From assembly GCA_022450585.1 (NCBI GenBank), contig JAKUPR010000001.1:65671-124366 (forward strand): 58,696 nt of DNA, in the 5' to 3' direction. The notes beneath the pieces were generated by a model. The model was given only the letters and a program-made list of their open reading frames with translations. It was not told the origin of the DNA and did no database searches. This DNA comes from Anaerolineales bacterium (GTDB lineage: Bacteria; Chloroflexota; Anaerolineae; Anaerolineales; UBA11657). The translations under genes were made by a program, and so were the position numbers. Position 1 is the first letter of the stretch, and each line of letters begins with the position of its first letter. This document shows, in pieces, positions 1 through 58,696 of this stretch.

Positions 1-1101
1 AATATCGGATGCGTTTTCGGCTGCCATGCGAACGAGATTTCGTTTGGCACCACGGCGAGGTACTGTGAGTACCACCTTACGTCCCCCTTGGTGTTGACAC
101 AGCCACTCTGTTATTGTATTTGTCTCTGCAGGTGCGCTTGGTAACAATATTTCTTGGGGCACAAAGGTTGCTTTGTGATAGAACTGCTTTATGAAAGCGG
201 TAAGTATAGTCTGGTCGTCTTCTTCCGGAGTGGTCTCTAAGATGAAATAATCGCGACCTATGAGTTTTCCTGACCTGATAAAGAACACTTGCACACAGGC
301 ATCATTGGCTTCGTGTGCAAAGGCGATGACATCGACGTCAATATCTTTCGTTGTAATTACTTGCTGCTTTTGAACAATGCGTTTGATGGCCATTATTTGA
401 TCGCGCAAACTGGCTGCTTGTTCATACAACTGCCTACTAGCTGCTGCTCGCATGTCAGCCTTAAGTCGTAGCATTATTGGTTTTGTGCGTCCTTGCATGA
501 AATCACAGAGGTCAGCAATCATGCTCCGGTACTGATTCTGGTCGTATTCGCCAATACATGGAGCGCAGCATAGTTTAATGTCCCAGTATAAACATGCGCG
601 TGTGTCATTGCCAGTTATTACACGGTCACAGGTCAAATAAGGGAACACTTTGCGCAGCACATCTAGGCTCTGGTGCACTGCCCCCATACTAGTGTATGGT
701 CCGTAGTAACGGTGGCCGTCGTTACTGTTGGGTCTATGGCGCGTGATTGTTACCTTCGGGAACGGGTCTCCCCAGTGAACTTTGATGTATGGGTAGCGTT
801 TGTCGTCCTTCCAACGAACGTTGTATCTAGGTTTGTATCGGTTTATTAGGTTGTACTCCAGCAGTAGCGACTCCAATTCGTTTTTCTGTATGATCCAGTC
901 GATGTCAGTGATGTGGCGCACTAATTCTCGGGTTCTGCTGCTGTGATTGGCAGATGGATGGAAATAGGACCGGACTCGAGAGCGCAGGTTAATCGCTTTA
1001 CCCACATAAAGAACTGTTCCATCCTGTCCTTTCATCAAGTAGCATCCTGGGCGATTGGGCAAGTTCTGCAGGCGCTTGCGGATACGTTTTGACACTGTCA
1101 T
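1..1101 (-). CDS. uvrC: Excinuclease ABC subunit C (UvrC), 3' part outside the window
   Basis: UvrC makes the two incisions flanking a DNA lesion in nucleotide excision repair, with UvrA and UvrB. The 367 visible residues start at the ATG at 1101. They contain the GIY-YIG nuclease (YVGKAINLR at about 32-40), the YGPY motif at 133-136, a four-cysteine Fe-S type cluster (C158, C170, C178 or C179, C182) and a UVR-type helical hairpin near 205-240. The family is about 600 residues long, so roughly the last 40 percent (RNase H-like nuclease and HhH) lies beyond base 1. There is no Shine-Dalgarno, but a TACAAT hexamer ends 7 nt before the ATG, so the mRNA may be leaderless. The family assignment is secure. 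Confidence 0.95.
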   Translation of the reverse strand, partial: MTVSKRIRKRLQNLPNRPGCYLMKGQDGTVLYVGKAINLRSRVRSYFHPSANHSSRTRELVRHITDIDWIIQKNELESLLLEYNLINRYKPRYNVRWKDDKRYPYIKVHWGDPFPKVTITRHRPNSNDGHRYYGPYTSMGAVHQSLDVLRKVFPYLTCDRVITGNDTRACLYWDIKLCCAPCIGEYDQNQYRSMIADLCDFMQGRTKPIMLRLKADMRAAASRQLYEQAASLRDQIMAIKRIVQKQQVITTKDIDVDVIAFAHEANDACVQVFFIRSGKLIGRDYFILETTPEEDDQTILTAFIKQFYHKATFVPQEILLPSAPAETNTITEWLCQHQGGRKVVLTVPRRGAKRNLVRMAAENASDI

Positions 1102-1108
1102 GGCTAAG

Positions 1109-1137
1109 ATTGTAGCACGTAGGTTCGACGATGTTAC
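1109..1137 (-). promoter_or_regulatory. Putative uvrC promoter, leaderless type
   Basis: On the minus strand GTAACA (1132-1137) is separated by 17 nt from TACAAT (1109-1114). The uvrC ATG begins 7 nt after the -10 box, leaving essentially no 5' leader. Confidence 0.5.
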
Positions 1138-1145
1138 TGTAGACC

Positions 1146-1172
1146 TTGTCGGTTTTTTCTTTATGTTATAAT
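1146..1172 (+). promoter_or_regulatory. Putative promoter of the LysM surface protein gene
   Basis: A TATAAT hexamer (1167-1172) lies 15 nt after TTGTCG (1146-1151), about 105 nt upstream of the chosen ATG. The leader contains a 7-bp complementary pair, CTGCCCA (1180-1186) and TGGGCAG (1226-1232), that could form a hairpin. Confidence 0.45.
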
Positions 1173-1276
1173 GATAAGTCTGCCCATTCAGTGGTTCTGA
1201 GGTTCTAATTTTCGATTGACATGGGTGGGCAGCACGATTTACTTTCTGAGTTTTGGATCATACTAGGGTATTTGTT

Positions 1277-2803
1277 ATGGGCACGCTGGTGCAATTAAGA
1301 AGGGCGTTTCTGCTAGCTGCGTGCGGTTTTGTTTTAGTTGTAGCGAGCGGATCGCCGGCAGCTTCTTTAGCAGCTGTAACGCAACAAACCAATCTGATAG
1401 CAAATGCGTACTTCGAGGGAAGTTTCGCTGCAGATGGTGTCGGGGAGAATTGGTTAAAGTGGGTGGTTTCGGGTACGCCTGAATATAAACAAATTACCAG
1501 CAGCACTGATGCCCGGCGGGTGAACGAGGGCTCAAGCGCTCAGCAGATGGAAGGAACTAGCATATCTTACGTGGCCGGTTTGCAGCAGACTGTTACCGGC
1601 CTGACTGTCGGGAAGACATATCGGTTTACCATCTATGGCCATGCCTGGGTCAACACAGGCGACAATGCCGATGCATCCACCGGCACAATTAACCTTAAAG
1701 TTGGGCTAGCGCCCGGCAACACCTACGCGGCTGATCCGAATATCACTTGGTCGGGCACATATACGTATACAGACACCTTCGGCCTGTTGAGTGTCGAGGC
1801 TGTGGCAACAGATACAACGGCGACGGTTTTCACCCATGCGGCTACAACTGCCACGCAAAAACACAACGATGTATATTGGGACAACGCATCGTTGATTGAG
1901 GTAGGTGCGGCTACCAGCACGCCCGCAGTGACAGCTGCAGCTACGGATGCGGCTACGGCTGTGGCTACTCAAGTAACCAGTGAGCTTGTGGCGCCGACTG
2001 ATTTTCCGATGCCTACTCCTGACGATAGCGGTCAGATTATCTATTACGTGAAACCTAACGACAATCTGGTGCATATCGCTACAATTGCTTGTGGCGAGAC
2101 ATTGGACTGTCTTGAAAGAATTAAGGAATTAAATGGTATTACTGGCTCTCTTATTTATCCGGGTCAGAAGCTTGTTATAGGTCCGCTAGAAGAGACGTCA
2201 TCGGTGGTAATGGTACCGGAGCCTGAGCAGACTCTGGTACCCGACCAATCTGATGGTGTGACAGACGATGAGTCGGTGAGCCCGGATGGAGACCTTGGTA
2301 TTGTGGAACAATTGGATGAGGGTGAGGGGGAAGATACCGGCACGGTGACTACGCTCCCAGATGCCACCGGATCAATCTGCGTGACGCTGGATTCGGATTC
2401 TAACGGTAATGGGGTGTTGGATGCGGGCGAACAATTGGTTGCCGGTGGAGTTTTCAGTTTGGTGAACCTCGATAGTGGAGAAACACTTGAGACTTACGTA
2501 ACTGATGGATCAAGTGAACCATACTGTTTTGTGAATTTGCAGACCGGCACTTTCCGGGTGATATCAGCTGCGCCGGTTGGACACACACCTACCACTAGAG
2601 TGGATTGGGATTTGACGCTAGCGAATGCTAGTGAAGCTAAACTGGAATTTGGGGCGCAGTTTACTGGCGAGGACCTTAGTCCCTCTACTGATGTGCCTGA
2701 GAGCACGCCACTACGCCCGGCGCTAATCGGGGCTTTCGGGGTGGTGCTTCTACTCTCAGCAGCGGGTATAGCTGGTTATCTGGTGCTCACCCGACGTAAA
2801 TAA
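1277..2803 (+). CDS. Secreted or surface-anchored LysM protein with jelly-roll and Cna/SdrD-like domains
   Basis: This is a predicted cell-surface protein of 508 residues. A signal peptide covers about 1-38. A beta-rich region at about 40-200 resembles a carbohydrate-binding jelly roll. A LysM domain, which usually binds peptidoglycan or chitin-type glycans, covers about 254-302. An acidic low-complexity linker follows, then a Cna-B/SdrD-like beta domain at about 360-455. A C-terminal hydrophobic helix (about 478-504) ends in RRK, a membrane anchor with no visible LPXTG motif. A TTG 24 nt upstream is an alternative start; the ATG at 1277 was chosen because AGGG sits 9 nt before it. The exact ligand is unknown. 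Confidence 0.7.
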   Translation: MGTLVQLRRAFLLAACGFVLVVASGSPAASLAAVTQQTNLIANAYFEGSFAADGVGENWLKWVVSGTPEYKQITSSTDARRVNEGSSAQQMEGTSISYVAGLQQTVTGLTVGKTYRFTIYGHAWVNTGDNADASTGTINLKVGLAPGNTYAADPNITWSGTYTYTDTFGLLSVEAVATDTTATVFTHAATTATQKHNDVYWDNASLIEVGAATSTPAVTAAATDAATAVATQVTSELVAPTDFPMPTPDDSGQIIYYVKPNDNLVHIATIACGETLDCLERIKELNGITGSLIYPGQKLVIGPLEETSSVVMVPEPEQTLVPDQSDGVTDDESVSPDGDLGIVEQLDEGEGEDTGTVTTLPDATGSICVTLDSDSNGNGVLDAGEQLVAGGVFSLVNLDSGETLETYVTDGSSEPYCFVNLQTGTFRVISAAPVGHTPTTRVDWDLTLANASEAKLEFGAQFTGEDLSPSTDVPESTPLRPALIGAFGVVLLLSAAGIAGYLVLTRRK

Positions 2804-2826
2804 AAAACATCCACAAATTGTTTTTT
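2802..2826. terminator. Weak bidirectional terminator between convergent genes
   Basis: AAAAAACA (2802-2809) and TGTTTTTT (2819-2826) form an 8-bp A/T-rich stem with a 9-nt loop. It gives a T run in either direction and lies between the converging LysM and methyltransferase genes. The low GC content makes it weak. Confidence 0.35.
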
Positions 2827-2845
2827 GCGATGAGGTAATCTGGTG

Positions 2846-3745
2846 CTAAATGTCCTCATTTCGCCTTTTGTGAGGCGACTCAGGTAGTGGGTTGCCATTA
2901 GGATTGTAAAACTCCACAGGTTGTCCAGCAAAGCGTGTGCGCATGATTCGAATAGCAGCCGGATTGTTGTCGATAAGTATGAAGTGTCTGCCCATTTCAA
3001 GCGCAGCTGCTCCTGTGGTGCCGCTTCCTGCGAAGAAATCGAGTACCAAATCACCTGGCTGTGAGGAGGCCTGTAATATGCGGCGAAGTACTCCAAGCGG
3101 TTTTTGGGTAGGGTAACCAGTCTTCTCCTTGCCGGTTGGGCTGACGATCGTGTGCCACCAAGTATCAGTGGGCAGCTTACCGCGTTCGGCTTTTTCTTTG
3201 GTCACAAGGCCAGGAGCCATGTACGGAATGCGTTCTACAGCATCAGCGTTGAAGAAGTAATGTTCTCGTTCTTTTACATAAAGTAGAATGTTGTCATGTT
3301 TTGGTGGCCATTTACGCTTCGGTCGAGCGCCGTAATCATATGCCCAGATGATTTCGTTTATAAAATTCTTGCGACCAAAAATTTGGTCTAGCATGATTTT
3401 GCAATAATGGACCTCACGGTAATCGATATGGAAGTAGAGCGAGCCACTAGGTGCTAGAATGCGATGGGCTTCCTCCAGCCGTGGTCTGATGAAAACATGG
3501 AAGTCGTCGAAGTTATCCTCAAAGGATGGGCTATCGATTTGTATGCTTCGGTACCGTTGGCCCTTGAAACCGGTGCGATTTCCATGTTTGCTACGGGTGG
3601 TACGCATCCGAACTCGGCGCTGGGTACGACCGGTGTTGAATGGTGGGTCAATGTAAATCAGCTGCACGGACCCGGTCTTCATATTTTGGAGTGCGGACAG
3701 GTTGTCAGTGAAGATGACTTGGTTGGGTTTAGGTGTTGAATTCAT
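2846..3745 (-). CDS. Beta-class site-specific DNA methyltransferase (orphan)
   Basis: This is an N6-adenine or N4-cytosine DNA methyltransferase of the N6_N4_Mtase family. The catalytic DPPF motif (motif IV) occurs near residue 34, before the SAM-binding FFAGSGTTG motif near residues 240-250. That order defines the beta class. No restriction endonuclease or specificity gene is adjacent, so a solitary epigenetic or phase-type enzyme is likely. The ATG at 3745 was preferred over a TTG 9 nt upstream; neither has a strong Shine-Dalgarno. The recognition sequence cannot be read from the protein. Confidence 0.88.
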   Translation of the reverse strand: MNSTPKPNQVIFTDNLSALQNMKTGSVQLIYIDPPFNTGRTQRRVRMRTTRSKHGNRTGFKGQRYRSIQIDSPSFEDNFDDFHVFIRPRLEEAHRILAPSGSLYFHIDYREVHYCKIMLDQIFGRKNFINEIIWAYDYGARPKRKWPPKHDNILLYVKEREHYFFNADAVERIPYMAPGLVTKEKAERGKLPTDTWWHTIVSPTGKEKTGYPTQKPLGVLRRILQASSQPGDLVLDFFAGSGTTGAAALEMGRHFILIDNNPAAIRIMRTRFAGQPVEFYNPNGNPLPESPHKRRNEDI

Positions 3746-3832
3746 AAGCTGCAATCAAATGGGTTTGTTTCAATTTCACTTGCACAGATGCTATAATTTT
3801 TTTGTGTTCGGCCCGCTCGCAGTTCCAACAAC

Positions 3833-5761
3833 ATGCTAATTTTACTCTTACTAAGTGCTTTTGTCCTACGCGTTGTACATTTAGATTATCGTTCCTTGTG
3901 GTGGGACGAAGGCCGTAACATCTTCTTTGCTGGGATTGACTGGGTGAGCGCTGCGGAACTTGCGGTTCGCAGTGGAGATGTAAATCCACCGATATACCGA
4001 GTGGTACTGGGTAGCTGGATGTATTTGGCTGGCTCGTCGCCATTTGTTGTGCGGTTGCCATCAGTGTTTTTTGGGTTGGTGGCTGTAGCTCTCGTTTATC
4101 GCCTCGCAAAAGATTTATATGCTGAACGCGTGGCAGTAATTGCGGTTGCCATGACTGTGATTGCTCCGCCACTAGTGTACTATTCGCAGGAGGCCAAAGG
4201 TTACTCATTGGTCGTGATGTGCGCGGTCTTTTCTGTTTGGCTTTGGATACGATTGCACCGTCGATCTTTAGCGATACGAAGCTCTGCAGAGTGGGTCTCG
4301 TTCGGTATTGTCACATTATTTTTTGTCGGGTCACATTACTTTGCAGCTCTTTTTTTGTTGGCGCAGAATTTGTGGACCATTGTATGGTCGTGCGACAAAA
4401 AAAGGGTTCATGTTAATGCCTCGAAACTTAAACATCTCACCACGTGGATCGGAGTACAAGTTTTAGCGCTCGCACCGTTGCTAGTGTATGCGTGGTGGTC
4501 CGTGGAAGCACTTATGGGTTCTGCAGGGTGTAGCACGTTTGATCTTTGTGTGCCGGCCTTACCTGATATTACCGATTTGGCACGCTGGGGCGCCACCAAT
4601 ACGACGCAATTGTCACAACCCGGTTTGCATTCTTTGAACTTTCTAAGGGGGTTCTGGCATGAGATTGTGGGTGGCCCATCCTCTACCGTCGTTCTTGCTA
4701 ACGTTGCCGGATTCACTATCTTGGTGTTAACAATGACGGGATGGTACTATAGTGCATCCCGTCGGTTTTCGACAATTAACTGGGTGATTTTGTTGGGAAT
4801 GCCTCTATTGTTGGCCGGTCTATTTTCCCTACGTTTTAGTTATTATTTTCCCCGTTTCCTCATTTATATCTTGCCATTCGTTATTATTCTTGCCGCAGTT
4901 GGTGTCGAGCGATTGTGGCGTCTTAACCGGGCATCGGTATTGATATTGGGGCTGCTGCTTTGTGGTGTTTGGTCAACTGTTCTCACAGACCATTACGTTG
5001 ATCGTGGTGATCCAGATGAAGACTGGCGCGAATTGGCAAGTAGGTTCACGCGCCTTCGGCGGACTGGAGATTTGGTAGTTCATTCTTATGATTGGATTCA
5101 AGGTTACCTTCACTCCTATCTGCCCGCGACCATCGATCAGAATTATCTCTTCTTTGCCGCAACGGAGTTGCAGGAATTGCAGCGAATGGTGAGCTCGCGC
5201 TCTAGAGTCTGGTTTTTGGATTATCAGACTACTCCCTTTGCGGTTGGCAATTTGGCCGGCGAATGGATGCGTGAGCACTATGGTTTGGCGACGAGCGAGT
5301 CTTTTGGGAATGCACAGATGACCTTATTTGTGCGGCCGGTGGTCGGCAAGGCGCAGCGAGAAGTTGTAGGGTTTTCCAATGGAATTGAAATGCACTGGCA
5401 TGCTTTTGAAACCAAAGCTACCTCTGGTGATGCTCTCTCGGTGGAGCTTATCTGGATTGCGCCATCTGCAAGTTTGGAGGCCTATCAGATTTTTCTGCAT
5501 CTGGTTGATGCTGACGATCGCTTGTGGGCCGGGCGCGATGGCGGTCCTATGAATGACCTGAGACCCACCATTAGCTGGCTGCATGGAGAAACTGTGCGCA
5601 GCGTTCATGCTCTGCTTTTGCCACTTGAATTGCCGAGTGGCCAGTATAATCTTCGGGCTGGCATGTACGACTTAGAATCGGGGGTTCGTCTGCAGACTGA
5701 ATCTGGTGCGGATTCTGTGCGGCTGGGTAATGTTCAGGTGTCTTTGCTCAATGGGCAATAG
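3833..5761 (+). CDS. GT-C (family 39/PMT-like) membrane glycosyltransferase
   Basis: This polytopic protein of 642 residues has about 8-11 hydrophobic helices in its first 380 residues and a soluble beta-rich C-terminal region. Near the N-terminus SLWWDE (D25, E26) in the first extracytoplasmic loop matches the catalytic acidic pair of PMT/ArnT-type enzymes, which transfer sugars from polyprenyl-phosphate donors on the outer face of the membrane. No in-frame start exists upstream before a stop, so the ATG at 3833 stands. The gene ends 1 nt from the convergent epimerase gene. Acceptor and donor sugars are unknown. Confidence 0.82.
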   Translation: MLILLLLSAFVLRVVHLDYRSLWWDEGRNIFFAGIDWVSAAELAVRSGDVNPPIYRVVLGSWMYLAGSSPFVVRLPSVFFGLVAVALVYRLAKDLYAERVAVIAVAMTVIAPPLVYYSQEAKGYSLVVMCAVFSVWLWIRLHRRSLAIRSSAEWVSFGIVTLFFVGSHYFAALFLLAQNLWTIVWSCDKKRVHVNASKLKHLTTWIGVQVLALAPLLVYAWWSVEALMGSAGCSTFDLCVPALPDITDLARWGATNTTQLSQPGLHSLNFLRGFWHEIVGGPSSTVVLANVAGFTILVLTMTGWYYSASRRFSTINWVILLGMPLLLAGLFSLRFSYYFPRFLIYILPFVIILAAVGVERLWRLNRASVLILGLLLCGVWSTVLTDHYVDRGDPDEDWRELASRFTRLRRTGDLVVHSYDWIQGYLHSYLPATIDQNYLFFAATELQELQRMVSSRSRVWFLDYQTTPFAVGNLAGEWMREHYGLATSESFGNAQMTLFVRPVVGKAQREVVGFSNGIEMHWHAFETKATSGDALSVELIWIAPSASLEAYQIFLHLVDADDRLWAGRDGGPMNDLRPTISWLHGETVRSVHALLLPLELPSGQYNLRAGMYDLESGVRLQTESGADSVRLGNVQVSLLNGQ

Positions 5762-5762
5762 A

Positions 5763-6818
5763 TCAAGACAGCCACTTTAAGAGACGAATAATGCCCATTT
5801 GTGCGGGCTTGCGGTGCGATGACGCCTGCAGACGCTGTGTGATTTCCTCTCGATTGTTTGTGTAATACTGGTATGCACGGAGCAGCATCTCGCTGTTATT
5901 TAGAGTTGGCTTCCATCCGAGATCTCGTTTTATTCGGTTAGTGTCAAACTGAAAATCTTCCGAGATCATTTTGTTTTGATAGGGGCCCAATGGTGATATC
6001 CGTAACCAGTGGGCTAGAGACATTGCGAACAATGTGGGAGTTTTGGGAAGTGAACGTACTTTTGCGCCGGTGTTCGCATGATCGATGACATATTGGTAAA
6101 CAGCGCGCAGCGGTTCAACATTGTCAGAGCCGACATTGAACACGCGTGTGCCGTGGAAGCGGAGGGATAGCATGCAAGCATTGGCTAGATCTGGAGCAGA
6201 AACGAACTGATAGCGGTTCTTCCCACTGCCTACTGTCCAGATGGTCCGGCCCTCATCGATGAATTCAAAGAGAATGGCCAATAGGCCTAGACGGCCTCTG
6301 TCTACGATGGTTGGACATCGCAGAGTGATTACGTGTACCCTGTCGGCAAATTCCCGCAGGATTTTTTCGGCTTCCCATTTTGACTGCCCATAGATTTCTA
6401 CTGGGTTGGGCAGATCGTCTTCGCGCACCGGTCTGTTGAAACTTTGACCCCATAAACAATTTGACGATGTGAACACGATTTTTGCTGTACCGGTCTCCGC
6501 TGCCGCGTTGGCGATGTTGCGGGTTCCCTCCACGTTCGACTGCCACAGAGAAGTTCGATCAGAGATGTCATGCGCAAGCATAGCGGCACAGTGGAAGACT
6601 GCATCGAACCGGCGCAAAGCAAAAATACGTGTAACCATTTCTGGGTCGCGAATATCACCCTGTACTGAGATAAGATTCGCGTGATGCTGCTCGTCTGGGT
6701 AGAGATCCAGACTCACGCATGAGACACCATTATTAAGTAGTTCTCTCTTTAGGATCGAGCCGAAGAAACCGGCTCCGCCTGTAATAAGAACGGACGCGCT
6801 GTCGGAGATCGTTTTCAT
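5763..6818 (-). CDS. NAD-dependent epimerase/dehydratase (extended SDR)
   Basis: The protein has the Rossmann GGAGFFG motif at 14-20 and the catalytic S118/S119, Y143 and K147 (YGQSK), as in extended short-chain dehydrogenases acting on nucleotide sugars. Its 351 residues are typical of that class. It probably interconverts or dehydrates a nucleotide sugar for the neighbouring glycosyltransferases, but the substrate is not evident; a 3-beta-hydroxysteroid dehydrogenase-like member is the alternative. A TATAAT lies on the minus strand (6836-6841), about 17 nt before the ATG, so the leader is very short. Confidence 0.85.
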   Translation of the reverse strand: MKTISDSASVLITGGAGFFGSILKRELLNNGVSCVSLDLYPDEQHHANLISVQGDIRDPEMVTRIFALRRFDAVFHCAAMLAHDISDRTSLWQSNVEGTRNIANAAAETGTAKIVFTSSNCLWGQSFNRPVREDDLPNPVEIYGQSKWEAEKILREFADRVHVITLRCPTIVDRGRLGLLAILFEFIDEGRTIWTVGSGKNRYQFVSAPDLANACMLSLRFHGTRVFNVGSDNVEPLRAVYQYVIDHANTGAKVRSLPKTPTLFAMSLAHWLRISPLGPYQNKMISEDFQFDTNRIKRDLGWKPTLNNSEMLLRAYQYYTNNREEITQRLQASSHRKPAQMGIIRLLKWLS

Positions 6819-6985
6819 GTTCGATTTGTGTTCTGATTATACCTTGGTCGGCTTTTGCACTTTTGTAGAAATGAAATTTGTACTTGACAGGTAACGCGCA
6901 GCTGTTTATTCTTGCTATATTCGCGCTCTGGTGCGCCCGTGTGTTGTTAGGGCCTTGTGATTTGTTGCTGGGAATGTAGAAAATC

Positions 6986-9172
6986 ATGAACCATAAAGCA
7001 ATCGCTTCTTCGATTCGAGGCATGGTGTTGGTGCTTTCCATGTGCGTTTTGGGGTTGCCTTTGGGTAGTGTTAGTGCTATTGAACAGAAGTCATTACAGA
7101 CTGATGATATAAGGTGTGTTAGAGCAGTTACTACAGCACGTGTCCGTTCTGGACCCGGAACTGAGTATCCTGAGGTTGCCTCTGTGTCCAATGGCGAATC
7201 AGTGGATGTCGTGGCATCCGTGGGTGGATGGCATCAGATTGAGGGGGGATACAGACCACCGGCTTGGGTGGCTGGGCGTCTTTTTGCTCCGTGCGACCCT
7301 GTCCAGAGCACCGTGTATGGCGGAAAGAGTGAAGCCGAAATGCGCAGTGAGCTCGCTGTTGCTGGATACCCTTTCGCGGGCACAGCTAGCGTAGAGGAAA
7401 TACAACGGGTGTATGCGGAAACCGTAGTGAATGAGCCTGTAGTCACTACCTTGGTTGGCGCTGGTTCTGAATATCAGCTGGCACAAGGGCCACTGTTTAC
7501 AAGATGGGCTCCACAGGTTTCGCCGACAAACTCCCTCCCTGAATATCCACGTCCGCAGTTAGTGCGGCCTCAGTGGTTAAGCCTGAACGGTATGTGGGAA
7601 TTTCAGCAAGCTTGGCCTGGCGATCTCCCGCCCATAGGCCTCTCTCTGTTGGAAGATATCTTGGTACCTTTTCCTGTTGAATCTTCTCTGTCTGGGGTGA
7701 TGCGGCATGTTGACCGTGCCTGGTATCGTAGAGTTTTTGAAATTCCGTCGGTGTGGTCGGGCCAGCGGGTAATCCTACACTTCGGAGCGGTCGACTGGGA
7801 GGCCAATGTATACGTCAATGGACAAGCACTCGGAAGTCATTATGGTGGGTATGACTCTTTCAGCTTAGATATTACAGATGCTCTACGTCCGGCAGGGCAG
7901 CAGGAGATTATAGTCGGCGTCTTTGACCCCACTGATAGCGGTGAGCAGCCGCGGGGCAAACAAGTGCACGAACCACTTGATATATGGTACACAGCGTCTA
8001 CTGGAATATGGCAGACTGTATGGTTAGAGCCGGTTCCGGATACGCGCGTGGGAGGTCTGCGAATTACCCCCGACGTTGACAACGATGGTGTGCTAGTGGT
8101 AGTAAATGTTGACGGCAGTGTAGGCGAGGTATGGGCACAAGTTAGTGTCAAACAAGGTGGTCGGTCAGTGGCGGTCAAATCCGGTCTTCCTCCAGGTCCG
8201 TTTTTTCTATTAGTTCCCAACGTGATACTGTGGTCGCCTGCTAACCCACACCTTTATGATTTGGAGGTGAAGTTGTTTAGGGGCGATACTCTAATTGATG
8301 AGGTGGATAGCTATTTCGGTATGCGTAAGATTTCAGCTGGCACTATTGATGGAGTGCCACGGGTGCTCCTAAACAATGAACCACTTTTTCAGGTGGGTGT
8401 GCTAGATCAGGGATACTGGCCAGATGGTCTATACACTGCACCGACAGATGAAGCCCTGCGGTTTGATATTGAGTTGGCGAGTTCTCTTGGTTTCAATCTG
8501 ATTCGCAAACATATGAAGGTAGAACCAGAGCGTTGGTACTATTGGGCGGATCGGCTTGGAATGCTAGTGTGGCAGGATATGCCCATGGGTAATAATTGGT
8601 CTGACTGGGGGCAGGAGCATTATCGTGACGAACTGGGCCGCATGGTCAGGCAGCTGCACAATCATCCTTCTGTGATTATGTGGGTGCTCTTCAACGAGCG
8701 CTGGGGTGAATTTGATGTCGCCAGTGTTACTGCTGGGGTCAAATCTCTAGATCCGACACGGTTGGTGATTGGTGCAACTGGTTATGCTGACGAGGGTGTG
8801 GGTGATGCGATTAGTTTTCACTCTTACAATAGAGTGGAGTTTCCCGAGGTGGGTACCGGCGGAGCTCGTGTTCTAGCTGAGTGGGGTGGACTAGGTTTGC
8901 CAGTGAGTGCCCACCTTTGGGAGGCCGATGATTTGCGCTGGGCGGAGCCCAGTTATGTTGAATCTGCGCCAAGCTCTGTCGCGCTGCTACAGCGATATGA
9001 GCATTATGTCAATCAAATTAGAGCGTTACGTCACAATGTTGGCCTTAGTGCAGCAGTTTATTCGCAGCTAACTGATGTCGAAAGGGAGGCTACCGGATGG
9101 ATAACTTACGATCGTCAGGTGACGAAAGCTGCTCCGGAACGTGTGCATGATATCCATAAATTGTTGCATTGA
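6986..9172 (+). CDS. Secreted glycoside hydrolase family 2 protein with N-terminal SH3 domain
   Basis: The predicted exported beta-glycosidase has 728 residues. A signal peptide (about 1-32) is followed by a bacterial SH3 domain (about 42-97) with the usual VRSGPGTEY motif. A GH2 sugar-binding jelly roll (about 185-345), an Ig-like sandwich (about 348-450) and a TIM barrel (about 455-728) follow. In the barrel the NE pair ends at E571, the expected acid/base, and the AEWGG motif places the candidate nucleophile at E632. Beta-galactosidase, beta-glucuronidase and beta-mannosidase activities are all possible. The SH3 domain suggests retention at the cell wall. The gene converges on the GT4 gene with a 9-nt gap. 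Confidence 0.85.
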   Translation: MNHKAIASSIRGMVLVLSMCVLGLPLGSVSAIEQKSLQTDDIRCVRAVTTARVRSGPGTEYPEVASVSNGESVDVVASVGGWHQIEGGYRPPAWVAGRLFAPCDPVQSTVYGGKSEAEMRSELAVAGYPFAGTASVEEIQRVYAETVVNEPVVTTLVGAGSEYQLAQGPLFTRWAPQVSPTNSLPEYPRPQLVRPQWLSLNGMWEFQQAWPGDLPPIGLSLLEDILVPFPVESSLSGVMRHVDRAWYRRVFEIPSVWSGQRVILHFGAVDWEANVYVNGQALGSHYGGYDSFSLDITDALRPAGQQEIIVGVFDPTDSGEQPRGKQVHEPLDIWYTASTGIWQTVWLEPVPDTRVGGLRITPDVDNDGVLVVVNVDGSVGEVWAQVSVKQGGRSVAVKSGLPPGPFFLLVPNVILWSPANPHLYDLEVKLFRGDTLIDEVDSYFGMRKISAGTIDGVPRVLLNNEPLFQVGVLDQGYWPDGLYTAPTDEALRFDIELASSLGFNLIRKHMKVEPERWYYWADRLGMLVWQDMPMGNNWSDWGQEHYRDELGRMVRQLHNHPSVIMWVLFNERWGEFDVASVTAGVKSLDPTRLVIGATGYADEGVGDAISFHSYNRVEFPEVGTGGARVLAEWGGLGLPVSAHLWEADDLRWAEPSYVESAPSSVALLQRYEHYVNQIRALRHNVGLSAAVYSQLTDVEREATGWITYDRQVTKAAPERVHDIHKLLH

Positions 9173-9181
9173 AGACGCCAC

Positions 9182-10309
9182 TTAGTTGTTAGCAAGCTGA
9201 TATATTCTGAGAGTATTGCGCGCAGTCTTTGACCAGCTGAAGCGTGCGGCCTGTTTCGAACCGCGCGTGCGTAATTCTGTAGCCAGATCAGTGTCAACGA
9301 TTACGCTGATGATTGCTGCTCCTAGCTTACGTGCGTCGCTTGGATCGGAGACGAGATAGGCGGCGTCTCCCACTACCTCAGAAAGCGAGGCAGCGCCGGT
9401 GGTTACCACTGGTACTCCGCAAGCCATAGCCTCCAGAGGAGGTAAACCAAACCCCTCATAAGTTGAAGGAAAGACAAAGCAGCTAGCGCCTTGGTAGAGT
9501 TTTAGCTTGTCAGCCTCATCTATTCTACCTATGAAGTGCACGCTTTCGCTGCTCTCTTGTGTGGTGGCGATTGCCGGTAGGTCGTGAAAAAATCGTCCAG
9601 TTTTTTGTTTTGGTAGGCTCCCTGCAATTACTAAGTGGCAGCCATCAGGCATTGACGAGTGTGCCCACGTCCACGCTGTCAGGAGGTGATGCACGTTTTT
9701 GCGTTTGTGGAAGCCGCCCAGATATAATACGTAACTTTCTGGTAGTCTGTATTTGGTTCGTAGGTTTTCGCAAACCTCGGGATTTGTAGGAGGAAAAAAA
9801 TTCTTTGGCGCTGCTAGGTACACAGTGTGAACTCGCTTTGCGGGTATATGTAGGTGATTCACGATGTCACGGTGCGAGCTATGCGAATCAGAGATAACTT
9901 GGGATGCGCCTCGTGTACCTGCGACTGACATAGCGGTGTAACATCGGTCGAGCAACGAGCCGCGATGTTCTGGGAGGAGCAGTGGAATAATGTCGTGTAC
10001 TGTAACTACAATTGGACTAGGGGAACGTAGTGGTGGTGCCCAGTAAGGGATGTGGACCACATCTGCTTGTAACTCCCGAGCAACACGCGGGATTTCCACC
10101 TGCTCAAAGCGTATTTTTGCCAGTGGTGATTTTCCTGCTGCACGGTAATGTAAGTTTAATCCTGGGAATGGTAAACTGGGATACGGGGTGACTATATGTA
10201 GATCCAAGTCAGTATTTTGTAATGGCAGATGTCGTATTAGGGCATCAAGATATTGTCCTGATCCTGTGTCACTGCGGGAGAGAAACCAGCCGTTGATGAC
10301 TACCCGCAT
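9182..10309 (-). CDS. Glycosyltransferase family 4
   Basis: This retaining GT-B glycosyltransferase has 375 residues. It has an N-terminal domain beginning with a short beta strand and GSGQY. The C-terminal domain carries YEGFGLPPLEAM, the EX7E donor-binding motif of GT4 enzymes. It probably transfers a sugar from a nucleotide sugar during exopolysaccharide, glycolipid or O-antigen-like synthesis in the cytoplasm. It lies in the carbohydrate-active segment of this window but is not in an operon with the others. The specific linkage is unknown. Confidence 0.9.
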   Translation of the reverse strand: MRVVINGWFLSRSDTGSGQYLDALIRHLPLQNTDLDLHIVTPYPSLPFPGLNLHYRAAGKSPLAKIRFEQVEIPRVARELQADVVHIPYWAPPLRSPSPIVVTVHDIIPLLLPEHRGSLLDRCYTAMSVAGTRGASQVISDSHSSHRDIVNHLHIPAKRVHTVYLAAPKNFFPPTNPEVCENLRTKYRLPESYVLYLGGFHKRKNVHHLLTAWTWAHSSMPDGCHLVIAGSLPKQKTGRFFHDLPAIATTQESSESVHFIGRIDEADKLKLYQGASCFVFPSTYEGFGLPPLEAMACGVPVVTTGAASLSEVVGDAAYLVSDPSDARKLGAAIISVIVDTDLATELRTRGSKQAARFSWSKTARNTLRIYQLANN

Positions 10310-10346
10310 GGCATTTTTCCGGTTGTGATGGTTGATGACTTTAGCC

Positions 10347-10375
10347 TAGACAAAAATGTACCCCATAGGTAAAAT
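10347..10375 (+). promoter_or_regulatory. Putative rpsT promoter
   Basis: TAGACA (10347-10352) and TAAAAT (10370-10375) are separated by 17 nt, about 50 nt upstream of the rpsT start. Confidence 0.55.
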
Positions 10376-10425
10376 TGTTATGTTACAGTACACAAACAAT
10401 TAGAGTGTAGAGCGAGAGGGAAAAA

Positions 10426-10698
10426 GTGGCAAATATTAAATCTGCGGATAAGCGTAATCGTGCCGATGTTAGAAAAACCGAACGTAATCGGAGGCGTAAA
10501 GCTGAGGTGCAAACGGCGGTCCGCCGAGCGCGCGAGGCTCTGGCTGATAACCAGGCGGAAGTGGCACGGGTGGAGGTTATGAATGCAGTTAGCAAGCTTG
10601 ACAAGGCTGCCGAAAATGGTGTCATTCATCGAAACAATGCTTCGCGTCGTAAGGCTAGCCTTATGCGGAATCTGTCAGTGGTTGAAACCGACGCCTGA
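10426..10698 (+). CDS. rpsT: 30S ribosomal protein S20
   Basis: This 90-residue, strongly basic, helical protein has the S20 N-terminal pattern MANIKSADKRNR and conserved RRKA and NNASRRKA segments. It binds 16S rRNA early in small-subunit assembly. It starts with GTG at 10426, preceded by GAGAGGG as Shine-Dalgarno, and is a single-gene unit followed by an intrinsic terminator. The non-ATG start fits the known use of weak start codons in S20 translational autoregulation. Confidence 0.97.
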   Translation: MANIKSADKRNRADVRKTERNRRRKAEVQTAVRRAREALADNQAEVARVEVMNAVSKLDKAAENGVIHRNNASRRKASLMRNLSVVETDA

Positions 10699-10737
10699 TT
10701 CTGACAGTCTAATCGGCAGCGTGTTTCTTCAATAAAC

Positions 10738-10764
10738 AACCCGCCAATGCTTGAGGCGGGTTTT
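10738..10764 (+). terminator. Intrinsic terminator of rpsT
   Basis: AACCCGCC (10738-10745) pairs with GGCGGGTT (10755-10762) around a 9-nt loop and is followed by a T tract. It is the strongest terminator in the window. Confidence 0.9.
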
Positions 10765-10832
10765 CGCTTTAACTGTGCGCTACCGCTTGGTCGGTGTGAG
10801 TATGACAGAATATGGTCTGGCACTCAGCTAGT

Positions 10833-11501
10833 TTATGTACTAGAAAGATCTAGGAGATACCCTTCGCCACGCACGGTCAGCAGCAGGCGGGGATGCAGTG
10901 GGTTCTTTTCAATTGCGCGCCGTAACCAACTTATGTGGACATCGAGCGTGCGTGTATCTCCTAAGTAGTCCGTTTCCCACACATGATTGATCAGGTACTT
11001 GCGGGAGACGGTACTACCGGCGCGATTTATCAACACCTGTAATAACCGGGTCTCCTTAGGTGTTAGGCGCTTTTCTCCATTCCAACATTGCACTCTGCGC
11101 TGCTTGGCGCTAAAACGCAGCGGTCCTATCCGACGCCAATTTCTGTCAGGGAGCGGGCGCAATCTCTTCACCGCGTTGATAACCTTACGGATAGTGAACG
11201 GATGTACAAGTGTTATGTCTGCAGCCGAGATGGCATCTGGAGAGATGTGGTTTTCGACTAAGTGGATTATGCGGCACGACTCAGCGGCTTTGCGAACGCG
11301 GCGGCATGTGCGTTGCCCGGTTGTGCGCATTGAGGCGGAATCGAGAATAATGATTTCAGGGTTAAAATGGGGTATGCGATTTATTGCGTTGCCGATTTTG
11401 TGTTCCACACACACTGTGTGTCCTTCCTTCTCTAGGTCATTTGAAAAGGTAGGTACGGTTTTTCTGTGTGTTTCAATTAGGAGTAAGTTTGCCCCTGTCA
11501 T
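10833..11501 (-). CDS. OmpR-family response-regulator-like transcription factor with degenerate receiver
   Basis: A 222-residue protein has a receiver-like domain at about 1-117 and an OmpR/PhoB winged helix at about 130-222, including the LDVHISWLRRAI recognition region. In the receiver D54 is present, but the acidic pair is replaced by E10-T11 and the conserved lysine before PF is histidine (H100). Phosphorylation may therefore be lost. No histidine kinase gene is adjacent. The ATG at 11501 fits the receiver fold; a TTG start at 11627 would add 42 residues of unrelated sequence. The target genes are unknown. Confidence 0.8.
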   Translation of the reverse strand: MTGANLLLIETHRKTVPTFSNDLEKEGHTVCVEHKIGNAINRIPHFNPEIIILDSASMRTTGQRTCRRVRKAAESCRIIHLVENHISPDAISAADITLVHPFTIRKVINAVKRLRPLPDRNWRRIGPLRFSAKQRRVQCWNGEKRLTPKETRLLQVLINRAGSTVSRKYLINHVWETDYLGDTRTLDVHISWLRRAIEKNPLHPRLLLTVRGEGYLLDLSST

Positions 11502-11843
11502 GAGTGGGCCATGTCTTTTGAGAAATTCACTTTTGTTGATACTGCGCCAATTCAGGGGATTGGCGCAGGGTAGGCCGGCATTATACAGAACCATCGTGAT
11601 GGCTGCAAGTGGTAGTGTTCGATGCAATGTCCGATTCAGCTTGCTCTATTTGTCTATGTCAAACTTAGCAGATTGGTGAGCCATCAGGGACATTGATTGT
11701 GCATAGCACTTGTATTCGAATTTCCGAGTGCACTTGTCGAACGTTGTGTCAGAGTACATTGTTCCGGAATTGTATTGACTCAGGATAAGGGAGGGTAGAT
11801 TGGCGTGCCCCTGTGTTCAGTTTACAGTTTAGTGAGTGAGGAC
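11502..11843. other. Intergenic region with no recognisable gene
   Basis: No convincing coding region or RNA was seen. A TTGACA (11657-11662, minus strand) with a poor CTGAAT at 11634-11639 could be a promoter for the regulator, or for the longer TTG-initiated form. Confidence 0.3.
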
Positions 11844-12488
11844 TCAGGGATTGGGGTTCTGCGCGGCCTCGATGCGGAACCGCATCAACTGTGCTTCTAT
11901 CATCCCGTCAATGAGGTCAGCTGGCACTCGGATACCGTGTTGGGCAAGGTAATCTATTGCTAAGTTGACAGCGTAGGTCTTTTTCTCCTCAGCTAGATTT
12001 AATCCAGCTTCCAACGCACGGCGTTTTAGACCACTCTGCTCTGCCGCTAGCACTGCTGTGCGCACCGCTCGGGCGAGTAAATCTGAGCGCACTTGTGCGG
12101 AATCAGATGAGCCAGATGAATTCTGGAACTGGCGCATTACCTCTGATTCAATTAGGCCGGTAATTGAGGGCGCGTCCATCTTCAATCCGAGTCGCCGAAA
12201 ATAGACGCGCGCCATATCTATAGCGAATTTCTTTTTTTCCGACCCAGATACCAATACTCCATTATTTCCGTTTTGTTCTGCAGCTCTGACCACCATCTCA
12301 GCTACGGCTTGTACCATTTCCAATTGTTGCTTGTTTAGGCGCTGTGAAAGTTCTTGAGACCTCGCGCGGAGCCAGGAGGCGATTGATGCTACAACGAACG
12401 GAAGCGCTGCAGTTAGGAGTCCAGCTGCGAGTAAACCAATGAAGCTCATCACTGTCTCGGACAGGTTTTTTACGGTCTCAACATTCAT
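11844..12488 (-). CDS. Membrane protein with two tandem LLH-holin-like domains
   Basis: The 214-residue protein has one transmembrane helix (about 14-40), then a short coiled region. Two homologous segments of about 65 residues follow, at 58-121 and 137-205. Each has AAEQ, an EKKK block, an alanine/tyrosine-rich helix and a final IE-x2-(V/L)-M-R-x-F type ending. The pattern matches, by memory, the phage holin LLH family (Holin_LLH), which is normally a single-domain protein. No endolysin, terminase or other phage gene is near. Function is unknown: it could be a domesticated holin, an envelope stress or scaffolding protein. The duplication is directly visible. Confidence 0.6.
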   Translation of the reverse strand: MNVETVKNLSETVMSFIGLLAAGLLTAALPFVVASIASWLRARSQELSQRLNKQQLEMVQAVAEMVVRAAEQNGNNGVLVSGSEKKKFAIDMARVYFRRLGLKMDAPSITGLIESEVMRQFQNSSGSSDSAQVRSDLLARAVRTAVLAAEQSGLKRRALEAGLNLAEEKKTYAVNLAIDYLAQHGIRVPADLIDGMIEAQLMRFRIEAAQNPNP

Positions 12489-12676
12489 TAGTTGTTCTCC
12501 GCGGCAACTGCGGTGGAGCCTGTGCGTGAGAGATTATATCGCAATCTTGCATGGATCTACAATCAATTATCCGGGTTCTATGGTCGTTCGTGGGAGCGGA
12601 AACGACAGCTAGTATGAATGTCCGCACCGCTTGAGATGTGTGCAAGAAGCATACCCTTATAACACAAGACAAGAAT

Positions 12677-13672
12677 TCACTGCGTCAGGTGTCTGAATGG
12701 CAATCTGGTCACAGTTGCATAGAGCGAGTTGTTGGTACTCTGACTCTCTACTGTCACCTTCGAATCCGGATTAGCAGCGGCAGGTTTCAGCAAACCGAGC
12801 CCAATCCACCCCATCCGGGGAGAGTTAATGCTACTGGTTACAATGCCGGTGCTGCCGTCGGTAGCTCGCAGTGTGGCTTTGGCCGGAAGCATTTGAGAGG
12901 CGCGTAGCCCAACTAGAGTTTTGGCAAGTTTGCCGCGCGAGTCCATGCGGGCGATAATTTCTTGGCCTGTGTAACAACCTTTTCTGAAGCTGACGGCGGG
13001 ACGTAAACCAACTTCAAGAGGAAGGAAAGTTTCCGTGATTTCATGTCCTGCTCCAGGCAGCCCAGCTTCTATTCGTAGTAGCTCATAAAGGGAACTTGGT
13101 GCCTGAACAGCTCCGGCATCTAGCGCTCTCTCAATCAGTCTTTTCTGGAGTGATGGTGGCGCCAAGATTTCGTAGCCGAATCCTGTTGGAGCTGTGCCAC
13201 GAAGTATTGAGATTGTGTCATCAAGCGCGCACGCATACCCTGGCTTTAAGTCGCTTGAGACCTGGGTCAATTGACTGACAATCGTGCTGGCTGTGGTACC
13301 GTAAAGGCCGAACTGAGTCAGATCCGAGGTGGCATCTTTCAACTCGATGTCATCCTGAAAGAAAATGAAACGATGCATCCATTGCTGTACGGCTTTTGAT
13401 TGACCGGGGCTGGTAAGTAACAGTACTCGCTCCTGCAAATTAAGTACCGTCAGAAGATCTACGATGCGTCCCACCGCGGTGGTAAGTACGGTAGGGCGAG
13501 ACTCGTGTAGGCTCATCCCATCAAGGTCATTTGTTGAGAGGCGCTGTAGGACATCTAGACGGTTTGACCCGTAAGCCCAAATACGTCCTGTTTCACTGCG
13601 GTTGATTATTACGCACCCAGACTCTGCGTGATCATAGCTCCTGGCAAGCGCTTGATGTGAGGCGAGCATCAT
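12677..13672 (-). CDS. ygfZ: YgfZ/GcvT-type folate-binding protein
   Basis: This protein of 331 residues carries the diagnostic KGCYTGQE motif at about 230-237 and the GcvT-like fold of YgfZ. YgfZ proteins bind tetrahydrofolate and support assembly or repair of certain Fe-S enzymes. It is the last gene of the gntR-korA-korB-ygfZ unit, starting 24 nt after korB. That position suggests it maintains the Fe-S or oxidation-sensitive chemistry of the adjacent ferredoxin oxidoreductase. Two adjacent ATGs could both serve as the start. Confidence 0.88.
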   Translation of the reverse strand: MMLASHQALARSYDHAESGCVIINRSETGRIWAYGSNRLDVLQRLSTNDLDGMSLHESRPTVLTTAVGRIVDLLTVLNLQERVLLLTSPGQSKAVQQWMHRFIFFQDDIELKDATSDLTQFGLYGTTASTIVSQLTQVSSDLKPGYACALDDTISILRGTAPTGFGYEILAPPSLQKRLIERALDAGAVQAPSSLYELLRIEAGLPGAGHEITETFLPLEVGLRPAVSFRKGCYTGQEIIARMDSRGKLAKTLVGLRASQMLPAKATLRATDGSTGIVTSSINSPRMGWIGLGLLKPAAANPDSKVTVESQSTNNSLYATVTRLPFRHLTQ

Positions 13673-13696
13673 TGTTTCTCAGGACCAGGTCTGATT

Positions 13697-14725
13697 CTAG
13701 AGGTTTGTCATTATGGTCTTCAGGGATTCTTCTGAGGGACGTAACTCTGTTTCTGAGAGATGGGAGAGTGCTGTGTCGGTTAATCTCTCCGACTCAACTA
13801 GGCTGGCACGTCTAGGATTATAATATAGGAGTCCGGTTAACAACATATTCTTCTCTTTGGCGTCTTCCAAGGTGCGTAACGCGGTAGTACGGCTCGTCGG
13901 ATCATAATTCTCGTCCACTTTCCTTAAAATAATGCTAGAACCGTCGTGTAGAGTTACGCTGCTGGTTGTGCCAGGCTCATAGTCAGCGGTGATTTCCTCG
14001 TGCAGTGGAATATATGAGATGTCGTGTAATGGTGTGTCGTTGTCTCGAGCCCAGTCATATCCTTTGGTAGAGTCGGCAGCGTTGTTGAACGCTACACATG
14101 GGCTTACGATATCCAGGAGCGCAGTGCCGTTGTAACTAATTGCGGCCTTGAGAAGAGGCCTTACCTGTTTTGGGTCCCCAGCGAATGAGCGCGCTACAAA
14201 ACCACAATCAGATACAATGGCCTCAAGGCATAAATCCATAGGAGGCAACTCGTTCGTGCCATAATATTTTAGCTCTTGACCTTCGTCGGCGGTAGCAGAG
14301 AATTGACCCTTTGTGAGACCATAGACACCATTGTTCTCAACAATATAAACCATGGGTGTATTGCGTCTCATGGCGTGCTTAAACTGCCCGAGGCCGATGC
14401 TGCCGGTGTCCCCGTCTCCACTGATACCAATAGCTATCAGATGTCGGTTTGCAAGCATGGCTCCGCTCGCGACGGAAGGCATGCGGCCGTGGAGTGCGTT
14501 GAATGCGAAGGACCGACTCAGGAAATATGCGGGGCTCTTGCTAGAGCATCCGATGCCACTGATCTTGATGATTTTCTCGGGTTGTAAGCCGAGCTCGAAG
14601 GCCGTTGTGATTATCTGTGATCCAATGGAAATATGCCCGCAACCGGCGCATAGTGTAGTGTCTTTACCTCGATAGTCAGTTTTCGTCAGGCCAATAGAAT
14701 TTGTATTATTGTTTCCTCGTGCCAT
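13697..14725 (-). CDS. korB: 2-oxoacid:ferredoxin oxidoreductase beta subunit (TPP-binding)
   Basis: KorB is the thiamine-diphosphate subunit that decarboxylates a 2-oxoacid, classically 2-oxoglutarate to succinyl-CoA, reducing ferredoxin. CAGCGH occurs at 26-31. The TPP/Mg site GDGDTGSIG and ENNGVYGLTKGQ follow in the first half. It overlaps the end of korA by 20 nt, indicating translational coupling. At 342 residues it is close to the family's usual length of about 280-340. Substrate preference (2-oxoglutarate versus another 2-oxoacid) cannot be settled by sequence alone. Confidence 0.92.
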   Translation of the reverse strand: MARGNNNTNSIGLTKTDYRGKDTTLCAGCGHISIGSQIITTAFELGLQPEKIIKISGIGCSSKSPAYFLSRSFAFNALHGRMPSVASGAMLANRHLIAIGISGDGDTGSIGLGQFKHAMRRNTPMVYIVENNGVYGLTKGQFSATADEGQELKYYGTNELPPMDLCLEAIVSDCGFVARSFAGDPKQVRPLLKAAISYNGTALLDIVSPCVAFNNAADSTKGYDWARDNDTPLHDISYIPLHEEITADYEPGTTSSVTLHDGSSIILRKVDENYDPTSRTTALRTLEDAKEKNMLLTGLLYYNPRRASLVESERLTDTALSHLSETELRPSEESLKTIMTNL

Positions 14726-16559
14726 TCTCTTCTGCCTCCTTATCGAGAACCGATTTAGTAATCCAGTTGGCTGTCAGTGGTTGGCCATCACAATATGCCA
14801 GTGAGAGTAGCTGTGTGTTCAGATTAGGTAGTTGTAGTCGTATGACTTTGTGCAGTTGTCCGTCAACGTTTAATTCGATTACATAAACCCGATTATGGGT
14901 ATTCACAAAATTTGTGATACTAGTGCTCGCGGGCAGTGCTCGTAAGCGGAGGTAGCTACTTGCCAATCCCTCAGCAGCTAGCAAGTCACGTGCTTCAGTA
15001 ATTGCAGGGTCGGTTGAGCCGAAACCTATGAAGCCTATATCAGCGTTGTGCTCTAGCACAGTCACTGGTTGAGGTAAGTATGCTTGGGCTGTATTGAGCT
15101 TCTTTTTTAGTCGCTTCATGTTTTCAAGATAATCTTTGGGGTCCTCACTGTACATCGCATCTGCGTTGTGTCCGCTGCCTCGTGTGAAGTATGCCGATCC
15201 ATTCTGCTCGTTTCCAGGTAAGGTGCGATAGGGGATGCCATCATCATCCACATCAAGATAGCGGTGGAATCCATTGGAACTCACATCTTTGGCGGTGAGA
15301 ACTTTTCCGCGGTCCAGAGGCTCTTCTGGGTAATCAAAGGGTGTTGTCATCCAGTTATTCATTCCCAGATCTAAATCGCTAAGCACGAATACTGGGGTTT
15401 GCAAACGTTCAGCGATGTCGAAGGCTCTCCAGCCGAATTCAAAACATTCTGCTGGGTTTCCAGGTAAGAGACACACATGCTCCGTGTCGCCATGACCTGA
15501 CCAGTAGCAAGCAGTCACATCGCCCTGAGATACACGTGTTGGTAATCCAGTACTTGGGCCTACACGTTGAATGTCCCAGATGACCGCTGGGATTTCGGCG
15601 TAATAACCAAAACCAGCGAATTCAGACATCAAGCTGATTCCTGGTCCGGATGTGGCAGTCATCGCGCGAGCTCCCGCCCAACCCGCACCAATTACCATGC
15701 CTATGGCGGCCAATTCGTCTTCCGCTTGCACAATTGCATAAGTGTTCTTGCCGGTATCAGAACGGCGAAGGTCTTTCGCGTAATGGGACAGTTTGTCCGC
15801 CAAGCTAGTAGACGGGGTGATAGGATACCAAGACATCACTGTCATGCCTCCATAAATTGCACCGAGAGCCGCAGCGGAATTTCCGTCTATCATCATGAGA
15901 CCTTCAGTGGCACTACTACGCTCAACCACGTAAGGATCTGTTTTCGTCAGGTTTTGGGAAGCCCACTCCTCAGCTGCAGTGATCACGGAAAGGTTAAGTT
16001 GAACAAGTTTGTCGCGGTTTGAGAATTGCCATCGTAGTGCTGCCTCTATTTCCGTTATTTCGATTCCAAGGACATGTGCAAGCACACCTACGTAAACCAT
16101 ATTGGCAATGTATGGGCGCATAGAAGCCGATACTGGTGCCTCCTTGGAAAGCTGTTTGGTCGGCATGGGATAGTAGTTGAGGTCTCCACGAGTCAGTTCG
16201 TTGACAGCGCTTTCGGGGTATAAACAGACTCCGCCAGGTTGTATTTTGGCAATATCATCAGGCGCAGTTGCTGGGTTCATTAATACTGCGATTTCCGCTC
16301 GTTCGCGCCAAGATACGTACCCATCTTGGCAGCAGCGAATGGAGTACCATGTGGGCATACCCTGTATATTTGATGGGAAAAGGTTTTTCCCGCTGCTTGG
16401 AACACCCATCTTGAAGAGTGCGCGCAGAAGAACCAGATTGGAGGTTTGGCTGCCGGATCCGTTGGGGGTTGCCACCAGAATGGAAAAGTCGTTTATCACC
16501 TTACCATTTCTTTTCTGCTCACTGCCGATGTTTTCAGTTAGGGGGTCAGCGATGACCAT
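14706..16559 (-). CDS. korA: 2-oxoacid:ferredoxin oxidoreductase, fused gamma-alpha subunit
   Basis: This 617-residue protein fuses an N-terminal gamma domain (about 20-205) to the alpha domain that binds the pyrimidine of TPP and CoA. Such fused KorA proteins are usual in Actinobacteria, Chloroflexota and Bacteroidota. GGAG ending 5 nt before the ATG at 16559 decides this start; an upstream in-frame ATG at 16607 has no Shine-Dalgarno. With KorB it forms the oxygen-tolerant KGOR-type enzyme that can replace 2-oxoglutarate dehydrogenase in the TCA cycle. The preceding gntR ends 48 nt upstream. Confidence 0.92.
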   Translation of the reverse strand: MVIADPLTENIGSEQKRNGKVINDFSILVATPNGSGSQTSNLVLLRALFKMGVPSSGKNLFPSNIQGMPTWYSIRCCQDGYVSWRERAEIAVLMNPATAPDDIAKIQPGGVCLYPESAVNELTRGDLNYYPMPTKQLSKEAPVSASMRPYIANMVYVGVLAHVLGIEITEIEAALRWQFSNRDKLVQLNLSVITAAEEWASQNLTKTDPYVVERSSATEGLMMIDGNSAAALGAIYGGMTVMSWYPITPSTSLADKLSHYAKDLRRSDTGKNTYAIVQAEDELAAIGMVIGAGWAGARAMTATSGPGISLMSEFAGFGYYAEIPAVIWDIQRVGPSTGLPTRVSQGDVTACYWSGHGDTEHVCLLPGNPAECFEFGWRAFDIAERLQTPVFVLSDLDLGMNNWMTTPFDYPEEPLDRGKVLTAKDVSSNGFHRYLDVDDDGIPYRTLPGNEQNGSAYFTRGSGHNADAMYSEDPKDYLENMKRLKKKLNTAQAYLPQPVTVLEHNADIGFIGFGSTDPAITEARDLLAAEGLASSYLRLRALPASTSITNFVNTHNRVYVIELNVDGQLHKVIRLQLPNLNTQLLSLAYCDGQPLTANWITKSVLDKEAEENGTRKQ

Positions 16560-16607
16560 TTTATCTCCATTGTTCTTGCTGTAATTAATGATTGTACTGT
16601 GCATCAT

Positions 16608-17291
16608 TCATGAGATTTCGGATGTAAAAATGCCCCTGGCTCTGAGCAACTCGGTGTGTTCCAAAAGGGCATTGCGAGCATTTTCGATGTCACCAGTCAT
16701 AATACCGGCGACAATTTTTTCGTGATACTCCCATACCTCGCGCAGGTAATCGATGTCCGCATACACGTTTAGTTCCACTGCCTCGTAGGCTTCCCAATAT
16801 GCTTCTAGAAGACCCTGAACGAAGGGGTTATCTAGTTTTTTGAAGATTCCCAAGTGTAGAGCACGGTGCTCTTCATGGGGAATTCTTATAGGTGTACCGT
16901 CTAGTTTTCTCCGTGCGGACTCAACTAGGTCTTGTAACCTTATTTTTTCTTGGTGATTTAGTCGTGCAACTGCATCTGATAAGAAGCTGACCTCCAAGTG
17001 GTGTCGGAGTGCACTGAATGCGCTAAACAGGTTACTATCTATTGCTAGTGCGAAAAGTAGACTGTGTTTTATGGCTGGTAGGAAGGTGTATTCTACGCAC
17101 TGAATGCCGGCGCGTGGTTTAACCTCCACAAGACCAAGATGTCGGGCAACTTCCAGCTGCTCACGCAATTTGCTCATGCTCAATCCTAGATCCGACTTGA
17201 GCTTTTCTAGCGTGGGGAGCCTGTCTCCAGGACGGAACTTGTTGACAATCAAGTAGCGTATGAAATCGGAGTCAAATCTTGACGCTATCAT
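16608..17291 (-). CDS. GntR-family (FadR/FCD) transcriptional regulator
   Basis: The 227-residue protein has an N-terminal winged helix (PGDRLPTLEKLKSDLGLS, about 22-39) and a C-terminal all-helical FCD ligand domain. The FCD histidines that usually hold a metal and carboxylate ligand appear in HEEHR, YHEK and LLEHTELL. It is the first gene of the operon with korA and korB, so a 2-oxoacid or related carboxylate effector controlling that operon is a plausible inference. An inverted repeat in the A/T-rich region upstream could be its operator. Confidence 0.88.
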   Translation of the reverse strand: MIASRFDSDFIRYLIVNKFRPGDRLPTLEKLKSDLGLSMSKLREQLEVARHLGLVEVKPRAGIQCVEYTFLPAIKHSLLFALAIDSNLFSAFSALRHHLEVSFLSDAVARLNHQEKIRLQDLVESARRKLDGTPIRIPHEEHRALHLGIFKKLDNPFVQGLLEAYWEAYEAVELNVYADIDYLREVWEYHEKIVAGIMTGDIENARNALLEHTELLRARGIFTSEIS

Positions 17292-17375
17292 CTCGTTTAA
17301 GTGGATTGCACCAATCTATTTCTAATTATTGCAGTAATAGGAGTTAATAGTTTGATTAGTTTAATAATAATAATA

Positions 17376-17399
17376 GTAATCATCAGATTAATTGATTAC
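17376..17399. promoter_or_regulatory. Inverted repeat, candidate GntR operator
   Basis: GTAATCA (17376-17382) and TGATTAC (17393-17399) form a perfect 7-bp inverted repeat with a 10-nt centre, within a very A/T-rich stretch (17320-17420) between the divergent gntR and Trm112-like genes. A role in autoregulation is inferred. Confidence 0.35.
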
Positions 17400-17513
17400 C
17401 TTAGTATTATAACGCATCAGTATCACCCTCGTCAACTACCCAACTCAGGTATAAATCTCGTCGGCGCTTTGACCGTGGTATACTCGCGCTTTGAGTAATA
17501 GGGAGGTGTATCT

Positions 17514-17738
17514 ATGGTGAGCAAAAAATTATTGGAGATACTGCGTTGTCCGTCATGTGTGCAGCAGTCGCAAGGTATTTTGGAAATGGCGCACGACACT
17601 TGGTTGGTGTGTCAGGAAGATGGTTGTGGTCGTAAGTATCCCATTCGGGATGATATTCCTGTTATGCTGATTAATGAGGGTGACAAATGGGTGCAAACCA
17701 CGGTCGAGGAGCTTCCAGTACCGCCTTTGGGAGATTGA
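17514..17738 (+). CDS. Trm112-like zinc-ribbon protein
   Basis: This 74-residue protein has CPSC near residue 12 and a second C-x4-C pair before YPIRDDIPVML, the hallmark of Trm112/UPF0434 (YcaR) proteins. Trm112 activates methyltransferases in eukaryotes and archaea; bacterial members are small partner-like proteins of poorly known function. A strong Shine-Dalgarno (GGGAGGTG) precedes the ATG. It lies divergently from gntR and converges on serS. Confidence 0.85.
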   Translation: MVSKKLLEILRCPSCVQQSQGILEMAHDTWLVCQEDGCGRKYPIRDDIPVMLINEGDKWVQTTVEELPVPPLGD

Positions 17739-17777
17739 TTAGTGAATCGGCAATATCAATGGTAATCTGCTGTTTTT

Positions 17778-19046
17778 TTATGATTCAATCAAATCGTCGT
17801 CTGGCATCCAAGCTCGGAGGGCGTCAGGAGTGACCACACTGCCATCAGCCTGCTGGTAGTTTTCCAACAATGCTATTAATGTGCGTGGTAGGCCAAGTCC
17901 AGATCCGTTGAGTGTGTGTACGAATTCGGGCTTTGCACCTTTTCTTGGCCGGAAGCGCGCGTTTGCTCGACGCGCTTGGAAATCACCGCAGTTAGACACT
18001 GAAGAAACCTCCAGCCACTCATTACATCCTGGTGCCCAGGCCTCCACATCGTAAGTGATACGTGAACTGAAGCCGAGATCACCTCCACACAACCGGCGTA
18101 CTCGGTAGGGAAGGCCGAGCTCTGTGCAGATATGCTCCGCATCGGCAACCATTTTGTTCAGAACTTTTGATGATTCCTCCGGTTTGCTTAAAGCATACAT
18201 TTCTACTTTGTCAAATTGGTGGCCGCGTTTGATTCCTCGTACGTCCTTGCCTGCAGCTATTTTCTCGCGCCGGAAGCAGGGTGTGTACGCGGTGTAGTAA
18301 CATGGCAGCTCTTCTGCTGTGATGATTTCGTCTCTGTGCAGATTGGTGAGTGGCACCTCGGCTGTGGTCACGAACCAGATATCATCTTCGGCGTCGTGGT
18401 ATATGTTGTCTGCGAATTTGGGGAGCTGTCCGGCAGTTTCAAAGTTTATCTCTTTTACCATAAACGGTAGATACCGCTCTGCATATCCCCGTTGCGTGTG
18501 CTGTGCCAACATGAAGCTGATGAGTGCTCGTTGTAAGCGCGCTCCGGCGTTATTTAGAACGTAGAACCGGGAACCGCTTAATTTGACGCCACGTTCAAAA
18601 TCGATGATGCCTAAATTTGATCCAATTTCCCAATGTGGTTTTGGGGTGAACTCGAACTCTCTCTGGGTGCCAACAGTGCGTAGAGTCACATTGTGCTTTT
18701 CGTTTGAGCCTGAAGGAGTTTCGGATTCTGGTATGTTTGGCATTTCCATTAAGAGGGTACGCAGACTAGTTTCGACTGTTCGCAGTTGCTTGTCTAGATC
18801 GGCAATCTGCTCACCGACAGCGCGCATTTCTGTGATTCGGGATTCACGGTTCAGCTTATCGTGATGCCGACCAATTTCTTTGGAGACACGATTGCGCTCG
18901 GACTTAAGAGTCTCAGTCTGTTGCAGGAGATCGCGGCGCTGACGGTCTAACGCCAGTATTCCCTCTAGGTCAGCTTCAGAGTCGCGAATCTCCAGAGCAG
19001 CTCTTATCTTCTCGGGGTGTTTGCGGATGAAATTGATGTCAAGCAT
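17778..19046 (-). CDS. serS: Seryl-tRNA synthetase
   Basis: SerS charges tRNA-Ser (and tRNA-Sec) with serine. The 422-residue protein starts MLDINFIRKHPEKI. It has the N-terminal tRNA-binding helical arm (about 30-105, rich in charged heptads), then class II motif 2 (TPCFRREKIAAGKDVRG) and motif 3 (GLGLPRTLIALLENYQ). A GGAGG Shine-Dalgarno precedes the ATG. The gene has a long upstream region with structured sequence. A tRNA-Ser is encoded at 42486 in this window. Confidence 0.97.
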   Translation of the reverse strand: MLDINFIRKHPEKIRAALEIRDSEADLEGILALDRQRRDLLQQTETLKSERNRVSKEIGRHHDKLNRESRITEMRAVGEQIADLDKQLRTVETSLRTLLMEMPNIPESETPSGSNEKHNVTLRTVGTQREFEFTPKPHWEIGSNLGIIDFERGVKLSGSRFYVLNNAGARLQRALISFMLAQHTQRGYAERYLPFMVKEINFETAGQLPKFADNIYHDAEDDIWFVTTAEVPLTNLHRDEIITAEELPCYYTAYTPCFRREKIAAGKDVRGIKRGHQFDKVEMYALSKPEESSKVLNKMVADAEHICTELGLPYRVRRLCGGDLGFSSRITYDVEAWAPGCNEWLEVSSVSNCGDFQARRANARFRPRKGAKPEFVHTLNGSGLGLPRTLIALLENYQQADGSVVTPDALRAWMPDDDLIES

Positions 19047-19230
19047 GTCATCCTCCCTGTGTTACAGTAGTTTTGAACTGTTCTTCATCCATTGTGTGGC
19101 GAAGGGCTGGTAATGTTCGCAATCATAATTATTAAGATGGTATAAGTGACCGCACTATAGGCCAAGATGCGTTTTAGGTTATCCTATTGGCGGTAGTTAT
19201 CTAGTGCAATCGCCGTGCTTTCCATTGACT

Positions 19231-19273
19231 TCCCTCGCCGCCGGTTCTCCGAAGGGATTCGCGTGGCGAGGGG
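19231..19273 (-). promoter_or_regulatory. Structured leader hairpin upstream of serS
   Basis: CCCTCGCC (19232-19239) pairs perfectly with GGCGAGGG (19265-19272), extended by one T-G pair. The 25-nt interior can itself fold. It lies about 190-230 nt before serS, without a T tract, so a cis-regulatory or processing structure is possible rather than a simple terminator. Confidence 0.4.
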
Positions 19274-19398
19274 TATTAAGCGTCCTTTTTGCGCGTATTT
19301 AGCGCGGATTATAAACGCATCTTAGCTGCTTGTACAAACTGAGCTTGTCTGTACGTTCCAGGATAATCAAGCAAGGACACGAGGTATCAGGGAGCATT

Positions 19399-19429
19399 GT
19401 GACATGATTGTAATTCGGGCGGCTATAAT
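19399..19429 (+). promoter_or_regulatory. Putative nth promoter, leaderless type
   Basis: A consensus TATAAT (19424-19429) is preceded by GTGACA (19399-19404) at 19 nt. The GTG start of nth is only 6 nt after the -10 box, so transcription should begin at or beside the start codon. Confidence 0.55.
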
Positions 19430-19435
19430 GGGGGT

Positions 19436-20155
19436 GTGACCAATTCAGAGTTAAGGTGTAAGGCTAGCCGGGTACAGCAAATCCTGATGCAAACCTATGG
19501 GCAACCAGAGTGGCGTAAAGCTCTGTCAGCCTTGGACGAACTGATTTCCACCATACTTTCCCAAAACACTAATGACAATAATCGAGATCGAGCCTTCGAT
19601 GCGTTATGTAGTACGTTTGAGAACTGGGATGCAGTTCGCGATGCACCTGCGAAAGAAGTGATAAATGCCATTCGGCCTGCTGGGTTGGCGAATCAGAAAG
19701 GCCCGCGCATACAAGAGGTGCTACGTCAGATTACCGAGGAGAGAGGAAAACTATGCCTTGAATTTCTTGGTAGATTGCCTGTTGAGGAGGCACGTCAGTG
19801 GCTTTTGCGCTTTAAGGGTGTGGGTCCAAAGACAGCTGCAATTGTACTTCTATTTGCATTAGAGATGCCTGCTTTTCCAGTAGACACTCATGTCCACCGT
19901 GTAACCGGGCGTCTAGGTCTACGGCCACGTAGAATGAGTGCGGAGACTTCACATGGATATTTGGAGGAACTGTTCCAACCGCGACATTACTATAATTCGC
20001 ATTTGAATCTTATCCAGTTGGGACGGGAGGTATGCCGTGCGCGCCGTCCAAGATGTTTGGAATGTTCACTTCGCAGTTGCTGTGATTATTGGGCCTCTGT
20101 AAATATTTCAGACTCTGTTCAAGGTGCCGAAGCATCTAAGTTATCCGCTGAATAG
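19436..20155 (+). CDS. nth: Endonuclease III-family DNA glycosylase
   Basis: This base-excision repair enzyme has 239 residues. The HhH motif FKGVGPKTAA carries catalytic K132, and D150 lies in VDTHVHR. The [4Fe-4S] cluster loop is C200-x6-C207-x2-C210-x5-C216. It removes oxidised pyrimidines and cleaves the abasic strand. The GTG start at 19436 has no Shine-Dalgarno and follows directly on a TATAAT, fitting a leaderless mRNA. The 3' end overlaps the convergent phosphoribosyltransferase gene by 15 nt. A subfamily related to UV endonuclease or MutY-like glycosylases is less likely. Confidence 0.9.
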   Translation: MTNSELRCKASRVQQILMQTYGQPEWRKALSALDELISTILSQNTNDNNRDRAFDALCSTFENWDAVRDAPAKEVINAIRPAGLANQKGPRIQEVLRQITEERGKLCLEFLGRLPVEEARQWLLRFKGVGPKTAAIVLLFALEMPAFPVDTHVHRVTGRLGLRPRRMSAETSHGYLEELFQPRHYYNSHLNLIQLGREVCRARRPRCLECSLRSCCDYWASVNISDSVQGAEASKLSAE

Positions 20156-20695
20156 TGGGATATGGCCGAGGGCGTATATGTGCTTCCATTGTGAACGATC
20201 GCCCTCTGTAAGGATAGCTGCTTCGGCTGTAACCTGCGCGGCCGCTTTTGACATCAGGAGACGCATTGCTTGCAAAGTGGAGCCGGTGCTGATTACGTCA
20301 TCTACTAACACTATGCGTTTTCCTGTAATCATGGAACGGTCCTTTTCATCAAGATAGAGGTGCTGCGGTTTGCCGGTGGTAATTGAGAGTGTCTCGGCTT
20401 GTAGGCTATCGCCCATGTATGGCTTGTGGGTTTTACGGAGCACAACATATGGTTTCTTGGCGGTTGCGGCCAGTGAGCAGATTAGGGGGATACTCTTTGC
20501 CTCCGCGGTTACTAGTACATCGTAATCGATGTCAGCTAGGTCATAACTCAGTGCAGCTGCAGCGGCGTGTACAAGTTCGGTGTCACCGAGTATATTTAAT
20601 ACAGCTATACGTAGACCAGATCTAATTTTCACAAGCGGTAACTCGCGGGTTACGCCAGCTATTTCCATTTTGTATGCTTTTTTGTGGGTACTCAT
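20141..20695 (-). CDS. Adenine-phosphoribosyltransferase-like PRTase
   Basis: A 184-residue type I phosphoribosyltransferase has the PRPP-binding motif IVLVDDVISTGST at about 127-139. It resembles Apt-like purine-salvage enzymes, but an N-terminal hood different from classical Apt leaves the base open. It overlaps the upstream methyltransferase gene by 4 nt (ATGA) and is likely co-translated with it, at the end of the gatB-methyltransferase-PRTase unit. Xanthine or another purine is an alternative substrate. Confidence 0.8.
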   Translation of the reverse strand: MSTHKKAYKMEIAGVTRELPLVKIRSGLRIAVLNILGDTELVHAAAAALSYDLADIDYDVLVTAEAKSIPLICSLAATAKKPYVVLRKTHKPYMGDSLQAETLSITTGKPQHLYLDEKDRSMITGKRIVLVDDVISTGSTLQAMRLLMSKAAAQVTAEAAILTEGDRSQWKHIYALGHIPLFSG

Positions 20696-21609
20696 TTTGA
20701 CCTCTGCGAAGAAAAAGGTTCCTTAAAGTCATAGATTCCATCACTTATACTACACACAGGACCACAGTTTGGGCATGTTATCGTGTGCTTGCTCTCGCTG
20801 AGTTCGGTGCTGTAGCAGTGCTGGCAACGGAAAAATGATTGGGTTGGAGCGATTGGCCCTACTGGGTGCGCGTCGGCACGCAGCATCAAGCTAGGTGATA
20901 GTTGCCATAATTCACCACTACTTTGGAGCACTCCATCTGCAGTTGCAAGCCAATGTAGCGGCACAATGCGTTTGAGGAGTGGTATTCGAAAGTGGGAAAT
21001 ACTGCGTTGTTTACGGATTGTGAATCCCGCTTCATGCAGCCAGGATCGCATGCTACGTGGGCAAAAATTAAAATTAAGCTTTGAGAATTCTATTGATTCA
21101 GGGCTGAAAGGATTCCAGCTCTGTCGACCGAGCCAGTATCGAAGAATCGCCTTAACATTGCGTTTATTGGCAAACTCTAGAACAAGGGCTCCGGACGGCC
21201 GCAAGGTGGCTCTAACGCCTTCCAGAGCTGCGCGTGGGTCTACCAGGTGGTGAATTACCCGAACCATTAAGGCGGTGTGAAAAAGACCGGGCACGAATGG
21301 CAGGTGATAAACATTGGCGACCACGTATATGAATCGGGGCCCACGGCCTAACCTCTCCTGTGCTTGCTGGAGCTGTGTGCGGGAATAATCCAACAGGACT
21401 ACGCGTTCAAAGTGATCAAGTTCTCGGGTTAAGCGACCGGCACCGGCGCCGATTTCGAGACAGAGTGCACCATTCTTTGGAAGCAGGTGTCGCAGTGAGA
21501 TGCGTTCGACGAGGTCTTCGTAAGCGCGTCCGCCCTTCTCCCAGAACTCAGTCTGATAGTGAGAGCCATCGTAATCACAAACAGGTTTACTTGTTGTCGC
21601 ATCCATCAT
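20692..21609 (-). CDS. SAM-dependent methyltransferase with C-terminal Trm112-like zinc ribbon
   Basis: This 305-residue class I methyltransferase has the SAM motif CLEIGAGAGRLTREL at about 50-64 and a following acidic DYSR strand end. The last 45 residues contain two CxxC-type pairs (CQHC and CPNC) followed by SDGIYDF, resembling the end of Trm112 proteins. The domain that is elsewhere a separate activator thus appears fused here. It overlaps gatB and the PRTase by 4 nt each, so the three are one operon. Substrate is unknown; quinone, lipid or small-molecule methylation are options. Confidence 0.8.
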   Translation of the reverse strand: MMDATTSKPVCDYDGSHYQTEFWEKGGRAYEDLVERISLRHLLPKNGALCLEIGAGAGRLTRELDHFERVVLLDYSRTQLQQAQERLGRGPRFIYVVANVYHLPFVPGLFHTALMVRVIHHLVDPRAALEGVRATLRPSGALVLEFANKRNVKAILRYWLGRQSWNPFSPESIEFSKLNFNFCPRSMRSWLHEAGFTIRKQRSISHFRIPLLKRIVPLHWLATADGVLQSSGELWQLSPSLMLRADAHPVGPIAPTQSFFRCQHCYSTELSESKHTITCPNCGPVCSISDGIYDFKEPFSSQRSK

Positions 21610-23099
21610 CGGGTATTGTTGGTATCAGCCTCTCTTTTTAGCGTTTTCTTTAAGAGTGAACGCACGATTTGTGGGTTCGCTTTGCCGTTCAGGGTCCGCA
21701 TCACCTGTCCGAGTAGCCAGTTGGTGAGGGAATCCTTGCCGGAGAGAAGGCTCTTCACTTCCTCAGGATGATCTCTGAGAACATCTTCGACCGCTTTAGT
21801 GATTGAGGCTACATCGTTTACTTGTTCAAGCTCATGTTCGCTGATAATTTCCTGTGGTGTTGCTCTCGTTTCTAGCATTTCGCGCATCACTTGCTTAGCG
21901 CTGTTGGCGCTAATACTATTTGACTGTAACAATGCTAACAAGTCTACCAGATGCGCTGGGGTGATATGCATGTCCTCTATTTCTATTCTAGCGTTGTGCA
22001 ACATGCCGAAGAGCTGACTTGTTAACCAGTTAGAGATTGTCTTTGCTTGTATAGGTGGGTCTGTCTTTGATCCTCTGTCGACTGCACCTTCGAAAAACTC
22101 GGCCACTGACCTCTGCCTTACCAGCACCTGGGCATCGTACTCGTTTAGCCCCATGCTGCGGAAGCGCTCTAATTTTTCGGTCGGTAGTTCTGGGAGTTCA
22201 TCTCCAATCTTTTGCAACCAGACAGGATCAATTTGCACTGGCGGTAAATCGGGTTCGGGAAAATAGCGATAATCGTGAGCTTGTTCCTTGCTGCGCTGGG
22301 CAACTGTAACTTCCCGTGCTTCATCCCATCCAAGTGTTTGTTGCTCTACAGTCTTTCCGGCGGTTAAAATGGATATCTGTCGGTCGATTTCATATTGTGT
22401 GCTGTGACGAAGTGAGCGAAAAGAATTTAGGTTTTTTATTTCAGTCCGGGTATTTAGTTTTTCACTTCTGGTCTTCCGAACGGATACGTTGGCTTCAAAC
22501 CGAATGACTCCTTTTTCCATATTGCCGCTGTTGACTTTCAGATAGGTCAAAATACTTTGAAGCTCCTTAGCGTAGGCTACCGCCTCTGAAGCTGAGCGAA
22601 TGTCGGGCTCACTTACGATTTCCAACAGCGGCACGCCAGCCCGGTTCAAATCGACAAGTGACATACTCCCGGCCCCGGAAACTTTGTCTCGGTGAATTAG
22701 CTTGCCCGTGTCCTCCTCTAGATGAACACGGCGGATGCGGATTTTCCGTTTTCCAGCGGAGGTTGATATGGTGATGTGACCATTTGTGGCGAGTGGTCTC
22801 TCGTATTGTGAAATCTGATAACCCTTCGGTAGATCTGGGTAAAAGTAGTTCTTGCGTGCAAAGATACTCTCGGCTGCCACTTCGCAATGCAGTGCCAGCG
22901 CTACCATTGCTCCGAGATATACTGCGCGTTGGTTTGTGACTGGGAGTGTTCCTGGCATACCTGAGCATACTGGGCATGTATACAGGTTCGGATTTGCAGT
23001 AGTCGAATCCACCACGCGGCAGCTACAAAACATTTTTGATTGTGTTAGTAGTTCAGCATGTACTTCTAGACCGATAACAGCTTGGTGATTCATAGTCAT
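21606..23099 (-). CDS. gatB: Asp/Glu-tRNA(Asn/Gln) amidotransferase subunit B
   Basis: GatB of the GatCAB complex phosphorylates the misacylated tRNA carboxylate and binds the tRNA. The 497-residue protein starts close to VIGLEVHAELLTQSKMFC, the family's N-terminal signature, and keeps the catalytic cradle and C-terminal YqeY/GatB tail. A -35/-10 pair precedes an ATG that follows the -10 by 7 nt, suggesting leaderless expression. The methyltransferase gene follows with a 4-nt overlap. gatA and gatC are encoded 2.5-4 kb away, so the subunits are not in one operon. Confidence 0.97.
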   Translation of the reverse strand: MTMNHQAVIGLEVHAELLTQSKMFCSCRVVDSTTANPNLYTCPVCSGMPGTLPVTNQRAVYLGAMVALALHCEVAAESIFARKNYFYPDLPKGYQISQYERPLATNGHITISTSAGKRKIRIRRVHLEEDTGKLIHRDKVSGAGSMSLVDLNRAGVPLLEIVSEPDIRSASEAVAYAKELQSILTYLKVNSGNMEKGVIRFEANVSVRKTRSEKLNTRTEIKNLNSFRSLRHSTQYEIDRQISILTAGKTVEQQTLGWDEAREVTVAQRSKEQAHDYRYFPEPDLPPVQIDPVWLQKIGDELPELPTEKLERFRSMGLNEYDAQVLVRQRSVAEFFEGAVDRGSKTDPPIQAKTISNWLTSQLFGMLHNARIEIEDMHITPAHLVDLLALLQSNSISANSAKQVMREMLETRATPQEIISEHELEQVNDVASITKAVEDVLRDHPEEVKSLLSGKDSLTNWLLGQVMRTLNGKANPQIVRSLLKKTLKREADTNNTR

Positions 23100-23106
23100 A
23101 CGTGCT

Positions 23107-23134
23107 ATTGTACAATCGATCGGCTCTCAATCAA
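23107..23134 (-). promoter_or_regulatory. Putative gatB promoter, leaderless type
   Basis: On the minus strand TTGATT (23129-23134) and TACAAT (23107-23112) are 16 nt apart. The gatB ATG begins 7 nt after the -10 hexamer. Confidence 0.6.
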
Positions 23135-23274
23135 GTGTACGTCTGCATTCGATAAGCTCCGTCTTTCTCCTCTATTATGTCTTGATTTGTTAGGGTTTGG
23201 TAGGGCACTATGGGCGCATTATCATCGTTTATTATGCAGAAAGCAAGCACGCACGGTGAAGATGGGCTGACTTC

Positions 23275-24402
23275 ATGTATACTTCGGGGATGGGGTCGGT
23301 GCAGTTGCACTCTAACTGGGCGGAAATTGACCTATCCGCAATCAGTGACAATGTACGCTTTTTTTGTGCGCATACGGATGCACGGGTCATGGCGGTGGTC
23401 AAGGCAAATGCTTACGGGCATGGGGCTGTGCCAGTTGCACAAACCGCCTTGAAGGCGGGGGCGTCGTGGTGTGGAGTGGCGCAAGCTGAAGAAGCACTTG
23501 AGCTTCGTCGCGCTGGCTTGGAGTGTCCGATATTGCTACTGGGTTTTGCTCCGGAAGCAGGTCTGGCGGAGCTAATTTCATTAGGGGTATCCCTCTGTGT
23601 ATGGGAATCTAGTCAGCTTGAGAAAATCGCAGCAGCTGCAAATGAAATAGGGAATACCGCTCGGCTACACTTAAAGATCGATACTGGAATGGGCAGACTT
23701 GGCGCCAAGCCAGAGGATGCTCTGGCGCTTGCGCGCCGGTTGGAAGTTACTGAGTACTTGCAATTTGAAGGATTGTTGACACATTTTGCGCGGGCGGATG
23801 AGAGAAACCTAGGACCAACGGTGGAGCAGGAGCTATGTTTTGATGATGTCCGAAATGCACTTAAAGCAAGTGGGCTTCAGGCCGATTTGGTACATGCGGC
23901 TAATTCCGCGGCTACGCTTGTACGACCGGAATCCCACTTGGATATGGTTCGCGTTGGTATTGCAATGTACGGACTTGACCCGTCCGCAGACTGCCCTTGC
24001 CCTGAAGGACTCCGTCCGGTGTTGACGTGGAAGGCACAGCTCGCTCATGTTAAGACTGTTCCCAAGGGATCGGGCCTGAGCTATGGCCACCAATATGTCA
24101 CGAGCGGTGATGAGATAATTGGTACTGTTACTGCAGGTTATGCTGACGGCTACCGACGTCTGGGAAAAAAGGTTGTACTTGTGGGTGGAGAGCGTGTTGC
24201 GGTCCTGGGTAGAGTATGTATGGATCAGTTTTTGGTGCGCCTTGATGGTGTTCCCAATGTGATGGTTGGTGATGAAGTTGTCCTGCTTGGCGATCAGGGT
24301 CAGGAGCGACTCTCGGCAGAAGAGCTTGCTGAGCGTTGGGGTACAATAAATTATGAGGTGGTTTGCGGTATCGGGGCGCGCGTGCCTCGAATCTGTATCT
24401 AA
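23275..24402 (+). CDS. alr: Alanine racemase
   Basis: This PLP enzyme interconverts L- and D-alanine for peptidoglycan. It has 375 residues, with the PLP lysine K43 in VVKANAYGHG and the catalytic-tyrosine region SYGHQYV in the second half, plus AGYADGYRR. The start at 23275 is likely but uncertain, since an ATG five codons later lies very close to GGGG. It is monocistronic and divergent from gatB. Its presence, with the LysM protein, supports a murein-containing cell wall. Confidence 0.95.
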   Translation: MYTSGMGSVQLHSNWAEIDLSAISDNVRFFCAHTDARVMAVVKANAYGHGAVPVAQTALKAGASWCGVAQAEEALELRRAGLECPILLLGFAPEAGLAELISLGVSLCVWESSQLEKIAAAANEIGNTARLHLKIDTGMGRLGAKPEDALALARRLEVTEYLQFEGLLTHFARADERNLGPTVEQELCFDDVRNALKASGLQADLVHAANSAATLVRPESHLDMVRVGIAMYGLDPSADCPCPEGLRPVLTWKAQLAHVKTVPKGSGLSYGHQYVTSGDEIIGTVTAGYADGYRRLGKKVVLVGGERVAVLGRVCMDQFLVRLDGVPNVMVGDEVVLLGDQGQERLSAEELAERWGTINYEVVCGIGARVPRICI

Positions 24403-24576
24403 ATATAACTTTGGCAGAACTTGAGCATTTTCTCTCTATTGGGGACCCTAAAGTGTCTGCCGATTGTAGTTCAGAAACTGGATATTATTGCCTCGGGCTC
24501 ATGGCGCTTGTTGGCAAAACAGATGCCTTCGACTGCTCTCTTGGGTCTATAAATCAATGGCGGCGTACATCTTTTT

Positions 24577-25566
24577 TCACTCGAATATCAATTCTGATTC
24601 GTCGCCTACGTTGCATGTAAGGAAGCGTCCTTGCAAATGTGCACCACGGCCTATGAGTGATTTAGTGATCATGGCGTTCTTGATTTGTGTCCCTTGATCT
24701 ACAATTGAATCCCGGATGACTGATCCATCGATTTTGCAATTTGCGCCTATAGTTGCAAAGGGTCCAATCACAGAATGTTTGATTTGTGCATCGGGATGAA
24801 TGTTGACGGGTGGCACTATTACATATCCGCGTGCGACGATCTTATCGCTGTTATCGTGTCCGTGCTGCAGCAGGTATTTGTTTGTCTGTAGGATGCTGTC
24901 CGGTTTTCCGCAGTCCTCCCAGATGTCGACTTCTTGCACGCGCATTTGCATGCCATCATCTAGCAATATCTGCATTGCGTTGGCCAAGTAGAATTCGCCC
25001 TTTGTCTGTACATGATTACCGATTTGTTTCTCAATTGCGTCCATGAGGCGGGCACCATCTCGAAGGAAATAGAAACCTACTACCGCTAGATTATTGTTCA
25101 TTGAATCTGGTTTTTCGATGATTCTCTTGACGTAGCCATCCTCATTGGGTACAGCAACTCCGAACCTTCTGGGGTCCTTAACTTCTTTCACCCAAGCGAT
25201 TGCATCGGAGGGCTCGGAATGTATGTGCTCCAGATTGGCTTCCACTATTGTGTCTGCGAACACTATGAGCACGGGACCGTTGACATAGTCCCTGGCTAAG
25301 AGCACAGCTGTCGACTGTCCGCTGAGTTCATTTTGTTTGAAGAATCTTGTCTTGATGTCCGGGTGTTTTGTGTTTATAAACGACTCAATCTGATCGCTCA
25401 TGTAACCAGTAATTAGAATGAATTCCTCTACTGCTACGTTGCGGAACATTTCCAGTACGTGGCTAAGCAACGGGGTTCCGGCTATGTTCATCAACGGCTT
25501 TGGTTTGCTAAAGGTATGTGGTCGAAGCCGGCTTCCGACTCCAGCCAATGGTATGATGACTTTCAT
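24577..25566 (-). CDS. Sugar-1-phosphate nucleotidyltransferase (glucose-1-phosphate thymidylyltransferase-like)
   Basis: The 329-residue protein starts MKVIIPLAGVGSRLRPHT, with the G-x-G-x-R-L-x-P signature. KPKPLMNIAGTP follows, and the C-terminal third has repeats typical of left-handed beta-helices. It most likely activates glucose-1-phosphate with dTTP or UTP for wall or glycoconjugate synthesis. It starts 1 nt after gatA stops (TGAAATG-type junction), so it is co-transcribed with gatC-gatA. Which sugar or nucleotide it uses is not resolved. Confidence 0.85.
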   Translation of the reverse strand: MKVIIPLAGVGSRLRPHTFSKPKPLMNIAGTPLLSHVLEMFRNVAVEEFILITGYMSDQIESFINTKHPDIKTRFFKQNELSGQSTAVLLARDYVNGPVLIVFADTIVEANLEHIHSEPSDAIAWVKEVKDPRRFGVAVPNEDGYVKRIIEKPDSMNNNLAVVGFYFLRDGARLMDAIEKQIGNHVQTKGEFYLANAMQILLDDGMQMRVQEVDIWEDCGKPDSILQTNKYLLQHGHDNSDKIVARGYVIVPPVNIHPDAQIKHSVIGPFATIGANCKIDGSVIRDSIVDQGTQIKNAMITKSLIGRGAHLQGRFLTCNVGDESELIFE

Positions 25567-25567
25567 T

Positions 25568-27055
25568 TCAGTTCTCCACTAGGGGGTCCTGCTGATGCCA
25601 ATCCGTGGCTAGCTGGAATTTGTGTGCTACCTTGAGCAGACGTTTTTCCTTAAATGCCGGTCCGAGCAACTGTAGTCCTATTGGCAATCTGTTTTCATCC
25701 ATGCCGCATGGTAGTGATACTCCTGGTATTCCGGCTAGGTTAGCTGACAACGTGAAAATGTCCGAGAGATACATTTGTAAAGGGTCTTCAGTTTTTGCAC
25801 CCAGCTTGAACGCCGTAGTCGGTGTGGTCGGGCCTGCGATGACATCTACCTGATCGAATGCAGTATCAAAATCTTGTTTTACGAGTGTACGTACTTTCTG
25901 GGCGCGCAGGTAATAATCATCATAATATCCAGTGGTGAGTGCATAGGTGCCTAGCATGATACGTCGTTTGACTTCAGGCCCGAACCCGGTCTTGCGTGTA
26001 TTTACATACGTTTCCCATAGGTCTTTGCCATGTTGGCGCTGTCCATACCGAATGCCGTCATAACGGGCGAGATTAGCTGAAGCTTCGGCGTTTGCAATAA
26101 GGTAATAGGCAGGAAGTGCATGTTCCGTACGTGGCAGGCGTATAGGCATAATTTCCGCTCCGAGTTTAGCTAGCAGCTTGATCGCGGCTCGCACCTGTTT
26201 TTCTACTTCTGCGTCTACACCACCTACAAAGTGTTCGTTTGGAATGCCAATGCGCAATCCTGACAAATCGCTTGGCTCAGACAATGAATCTAAGTAGTTT
26301 GGGGGTTGTGTTGGAACGCAGGTTGCGTCAAAAGTATCTGGTCCGGCCAGCGTTTGCAGAAGTATCGCTGCATCTTCAGCGGTGCGTGTAAGGGTGCCAA
26401 CCTGATCAAAAGAGGATCCGAAGGCAATCAGTCCGAAACGAGAGATGCGGCCATAAGATGGTTTAAGTCCTACTACTCCACAAAGAGAGGCGGGCTGGCG
26501 TACGCTGCCCCCTGTGTCAGTTCCAAGGGCACCGAAGGTTGATTTGGCAGCGACTGATGCAGCACTGCCGCCGGAGGAACCACCCGGGACTCGCTGCTGG
26601 TCCCATGGATTGTGCGTAGGGCCGTAACAGGAATTTTCGGTTGAGGATCCCATAGCGAATTCGTCTGTGTTCGTCTTGCCTAGAAATACGGCTCCGGCTG
26701 CACGGAGGCGTGCGCTGGCAGTTGCATCATAAGCGGGCATGAAAGCTTCTAGCATTCGTGAGCCAGCTGTAGCAGTGATATCGGCTACGCAGAGAACATC
26801 TTTTATAGCGAGAGGAATTCCGTTTAAGCGCGAGGGTTGTTGGGTTAGCTTACCGCGACGCCACTCTACCCATGCATGGTCTGCACTCCGTGCCTGCTGC
26901 ATGGCTCTCTCTGCAGATACTGATATAAAGGCATTGAGGTAAGGCTCGGTTGCTTCAATTCGGCGCAAACACGCCTCTGTCAGTTCTACGCTGGATATAT
27001 CACCGGCGATAAGCATGTCGCTTACGCGCCTCAGTGTCTGATTAATCAACTCCAC
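25568..27055 (-). CDS. gatA: Asp/Glu-tRNA(Asn/Gln) amidotransferase subunit A
   Basis: GatA is the amidase subunit that releases ammonia from glutamine or asparagine. Its 495 residues contain the amidase-signature region GGSSGGSAASVAAKSTFGALG and TDTGGSVRQPA, which hold the Ser-cisSer-Lys catalytic triad together with the Lys of IKDVL. The gene follows gatC by about 40 nt. The complex is needed to make Asn-tRNA or Gln-tRNA when the organism lacks the corresponding synthetase. Confidence 0.97.
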   Translation of the reverse strand: MELINQTLRRVSDMLIAGDISSVELTEACLRRIEATEPYLNAFISVSAERAMQQARSADHAWVEWRRGKLTQQPSRLNGIPLAIKDVLCVADITATAGSRMLEAFMPAYDATASARLRAAGAVFLGKTNTDEFAMGSSTENSCYGPTHNPWDQQRVPGGSSGGSAASVAAKSTFGALGTDTGGSVRQPASLCGVVGLKPSYGRISRFGLIAFGSSFDQVGTLTRTAEDAAILLQTLAGPDTFDATCVPTQPPNYLDSLSEPSDLSGLRIGIPNEHFVGGVDAEVEKQVRAAIKLLAKLGAEIMPIRLPRTEHALPAYYLIANAEASANLARYDGIRYGQRQHGKDLWETYVNTRKTGFGPEVKRRIMLGTYALTTGYYDDYYLRAQKVRTLVKQDFDTAFDQVDVIAGPTTPTTAFKLGAKTEDPLQMYLSDIFTLSANLAGIPGVSLPCGMDENRLPIGLQLLGPAFKEKRLLKVAHKFQLATDWHQQDPLVEN

Positions 27056-27094
27056 GATTTAGATATCGGCCGAAGACGCGGCGAGGCGATGGTT

Positions 27095-27385
27095 TCAGGT
27101 TTCATCTAAAATTGCCGGCACACGAAAGCACCCCGAATCAGTTTCTGGGGCGTTTTTGAGTAATTGGTCTTGCGTCAATGAATCGTGCACTTCGTCTTTA
27201 CGGAGCGCACTGTGTTTCGTGATTACGCTGTGTGTAGGATCAACATCAGTAAGATCAAGTTCACTTATGAGGTTCACATAATCTAGTACCTCAGAGAGTT
27301 GACCTCTGAATTTCTCCGTTTCGACCTCAGTTAGCTGCAACCGGGCTAGTTCAGCGATGTGGATTACTTCTTCTGTAGTGAGCAT
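27095..27385 (-). CDS. gatC: Asp/Glu-tRNA(Asn/Gln) amidotransferase subunit C
   Basis: The 96-residue protein begins MLTTEEVIHIAELARLQLTE, the family N-terminus, and continues with VDPTHSVI, the region that wraps around the GatA-GatB interface. It stabilises GatA. It is first in the gatC-gatA-nucleotidyltransferase unit. A TATAAT-like box (27434-27439, minus strand) sits about 50 nt upstream. Confidence 0.96.
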   Translation of the reverse strand: MLTTEEVIHIAELARLQLTEVETEKFRGQLSEVLDYVNLISELDLTDVDPTHSVITKHSALRKDEVHDSLTQDQLLKNAPETDSGCFRVPAILDET

Positions 27386-27509
27386 CAGGTCATTTTCTTC
27401 TGTGAGTTAGCAACAGGCGTCGGCTATTCTACCATTATACCTATGGCTAATGCAGCCGCAATGTAAATGTGTCAATTGCTGAGCCATGCGAATGTGTTAC
27501 TTGTTTAGA

Positions 27510-28301
27510 CTACGTGTTGGTTCTGGAAATATCTCCTGCTGTTATGTGCCGTACGATTCCATCAATTGAATCTAAGAGTAATGCTCCATCCGGGTCTATA
27601 CCGAGAACGTTGCCGTCTGTCGAAGTCCCATCTGGATTTAGCACGCACACTCGTTTACCGCGCCACATCATATGTTTTTCCCATATGGATACCAGGGTTT
27701 TGGTGCCCATGTTTGAGGAATGCTCGGAAACTGCGCCAATCAGCTCACGCAGCAATTCTAGTCTGTCAATTGGATGCCCGCTCTGTTCCTCCAAGCACGA
27801 AAATGGGTGTCGTGTTGTTGTTCCTGCAGGTGGTCCGGAACTTACGTTGATGCCGATACCGAGGACGACCCACTCAGTCCCTGCCGTTCCATGGCTACTC
27901 TCCCCAAGAATGCCGGCCACTTTTTTTCCATTTATCCAGACATCGTTGGGCCATTTCAACTTAGGCTGTAGGTTAGATATGGACTTAATGGCTTGGACTG
28001 TGGCTATGGCACCCAACAGTGCAACATGGCTGATTTGTCTGGATGGTAGTGCGGGTCGTAAGATAATGCTGACAGCCAGTCCGCTGCTTGCAGGGGTGTA
28101 CCATTGCCTATCGCCGCGCCCGCGACCAGCGGTTTGCTCATTAGCCACTACAATCGTTCCTGTGGGTGCACCGTCGCATGCTAGCTTAATGGCTTCCTCA
28201 TTTGTCGAACCAGTGGATTTAAAATAGTATAGTGGATAGCCATATGGTTCTTGGGAAAGTGCTTGCTCGATCTCGGAATGTGAAAACGAATCTGTCTGCA
28301 T
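27510..28301 (-). CDS. birA: Biotin--[acetyl-CoA-carboxylase] ligase (group I, no HTH)
   Basis: Biotin protein ligase attaches biotin to the carboxyl-carrier protein. The 263-residue enzyme carries GSTNEEA, the biotinyl-AMP motif GRGRGDRQW and LKWPNDVWING. It has no N-terminal helix-turn-helix, so it is a group I enzyme that does not double as a repressor. A TTGACG/TAGAAT promoter on the minus strand leaves 6 nt before the ATG. It is divergent from the HIT gene across a 63-nt gap. Confidence 0.93.
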   Translation of the reverse strand: MQTDSFSHSEIEQALSQEPYGYPLYYFKSTGSTNEEAIKLACDGAPTGTIVVANEQTAGRGRGDRQWYTPASSGLAVSIILRPALPSRQISHVALLGAIATVQAIKSISNLQPKLKWPNDVWINGKKVAGILGESSHGTAGTEWVVLGIGINVSSGPPAGTTTRHPFSCLEEQSGHPIDRLELLRELIGAVSEHSSNMGTKTLVSIWEKHMMWRGKRVCVLNPDGTSTDGNVLGIDPDGALLLDSIDGIVRHITAGDISRTNT

Positions 28302-28307
28302 TTCATT

Positions 28308-28335
28308 ATTCTAACGGGCTATTGTGCATCGTCAA
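28308..28335 (-). promoter_or_regulatory. Putative birA promoter, leaderless type
   Basis: TTGACG (28330-28335) and TAGAAT (28308-28313) on the minus strand are 16 nt apart, and the ATG starts 6 nt after the -10 box. The region overlaps the divergent promoter of the HIT gene. Confidence 0.6.
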
Positions 28336-28350
28336 CCCAGTCACTTCTGG

Positions 28351-28356
28351 TAGAAT
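28351..28356 (+). promoter_or_regulatory. Putative -10 box of the HIT gene
   Basis: TAGAAT ends 8 nt before the ATG at 28365 and no Shine-Dalgarno is present. No clear -35 was found, so this is weaker than the birA promoter. Confidence 0.4.
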
Positions 28357-28364
28357 CGAACTAT

Positions 28365-28871
28365 ATGAGGAATATTTGGGCACCTTGGCGCATGAGTTAC
28401 TTACGTGGAGATACTGAAACGGTGGATTGTATTTTTTGCCAGGCGATGGATAAAGTTAATTCAGAAGAGACCAATCTTGTGGTATATCGTGGCTTGCGAG
28501 TTTTAGCTATTCTGAACAAATATCCATATACCAACGGGCATATGCTGTTGGCACCGGCTGCCCATGTATCTTCGCTTGAGGACTTGTCAGGTGAGGTTAT
28601 GGCAGAACTGTCAATGTTGTGTCAGATGTCGTTGCGCGTATTACGCAGGGCGTACAATCCAGATGGCTTCAATGTTGGGGTGAACATCGGCGCAGCCGGA
28701 GGTGCAGGTTTACCGGACCACGTGCACATGCATGTGCTTCCTCGTTGGGAGGGTGACACTAATTTCATGACTACAGTGATGGAAACACGAATTGTTCCTG
28801 AAGAATTGGCAGAGACACGTGGTCGATTGCGGGATTTGATGTCTGATTTGATTAATGTTGATGACCAATAA
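28365..28871 (+). CDS. HIT-family nucleotide hydrolase/transferase
   Basis: A 168-residue histidine-triad protein has HVHMHVLPRW (H-x-H-x-H) at about 126-135 and a CIFC-x near the N-terminus, typical of the Ap4A phosphorylase/FHIT-like bacterial HIT clade. It likely acts on dinucleoside polyphosphates or nucleotidyl-amides. The CxxC motif may bind zinc. It is a stand-alone gene divergent from birA with a leaderless-type start. Confidence 0.9.
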   Translation: MRNIWAPWRMSYLRGDTETVDCIFCQAMDKVNSEETNLVVYRGLRVLAILNKYPYTNGHMLLAPAAHVSSLEDLSGEVMAELSMLCQMSLRVLRRAYNPDGFNVGVNIGAAGGAGLPDHVHMHVLPRWEGDTNFMTTVMETRIVPEELAETRGRLRDLMSDLINVDDQ

Positions 28872-28998
28872 TTGATGACAACTGCATGTTTGCGATTTCT
28901 TTATGCGTTGACGAAATGAAGCATTAGCATCTTTGTGAATCGCTTATACGGATTGGTAATCGCTACCGTTCTGTGTCGTTGTTGATTTTAGATTATAT

Positions 28999-29943
28999 TT
29001 ACCCTGGCGCTGCTTCGCAGGCGAGATTGTGTGCTTGCTTGATTTCCTGATCTATCTGGTCTGATTTGGCTAAGTACCAATGGACATCATTTGCTACGCA
29101 TCCCTCTGCTATTGCCTGCCATAGGTCACGGTTTTTTACAGGATGACCAGATTTTGTTTTCCAATTGCGTCGTTGCCAAGCGGGCAACCATTGACTGGCT
29201 CCACGTTGTACGTATTCTGATGGAGTGTATATGTTAATGCGTTGGCCACCCGGAGAATTACTTAAGGCGTGCGCTGCCGCTAGTAGTTGTAGACGATTAG
29301 AGGTTGTGTTTGATTCTCTTCCGGAAAGTGTGCTAATTTCTTTGTGATTGTGTATCACTACTGCCCATCCACCGGAACCGTTTGTTCCGCTGCAAGAGGC
29401 GCCGGTGAACATACGGATTGCATTTGTTTCTGTAAGTGTGAAGTCGGCCCTAGTAATTGCAGCTTTCGCCAAGCTGTCAGCACGTTCATTTAACGGGTGA
29501 CCAGCGTGTCCTTTAACCCAGCGCCAGTGTACTTCATGTGGCTGTATAACGGAAGACAATGCCTCCCATAAATCCTTGTTGGCGACTGGACGTTTTCTGC
29601 GTGTTCGCCATTGCTGGGATTGCCAGCGGGGGAGCCATTCAGTAACTCCTTTGCGGAGATATTCGGAATCCGTGTAAAGTTCCACTATACACGGACGTGT
29701 TAGTTCGCCAAAGGCTTCTATAGTAGCACGGAGCTCCATCCGGTTGTTTGTAGTGTCGGATTCTCCTCCATTGATTTCTTTCTGGCGAGTGCCGAAACGT
29801 AATATTGCAGCCCACCCGCCTGGGCCAGGGTTTGGGTCGCAAGCACCATCCGTGTAGATGGTTACAATTGTGGGTTCAGTACTTGGCACTTTAGTTGTCT
29901 GAAAATGGCTAGCACTGGCATGAGAAAGCAGGTGTTTGTCCAA
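28999..29943 (-). CDS. Tandem RNase HI-domain protein (active domain plus degenerate domain)
   Basis: The 314-residue protein contains two RNase HI folds. The first (about 25-165) has the complete catalytic set D32, E70, D92, D156 and the flexible-loop histidine H146/H149, so it should cleave RNA in RNA-DNA hybrids. The second (about 175-312) keeps RNase H spacing and the hallmark WLP-x-W and SN-x3-NRL blocks. In it all four catalytic acids are replaced: G181, Q219, P241, N306. The second copy is probably a substrate-binding or structural module. Ordinary bacterial RNase HI has about 150 residues and one domain. Confidence 0.85.
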
Positions 29944-30062
29944 AGTTCCTGTTCAATATGCTCACGCATGAAATTTACTAAGATTGGGTACTGTCTAATG
30001 CGTAAGAATGGAATGCTTTGCCGATTCAAGGTCATGAGCAGTTTGGTTGACCGATAAATTAC

Positions 30063-31154
30063 TCAGGCTAGCTGTTCTTTGAGCCAGGATATCGGCTTAA
30101 CCGGAGAGGGGTCAACGCCGTAAGCGATTGCGAGATAAAGACTGACATAGTCACCGTAATGTAGGACTGATAGCATCTGTGCAAGGCGCGATTCGCCGAG
30201 CCCGTGCACAGATGCGGTGTTGTAGCCTTTCTTTGTAAATAAATTACGTGTAAGTTCAGCACGATGTCGGTTGCGAGGATGGCAATGCGCGGATTCAAGA
30301 AACAGTACGAAAGTTTGGTCTATAAGTGCTTCCGGGTATCCCAATCCGGCTATCGCATTATGATTCATTTCTGGAAGATGTTCAAATTGTGCCCATGCCT
30401 TACTATTTTCGGCAATCTGGCCGCGCCAGCGGCGGGCAACAGGTGTTAGGGGATCGGCGGAAATTAGAAGTACCATGTGGTCAAATATCTTTTCCGCCAT
30501 TCTTTTGGCGGGGTTTGAGATGATAGGCGATGTGGTGGTTAATGAATTTTGCTCCTCGCGCAGTACCTGTATCGTCTCTTCCACATCCTGGCTAAAATCG
30601 CGGACTGTTTCCATTCGTACAAGGAGTCCTAGTGGTAACAGCAGCGAATAACCAAGTGCAGCTCTCGGTTGACTATCATATTTGAAGCGCCAAGCAACAC
30701 CGCCGTATTCCTCAGTGAGTTTGGCAATTTTCCCGCCGGTTGAAATACTCACAATCTGTGCACCGAGGTTGTGAGCATCTGTAAGCGCTGCGAGGGTCTC
30801 CTCTGTTTCTCCAGAATAGGAAGAGGCTATGACTAGGGTATCAGCGCCAACGAAGGTAGGTAACTGATAATTTCGATTGGAAACTATAGGTACAGGGCAT
30901 TCTTTGGCAAGCAATGTTTGCAGCAGAGACCCTCCGATTGCCGAACCTCCCATACCTAGAATTACAATGTTGGATAGTTCAATTTTTGGCGGCAGTGTGA
31001 GACCCATGACGTATTTCCATGCAGACTGAAGCTGTGTTGGCAGCTCGTCTATGTGAGCAAGCATGTTTTTTGGATCTAGTTCTTTAATGTAGTTTTCGTC
31101 GTCGAGGTTCAATGTTGTCTTCCGGGTTTCAAAACGAAAAGGATTAATGGCCAC
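30063..31154 (-). CDS. Bifunctional phosphoglucose/phosphomannose isomerase
   Basis: A SIS-domain isomerase of 363 residues interconverting glucose-6-phosphate and fructose-6-phosphate, and mannose-6-phosphate and fructose-6-phosphate. LGMGGSAIGGSLL near 55-67 and SSYSGETEETLAAL near 93-106 are the sugar-phosphate-binding SIS motifs of the bifunctional PGI/PMI family. It starts with GTG and follows ccmD by 28 nt on the same strand. It therefore probably rides on the Ccm operon transcript, although its function is central carbon metabolism. Confidence 0.88.
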   Translation of the reverse strand: MAINPFRFETRKTTLNLDDENYIKELDPKNMLAHIDELPTQLQSAWKYVMGLTLPPKIELSNIVILGMGGSAIGGSLLQTLLAKECPVPIVSNRNYQLPTFVGADTLVIASSYSGETEETLAALTDAHNLGAQIVSISTGGKIAKLTEEYGGVAWRFKYDSQPRAALGYSLLLPLGLLVRMETVRDFSQDVEETIQVLREEQNSLTTTSPIISNPAKRMAEKIFDHMVLLISADPLTPVARRWRGQIAENSKAWAQFEHLPEMNHNAIAGLGYPEALIDQTFVLFLESAHCHPRNRHRAELTRNLFTKKGYNTASVHGLGESRLAQMLSVLHYGDYVSLYLAIAYGVDPSPVKPISWLKEQLA

Positions 31155-31182
31155 TACCTTTGTGTCATTGTAGCGTAGAAAA

Positions 31183-31362
31183 TTAATGTATGCTTGAGTT
31201 GGTATCTTCTGATTGCATCCGAGTGATCGTCTCTGTTTTTTTCAATAATTTGCGCCTGCGGGCTAGTAAGGAGATTGCATAGCCTGCGCTGAGGATGCTA
31301 AAGACAGCATATCCCATTATCATGTAGATTGTAGTGTCAGGTGTGCTTTCTTGTAGAAACAT
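31183..31362 (-). CDS. ccmD: CcmD-like heme exporter accessory protein (59 aa)
   Basis: The gene encodes 59 residues beginning MFLQESTPDTTIYMIMGYA. One transmembrane helix covers about 12-35 and a basic cytoplasmic end RRRKLLKK follows, the size and topology of CcmD. It starts 3 nt after ccmC ends, in the expected CcmABCD order. CcmD helps release the haem-loaded CcmE from CcmABC. Homology is inferred from topology and gene order, because CcmD is poorly conserved in sequence. Confidence 0.75.
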   Translation of the reverse strand: MFLQESTPDTTIYMIMGYAVFSILSAGYAISLLARRRKLLKKTETITRMQSEDTNSSIH

Positions 31363-31365
31363 TAA

Positions 31366-32073
31366 TTAAGTGCTCAATTTATTCAATAGACGTGATTGCA
31401 TAGCGGCAACTTGTACAGTCAATTGTTCAAGTCGTATACGGTGCCATAATAGGGTTACGTATAAAAACGTGAAGGTGAAAAGTGAAAAGAAAAACGCATT
31501 GCGCATTGGAGGGGTCATTTCGAAGTTCCCTTCAGCGGACGGGTCGCTGCTTCCAATAATTACTGGGTGTATTGTGCGCCATATTCGAATTGCGGCAAAA
31601 GTAAGTGGTACACTAACAAACGCTACTATTCCATACACGGCCGCAAAGGTCCGCCTCCGTTGAGGGTTTTCCAGGCTCTGTCTCAGCATCAGGTATGCAG
31701 CGTACAGAAGCCACATAATTGTTGCTGTAGTTAGTCGTGGATCCCATGTCCACCAAGTGTTCCAGATTGGGCGCGCCCATACAGAACCGCTGACGATGTT
31801 CATGCTAGTAAACACTACACCGATTTCAACAGATGACAGGGCAACATGATCCCATTTTAAATTTCTTGTCGCAAGATATAGAATGCTACATATTAGCGTA
31901 ATTAGGAATGCCAATGCGCCTATCCATCCAGAGGCAACGTGGTAATAAAATACTCGTTGTACGGCGCCCATGACAATCTCAAGAGGAGCATAAACAAATA
32001 CCATGTAAATGGAAAGTACTAACATTAGCATGCTGCTAATGGTTAGAATTCGGAGATGTTGATTTGGTTGCAT
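31366..32073 (-). CDS. ccmC: Heme exporter membrane protein CcmC
   Basis: A 235-residue membrane protein with six predicted helices and the WWTWDPRLT tryptophan-rich WWD motif near 107-115, which presents haem to CcmE. It starts 4 nt after ccmB ends. It belongs to a complete cytochrome c maturation cluster of System I. Related CcsA and CcmF also have a WWD motif, but the length and position fit CcmC. Confidence 0.93.
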   Translation of the reverse strand: MQPNQHLRILTISSMLMLVLSIYMVFVYAPLEIVMGAVQRVFYYHVASGWIGALAFLITLICSILYLATRNLKWDHVALSSVEIGVVFTSMNIVSGSVWARPIWNTWWTWDPRLTTATIMWLLYAAYLMLRQSLENPQRRRTFAAVYGIVAFVSVPLTFAAIRIWRTIHPVIIGSSDPSAEGNFEMTPPMRNAFFFSLFTFTFLYVTLLWHRIRLEQLTVQVAAMQSRLLNKLST

Positions 32074-32077
32074 CGAG

Positions 32078-32782
32078 TTATTCCTCTATCAAGTAATCGA
32101 AAGTCATGATTGCTATAGCAAATAGAATTATATCGTATACGACCACCAAATTTAGTGGTCCGGATATATTTCCCAACGCATTGCCCTCCAAAATCCCTGC
32201 GCTAGCTTGTACTGACGCTATTATCACAGGCACTGCAACAGGGAAAAGTAATATGGGAAGCATGATTTCACGAGCTCGAGTATGGATTGCTATGGCCGCC
32301 AACAATGTTCCTACTACAGTGTAACCTAGTGTGCCTAGGACAAGGACTACCAGCAATAGCGGCGTAAATAGGGACATATTGTACAGTAAGCTGAACAGAG
32401 GAACTACGATACTTTCTACAATGATTATAAAAATAAATGTGCTGAGCATCTTGCCAACAAAAAGCGCGCTGCGGTCTATTGGGGCCAGCAGTAATCCATC
32501 TAGTAAATCACGATCCTTTTCCGCTGCAAATGTGCGGTTAAGACCCAGAGTGGCGGCAAATACGAAGGTAACCCAGAGCACGCCGGCGGCTACGTTGTCG
32601 CGCGTAGCCCTGTCTAATTCAAGAGAAAAGTTAAAGATTAAGACTACTAACAAAGAGAAGATGAACATTGCACTAACGATTTCCTTGTGGCGGAGTTCCG
32701 AAGTTAAATCTTTCCACATTATTGCTTGTACTGTGCGCCAGAAACTCGCTTGTGGACGTTGGCTGTTCGCAGGTTTAGGCAT
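32078..32782 (-). CDS. ccmB: Heme exporter membrane protein CcmB
   Basis: CcmB is the membrane-spanning partner of the CcmA ATPase. The 234-residue protein has six hydrophobic helices and the RHKEIVSAMFIFSLLVV stretch near the N-terminus, like E. coli CcmB in size. It overlaps the end of ccmA by 8 nt, and ccmC follows. Together CcmAB power release of holo-CcmE. Confidence 0.92.
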   Translation of the reverse strand: MPKPANSQRPQASFWRTVQAIMWKDLTSELRHKEIVSAMFIFSLLVVLIFNFSLELDRATRDNVAAGVLWVTFVFAATLGLNRTFAAEKDRDLLDGLLLAPIDRSALFVGKMLSTFIFIIIVESIVVPLFSLLYNMSLFTPLLLVVLVLGTLGYTVVGTLLAAIAIHTRAREIMLPILLFPVAVPVIIASVQASAGILEGNALGNISGPLNLVVVYDIILFAIAIMTFDYLIEE

Positions 32783-33473
32783 TTACTATTTCTCTGTATT
32801 TGTCCTCTAGCTGCGTCGGAGTTAATCTGATGCTGCGTGTCTCAAAAGCTATCTGTCCTCTGGAAAGAATCGCTACTCGTTGACTTAACGCTAGTCCCCG
32901 TGCAGAATCATGTGTTGTCATCAGTAGGGTGCATCCAGCGGTGGACACAGAGCGAAGCACATCGTCGAGCATGATTGCCGCATCCTGATCCAAACCGGTG
33001 TAGGGTTCATCTAATATCAATACCTGCGGATGGTGTAAAGTCGCGCGAGCTATTGACAATCTTTGTTGCATTCCGCGTGAGAAAGTGCCCACTAAATCAT
33101 GCCGGTGTGCTGACAAGTTGACTTGAGCTAGGACTGTACTGATTCGTGGCTCAGCTGTTACCAAGCCGTAAAGCCGTGCATAAAAACGCAGATTCTCTTC
33201 AGCGGTCAATTCTACATAAAGCAAGGGCTTGTGGGAGACTACGCCTACCAACTGGCGGATAGCGGATGCGTGGGTTGACAGGTTCAAGCCAGCCACGCTT
33301 ACCTCTCCTGCATCGGGTCGTGATAGCGTAGATACAATTCGTAAGAGCGTTGTTTTGCCGGCCCCATTGGGACCAAGGAGGGCGAGAAAGCCACCTTTTG
33401 GTACACTTAAATTAATATCGCGTAGCACTGGTTTTAGTCCGAATGTTTTTGAAAGCGAGTGGATATTAATCAC
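32775..33473 (-). CDS. ccmA: Heme exporter ATP-binding protein CcmA
   Basis: The 232-residue ABC ATPase has Walker A GPNGAGKTTLL (about 34-44), the signature FSRGMQQRLSIARA and Walker B VLILDEPYTG. Position directly before ccmB and ccmC identifies it as CcmA among ABC ATPases. It uses ATP hydrolysis to free haem-loaded CcmE from CcmCD. E. coli CcmA has about 207 residues, so this one is slightly longer. Confidence 0.93.
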   Translation of the reverse strand: MINIHSLSKTFGLKPVLRDINLSVPKGGFLALLGPNGAGKTTLLRIVSTLSRPDAGEVSVAGLNLSTHASAIRQLVGVVSHKPLLYVELTAEENLRFYARLYGLVTAEPRISTVLAQVNLSAHRHDLVGTFSRGMQQRLSIARATLHHPQVLILDEPYTGLDQDAAIMLDDVLRSVSTAGCTLLMTTHDSARGLALSQRVAILSRGQIAFETRSIRLTPTQLEDKYREIVNA

Positions 33474-33510
33474 AATGTTTATGGATATTTTGAATAATAA
33501 TATTGGTACG

Positions 33511-33666
33511 CTATAGGACGAATAGTTGGTTTGCTGTGATTGATGCCAATCCTATACTTGATTCATCAGCGGTAACTTTTGGTATTTCGGGTGTTAGCCT
33601 ACTACACGGATAGTGATGGGTCATCGTCATGTTGCCGTCAAAGGTGTGTTCAATTGTCAGACTCAT
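33511..33666 (-). CDS. Possible small protein between ccmI-like and ccmA
   Basis: A 51-codon reading frame starts with ATG at 33666, overlapping the ccmI-like stop by 17 nt, and ends 37 nt before ccmA. It would encode MSLTIEHTFDGNMTMTHHYP and onward, with no transmembrane helix and no recognised domain. It fills an otherwise empty same-strand gap in the operon, but it may be noncoding. Confidence 0.25.
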   Translation of the reverse strand: MSLTIEHTFDGNMTMTHHYPCSRLTPEIPKVTADESSIGLASITANQLFVL

Positions 33667-33982
33667 GGTTACTAGTATCTGGCTCGTTGGTAGTAACAGG
33701 TTTTGTGAATCCAGCAGCATCAATCTGTTTGAGTGTCTCAACTCCATTGGCAAGAAGTCGCGCGCGCTCCGACTCATAAACGTCTTGGTCAATTTTTCCG
33801 GTAGAGTGTTCAAAATCTAGGTCGGCTATAGCGGTCAGTATCCTGACGCGGCGTGCTTCTAAGAGATATCTCTCTCTGTTGAAGTCATTCTTCTTCGGGG
33901 TTGGGCGAACAACTGGAAATATTATAAAGATGGCAATAGCCAGAAAAAGTGCCATCGCGAAAATTAGAGAATCCAAATTCAT
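33650..33982 (-). CDS. Short CcmI-like cytochrome c biogenesis protein
   Basis: The 110-residue protein has one N-terminal transmembrane helix (about 5-25) and a charged helical tail. The tail carries ILTAIADLDFEHSTGKID and YESERARLL, the pattern of the membrane-proximal part of CcmI/CycH. It lacks the tetratricopeptide repeat part that captures apocytochrome in full-length CcmI. It follows ccmG and precedes ccmA, consistent with a Ccm role. Confidence 0.65.
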   Translation of the reverse strand: MNLDSLIFAMALFLAIAIFIIFPVVRPTPKKNDFNRERYLLEARRVRILTAIADLDFEHSTGKIDQDVYESERARLLANGVETLKQIDAAGFTKPVTTNEPDTSNHESDN

Positions 33983-33989
33983 TGTTGTT

Positions 33990-34565
33990 CTATTGGTTCA
34001 AAAGTAGGTCCAGAGCGTTAGTCAGATTGTTATATTCTATGGGACCTATGACAGTTCCAGCTATAGTGCCATCCTGAGCAATGATATAGGTCTCTGGCAC
34101 ACCCTTTATTCGATAGTCCTGTGAAATCGATGTACGTATATCTGGCCCATTTGGGTAAGTGACACCCCATTTTTTGAGATAGGCCAAAGCTTCGTTTTCT
34201 GTGTCCACATAGTTTATTCCTAAGAACATTACTCCGTGATTCCTGTACTGGCGCCAGGCTTGTTCGAGGGCGTCGGCTTCTAATTCGCATGGTCCGCACC
34301 ACGAAGCCCAAAAGTTTATTACGATTAGTTGTCCCTTGTGATCAGACAGGGTATAGCTGTCGCCGCCGAAAGTGGTTAACGTGAAGTCAGGCGCTGTGCC
34401 CCTGGACACTGGTCCGAGAGTCGTCTGGTATAGCTTAATGCCTAGCAAGAGCATCAGTGCAGTAAACAGTCCCCAGACAAGGAGCTTTCCCCAGAACATA
34501 CGAGGGATGCGTTCTTTATCGAGTTTAGGGCTAGTATTTCTTAGGGTAGTCTGAGTCATCGCCAC
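33990..34565 (-). CDS. ccmG: Thioredoxin-like thiol-disulfide protein CcmG/ResA
   Basis: This 191-residue membrane-anchored oxidoreductase has a signal-anchor helix at about 25-45 and a thioredoxin fold with NFWASWCGPCELEA. The WCGPC pair reduces the CxxCH cysteines of apocytochrome c outside the membrane. It overlaps ccmH by 10 nt, suggesting coupled translation. ResA or TlpA would be near-synonyms for this role. Confidence 0.9.
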   Translation of the reverse strand: MAMTQTTLRNTSPKLDKERIPRMFWGKLLVWGLFTALMLLLGIKLYQTTLGPVSRGTAPDFTLTTFGGDSYTLSDHKGQLIVINFWASWCGPCELEADALEQAWRQYRNHGVMFLGINYVDTENEALAYLKKWGVTYPNGPDIRTSISQDYRIKGVPETYIIAQDGTIAGTVIGPIEYNNLTNALDLLLNQ

Positions 34566-35032
34566 TGCTCTAGGTCATTCTCCAACTGGCCTATATATTC
34601 TTCCGCTCTCACTTGCTTGGCAATGGACTGCTTGTACATGTGTTTTTTGCGGAATATATTATGGTTCGTACGCAATACTAAAAACCAAGCAATGATAATT
34701 GAAACTGGTGGGAGTAACCAGAACAACATATTGAATCCCTGCGTTGGAGGGTGTGCTAGAACACGGATCCCATAGCGATCGGAAAAATATTGCTTGATTT
34801 GCTCTTCATTCCATCCGTCAGCCAATTTATCACTGATGTCGTCTCTCCACTGAGCACATGCTTTAGTGCCACACACATCCAGGGGTACGTTTTCGCACAC
34901 TGGACAATAGAGTTGCTTCGCTATTGTGTTGACTTCGTCATCGCTTGGTTGAGCATCCTGTGCCGAGACTTCTCCAAAACAATAGAAGATAAGCAGTGAA
35001 GTGATTCCTGTACTTGCTAATAGTCTAAACAT
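34556..35032 (-). CDS. ccmH: Cytochrome c biogenesis protein CcmH
   Basis: CcmH is a membrane thiol protein of the apocytochrome reduction step. The 158-residue protein has a signal helix, then LYCPVC near 44-49, a variant of the LRCxxC motif, and CGTKACAQWRDDI. A transmembrane helix (about 104-124) completes it. CcmG overlaps its stop. Only the small CcmH part is present; the CcmI part is in a separate short gene. Confidence 0.9.
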   Translation of the reverse strand: MFRLLASTGITSLLIFYCFGEVSAQDAQPSDDEVNTIAKQLYCPVCENVPLDVCGTKACAQWRDDISDKLADGWNEEQIKQYFSDRYGIRVLAHPPTQGFNMLFWLLPPVSIIIAWFLVLRTNHNIFRKKHMYKQSIAKQVRAEEYIGQLENDLEQWR

Positions 35033-35072
35033 GTAGAGTAATGCGAACCTATGTTTTGTGATGATCTTTGTG

Positions 35073-37157
35073 TCACAAAACTATATCTGGAGGATTGACG
35101 GAAAGCGATGTTGACTGTCGGTAGAGAGACGGTCCGCGATTTGGCCAAGCGGCTACAAGTGTCCCAAGAATAAATATAAATCCACCGAACCATAGCCAGT
35201 TCATAAGCGGATTCAAATAAATCTTGAATGTTGCGCTCTCTGTGCCAATCGGCTTCCAGTCAACTAGCAGTACATAGAAATCTCCCTCTAGGGTACTGTA
35301 TAAGCCTGGAATAGTCATAGGCTGCTGGCTGTCTACATAGAAATCGCGTCGCGGATAAAGTTCTGCTACAAATTTGTCGTCCTTGTAAACGCTGACTATG
35401 GCTCGTGTAACCCGGCGGTTGTCTTCGGTATCGAATTCTTCTATTTTGTTGTAGATCATGACATAATTCTCGATGTTAATCTGTTCTCCATATGCGAGAG
35501 TACCCTGTGTCTCAGCCTGGAACATCTCTATACCAATGATACCTACTGCCATGAATATCACGCCCAAATGGATGACGTAGCCACCATAACGACGCCGATT
35601 TCTAGCAATCATATTCCATAGTGAGCTGAGGAGATTACCGCCAGTCGCTTTTCTGCGTGCGCTGGCACCGCGATAAAACTCATATAGGGTAACGCACAAC
35701 ACGAAAGCTGCAAGCCACAAGCTTAGTAGGGCCACTGCATTTGTGGTTCCTGTGGTCAGAGCGTACACTGGGAAGATTAGGGAAAATACAGTTGGTTTCC
35801 AAATTATTTTCCCGAGTCGTCTGGCTGTGGTTACTCGCCATGCAGTCAGTGGGGCTATTCCCATTAGTAATAGGAGCGCGGCGAATTGAGGTCCAGTGGT
35901 GCGCTCGTAGAATGGTGGTCCCACGGTCACTTTCTGTCCCGTGACCAATTCAGAGATAATCGGATAAATGACACCCCAGAAGCATGCCAATAGTATTCCC
36001 ATGAATAGCAGATTGTTGAGTAAGAAAAGACCTTCTCTTGAAAGCCAACTGGTAAGGATATTTTCGCTATCTAGGCGATTCCATCCCTTAAAGAGGAGCG
36101 TTAATGATATTGTAAATGTGATACCTATGAAAACAAAGAATAGTGGACCGATGGCGCTCAGTGCGAATGCGTGGACTGAGGAAAGAACCCCCGAGCGGGT
36201 AAGAAAGGTGCCGAAAATGACCAGTGCATAGGTGAGTATGATTAGAATCATATTCCATCGCTTAAACATTCCGAGTTTTTCTTGAATCATAACTGAGTGC
36301 AGAAAAGCGGTACCAGTTAGCCAGGGCATGAAGGCGGCGATTTCTACAGGATCCCATCCCCAATATCCTCCCCATCCTAATACATCGTACGCCCAACGAC
36401 TGCCCAGGAGCAGGCCGAGTGATAGAAACAACCAGGCAATCAGCGTCCACCGGCGTGTTACACGAATCCAGAGATTATCAGTACGACCAATTGCAAGCGC
36501 TGCGATGGCAAAGCTATAGGGGACAACAAATCCGACAAATCCCAAGTAGAGCATAGGTGGATGGATAATCATTCCCGGGTGGCGCAGTAGCGGATTCAAA
36601 CCTTGGCCGTCGTTAGGGACGAAAGGTTTGGCTCCCGGTGGGGCAAGGAATGATGCTTGGATGTGTCCAGACTGATCTATCCATAGTTTGGTAAAAGGGT
36701 TTTCTACAAATACATTCAGGCCAATAAAGAAAGCTAGTGTGGTCATCGTGGAAGCTATTACAAAGGGTTGCATGTCGCGCTCGTTGTGCCAATTGCGAAG
36801 CATTACTAGGGCGGTGTATGTAGACATTAGCCATGCCCAGAATAGTAGGCTCCCAGCTTGGCCGCCCCAGAGCGCGGTGGCCTTTAGATACCATGGCATT
36901 GCATGGCTAGAAACTCTTGCCACGTATTCGATTTCAAAACGCTCATTTATCAGTAAGTAGGTCATACAGAAACACGCAAATGTTAGCAGGGGCCATACTG
37001 CAATGGCTGCGTTACGTGCGGAATCTACCCATTTCAATCGGTCTGACCGTGCGACAGACAGGGAGACCGTCGCAGCATATATGGCGCAGAGCAATGCTAG
37101 CATCATGGCCGTGAAACCAAAATCTGCAAGCGAATATTTGGAGAGTAAGTGGGTCAC
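35073..37157 (-). CDS. ccmF: Heme lyase CcmF
   Basis: CcmF, with CcmH, attaches haem to the CxxCH motif of apocytochrome c. The 694-residue polytopic protein carries ALWGGQAGSLLFWAWL near 95-110 and the WWD-like segment LGWGGYWGWDPVEIAAF. It has about 14-15 hydrophobic helices and a periplasmic beta domain near the end. The start is GTG. It follows ccmE by 72 nt and precedes ccmH. Confidence 0.95.
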   Translation of the reverse strand: MTHLLSKYSLADFGFTAMMLALLCAIYAATVSLSVARSDRLKWVDSARNAAIAVWPLLTFACFCMTYLLINERFEIEYVARVSSHAMPWYLKATALWGGQAGSLLFWAWLMSTYTALVMLRNWHNERDMQPFVIASTMTTLAFFIGLNVFVENPFTKLWIDQSGHIQASFLAPPGAKPFVPNDGQGLNPLLRHPGMIIHPPMLYLGFVGFVVPYSFAIAALAIGRTDNLWIRVTRRWTLIAWLFLSLGLLLGSRWAYDVLGWGGYWGWDPVEIAAFMPWLTGTAFLHSVMIQEKLGMFKRWNMILIILTYALVIFGTFLTRSGVLSSVHAFALSAIGPLFFVFIGITFTISLTLLFKGWNRLDSENILTSWLSREGLFLLNNLLFMGILLACFWGVIYPIISELVTGQKVTVGPPFYERTTGPQFAALLLLMGIAPLTAWRVTTARRLGKIIWKPTVFSLIFPVYALTTGTTNAVALLSLWLAAFVLCVTLYEFYRGASARRKATGGNLLSSLWNMIARNRRRYGGYVIHLGVIFMAVGIIGIEMFQAETQGTLAYGEQINIENYVMIYNKIEEFDTEDNRRVTRAIVSVYKDDKFVAELYPRRDFYVDSQQPMTIPGLYSTLEGDFYVLLVDWKPIGTESATFKIYLNPLMNWLWFGGFIFILGTLVAAWPNRGPSLYRQSTSLSVNPPDIVL

Positions 37158-37229
37158 TTGGAGTGAAAGCTAATCGTTGCTCGGGTGTAGGATTTATCGT
37201 TTAATCCGGCTTGTCACTTGGGTATAGTA

Positions 37230-37745
37230 TCATCCAGCGACCTGTTCGGGTAATTCATCGTCATATTTTGTGGGACATTTGAGCAGTAGCGTGTCAGCAG
37301 CAAAAGTGCCGTTCTCTGTTAGATACCCATCCATTATAGCTTGAGCTTCGTTTCGCATTAGGTCGGGCATTGGTCCATAGTGAATCACGTCTATTCGTGC
37401 AGTATTAGGGTCAGCAACTGCTTGATGGAGTACTTTTGCGAGGCCTCCCTGTGCATTCACCTCTGTCTGATCTCCGGGTACATTAGCGATTGTGAAACGC
37501 AATTCCATCGAGTCTGGGTCATACGTAATACTCTTGCCCAATACTGCGCCGGAAATGCGAACGTTCTGGCCGATCGCTGTTGCGCCCTTTGATTTTAATT
37601 CATCCACGCTGTAGAAATAGTGGCTTGTGCTCTGGGTGGTGCTTACAATCAGATAGAGGATTGCAACAGCGATAAGGATGCCCCCAAGGATGAATTTTTT
37701 TCGTTGTGGTTTTGGATTAATGAGAGTGCTATTGACTGATGTCAT
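37230..37745 (-). CDS. ccmE: Heme chaperone CcmE, Cys-type
   Basis: CcmE carries haem from CcmC to CcmF. The 171-residue protein has an N-terminal membrane anchor (about 20-40) and the OB-fold. Where E. coli CcmE has its haem-binding H-x3-Y, this protein has LLLKCPTKYDDE, giving a C-x3-Y motif. That variant is known from Desulfovibrio and archaeal CcmE. The ATG at 37745 has GAGAGG upstream and was preferred over an ATG 24 nt earlier. It begins the Ccm operon downstream of the bc genes. Confidence 0.92.
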   Translation of the reverse strand: MTSVNSTLINPKPQRKKFILGGILIAVAILYLIVSTTQSTSHYFYSVDELKSKGATAIGQNVRISGAVLGKSITYDPDSMELRFTIANVPGDQTEVNAQGGLAKVLHQAVADPNTARIDVIHYGPMPDLMRNEAQAIMDGYLTENGTFAADTLLLKCPTKYDDELPEQVAG

Positions 37746-38090
37746 GGCATCCTCTCTCTTTTTCGGCATGTTTCATGGTCGAGTTCCACCGTAATTTTAC
37801 CTGATGAATCTTGGGAGGAGTGGCTCCAAATAAATTGCCTAACGAAACTCAGTTCTCGAATGTAATAACAATCATATATAACATGAGTGTGTTAGGCGGT
37901 AAAAAACTTCGGGTAAGTGGCTAACGAATCGTCGGGTTTAGAGAGCTGTTGGTTGTTCGTGCAGAGGATGGTATTTGCCCCTAAATCGTGACTTACCGTA
38001 GTAGACTGTGAAAGAAATCCATGCATTCGTTGCCAGGCGAACCCTGGCGTTGAACTTCCTGGGATTCTTTCAGTAGCGCTTGGTTACAGA
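37746..38090. other. Intergenic region before ccmE with branched inverted repeat
   Basis: No gene was seen. A nested inverted repeat is present: outer arms GAAAGAAATCC (38010-38020) and GGATTCTTTC (38062-38071) with one bulge, and an inner stem GCCAGG/CCTGGC (38032-38037, 38043-38048). It separates the cytochrome bc genes from the ccm genes. No T tract follows on either strand. Confidence 0.4.
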
Positions 38091-38942
38091 TTACTTGAGC
38101 GTTACCAGGTAAGCTATGAGGTCAGCCAGATCCTGTTTGCTCAACGTCTCACCGTATGTCATTACCATAGTTGAGGGTGGATACCCGTCAACAACAAACG
38201 CATCTGGCAGGACAATTGATTCGCGCAGATACTGCTCTGAGTTGGTAGCGGTACCTGTGTAATTTGTTTCTTCAATACGGGCGGAGGCACGTGTCCCGAT
38301 ACCTTCCCCATTGGGGTCAGCTTCAGCTAACCATGCTGGACCTACATCTGTCTGTACGTGGCAGGCTACACATCCTAGAGTGGTCGTCAACTCCTCGCCA
38401 GCCTGGGCGTCTCCGTTTGGAAGCACGGGTGTGCTTAAGTCTGTACCTACTGGGTCGATAGGGTTAGTGACTACCTTCTGTACCGTTGGGGCAATGCCGA
38501 GTTCGTATGCTTCTCCCCAGTTGAGGACAAAATTTGTTAAGTCTCGTACCTGGTCTATTCTCAATGGACCACCAAACTCTTGACTCCATGTAGGCATTCT
38601 TTGTGGATAGGTTGTGCCGGCAGAAGGTACAGGACGTCCGCCTGCGATTGTAGAGTAGAGGAAATCGTGAAGGGTGCCGGCCCAGCCGACCTCGGCGACC
38701 CGCGTACCATCAAACATTTCTTGAGTGTTCAAGCCTGGTGCGAGTCCGGGTAGTCCTTGTCCTTGCGGGCCGTGGCATCGTGTGCAATTGTTTTCAAAGA
38801 GGGCGGCTCCGGCCTCTATGGAACGACCCTCGAATCCTTCCTCTGCTTCGGCCATGCGAGCGGGTTCATTAATTAGCCAAAAGGCGGTTATAATCGAGGT
38901 GAGGACTACGGCAAGGGTGCCAATGGCGGTTCGCCAGGTCAT
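38091..38942 (-). CDS. Membrane-anchored diheme cytochrome c of the bc complex
   Basis: The 283-residue protein has an N-terminal membrane helix (about 5-25) and two cytochrome c domains with CTRCH (C53-H57) and CVACH (about 191-195). Candidate methionine ligands are in RMPTW and TMVMTYG. It follows cytochrome b by 3 nt and Rieske lies upstream of both, so it is the electron-output subunit. Such diheme c replaces cytochrome c1 in Actinobacteria-type complexes and other lineages. It would be matured by the adjacent Ccm proteins. Confidence 0.88.
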   Translation of the reverse strand: MTWRTAIGTLAVVLTSIITAFWLINEPARMAEAEEGFEGRSIEAGAALFENNCTRCHGPQGQGLPGLAPGLNTQEMFDGTRVAEVGWAGTLHDFLYSTIAGGRPVPSAGTTYPQRMPTWSQEFGGPLRIDQVRDLTNFVLNWGEAYELGIAPTVQKVVTNPIDPVGTDLSTPVLPNGDAQAGEELTTTLGCVACHVQTDVGPAWLAEADPNGEGIGTRASARIEETNYTGTATNSEQYLRESIVLPDAFVVDGYPPSTMVMTYGETLSKQDLADLIAYLVTLK

Positions 38943-38945
38943 AAT

Positions 38946-40511
38946 CTACTCTTCGTAGCCTGAGTTTTCATGCAAGAATACAAACTGAGAAAAACTGTTA
39001 TCACCTTCGTTCCAGAGTACACGGAACGTAATTTTCTTCAGGCCTACTTGCCAATCCTCAATAACCATAATACCTTCTGATTCTGGTAGTTCATCATCAT
39101 ATTTGTGAAGTTCGTGTTGGAAAAGTTCCAGTAGCTCTCCTAATCCCTCGGAGGGTGCATTGTCCCATTGTTTTGTCGTATACTCTCCAGCTGGCAGCTC
39201 TTCAAATGGTGTGCCGCGGAGCGGCCCAGGGTGTGTCTGTGGTACCAGTGCAGCTACTACCTCTTGGTCTGCAGACGATGAGACTGCATAGTATGGTGTT
39301 CCCATATAAGTCAGGGCAGAAAAAGCTACCACGCTTACCGCTGCTATCGTTAGTCCTATGCGGCGGTGAACATAACGTCGGCTTGGCCCGACTTCCAGAT
39401 AAGGTATTACAAAGACGAGATTGACAAGAATACCGGGTGCAATTACGCCCCAGAAAACTTTGTCTCCGAGCTTGAGCATACCCTGCAGCCAGAGGAAATA
39501 CCATGGTGCGGTGGTGTGAAGCGGAGTTACTTGAGAGTCTGCGTGTGGTTCTAATGGGGCGTGCCATCCTCCTACTGTGACCATCAGGATGAGGAGACCT
39601 GTCCACATTACAATCCAGTAGATTTCCTTTGTGGCTACATCTGGCAAGAAGTAGCTGCGTTTATCCATAGGAATCTTGCGAGCGGTGTCCTCGCCCGGAT
39701 TTTCTTCCCCGGGTGGCAGTGAATGGGCGTGAATAATCACTTTGTAATAATGTACTCCGAGAAATATGAAGGCAATCAGAGGTAGAGCGAAGACGTGTAG
39801 TAGGTAAAAACGCAATAGTCCGTTGGTACCGAAGTCCGGTCCTCCGCGTACTAACAGGTTCACCTCCCGGCCAATGACAGGTGTTGCCTCGGCCATGGAT
39901 GCGCCTATTGTTACTGCCCAGAGTGAGAGCTGGTCCCATGGGAGCAGGTACCCTGAAAATGACAGGAAGAGCGTGAGAAGCAGCAGTACCCCGCCGGTGA
40001 ACCAGGTAAACTGACGTGGCTTCTTATAGCTTCCAGTTATAAAAGTACGCAACATGTGAAGTAGTACCACCATCACCATAAATTCAGCACCGAGTCGGTG
40101 CAAGTCTCGCATCATCATCCCGAAAGGAACGTTGCTAATTATGTTAATCATGTTCTCAAAGGCGACCAACGGTGAGGGTGTATACCATAACATCAAGACT
40201 AAGCCAGTAATGGTTTCGAACACTAGGAAGTACACCGATAGCCAACCCAATCGGAAAGTTGGGTAAAGCGTCATGACTTTTTTGTGGAAATAGGTTGGCC
40301 GCATGTGCATCCAGAAACCATCGGCGTGTGGTTTGGTGCGCGGGTTCGGCCGTTTGGGTGGATCTCCGCGCAACACTGAGCGTATTTCCTCAACATTGAG
40401 TCCGGCTGTGAGCCGCAGGACGGCCTCATCGGTTTTCGCGATTAACGTGGGCACTAAACCTTTGGCCTTTATGTCATCAAGAATAGGAATGTGAACTTCG
40501 AATAACGCCAT
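38946..40511 (-). CDS. Cytochrome b (b6-like) subunit of quinol:cytochrome c oxidoreductase
   Basis: This 521-residue polytopic protein has haem-ligand histidines in HRLGAEFMVMVVLLH (13 residues between) and HVFALPLIAFIFLGVH (14 between). The 14-residue spacing in the second pair is the cytochrome b6 pattern. The quinol-site motif is APWY rather than PEWY. A soluble N-terminal extension of about 90 residues and a soluble C-terminal tail of about 110 residues are unusual. Both lie outside the membrane core. It oxidises quinol, probably menaquinone, and passes electrons to the Rieske protein and cytochrome c. Confidence 0.9.
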   Translation of the reverse strand: MALFEVHIPILDDIKAKGLVPTLIAKTDEAVLRLTAGLNVEEIRSVLRGDPPKRPNPRTKPHADGFWMHMRPTYFHKKVMTLYPTFRLGWLSVYFLVFETITGLVLMLWYTPSPLVAFENMINIISNVPFGMMMRDLHRLGAEFMVMVVLLHMLRTFITGSYKKPRQFTWFTGGVLLLLTLFLSFSGYLLPWDQLSLWAVTIGASMAEATPVIGREVNLLVRGGPDFGTNGLLRFYLLHVFALPLIAFIFLGVHYYKVIIHAHSLPPGEENPGEDTARKIPMDKRSYFLPDVATKEIYWIVMWTGLLILMVTVGGWHAPLEPHADSQVTPLHTTAPWYFLWLQGMLKLGDKVFWGVIAPGILVNLVFVIPYLEVGPSRRYVHRRIGLTIAAVSVVAFSALTYMGTPYYAVSSSADQEVVAALVPQTHPGPLRGTPFEELPAGEYTTKQWDNAPSEGLGELLELFQHELHKYDDELPESEGIMVIEDWQVGLKKITFRVLWNEGDNSFSQFVFLHENSGYEE

Positions 40512-40549
40512 TTATAGTATCCTGCGGATTTTGCCAGTGACGGAGCTAG

Positions 40550-41179
40550 CTAAGTCCCGCCTCCAGGCTCAGTGTTCGGGGCTCCTTGGATGCGTTGGCC
40601 CGTATCGATTCGTAGTGCTACGGCACCTTCTGGTATTTCAACCGCGTCGCCTTCTTCAACTTTTCCTGAGCCCATCAAACCTGATTTTGCCAGCACGTTA
40701 CCCTGTGCATCGACGAATTCAAACGGGAAGGCATCAAGGTTACGAGTGGCGGGGCCATCAATCCTTGCTCCTGTAGTCAGGTATTTGGATCCGTGGCATG
40801 GGCACTCAAAGCGATCATTGGTAGGTACCCATTTATAGAGACAGCCAAGATGTACACATATTTTGTAGAGTGCTTTGACGCCTGGCTTGATCGCGTATTC
40901 GTCCGGTTGGCGACCGTCTGAGAGTCTTCCTTCGCCTATGTTGACCAACCAAATACGTGCTGCTGGAAAATCCTTTGGTCCGGCGTCTGGAGGAGGTATA
41001 TCCGCTATGGGCACGTTGATTATGCCACCAAACTCACCTTCTTTGAAGCGTGGGAAGGCGAACCATACGAGCGCGCCTCCCATTTCTGCCATGAAAAGGG
41101 CTATAGATGCTCCCCACAAGTAATATAGAAACTCACGTCTTGTTAATGGAGGTGCTACGGCTGCTACATCAGAGCTCAC
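40550..41179 (-). CDS. Rieske iron-sulfur subunit of the bc complex
   Basis: This 209-residue protein has a TRREFL twin-arginine-like N-terminus, a membrane anchor (about 24-44) and the Rieske [2Fe-2S] motifs CVHLGC and CPCHGS. It takes electrons from quinol at the outer site of cytochrome b. The start is GTG at 41179 with GAGGA upstream. It is the first gene of the Rieske-cytb-cytc operon. The region upstream is shared with the divergent rnd gene. Confidence 0.93.
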   Translation of the reverse strand: MSSDVAAVAPPLTRREFLYYLWGASIALFMAEMGGALVWFAFPRFKEGEFGGIINVPIADIPPPDAGPKDFPAARIWLVNIGEGRLSDGRQPDEYAIKPGVKALYKICVHLGCLYKWVPTNDRFECPCHGSKYLTTGARIDGPATRNLDAFPFEFVDAQGNVLAKSGLMGSGKVEEGDAVEIPEGAVALRIDTGQRIQGAPNTEPGGGT

Positions 41180-41248
41180 AATATTGTTTCCTCATTGACA
41201 GAGTTAGTAAAATCTATCACAAAGGTGTCCTACTGTCAAATATCATTG

Positions 41249-41276
41249 TTGACAGGGCACAGAAAACTAACATAAT
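41249..41276 (+). promoter_or_regulatory. Putative rnd promoter
   Basis: TTGACA (41249-41254) and CATAAT (41271-41276) are 16 nt apart. The ATG at 41290 is 13 nt downstream with no Shine-Dalgarno, so the leader would be only about 7 nt. Confidence 0.5.
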
Positions 41277-41289
41277 CTTATTTAGTAAC

Positions 41290-42444
41290 ATGATTTCTAT
41301 TCCATCTCCAACGCTTGTGTCTTCAGCGAAACAGTTACAAGCTATGCTAAGAGTTCTTCTGGTGCAGCCAGCGGTGGCTGTGGACACAGAGTCTAACTCC
41401 ATGCATGCTTATCGAGAAAGGGTATGCCTGATTCAATTTTCAATCCCTGGGTGTGATTACATAGTGGATCCACTGGCGATACAAGATCTTACGGTTTTGC
41501 AACCTCTTTTCGCAGATGATGGTATTGAAAAAGTGTTTCACGCGGCTGAATATGACATGATTTGCCTATGGCGTGATTTTGGATGTAAGGTGAGAGGCCT
41601 TTTTGACACTATGATGGCTGCGCGCGCGCTCGGTTGGGAGAGAGTCGGGTTAGCGGCTATTTTAAGAGAAACATTCTCGGTTTCTGTGAGCAAAAAGTTT
41701 CAGCGTGCAGACTGGGGAAAGCGCCCGCTTTCCGCTGACCAGTTAACGTACGCTCAGTTGGATACGCGTTACCTTCTGCGGTTACGTGAACATCAGTATC
41801 AAGAATTGCACAAGCGTGGGCAGTGGCCTGAGGTGCGTGAGGAATTCGAGCGTATTTCTCGAGTGAGCTCCCGTAACCGGGCCGGGATTACTATGAACGA
41901 GCGGAATACCGAGGGATTTTGGCGTATCAATGGTGTGCGCAAACTCAGCAAACGGGAATGTGCAGTGTTGAGAGAGTTATATATATACCGAGAACTTGTA
42001 GCCGAGCGCATTGATCAACCTATCTCCAGAGTTATTGGCGATGGGGTTCTACTCAGGATTGCGCAACGTAGTCCGCGGGTTGTAGGGACATTGCGGGGTG
42101 TACATGGGTTGAGTGGAGGTCAAATCAAGAAGTACGGATCAGGAATTTTGCAGGCGGTCCAACGGGGTCTTCGGGCGAGACCTCTTGTACCTCCGCAAGT
42201 TATTCGCGGTGGTCGCAGTGTGTCAGCTCGCTACCAGGCGCTTCGCGAGTGGCGCAAGCTTCGGGCACAGCGGCGTGGGATTACTTCTGATGTGATTCTA
42301 GCGCGGGAAGTGATGTGGGCTCTGGCACAGGCAGCCCCTACTAGTATGGCAGAATTGGATTCGATTCCTGATTTGGGCCCCTGGCGTCGCACTGAATATG
42401 GCGAGGAGATTTTGAATCTCTTCGCTGAGACTGATTCAAAATAA
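41290..42444 (+). CDS. rnd: Ribonuclease D
   Basis: This 3'-5' exoribonuclease of the DEDDy class trims tRNA and other structured RNAs. The 384-residue protein has AVDTESN (first D and E), HAAEYDM (second D) and YAQLDTRYLL (catalytic Y and last D), followed by an HRDC domain near 205-280 and a C-terminal HRDC-like helical part. The ATG at 41290 is chosen because the longer form would overlap the divergent Rieske gene. The tRNA-Ser gene lies directly downstream. Confidence 0.9.
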   Translation: MISIPSPTLVSSAKQLQAMLRVLLVQPAVAVDTESNSMHAYRERVCLIQFSIPGCDYIVDPLAIQDLTVLQPLFADDGIEKVFHAAEYDMICLWRDFGCKVRGLFDTMMAARALGWERVGLAAILRETFSVSVSKKFQRADWGKRPLSADQLTYAQLDTRYLLRLREHQYQELHKRGQWPEVREEFERISRVSSRNRAGITMNERNTEGFWRINGVRKLSKRECAVLRELYIYRELVAERIDQPISRVIGDGVLLRIAQRSPRVVGTLRGVHGLSGGQIKKYGSGILQAVQRGLRARPLVPPQVIRGGRSVSARYQALREWRKLRAQRRGITSDVILAREVMWALAQAAPTSMAELDSIPDLGPWRRTEYGEEILNLFAETDSK

Positions 42445-42485
42445 TTGCTGGGTCCCTAACCCATCATGCTATAATCCCGCCCCCG

Positions 42486-42572
42486 GGAGAGGTGCCAGAG
42501 TGGATTATCGGGACGCTCTCGAAAAGCGTTGTGGCTTTTCGGTCACCGTGGGTTCGAATCCCACCCTCTCCG
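42486..42572 (+). tRNA. tRNA-Ser (anticodon CGA)
   Basis: The acceptor stem GGAGAGG (42486-42492) pairs with CCTCTCC (42565-42571), and discriminator G is 42572. The anticodon stem ACGCT/AGCGT encloses the loop CTCGAAA, giving anticodon CGA (reads UCG). A long variable arm, diagnostic of class II tRNA, follows. The T arm is GTGGG-TTCGAAT-CCCAC. The 3' CCA is not encoded. TATAAT at 42470-42475 precedes it. Confidence 0.97.
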
Positions 42573-42578
42573 CTTATT

Positions 42579-42621
42579 TTAAACTAACAGGGCCTGCGCA
42601 ATGCAGGCCCTGTTAGTTTAA
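42579..42621. terminator. Perfect 19-bp hairpin after tRNA-Ser
   Basis: Bases 42579-42597 are the exact reverse complement of 42603-42621, with a 5-nt loop GCAAT. The hairpin starts 7 nt after the tRNA and lies between it and the convergent SPFH gene. It probably terminates transcription in both directions, but no T tract is attached. It may also have other uses. Confidence 0.55.
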
Positions 42622-42664
42622 CCATTGATCTTAATCTTAAGCGTACATGTAAGTTTGATGTGCG

Positions 42665-43702
42665 TTACTCACGGCCAGTTATTGAATCGGCGCCCTCCAA
42701 ATCGGGAAGGTTAAAGAGATAGGGGCTATTAGCTGGCAACAACATCACGTTTACGTCCTCGGCTAGTTCCTGCACGTAGGTGTATTGCAACAGATCGGGG
42801 TTTGTGGTGAGTGCATTGCCGATCGCCTCCAGAGCTGTTGCTTGGGCCTCAGCTTCAATCATGATACTCTTAGCTTTACCCTCAGCCGCGATTACAGCAG
42901 CATCGGCCTGTCCCTTTGATTGCTCGCGCAGTTGCTCTGCCTCTTGTTCCCGCTGCCGTACGACGAATGCCTGGCGCTCTACCTCTTGCTCGGCAATCTG
43001 CTTCTGTTCAATCACAGATGCGTACTCTGGTGTGAAGGTGATGTTGCGCAGTACAAAGTCGTCGAGAATCAGACCATTCTCATCTAGAACAGAAGATAAC
43101 TCCAATTCAATCTCCTGAGATAAATCGTCCCTGCGGACGCTGTATATCTCCTGCACGTTATACCTAGCAGCGGAGTCACGGGCGATACCGCGCACCTTTG
43201 GCCTAATCAGGGAATCGGTGTAGCGATTCTGCCAATCAACGTGTACGTCTACTACCTCGCTAGGGTCGATGGAAAAAATCACGGATGCGTCAATCCGTAC
43301 CTCTTGACCGTCTGCTGTGCGGGCTACGATGGAATCGTCCCCTGCAATTTGTCCCTCGGCTGAGGCCCCGGACATCGTATATGTCTGTTTTGCAATTGGA
43401 TATGTCTTTACGCTTTCAAAGAATGGCACCACGAATCGCAAGCCGGGTTGCAGAGCCTGCGAACGTAGGCCCGTTTGCTGCAACGCGCTGATGACCACAC
43501 CGCGCGTTTCCGGTTGGACGAAAATTAAACCCTGGCTTACAGTCGATAGAACCAATGCAAGTGCCAGAGATCCGACCACTAAGCTGGCAAATGAGCGTGC
43601 CCGCCCTCCTCTGGCTACGCTGGCGCCTGCAAATAGAACACTTCCAATTACCAATAGCCAGGAGAGACTGGCCAATATACTCACAAGATTTGCAACGTTC
43701 AT
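42665..43702 (-). CDS. SPFH/Band 7 (prohibitin/stomatin-like) membrane protein
   Basis: The 345-residue protein has two N-terminal hydrophobic helices (about 8-28 and 40-62), a Band 7 domain and an Ala/Glu/Gln-rich coiled coil (about 235-285) ending in EGKAKSIMIEAEAQATALEA. SPFH proteins form oligomeric rings on membranes and often scaffold proteases such as FtsH. No protease gene is adjacent. The start is ATG at 43702. Confidence 0.88.
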   Translation of the reverse strand: MNVANLVSILASLSWLLVIGSVLFAGASVARGGRARSFASLVVGSLALALVLSTVSQGLIFVQPETRGVVISALQQTGLRSQALQPGLRFVVPFFESVKTYPIAKQTYTMSGASAEGQIAGDDSIVARTADGQEVRIDASVIFSIDPSEVVDVHVDWQNRYTDSLIRPKVRGIARDSAARYNVQEIYSVRRDDLSQEIELELSSVLDENGLILDDFVLRNITFTPEYASVIEQKQIAEQEVERQAFVVRQREQEAEQLREQSKGQADAAVIAAEGKAKSIMIEAEAQATALEAIGNALTTNPDLLQYTYVQELAEDVNVMLLPANSPYLFNLPDLEGADSITGRE

Positions 43703-43837
43703 TTATTTGAGTCTCCCTTTAATGTGTACAAATGTACAAGTTGTGGTGATTATAACATGCCTAAGGCGCTGCGCCTACATACTTTTGCGGTAAAATCAAA
43801 GTACTCTTGTTGTTGACATAAGGGAGGCTACGATAGC

Positions 43838-44287
43838 ATGGGAATGGAATTTGATGGAACAGTACATATAAAATCCGGGCGAGAAAAGGTCTGGGCTTTT
43901 TTGATTGACCCAGAGGCAGTCAGTAAGTGCGTCCCCGGTGTCAACAACTTGGAGGTAATAGTACCTGACAGGAAGTTCCGCGCGACGGTCGTAGTTGGAA
44001 TAGGTTCTGTCAAGTCAAGCTTTGTGATGGATGTCGAATTCTCTGAGTTAGATCCCCCCAACCGTGCGAAATTGAAGGCTCACGGTAAAGCGCCTGGCAG
44101 CGCGACGGATGTGATAAGTGAAATGATTCTGGTTGAAAACCCAGATGGTTATACTGAGCTGCAATGGAGTACGGAAGTACAAATCATGGGTACTATTGCC
44201 AGCTTGGCAGCTAGGTTCGCTCCGAGCATAACAAAAAAGCTTTCCGAGGAATTCTTTTCTTGCGTGAGGAAGAAACTAGAGGCATGA
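43838..44287 (+). CDS. CoxG-type carbon monoxide dehydrogenase subunit G (SRPBCC) protein
   Basis: The 149-residue protein has the CoxG pattern at its N-terminus: the FDGTVHIKSGREKVWAFLID segment followed by VPGVNNLEV. SRPBCC folds bind hydrophobic ligands; CoxG recruits CO dehydrogenase to the membrane in carboxydotrophs. No coxLMS genes lie here, so another role, or a partner elsewhere, is possible. GGGAGG precedes the ATG by 10 nt. Confidence 0.82.
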   Translation: MGMEFDGTVHIKSGREKVWAFLIDPEAVSKCVPGVNNLEVIVPDRKFRATVVVGIGSVKSSFVMDVEFSELDPPNRAKLKAHGKAPGSATDVISEMILVENPDGYTELQWSTEVQIMGTIASLAARFAPSITKKLSEEFFSCVRKKLEA

Positions 44288-44416
44288 CAATGCTGACTTG
44301 TGGGTTGTGTCGTTGTTATTTCACCACCGAGTAGTAGCGTCTTCTGAGGACGAAGGGTTAAATATAGTGTGCGGTCCAGTGTCTAATCTACCTAAGTGGT
44401 GGACAAGGAGTTAATT

Positions 44417-46450
44417 ATGAGTAATCGGGGAAATGAAACAGTCACCGAGGCCCAGATTGCGGTGCACTGGCAGGAGGAAAAGTACCTTTACCCTAGTGAC
44501 GAGTTCGTGGCTCAGGCGAATATGAGTGATGCCGATATATATGAGCGATTCGGACTTGATAATTTCCCTGATTGTTTCCACGAGTATGCTGATATGTTGA
44601 GCTGGTACAAGCGTTGGCATACTACGCTAGACACTAGTGATGCGCCTTGTTGGAAATGGTTCGTTGGAGGAAAAATTAACGCTAGTTACAACTGCGTAGA
44701 CCGGCATCTGGAGGCCTATCGTAACAAGGCGGCCATAATTTATGTTCCTGAGCCCGAATCCGAATCTCATGAAGTTGTCACCTATCAGGAGCTCTATGTG
44801 CGTGTAAACGAAATGGCGTTGATGCTCCGTGATTTTGCTGGTCTAGATACTGGTGACCGAGTGACGATACATATGCCTATGACCCCAGATCTTCCAGTAG
44901 TAATGTTAGCCTGCGCGCGTCTGGGCGTGATTCACTCTGTGGTCTTCGGTGGATTCAGTGGAAAGGCTTGTGGAGAACGCATTGCTGATTCTGGAAGTAG
45001 GGTACTCATCACCATGGATGGTTACTATCGAAGTGGCAAAATGCTAGATCACAAAGTGAAGGCCGACGAGGCTGTACAAATCGCCGCTGACTATGGGCAG
45101 CATGTTGATAAGGTTTTGGTGGTGCGACGTTATGCAGGTCAGTACCAATCTGAGACGCCAATGATCAAAGGGCGAGACTACTTTGTTGACGAGCAACTTG
45201 CTGCTTTTTGTGGTAAGCGTGTGGATCCGGTTGAGCTTCCGGCGGAGGCGCCACTCTTTCTAATGTACACCAGCGGAACAACGGGTCGTCCCAAAGGTTG
45301 TCAACACAGCATCGGTGGTTATCTTTCTTATGTGACTGGGACTTCGAAGTACATTCAGGATATTCACCCGGAAGACGTATATTGGTGTATGGCGGACATT
45401 GGATGGATCACTGGTCATTCCTACATAGTCTACGGGCCTCTTGCACTTGCTGCTACAAGTGTGATGTATGAGGGTGTACCCACTTTCCCAGACTCTGGAC
45501 GTCCATGGCGCATTGCCGAGCGTCTAGGTGTTAATATTTTTCACACAGCGCCTACTACGGTGCGTATGCTGCGCAAATCTGGACCAGACGAACCAAAAAA
45601 ATATAACTTTGAATTTAAACATATGACAACGGTGGGAGAGCCGATAGAACCTGAGGTTTGGCGATGGTACTATGACGTAATTGGTAAGGGAACCGCATCT
45701 ATTGTTGATACATGGTGGCAAACCGAGACAGGAGGTTTCCTGTGCAGCACCATGCCAGCATTACATCCGATGAAGCCTGGTAGCGCCGGACCGGCTGTGC
45801 CAGGTATTCACCCAACTATATTTGATGAGGATGGTAACACTGTAGAGGAGGGTTCAGGAGTGGCTGGAAATATCTGTATCCAAAACCCATGGCCAGGAGC
45901 CTTTCAGACAATCTGGGGCGATCGCGATCGCTATGTGCAAACATACTATGCGAAGTATTGTAGAGATTCGAGTAGTACTAACTGGCAGGATTGGCCTTAT
46001 TTTCCGGGTGATGCAGCTACACAGGCTCCAGATGGTTACTATCGGATTCTGGGACGTGTTGATGATGTGATTAACGTTGCAGGACACCGTCTTGGTACAA
46101 AGGAATTGGAGTCGGCGTGTATGACGATTTCGGAACTGGCTGAGGCGGCTGTAGTGCCAGTAACCGATGACCTCAAGGGCAAGGTGCCGGATGTCTATGT
46201 ATCTGTTAGACCTGAATCTTCGCCGAGCAAGAACTTGGAGACTGCTGTGACTAGTGCAATTGAGACGGAGATCGGCAAAATTGCGCGTCCGAAAAATGTG
46301 TGGATAGTGCCTGATATGCCAAAAACACGCTCAGGCAAGATTATGCGCCGAGTTCTTGCTTCCATATCCAACGGTAGTGATGTAGGTGATATCACCACTC
46401 TCGCTAATCCAGAAGTGGTTGAGCATATACGTCAGATGGTGCAAGGATAA
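44417..46450 (+). CDS. acs: Acetyl-CoA synthetase (AMP-forming)
   Basis: This enzyme converts acetate, ATP and CoA to acetyl-CoA through acetyl-AMP. The 677-residue protein carries the AMP-binding motif YTSGTTGRPKG and, near the C-terminus, PKTRSGKIMRR, whose lysine is the usual acetylation site. The ATG at 44417 has AAGGAG 7 nt upstream and was preferred over a GTG 21 nt earlier. It ends 2 nt before the prolyl-tRNA editing gene. A propionyl-CoA synthetase is a less likely alternative. Confidence 0.95.
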   Translation: MSNRGNETVTEAQIAVHWQEEKYLYPSDEFVAQANMSDADIYERFGLDNFPDCFHEYADMLSWYKRWHTTLDTSDAPCWKWFVGGKINASYNCVDRHLEAYRNKAAIIYVPEPESESHEVVTYQELYVRVNEMALMLRDFAGLDTGDRVTIHMPMTPDLPVVMLACARLGVIHSVVFGGFSGKACGERIADSGSRVLITMDGYYRSGKMLDHKVKADEAVQIAADYGQHVDKVLVVRRYAGQYQSETPMIKGRDYFVDEQLAAFCGKRVDPVELPAEAPLFLMYTSGTTGRPKGCQHSIGGYLSYVTGTSKYIQDIHPEDVYWCMADIGWITGHSYIVYGPLALAATSVMYEGVPTFPDSGRPWRIAERLGVNIFHTAPTTVRMLRKSGPDEPKKYNFEFKHMTTVGEPIEPEVWRWYYDVIGKGTASIVDTWWQTETGGFLCSTMPALHPMKPGSAGPAVPGIHPTIFDEDGNTVEEGSGVAGNICIQNPWPGAFQTIWGDRDRYVQTYYAKYCRDSSSTNWQDWPYFPGDAATQAPDGYYRILGRVDDVINVAGHRLGTKELESACMTISELAEAAVVPVTDDLKGKVPDVYVSVRPESSPSKNLETAVTSAIETEIGKIARPKNVWIVPDMPKTRSGKIMRRVLASISNGSDVGDITTLANPEVVEHIRQMVQG

Positions 46451-46452
46451 AG

Positions 46453-46956
46453 TTGCTGGCAGCCACTCCGTTAGAGCTCTTCGCTCGCTTGGCTGAACTC
46501 GGTATCTCTGTGGCTAACTGCGAGCATCCGCCAGTGTTTACCGTGGAAGAAAGCCGTGCATTGCGTGGCAACCTACCTGGTGGGCACTGTAAGAATCTCT
46601 TTCTAAAGGATAAGAAAGGCCACTTGTGGTTGTTGGTGGTGTTGGAGGAACTATCTGTCAATCTAAAGGTCGTCAGGAGTTTGATTGATTCGAAGCAGCT
46701 ATCATTTGCTAAAACTGAACTTCTGACCGAGGTACTTGGAGTGGATGCCGGCGCGGTCACGCCTTTTGCGCTAATCAACGATAAGGTTGGTCGTGTTAAT
46801 GTAGTACTACAGCGCGAGATGTTGAAACATAAATTCCTAAATTATCATCCCCTTGTGAATACTGCTACTACCACAATTGGTTCTGATGATTTGCTGAAAT
46901 TCATTCGGGCGTGTGGACACACACCAAAAATCATCTCGTTGGCATCTGAACAATAG
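46453..46956 (+). CDS. Prolyl-tRNA deacylase (YbaK/ProX-type editing domain)
   Basis: A 167-residue free-standing trans-editing protein of the YbaK/ProX (PrdX) family that hydrolyses mischarged Ala-tRNA-Pro. It has CEHPPVFTVEES near the N-terminus, GGHCKNLFLKDKKG and HPLVNTATTTIG. It starts with TTG at 46453, with AAGGA 5 nt upstream, and follows acs by 2 nt. The gene pair may be co-transcribed without a functional link. Confidence 0.88.
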   Translation: MLAATPLELFARLAELGISVANCEHPPVFTVEESRALRGNLPGGHCKNLFLKDKKGHLWLLVVLEELSVNLKVVRSLIDSKQLSFAKTELLTEVLGVDAGAVTPFALINDKVGRVNVVLQREMLKHKFLNYHPLVNTATTTIGSDDLLKFIRACGHTPKIISLASEQ

Positions 46957-47101
46957 AGTAATAGTACGAGTGCTGTGTATTTGTTCGTCGCTTAGACACA
47001 TGGACGCCGAAAACTGTCCGGGTCTGTTACAATCCTAGCGATGAAGAAGTTACGTCGGATCTCGTAATTCTTTTTCTTTTCTGAGTTCGGGTACTGAAGA
47101 G

Positions 47102-48136
47102 ATGACGGAAACAATCAAAGCTGCTCAGCGTTGGCTGCGCGCAGGGGAAAAGGTCGCGCTGGCAACGGTCATTGGTACATGGGGTTCTGCTCCTCGTAGG
47201 ATTGGCGCAAAGATGGCTGTCTCTGCAAGTGGGGAAATTAGTGGCTCGGTGAGTGGAGGATGTGTTGAGGGTGCTGTTGCCGAAGCCGCTGCAGATGTAC
47301 TGCGATCTGGGCGCGCTCAGCTATTGCATTTCGGGGTTGCGGACGATATCGCTTGGGAGGTTGGTCTGGCTTGTGGGGGTGCAATCGATGTGATTGTACA
47401 ACCGTTTCATGGTGAAGTATTTGACGCTTTTCTCAACACAGGAGATACACCAAATGTGACTCTAACGGTGGTGCGTGGGTCGGAGGAATCTTTTGGTAGG
47501 CAAATGTTTCTAGACGCTGATGGCAAACAAACGGGTGGTTTGGGGTATGGACTGGACAAGGATGCTGTAGTCCAGGCTCGCTTAGCTTTGTCTGAAGGAT
47601 GGTCTCGGCAGGTTGATTTAGGGCATGGGATTGAAATTTTTCTTGATGTCAGTCGGCCACCTTTGACTCTGGTGGTTGTGGGCGGAGTCCATATCGCTAT
47701 TCCGCTAGTTTCTATGGCTAAGGCGATTGGATTTCGGACCGTAGTCGTGGACCCGCGTCGGTCGTTTGGGAGTGTGGATCGGTTTCCGGATGTTGACCAG
47801 TTGTTACACTTCTGGCCCGATCGCGCACTTAATAAACTGCAGTTGGATATGACCACCGCGGTGGCTGTGCTGACGCATGATCCAAAACTAGATGACCCGG
47901 CTCTGAGAGTTGCACTTCCCAGTGCTTCTTTCTACGTCGGTGCCTTGGGTAGCCGGAATACAAACATCAAACGTCGTGAGCGACTGATTGATTCCGGTGT
48001 GGCGACAGAACATATAGAACGTTTGCGTGCCCCTATTGGTCTTGACTTAGGTGGCCGTTCTCCTGGTGAAATAGCACTTTCTGTCATGGCAGAGATTGTT
48101 GAGGTTCAATATCAGAGAGAGGTAGAAAACAAATAG
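47102..48136 (+). CDS. XdhC/CoxI-family protein (molybdoenzyme maturation)
   Basis: A 344-residue protein with an XdhC N-terminal part (about 1-80: TVIGTWGSAPRRIGAKM and SGGCVEGAV) and a C-terminal Rossmann-like region (about 193-335: LVVVGGVHIAIPL). XdhC proteins insert or sulfurate the molybdenum cofactor in xanthine dehydrogenase or CO dehydrogenase. No molybdenum hydroxylase gene is in this window, but the CoxG-like gene 3 kb upstream points to such an enzyme in the genome. A weak GAAGAG precedes the ATG. Confidence 0.85.
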   Translation: MTETIKAAQRWLRAGEKVALATVIGTWGSAPRRIGAKMAVSASGEISGSVSGGCVEGAVAEAAADVLRSGRAQLLHFGVADDIAWEVGLACGGAIDVIVQPFHGEVFDAFLNTGDTPNVTLTVVRGSEESFGRQMFLDADGKQTGGLGYGLDKDAVVQARLALSEGWSRQVDLGHGIEIFLDVSRPPLTLVVVGGVHIAIPLVSMAKAIGFRTVVVDPRRSFGSVDRFPDVDQLLHFWPDRALNKLQLDMTTAVAVLTHDPKLDDPALRVALPSASFYVGALGSRNTNIKRRERLIDSGVATEHIERLRAPIGLDLGGRSPGEIALSVMAEIVEVQYQREVENK

Positions 48137-48313
48137 CGTTAAGTTGTGTATTAGAGGGCTGGTCAATCCTACTCTTTGGAAATGTAACATTTGTTTTGTG
48201 ATTGGGAAATGTGCGTTCTGTGGGATAGAGCAATACGACATCTGAATTCGCATAGATGATTTGGCATAGAAGTTGTTGTACACTTAACCCTGGCTGTAGA
48301 TTATTGCGTCTAA

Positions 48314-48347
48314 ATAGTATTGAATTGAGAATAGTATTGAATTGAGA
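48314..48347 (+). repeat. Tandem 17-bp direct repeat upstream of the cupin gene
   Basis: ATAGTATTGAATTGAGA occurs twice end to end (48314-48330 and 48331-48347). The second copy runs directly into the AAAGGAG Shine-Dalgarno of the cupin gene. Confidence 0.85.
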
Positions 48348-48362
48348 AAGGAGTAGTTAACC

Positions 48363-48689
48363 ATGAGCTTCTGCGAAATCGAGAGTCGAGCCACAAAGGA
48401 ACTTGCTCCGGGAGTCCACGCTCGGACTTTCTGGGAGGAAAAGATGCTGTTAGCGTATGTGGAGATTGCAGCGCATGCAAAGATTCCCCTTCATAGTCAT
48501 CCACATGAGCAGTGTGGTACGGTGTCATCCGGAGAAATTGTGTTCTGTATCAATGGAGAAGAACGCACCCTTACTGCTGGAGACTGCTATGTTATACCTG
48601 GTGGAGTGGAGCATTGGGCGACTGCAGGTAGTACGCCTGCAGCGTTGGTGGAAGTCTTTAGTCCGGTGCGTGAGGAGTACAAATATTAG
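48363..48689 (+). CDS. Small cupin-domain protein
   Basis: The 108-residue protein has the cupin metal-site motif HSHPHEQCGTVSSGEIVF near 43-60 and PGGVEHWA near 80-87, together supplying three histidines and a glutamine or glutamate. Single-cupin proteins of this type bind metal and a small ligand, and may be enzymes or sensors. An AAAGGAG Shine-Dalgarno lies 9 nt before the ATG. The substrate is unknown. Confidence 0.85.
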   Translation: MSFCEIESRATKELAPGVHARTFWEEKMLLAYVEIAAHAKIPLHSHPHEQCGTVSSGEIVFCINGEERTLTAGDCYVIPGGVEHWATAGSTPAALVEVFSPVREEYKY

Positions 48690-48724
48690 CTAACGACCGA
48701 GTCCTATAATTATAGGGTCGTTAG
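48690..48724. terminator. Two-part hairpin after the cupin gene
   Basis: CTAACGACC (48690-48698) pairs with GGTCGTTAG (48716-48724). Inside, CCTATAATTATAGG (48703-48716) is a perfect 14-nt palindrome. No T tract follows; it could end both the cupin transcript and the opposing pseudogene. Confidence 0.5.
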
Positions 48725-48750
48725 CCGTCTGACAGTTCGGTCTGCAGGAC

Positions 48751-49151
48751 TTAGGTTTCTATAAGTGCTGCGATGGCGCGGTCAATCTCGTTAGTTCTTA
48801 GCAGCAAGCGTGTGTTGGTCGCCAGATATACTAGGCTTAATTTGACGCTTGTATCTGCAGTTCTCAGAGCGATTTCACTAAGTCTCGCAGGCTCGTCGTT
48901 GATTGGTTCGATTGCAATTACATTGCGGTTGGAGTTAAAAATTTGTGGATGATGCGGCGAGTGCGGTGCGGGAATTGTCGACGTGATCCACTAGTAGGTG
49001 GGACAGTGCCTTTGGAGTCACAGGTAACAGCGCGTATGCCGTCTATGTATATTACTGCCTGTCCTCATGCGTCTCCTAAACGTGAAAGTTTACACGGTCT
49101 GTTCTCAATATTAATGATGATATTGGTGTCCGTTGTTGCATCCCTGTACAT
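48751..49151 (-). pseudogene. Frameshifted double-ACT-domain protein
   Basis: Read on the minus strand from ATG at 49151, the sequence gives N-x3-NIENRPCKLSRLGDA, then an in-frame TGA. It continues in the same frame as AVIYIDGIRAVTCDSKGTV. A frame change near 49000 gives HLLVDHVDNSRTALAA. A second frame change at a T5 run near 48945 gives NRNVIAIEPINDEPARL and onward to IAALIET and a TAA at 48751-48753. The whole matches a double-ACT amino-acid-binding protein of about 130 residues. It has one stop and at least two frameshifts. The shared ACT pattern is my recognition, not a search. Confidence 0.75.
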
Positions 49152-49229
49152 TAACTTACAATATGTTTTTCACTATAGCATAATGGTCTGTATTTTGTGT
49201 GCGCTCCAGGCTAGCCGGAATATCAAGCA

Positions 49230-50021
49230 ATGGAACATTCAGACAGATCGATAGACAAAGAGACCGTGTTATTTGAGTTGGGTGATGGAATCCGAAACTG
49301 CGCTCAGCTTATGGTAACGTGCTTGGTGGATGCTATTTATCCATCCGTTGGAATTTCCGCTGTTGAGGTATTGGAGGCGCAGGGCATCACAGTTGAATTC
49401 CCGAGTGATCAGACCTGCTGTGGTCAACCGGCTTTCAATTCCGGTTATTGGAAAGATGCCCGTGCAATGGCACGGCACACCCTTGACGTTTTCAGCGTGA
49501 CGAATGGACCTATTGTGGTGCCATCTGGATCATGTACTGACATGATTGTCCACCAATACACAGAGCTCCTTAAGGACGATGCTGAATACTTAGCAAAAGC
49601 TCAGGATGTTGCTGGGAGGACATATGAATTTACGCAATTTCTGGTGGACAAAATGGGTTTGGATGATGTGGGCGCTAGATTTCGTGGACGAGCGGCTTAC
49701 CATTCGTCCTGCCACGGTTTACGGGGCCTAAATCTTCGTGAGCAACCTCGGGTTTTGCTTTCCCATGTTGAGGGTTTGAAGCAGGTAGAGTTGCCATGTT
49801 CTGAAGAGTGTTGTGGTTTTGGCGGATTGTTTTCTGTGACCATGAGTTCTATTTCCGGGTCAATACTAGAACGTAAGCTTGATAATCTTGAGGAAAGTGG
49901 CGCAGACTTGCTTCTTGGTAATGACGTTAGTTGTTTAATGCATATGGCGGGAGGATTGAAGCTACGGGGCACCCAGATCGAAGTAAAGCACATTTCCGAA
50001 GTCCTGAATACACATGACTAA
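49230..50021 (+). CDS. lutA: Lactate utilisation protein LutA
   Basis: This (Fe-S)-binding protein of 263 residues has two CCG-type cysteine motifs, QTCCGQPAFNSGY and EECCGFGGLF. LutABC oxidises L-lactate to pyruvate with electrons to a quinone or cytochrome. Family members normally start just before VTCLVD, so about 25 extra residues precede here; the ATG at 49230 is kept but a TTG at 49278 is an alternative. It overlaps lutB by 8 nt. Confidence 0.9.
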   Translation: MEHSDRSIDKETVLFELGDGIRNCAQLMVTCLVDAIYPSVGISAVEVLEAQGITVEFPSDQTCCGQPAFNSGYWKDARAMARHTLDVFSVTNGPIVVPSGSCTDMIVHQYTELLKDDAEYLAKAQDVAGRTYEFTQFLVDKMGLDDVGARFRGRAAYHSSCHGLRGLNLREQPRVLLSHVEGLKQVELPCSEECCGFGGLFSVTMSSISGSILERKLDNLEESGADLLLGNDVSCLMHMAGGLKLRGTQIEVKHISEVLNTHD

Positions 50022-51426
50022 TCTAACTTTCTATGAGCGTACTCGCGATGCGCTAGAGGACCCTACAGTCAATCAGGCTATCCGTGTGGGTGCACGTAGA
50101 TTTGTCAGTCACCGTGCTTCTACGGTTTCGGGTTTGCCGGAGATGGACAGTTTGCGGGACCGTGCACGGGTGATTCGTGCTGAGACATTGAATAAGCTTG
50201 ATGTGTTTCTTGCCGAATTTGCTGACAATGTCGAACTTAATGGCGGACGCGTTTTTTGGGCAAAAAATGCAGACGAAGCCAACGATTATGTGGTGAAATT
50301 GGCAGCGGCAAGAGGTGTCCGACATGTTGTTAAATCCAAATCTATGGTTACCGAGGAAATTGAATTAAATCATGCTCTTGAAGTTGCGGGTGTACGAGTC
50401 ATTGAGAGTGACCTCGGAGAATTCATTGCTCAGCTAGCTGGAGAGAGGCCCTCTCATATTATTGCCCCAGTGCTGCACAAAACACGTGGGGAGGTGGGAA
50501 AATTATTTGAGGAGGAACTTAACGTCGCTTACACTGAAGAACCCATAGCTCTTAACGATATTGCGCGTTCACATCTGCGTGATATTTTTCTGAGCTCCGA
50601 TATGGGCATCAGCGGAGTCAATTTTGGTGTGGCCGAGTCGGGTACTCTCAGTCTTGTGACCAATGAAGGCAATGGGCGTTTTTGCACGACGACGCCGCGT
50701 ATTCATGTTGCCTTGATGGGCATGGAACGTCTGGTACCGACATTTGCTGACCTAGGAACAATGCTTCCTGTCTTGGAGATTAGTGCAACTGGACAGAGGC
50801 TTACAGTATATAACAATCTACTGACGGGACCTCGTCGCTCTGGGGAACCCGATGGCCCCGAAGAATTACATGTTGTTATATTGGATAATGGACGCAGTGA
50901 TACTTTGGCGTCGGAAGTGGCAGAGATACTTTATTGCATTCGATGTGGAGCCTGCTTGAACATCTGCCCTGTTTATCAGTCAATTGGTGGCCATGCCTAT
51001 GGAAGTGTGTATCCGGGTCCACTGGGATCAGTTTTGACGCCTACGTTAATGGGTTTAGAACAATGGCATGAATTGCCCCACGCGAGCACCTTATGCGGTG
51101 CCTGCAAGGAAATTTGTCCCGTGCGCATCGATATTCCAAGTCTACTACTTCGTTTGAGGGATGCTAGCAGCAAGGCTAATCACTCACCAGTGTGGATTAG
51201 GACATTGATGAGAATATACTCCATTGTTGCCCGACATCCGAAATTGTTCCAGTTGGGTATGCGCTTCGCAAGTGTATCTAGCCGTCTATTTGCTAAGGAG
51301 GATTGGTTGAATAGGCTTCCTCCCCCGTTGAATGGTTGGACCGATCACCGTAACTTTAGAGCGTTGGCAAAAAAGTCTTTTGGACAACAATGGGCTGAGC
51401 GAAGATCTACGGAGCATACCTCATGA
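50014..51426 (+). CDS. lutB: Lactate utilisation protein LutB (ferredoxin-like)
   Basis: The 470-residue Fe-S protein has a LUD domain first. Two four-cysteine clusters follow: CIRCGACLNICPVY near 310-323 and CGACKEICP near 360-368. It is the central electron-carrying subunit of the LutABC L-lactate dehydrogenase. It overlaps both lutA and lutC by 4-8 nt, so translation is coupled. Confidence 0.95.
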   Translation: MTNLTFYERTRDALEDPTVNQAIRVGARRFVSHRASTVSGLPEMDSLRDRARVIRAETLNKLDVFLAEFADNVELNGGRVFWAKNADEANDYVVKLAAARGVRHVVKSKSMVTEEIELNHALEVAGVRVIESDLGEFIAQLAGERPSHIIAPVLHKTRGEVGKLFEEELNVAYTEEPIALNDIARSHLRDIFLSSDMGISGVNFGVAESGTLSLVTNEGNGRFCTTTPRIHVALMGMERLVPTFADLGTMLPVLEISATGQRLTVYNNLLTGPRRSGEPDGPEELHVVILDNGRSDTLASEVAEILYCIRCGACLNICPVYQSIGGHAYGSVYPGPLGSVLTPTLMGLEQWHELPHASTLCGACKEICPVRIDIPSLLLRLRDASSKANHSPVWIRTLMRIYSIVARHPKLFQLGMRFASVSSRLFAKEDWLNRLPPPLNGWTDHRNFRALAKKSFGQQWAERRSTEHTS

Positions 51427-52106
51427 GGCGTAAGGCCTTCTTGGCAAATGTTCAGCAGATATTAAGGGATAGTTCTTTGCCCGATGTGCAACCTCATGAT
51501 TCGTCTCTTTCATCGAGTTCATCTTTTGACCCGCACGATTTGGTTGGCCAGTTTTCTCAACAAGCGAGGGAGGTAAAAAGTGAAGTACATGAGGTAATCT
51601 CCCACAAAGCCGGGTGCCAACGTGTGTACGATATTTTTTCCTCCCACAAAGCTGATAAGTTTATTAGCTGGGCAGATGAATTTCTACCAATTAAGGGAAT
51701 CAATCACGGAATTGTCCAACGAGGTTCCCAACTCCAAGACAGTTTTATTCCATACGGTCCTGATGAGCGGCGCGAGACCCAACTTGCTTTGTCTGATGTT
51801 GCTATTGGTATTACGGGCGCTATTGCGGGTTTAGCTGATACTGGGAGCGTGGTGTTAACCTGCGGAAATGGTCGTGGCAGATTGGCATCGTTGTTGCCGC
51901 CAATTCATATTGTCTTGCTCGAATCGCACTTATTGTTGCCATCGCTGTCGCATTTTATTCAGTTGAACCCAGAGGCTGCTACCTTGAGCAGCAACCTAGT
52001 GTTTATCACTGGCCCCAGCCGCTCTGCCGACATTGAGCAGACGATGACATTAGGAGCACATGGTCCGAAAGAATTGCATGTGATATTGATTACTAAAGAT
52101 ACATAG
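51423..52106 (+). CDS. lutC: Lactate utilisation protein LutC (LUD domain)
   Basis: The 227-residue protein has the LUD fold with ALSDVAIGITGAIAGLADTGSV and GPSRSADIEQ, and ends HVILITKDT. LutC forms the third subunit of L-lactate dehydrogenase. It overlaps lutB by 4 nt, completing the lutABC order. No lactate permease gene is in view. Confidence 0.93.
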   Translation: MRRKAFLANVQQILRDSSLPDVQPHDSSLSSSSSFDPHDLVGQFSQQAREVKSEVHEVISHKAGCQRVYDIFSSHKADKFISWADEFLPIKGINHGIVQRGSQLQDSFIPYGPDERRETQLALSDVAIGITGAIAGLADTGSVVLTCGNGRGRLASLLPPIHIVLLESHLLLPSLSHFIQLNPEAATLSSNLVFITGPSRSADIEQTMTLGAHGPKELHVILITKDT

Positions 52107-52138
52107 AAACAGAAATGGTAACAAAACGTATGTTGATG

Positions 52139-52160
52139 GATCTCTGCGAAAGCAGAGATC
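52139..52160 (+). terminator. GAAA-tetraloop hairpin between lutC and glcD
   Basis: GATCTCTGC (52139-52147) and GCAGAGATC (52152-52160) form a perfect 9-bp stem capped by GAAA. No T tract follows, so it may be an RNA-stability or Rho-assisted element. Confidence 0.4.
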
Positions 52161-52238
52161 ATTGCTCAGGATTGAATGTGGCAGTGCGGATAGATGATAA
52201 GCAATCAAATGGCTATTAGTTTCTATCGGGTTTACTGA

Positions 52239-53636
52239 ATGGCAGCTCGAAGATTTCTCTCTGATCTGGCTGCTATCTTTCCCTCTGATCGTTTACTGAC
52301 TGAGCGCGCGCAGCTTATACCGTACGAATCGGACGCACTCACGGCTTTTCGGGCGCTTCCTCGTGCGGTCGTGCTTCCAGAATCTCAGGATGAAGTTATT
52401 GAGACCGTGCAGTTGTGCTATCGTGCTAGCATTCCTTTTGTTGCACGTGGGAGCGGCACAAGTCTTTCTGGAGGTGCATTGCCGGATGAGGATGGAGTTG
52501 TAATTGCACTGAACCGACTAAACCGCATAATACGTGTGGACGCGGAGCATCGCCTAGCTGTGGTAGAGGCCGGAGTGTCTAACCTTGCTGTGTCTAAGGC
52601 TGCTGCACCATACGGGCTGTATTATGTTCCGGATCCATCGAGCCAGTCGATTTGTACAATTGGCGGTAACGTCGCTTTCAATTCTGGAGGTGCGCACTGT
52701 CTTAAGTATGGCATGACTAGCAATCATGTACTCGGCATCAAGGTGGTGTTGCCACATGGCGATATAGTGGAGATGGGTGGTGAGAGCCTCGAGGGAGTCG
52801 GACCTGACTTAGTTGGTTTATTTGTGGGGTCGGAGGGTTTGTTCGGCATTGCCCTGGAAATTACGCTGCGACTCCTTCCGGTTCCAGAGTCATACCGTAC
52901 GGTACTTGCTGCCTATAGTAGCATGAAAGATGCCGGAGATACAGTGGCGACTGTGGTGGCTTCAGGGCTTCTTCCTGGAGCGATTGAAATAATGGACAAC
53001 CTGACAATTCAAGCAGTGGAGCAATCTTTTGATGCAGGTTATCCGACAGATGCAGCCGCGCTATTGATTGTGGAGCTTGAGGGAGAGGCTAATCAAGTAG
53101 AGCAGGAGTTCGTCGAGCTGGAGAAAATTATTAATAATTCCGCTGCGTATAGCGTTCGGAGTGCGCGTGACGATATAGAGCGGTCACAAATTTGGAAAGG
53201 GCGTAAAGGAGCATTTGGCGCTCTAGGGGCAATTACTCAGGCTTACATTGTGCAGGACGGTGTTGTTCCTCGGACTCAACTTGGTGCTGTGCTGTCGGAA
53301 ATCGATGAGCTCAGTGTGCAGTATGGATTGCGGGTTGCTAACGTGTTTCACGCTGGTGACGGCAATCTACATCCCAATGTGCTTTATGACGGCAGCCAAG
53401 AAGGTATGCTTGAGCGTGCAGAGCAGCTGGCCGGCGAAATTACGAAGTTGTGCGTTCGGCACGGTGGTGTCATAACCGGTGAGCACGGAGTTGGTATGGA
53501 GAAACGTGACTATATGCGGGAAATGTTCGCGGAGGTAGATTTGGAAATGATGCAGCGGCTTTCTCGTGCAATTGACCCGCGCGGAATCGCAAACGTTGGC
53601 AAGATGTTTCCAGGACAGGGGGTACCGGGTGTTTGA
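52239..53636 (+). CDS. glcD: FAD-binding glycolate/D-lactate oxidase subunit GlcD
   Basis: The 465-residue protein is of the FAD-binding type 4 family, with [15 protein letters not shown] near 70-84, GNVAFNSGG near 140-148 and a C-terminal [12 protein letters not shown] and GEHGVGMEK. GlcD is the catalytic subunit of glycolate oxidase, which turns glycolate into glyoxylate, or oxidises D-lactate. It is followed by glcE and glcF in the usual order. D-lactate versus glycolate cannot be distinguished. Confidence 0.93.
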
Positions 53637-53702
53637 GAGGAAATCAGTGAGGTGATGTCAGTTAACTCATCTTCTAAGATTGGATAACTGAAGGGCACAA
53701 TT

Positions 53703-54773
53703 ATGCTACCTACCTCCCAATATGAAGTACAGGAAGCTGTTCTGCAATCTTCCGTGCCATTGCGTGTCCGGGGAGGTGGCAGCAAAAGTGCTCTCTCCAC
53801 TTCGTCATCTGGCGAAGCTGTACTGGAACTCTCTTCGCTTAACGGAGTCTTGGAGTACGTCCCAGAGGAATTCACATTTACTGCACGTGCGGGTACGCAG
53901 TTGTCCGAGATTGAGGATATGCTTGCGCAGAATGGGCAGTGGCTACCCTTTGATCCTCCTCTAGGCGGACGCGGGGCGACCCTGGGTGGAGCCCTTGCAG
54001 CTGGTCTTAGTGGGCCTGGACGCTACCGTTTTGGGGGCACGCGCGACTTTGTGCTTGGAGTGCAATGGGTTTCTGGAACTGGCGATCTACTTCGTGGTGG
54101 TGGTCGGGTTGTGAAAAACGCCTCCGGGTTTGATTTTCCAAAAATGATGGTTGGTAGTTTAGGTAGATTCGGCGTTGTGACCGAAGTTACGTTTAAGGTA
54201 TTTCCAGTTGCACAGCAGTTTAGCACAATGGTGTTGGAATGCGACAGCCTGAATGATGCTCTAGAGGCCATGACTCGATTGTCCAGCTGTCCACTGGACA
54301 TTTTTTCGATTGACATCGAGCCGCCGGCGACATTGCTAGTGCGACTGGCTGGAGAAGGCCGGGCTTTATCATTGCGGATGCGAAGATTAGGTGAGCTACT
54401 GGGTGACGGGGAGATTTTACTTGGCGAACAGGAAGAGGATTTGTGGGTACAGCTTCGCGATTTCAGTTGGCTATCGCCTGGTGAGTGTCTAATCAAGGTG
54501 CCGATTACCCCAGCTGTAATACCGACTCTTGAGGCGAGGTTGGTAGGTGAGAAATCGCAGCGTCGTTACAGCGTGGGTGGCAATTTGGCTTGGATTGGTT
54601 GGCATGGCGATGTTAATGAAATCGACATTATTTTAAGCGAGAGCAACTTGAGTGGATTGCGTGTGCTGGGGTCAGCCGGCGCGGCTTGGGTAGGTGCGCC
54701 GGCTAGTGCAATGGCGTTCGCGCGGCGCGTGAAAGATGTACTGGATAGGGAGGGCAAATTCCTGCCGATTTAA
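53703..54773 (+). CDS. glcE: FAD-binding glycolate oxidase subunit GlcE
   Basis: This shorter FAD-binding type 4 protein of 356 residues has VRGGGSKS near 22-29, LGGRGATLGGALAAGLSGPGR near 85-105 (shown in part) and KNASGFDFPKMMVGSLG near 140-156. It is the second subunit of the GlcDEF complex. Its stop overlaps the glcF start (TAATG at 54771-54775). Confidence 0.93.
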   Translation: MLPTSQYEVQEAVLQSSVPLRVRGGGSKSALSTSSSGEAVLELSSLNGVLEYVPEEFTFTARAGTQLSEIEDMLAQNGQWLPFDPPLGGRGATLGGALAAGLSGPGRYRFGGTRDFVLGVQWVSGTGDLLRGGGRVVKNASGFDFPKMMVGSLGRFGVVTEVTFKVFPVAQQFSTMVLECDSLNDALEAMTRLSSCPLDIFSIDIEPPATLLVRLAGEGRALSLRMRRLGELLGDGEILLGEQEEDLWVQLRDFSWLSPGECLIKVPITPAVIPTLEARLVGEKSQRRYSVGGNLAWIGWHGDVNEIDIILSESNLSGLRVLGSAGAAWVGAPASAMAFARRVKDVLDREGKFLPI

Positions 54774-56032
54774 TGCGTCATAATATTCCGGTGGAGCATT
54801 TTGGTGTACAGGGTGTCGCGATGGCGACCACGGTGGAAAATTGCGTGCATTGTGGTCTGTGCTTGCCAGCGTGTCCCACATATCAATTGCTCGGACAAGA
54901 GATGGATTCGCCGCGTGGCAGAATAATGTTGATGAAAACCGCACTGGAAGGAAGCTTGTCGGTGGAAGAGGTGCGCCCATTTGTTGATAAGTGTCTGGGA
55001 TGCTTAAGCTGTGACGCCATTTGTCCTTCAGATACACATTATGGTGAACTACTACTTTCGTTCCGGGCGTATACTGAGGAGAAGGGTGTACGCGGAAAAC
55101 TACCGGAATTCTTGCTCCGTAGCTTAGCTGTGGAGACTATGTCCCACCCGGCACGTTTTCGGATTGCAGCGTTGCTTGGCACATTGGTGCGTCCGCTCCG
55201 CGCATTATTACCTGACCGGTTGGGTTATATGCTTGACCTTCTGCCGCCCATGATGCCGACGCCAACGCGGTTTCCTGAAATCATACCAGCCGAGGGAGAG
55301 CGTCGCGCCCGGGTCATTTTGCTTACGGGCTGTGTGCAATCCGTGTTGTCCCCGGAAATCAACCGAGCAGCTGTTAATGTTCTAGCACGAAACGGTGTAG
55401 AGGTGCTTGTACCTCCTGGCCAGGGATGTTGTGGGGCACTGGCCATGCATGTAGGGAATGCGCGGAAAGCGCGTGCGCTGGCACGTAAGAATATACGTCT
55501 TCTTACTGCTGATGTTGATGCAATTATTACGACCGCAGCGGGATGCGGTTCTGGTATCAGTGATTATAAACTTCTTTTTGGTGATGCTTCAGATTGTCAC
55601 TTGGCCGCTGAGTTCGCTGCTAAGGTTCGCGATGTGCATGTTTTTTTGGATGATCTAGGTTTGCGCGCTCAATTTGGAAAGACCCAATCGCAACTTCTCA
55701 CTTATCATGATGCTTGTCACCTGGCCAATGCACAGGGCATTAAACAGGCACCCCGTCGATTGTTGAAACAGATTCCAGGACTTGAATTGGTGCAGTTAGA
55801 TGAGGTGGAAATGTGCTGTGGTTCTGCTGGACTCTACAATATCGAACAACCAGAATTGGCCGATCAGCTAGGTTCCCGTAAGGCCGCTGTAGTACTGAAA
55901 AGTGGTGCCGCTGGCTTGGTGAGTGGTAACATTGGCTGTATCACGCAAATCGGCGCTCACTTGCGTTCGTTGGGTAACGATATGCCGGTATTACATACCA
56001 TGGAGGTACTAGATCGTGCCTATAATAGTTGA
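54773..56032 (+). CDS. glcF: Glycolate oxidase iron-sulfur subunit GlcF
   Basis: The 419-residue protein has two [4Fe-4S] clusters (CVHCGLCLPACPTY near 25-38 and CLGCLSCDAICP near 78-89) followed by two CCG domains (GQGCCGALAMHVG and EMCCGSAGLYN). Electrons from GlcD and GlcE reach the quinone pool through it. Overlap with glcE indicates coupled translation. No permease gene follows. Confidence 0.94.
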   Translation: MRHNIPVEHFGVQGVAMATTVENCVHCGLCLPACPTYQLLGQEMDSPRGRIMLMKTALEGSLSVEEVRPFVDKCLGCLSCDAICPSDTHYGELLLSFRAYTEEKGVRGKLPEFLLRSLAVETMSHPARFRIAALLGTLVRPLRALLPDRLGYMLDLLPPMMPTPTRFPEIIPAEGERRARVILLTGCVQSVLSPEINRAAVNVLARNGVEVLVPPGQGCCGALAMHVGNARKARALARKNIRLLTADVDAIITTAAGCGSGISDYKLLFGDASDCHLAAEFAAKVRDVHVFLDDLGLRAQFGKTQSQLLTYHDACHLANAQGIKQAPRRLLKQIPGLELVQLDEVEMCCGSAGLYNIEQPELADQLGSRKAAVVLKSGAAGLVSGNIGCITQIGAHLRSLGNDMPVLHTMEVLDRAYNS

Positions 56033-56152
56033 GATTTGCGGACAGATTGTTGTGCGGCGGAAACGTAACTAGGCTTCGTGTACTTGCTTTGCGTGGATTT
56101 GGTTTCACTGTGAGTAAGGCGCAATGCGAATGTTATTGGAGATGAGAGAATA

Positions 56153-57145
56153 ATGGCGAATCCAAATCGCTTAATCAGTGACGTCAGTCAGCATCTACCC
56201 TTCGGCGAAAAACGCGATACGCGCTTCTACGGAATGAACATTGTGTCAGTGGAGCAATTCGATAGGGATGATCTGGACACTATTTTCGCAGTGGCACGGG
56301 AAATGCGTTTGATGGTTGAGCGTGTTGGTTCTTTTGATTTATTAAAAGGCAAAGTTCTGGCTAATCTGTTCTACGAGTCTTCTACGCGCACATCATCCTC
56401 TTTTGCAGCTGCAATCCAAAGACTTGGTGGAAGCGTATTGCAGATAAACAACGTCACTTTTTCATCGGTTTCGAAAGGCGAGGTACTAGAGGATACTATA
56501 CGCACAATGGAATCTTACTCGGATGCCATCGTGTTGCGTCATCCAGAGGAAGGTTCCGCTGCTATTGCTGCTGGCATAGCCAATAAACCGATAATCAATG
56601 CTGGTGATGGTCCCGGCGAGCATCCCACGCAAGCTCTGCTCGACATGTTCACCATTCTGGAGGAGCTCGGCCATATCAATGGCCTTACGATTACCATGTT
56701 GGGAGATCTGAAATACGGTCGTACAGTCCACTCTTTGGCGCGCTTGCTTGCCCTATTTGATGTCAAGCTGCATTTTGTCGCACCCGATATTTTGCGGATG
56801 CCCTCTACGTTGGTGGAGCAACTGAAGGCTCGAGGAATGTTGCCGTGCGAGCATGTGAACTTTGCGGAGGTATTACCTGAGACAGATGTACTCTACGTTA
56901 CACGTGTGCAACGTGAGCGCTTTGAAGATCCTTCTATGTACGAGCGCGTTAAAGGTAGCTACGTCATTACGCCAGAAACAATGAAGTCTGCTAAAGAGCG
57001 AATGATTGTCATCCATCCATTGCCGCGTGTGGACGAAATTAGCATGCAGTTTGACAATGATCCACGTGCTGCCTATTTTCGGCAAATGGAATATGGTCTG
57101 TATGTGCGCATGGCTCTATTAGCTCTTGTGCTTGGAAAAGCTTAA
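56153..57145 (+). CDS. pyrB: Aspartate carbamoyltransferase catalytic subunit
   Basis: PyrB joins carbamoyl phosphate and aspartate in the first committed pyrimidine step. The 330-residue protein has the carbamoyl-phosphate loop STRTSSSFA near 78-86 and [11 protein letters not shown] near 158-168. GGAGATGAGAG precedes the ATG. No pyrI regulatory chain follows; pyrF starts at its stop codon (TAATG). Confidence 0.95.
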
Positions 57146-57942
57146 TGCTGTCTTTCATAGGAGCGCTTGAAGCCCGTGCAAATACGGTGGATTCCCTGCT
57201 GTGTGTAGGTATTGACCCACATCCGGACATGCTCTCGGAGGATACTCCGATGGCCTCGAGTGAATTATGTTTGCGTTTAATTGAGTCTTGCTCACCTTAT
57301 GTATGTGCGTTCAAACCAAATATCGCCTTCTTTGAGCGCCATGGCGCAGAGGGTATGACTGTACTGAGAGATGTCATTGCTGCTGTACCGGCAGATATCC
57401 CGGTGATATTGGATGCTAAGCGGGGTGATATTGCTAGCACTGCTGAGGCATATGCCTATGCGGTTTTTGATGTGCTCGGTGCGCATGCGCTGACTGCGAG
57501 CCCGTATCTTGGTTCGGATTCATTGGCTCCGTTTATGAATCGTCCTGAGAGGGGGGTATTTGTGTTATGCAAGACCTCAAATGAGACTGCTGATGAGCTG
57601 CAGGGGCTGCTGGTCGATGGCGAACCACTCTATTTGCATGTTGCTCGAAAGGCTAAGAGTTGGAGCACGAATGAAAATGTGGGGATTGTGGTTGGTGCTA
57701 CAGACCCTTATGCGCTTGCATGCGTGCGTGCGGCTGCTCCTAGTCTGTGGTTTCTTTGCCCTGGTGTGGGTGCGCAGGGCGCAAATTTAAAGGCTGCACT
57801 GGGCGCTGGTCTCAGATCTGATGGTATGGGCATGCTTGTGAGCGTATCACGTTCCATTGCATGCGATTCTGACCCCGCTGGGGCATCTGCAAATCTACGT
57901 CAGGGAATCAATGACGTGCGGCGAGCTAGTGCTTCCACATGA
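57145..57942 (+). CDS. pyrF: Orotidine-5'-phosphate decarboxylase (subfamily 2)
   Basis: PyrF decarboxylates OMP to UMP. The 265-residue enzyme carries the active-site DAKRGDI motif near 92-98 and is of the longer type 2 family. CVGIDPHPDM lies near the N-terminus. It overlaps pyrB by 1 nt, so two pyrimidine genes are coupled here; other pyr genes are not in the window. Confidence 0.95.
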   Translation: MLSFIGALEARANTVDSLLCVGIDPHPDMLSEDTPMASSELCLRLIESCSPYVCAFKPNIAFFERHGAEGMTVLRDVIAAVPADIPVILDAKRGDIASTAEAYAYAVFDVLGAHALTASPYLGSDSLAPFMNRPERGVFVLCKTSNETADELQGLLVDGEPLYLHVARKAKSWSTNENVGIVVGATDPYALACVRAAAPSLWFLCPGVGAQGANLKAALGAGLRSDGMGMLVSVSRSIACDSDPAGASANLRQGINDVRRASAST

Positions 57943-57993
57943 ATTGAAACTTGCATTTTGACGGAATTGGTTTCTGTAATTTCGCAGGGTTTT

Positions 57994-58696
57994 TTATAGC
58001 ACTCCCTCTTGCCTGAGGGATGCAATATGGGACTTGTTGTAGCAGAGTATCTTGCTGAGTATCTCCTCTGTATGTTCCCCAAGGGTTGGAGGTGGTCTGC
58101 GGATTGATATTGGCGTTGTCGGAATTTGAAGTGGCGAATTCAGCAGTGGTATGGTGTCGCCCTTGGAACCCTTAATATCCACGCGCATTTTACGCGATTG
58201 AACTTGGGGGTTGTCAAATACACTGTCAATTGTGTTGATCGGTCCTGCTGGAAGCCCGATTCGCTCGCATAATGATAGCCAGTAATCTGCATTGCGCTGC
58301 TCAAACAAGTCGTTGAGCGTGTCTGCCAGTAGCTGCCTGTTCTGGACTCGTGCTGAGTTGCTAGAGAAGCGTTCATCGTCTATCCAGTTAGGTCGATCAA
58401 CCGCGTGGCAGAACTTCTTCCACTGCATGTCATTTCCAGCAGCGAATGCGAATGGCTTATCTCTTGCGCTAAACGACTCGTAAGGCGCAACATTTGGATG
58501 AGCGTTACCATGACGTGTGGGGATTTCTCCAGAGACAAAGTAATTGCTGGCTGCGTATGTGAGAAGGGCAATCTGACTGTCCAGCAGCGCCATGTCTATC
58601 CGTTGCCCCTCTCCGGTGCGCTCGCGTGCGTACAGCGCAGCCAGTATCGCATTGGCTGCAAACATTCCCGCGCTGATATCTGCTATTGCTACCCCT
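57994..58696 (-). CDS. CaiB/BaiF (class III) CoA-transferase, 5' part outside the window
   Basis: The visible 3' portion continues past base 58696. It begins within GVAIADISAGMFAANA, characteristic of class III CoA transferases just after the catalytic aspartate region. It continues with GQRIDMALLDSQIALL, APYESFSARDKPF and the C-terminal GLPAGPINTIDSV. Such enzymes move CoA between carboxylic acids, or act as acyl-CoA racemases. The substrate is unknown. Confidence 0.92.
   Translation of the reverse strand, partial: GVAIADISAGMFAANAILAALYARERTGEGQRIDMALLDSQIALLTYAASNYFVSGEIPTRHGNAHPNVAPYESFSARDKPFAFAAGNDMQWKKFCHAVDRPNWIDDERFSSNSARVQNRQLLADTLNDLFEQRNADYWLSLCERIGLPAGPINTIDSVFDNPQVQSRKMRVDIKGSKGDTIPLLNSPLQIPTTPISIRRPPPTLGEHTEEILSKILCYNKSHIASLRQEGVL

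Follow-up and report, generated by a model that had tools for sequence, protein, structure and literature searches.

What does it mean for cytochrome c maturation when the haem chaperone CcmE carries a cysteine in place of the haem-binding histidine, and how unusual is this in an operon that also encodes CcmH? The question is raised by a Ccm locus in a 58,696-nucleotide stretch of a contig from a bacterium of the order Anaerolineales, phylum Chloroflexota (the whole stretch is referred to below as the window). A first-pass annotation had described a cysteine-type CcmE within a complete System I operon and had treated the combination as special. Replacement of His by Cys in CcmE is the mark of System I*, which occurs in archaea and some bacteria, most of them delta-proteobacteria and others among Chloroflexi and Firmicutes (PMC3601427, FEBS J 2011; this source, PMC3884852 and PMC9084895 are cited throughout from excerpts). 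Of the System I* CcmE sequences in that source, 25 of 36 read CPSKY and four have Phe for Tyr; about a third of the bacteria with a cysteine-type CcmE possess CcmH, the absence of which is not characteristic (PMC3601427).

The haem site of CcmE

The ccmE gene is located on the minus strand at 37230..37769, encodes 179 amino acids from the first ATG, and scores 77.7 bits with Pfam PF03100, whose cut-off is 24.6 (E 9.2e-22). The plus-strand frame over 37230-37745 is closed by stops. A second ATG at 37745 would give a protein of 171 residues (37230-37745), and we consider it the likelier start because AGAGAGG, five bases 5' of it, forms a better ribosome site than that of the first ATG. The codons of C165-P-T-K-Y169 (37263..37277, minus strand) correspond in position to E. 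coli H130-x3-Y134. In HMMER alignments to E. coli CcmE (8ce8_E and 1sr3_A), C165 (C157 from the second start) fell on the KHDENY His, and a four-sequence profile placed the KCP of the window protein on that of 2kct_A (E 5.7e-4), the CcmE of Desulfovibrio vulgaris (PMC3884852). The reading of the site as C-x3-Y (CPTKY) instead of H-x3-Y, made initially from the sequence, was thus confirmed by alignment to E. coli His130: Cys-x3-Tyr replaces His-x3-Tyr as in System I*, and the haem-binding His of canonical System I is absent. The protein shares its Cys-Pro haem site with the System I* CcmE of Desulfovibrio desulfuricans and D. vulgaris (2KCT). With E. coli CcmE (1SR3, 8CE8) it shares the fold, the transmembrane anchor and the positions of the haem residue and the Tyr, but His130 is followed by Asp in E. 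coli and the Cys by Pro in the window.

An AlphaFold2 model built from four sequences had a mean pLDDT of 74.7, with blocks of residues 51-160 at 85-97. It predicts an N-terminal transmembrane helix (24-45, of low pLDDT) and the strands of a barrel, as expected of an anchored OB fold; the last modelled strand (156-164) stops directly before C165, and pLDDT drops below 50 over residues 170-179. VIA-align gave the model Z scores of 10.9 to 1sr3 (97 residues), 10.5 to 8ce8 and 10.3 to 1j6q. Unrelated OB folds scored as high as CcmE structures in the fold search, one of them higher, which means that CcmE cannot be recognised by its fold alone. The same OB fold is reported for the D. vulgaris protein (PMC3884852) and predicted for that of the window. 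About 24 residues at 100-123 form an insert relative to E. coli and were modelled as two helices; residues 101-119 of it are encoded at 37413-37469. In the order, those CcmE-model matches that were recovered in one piece are 366 bases long, while most of the other matches listed cover about 290.

Two other accounts were rejected: a sequencing error or pseudogene, given the intact frame and the Cys in all 34 of the order and class loci described below, and a second, His-bearing CcmE, since PF03100 has no further match in the window's genome (130 contigs). System II (CcsBA) as the real pathway was likewise rejected, since ResB (PF05140) had no match in the genome. As the genome is 87.5% complete, the absence of a second CcmE or of System II is not certain.

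The operon and its neighbours

Read from ccmE, the minus-strand gene order is ccmE-F-H-G-I-A-B-C-D, beside a bc complex. The haem lyase gene ccmF (35073..37157, 694 aa; Pfam CcmF_C E 9.1e-54, Cytochrom_C_asm E 1.3e-38) is followed by ccmH (34556..35032, 158 aa; Pfam PF03918 E 7.6e-20), whose product has a four-cysteine form, CPVCENVPLDVCGTKAC, recognised in alignments. Next are a ccmG or ResA-like thioredoxin gene with WCGPC (33990..34565, 191 aa; Pfam AhpC-TSA E 1.4e-22, the ResA model being the best match, below its cut-off) and a short CcmI-like gene (33650..33982, 110 aa), named by profile comparison. The ABC ATPase gene ccmA (32775..33473, 232 aa) scores 142.4 bits with TIGR01189 against a cut-off of 131.6, ccmB (32078..32782, 234 aa) matches Pfam CcmB (E 1.4e-31), and ccmC (31366..32073, 235 aa) matches Cytochrom_C_asm (E 2.1e-26), with TIGR01191 as the best, below-cut-off NCBI model. 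The last reading frame, ccmD-like (31183..31362, 59 aa), owes its name to its length, its place, one apparent transmembrane stretch and profile matches in relatives; a profile grown from it matched a frame in 69 of 104 stretches, adjoining ccmC in many of the gene strings.

CcmA, B, C, F, H and a CcmG-like thioredoxin, as in canonical System I, are therefore present in one operon, and the presence of CcmH (PF03918) separates it from System I* in its original description, which had no such protein. A CcmI with a TPR domain was not found in the operon, which holds only the 110-residue CcmI-like protein, without a Pfam or NCBIfam match. The D. desulfuricans operon lacks CcmH and CcmG (PMC3601427), whereas the window operon has both; archaea lack CcmD, CcmH and CcmI (PMC9084895), whereas the window carries ccmH together with short genes resembling ccmD and ccmI. 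A similar order, E-F-H-I1-I2-A-B-C, was seen with a CPSKY CcmE on plasmid p1 of the Gram-positive Cytobacillus firmus (NZ_CP107028.1, locus L166), although its CcmH is without CxxC, no ccmG lies between H and I1, and I2 has no counterpart in the window.

Whether the operon is complete depends on the standard applied. By the E. coli list it is full, in keeping with the first-pass annotation; by the standard of its own order it is not, because a second gene with a CcmI-like tail, present in 18 of the 23 order loci, is absent, and only a 176-bp gap (33474-33649) separates the CcmI-like gene from ccmA. Over the wider set (plasmid L166 included), 49 of the 92 Cys-type loci and one of the 32 His-type loci have a larger stop-to-stop frame with such a tail, and in 38 of the 49 Cys-type loci it adjoins ccmA or ccmB. 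Copies lying between the CcmI-like gene and ccmA are those at L068:13640-15871, L074:11282-13168 and L166:11214-12143, and the copies inspected have an apparent transmembrane stretch before the tail. Those of the order members L068 and L074 contain cytochrome c domains; that of L004 has no CxxCH. When the L074 copy was searched against the window's genome, just its cytochrome c part was matched, by two other frames, the first of which is a different membrane protein. The CcmI-like protein of the window also differs from its order relatives, lacking the C-terminal zinc ribbon found in L068 (by Pfam), L074, L081 and L004.

Directly upstream of ccmE, on the same strand, a dihaem c-type cytochrome is encoded (38091..38942; Pfam Cytochrom_C, two CxxCH); cytochrome b, named from its sequence, and a Rieske protein are also encoded upstream on this strand. 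The dihaem cytochrome is a likely substrate of the Ccm machinery. Elsewhere in the genome, contig 38 carries one CcdA/DsbD-type gene and then a second ResA-like gene.

Conservation of the cysteine and the handling of haem

Among 301 genomes drawn from the phylum Chloroflexota, the window's included, CcmE was found in 207, CcmH in 158 and both in 154. The haem site was read in 126 CcmE proteins from 125 loci, two of them plasmid records; the loci were hand-picked, priority being given to members of the order and class, with most remaining families represented by at least one locus, and counts by locus are therefore not a random sample. The residue at the site was Cys in 93 proteins and His in 33. 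Counted by genome (115, with the window's), 83 had Cys only, 31 His only and one both. CcmH was present in 69 of the 83 Cys-only genomes, with no match in the other 14, in 31/31 His-only genomes and in the single genome with both types; in the sampled Chloroflexota a cysteine-type CcmE usually co-occurs with CcmH. The supposed peculiarity of such a CcmE in a full pathway was accordingly not upheld, the combination being both common here and already described (PMC3601427).

Conservation of the Cys among close relatives had been named as a test of the variant. Alignment showed Cys in 23/23 loci of the order (22 genomes) and 11/11 of the rest of the class, 34/34 together (class genome G037, with a CcmE fragment lacking the site, was left unscored), so the relatives do not refute it. 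Within the order, CcmH accompanies CcmE in 21 of 23 genomes, the window's among them; G200 and G290 are without it. The variant in the window is thus genuine and well conserved; it adds a member to System I* and is nothing out of the ordinary for its phylum. A contig search of relatives gave three Ccm loci and a plasmid search four records, two of which were read. In family f15, two adjacent Cys-type CcmE genes (CPSKY with CPHSY or CPHRY) were seen at L099 and L006 (G002) and at L007 (G015).

The most probable reading, to which we give roughly 85%, is that the window protein works as a System I* OB-fold chaperone that would take haem from CcmABCD onto Cys-x3-Tyr, most likely as a thioether, and hand it to CcmF-CcmH. 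Family, motif position, conservation and gene set are those observed above and the fold is that of the model, while the covalent bond, the transfer and the partners are argued from homologues. By this analogy, the membrane-anchored protein would receive haem at the motif, C165 would most likely bond to a haem vinyl, forming the thioether that the literature infers for the Desulfovibrio protein, and Tyr169 would be a ligand of the haem iron. CcmE would then pass its haem to the CcmF-CcmH synthase: there CcmH would present apocytochrome c, CcmF would let the Cys-haem bond give way to those that join haem to the apocytochrome, and CcmG with the CcdA-type protein of contig 38 would keep thiols reduced; the cytochrome c of the neighbouring bc complex and others are likely substrates. 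In D. desulfuricans the Cys-type CcmE binds haem covalently, and its operon yields holocytochrome in E. coli (PMC3601427). Methanosarcina acetivorans CcmE has the same CxxxY site, of which the cysteine, C120, is required for haem on the protein (PMC9084895). Further support comes from the modelled place of C165 where the barrel ends, from the CcdA-type gene with the second ResA-like gene behind it, and from the lack of a ResB match. A point against the reading is the motif Tyr, which is not universal: the fifth residue in the 93 Cys-type rows is Tyr in 62, Phe in 26, Leu in four and Gln in one.

The residue after the Cys bears on a second explanation, in which the Cys would act as an axial ligand of the haem iron, as in Cys-Pro regulatory motifs, and haem would be handed over without any change of covalent bonds. 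Cys-Pro dipeptides are haem-binding motifs in other proteins. The residue after the haem-site Cys is Pro in 95% of the 92 Cys-type rows; in the two His-type sets, of 19 and 13 rows, Pro takes the corresponding place in 0% and 8%. D. vulgaris CcmE holds ferric haem non-covalently through C127 (PMC3884852). Since this is the same Cys, covalency of the Cys-haem bond may not be general. Set against axial ligation are the covalent haem of the D. desulfuricans protein (PMC3601427) and the haem staining of M. acetivorans CcmE (PMC9084895), and we regard it as unlikely for the window protein.

CcmH forms and the mixing of cysteine and histidine in Chloroflexota

Forms of CcmH were tallied in 123 phylum loci (32 His-type, 91 Cys-type; plasmid records L166 and L167 were set aside, and L003, whose contig is of the same length as that of L074, lay outside the set), in which the lack of CcmH from a stretch may reflect the end of a contig. 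CcmH was present in 28 of the 32 His-type loci, with a plain CxxC pair in 28/28. Among the 91 Cys-type loci, 58 had CcmH: 31 of four-cysteine form, that of the window among them, 20 plain, six with CxCGC and one without CxxC. Most members of the window's order have CPVCENxPLDVCxTxAC or something close to it. The confinement of variant CcmH (four-cysteine and others) to Cys-type loci, 38/58 against 0/28, would suit a third explanation, in which the CcmE Cys mainly partners a thiol chain of CcmG and four-cysteine CcmH, haem being bound at some other place in CcmE. This we consider very improbable: the Cys sits exactly at the haem site, 20 Cys-type loci have the plain two-cysteine CcmH, 14 of the 83 Cys-only genomes are without a CcmH match, and the trait changes on the tree are too few for a test of the link. 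When CcmE type and CcmH form were compared by a sign test on the CcmF tree, there were three independent pairs on starred branches and six on all branches, and with three it cannot reach significance; the pattern can be explained by shared ancestry.

The CcmF tree comprised 87 rows (63 Cys, 24 His) and was unrooted; it excludes L086 and L167, which are long or foreign, 19 sequences nearly identical to others, and any locus whose CcmF stretch did not exceed 350 aa. CcmE type requires five changes on it, three of them forced by starred branches, and a single clade of all His-type rows was rejected (p-AU 0.00036, with the His group defined by residue and the test run after the tree had been seen). 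A large His clade holds HDExY, HSSxY and similar motifs, and rows with HGPEF, HGPTF, HDARF and HPPEF sit among mostly CPSKF neighbours. These nested His loci are L102, L128, L120, L106, L134 and L168-L175, and their Cys neighbours L140, L146 and L110; L120 and L106 stand beside L146 and L140 at a fork with a support of 92, not starred. HGP(E/D)F occurs in 7/7 loci of family f22 and 2/2 of f35, and family f14 has HDARF and HDASF. In a CcmE tree made free of the motif, built on few columns and with many of its forks left open, the nested His rows again fell outside the large His clade, at weak forks; bootstraps required three to four type changes, a single origin appeared in 0/200, and starred branches force one change. 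Cys- and His-type CcmE are therefore mixed in Chloroflexota, and on the CcmF tree the His-type rows do not form a single clade. One genome, G225, has two Ccm loci (L149 and L148), one with a Cys-type and one with a His-type CcmE.

Columns that track CcmE type, at thresholds and with a nested-His set both picked after the trees had been seen, were none in CcmC, two weak ones in CcmF and, in CcmE, the Cys/His position, the next residue and three weaker ones. The listings from searches of open-licence literature showed no report of four-cysteine CcmH or of Cys/His switching. The mixing of the two types, the variation of CcmH and the second CcmI-tailed gene seem less documented than Cys-type CcmE itself; with the window, a known variant gains one more example, and what interest remains lies mostly in these comparative by-products.

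A broader scenario, which we put forward tentatively and hold to be possible though doubtful, is that the haem residue of CcmE changed repeatedly from one to the other of Cys and His within Chloroflexota with the other machinery kept, and that the Cys-type freed the redox site of CcmH to vary (four Cys, CxCGC or none), giving a division of labour among thiols unlike that of E. coli, with the window as one such reworked form. If the residue was switched with the other machinery kept, few changes beyond CcmE may be needed. Cys and His are summed up as not interchangeable for three CcmE proteins (PMC9084895): single swaps fail, and whether the archaeal Cys reflects constraint or history is left open there. 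The natural Cys/His neighbours of Chloroflexota could reveal what a working switch of CcmE requires.
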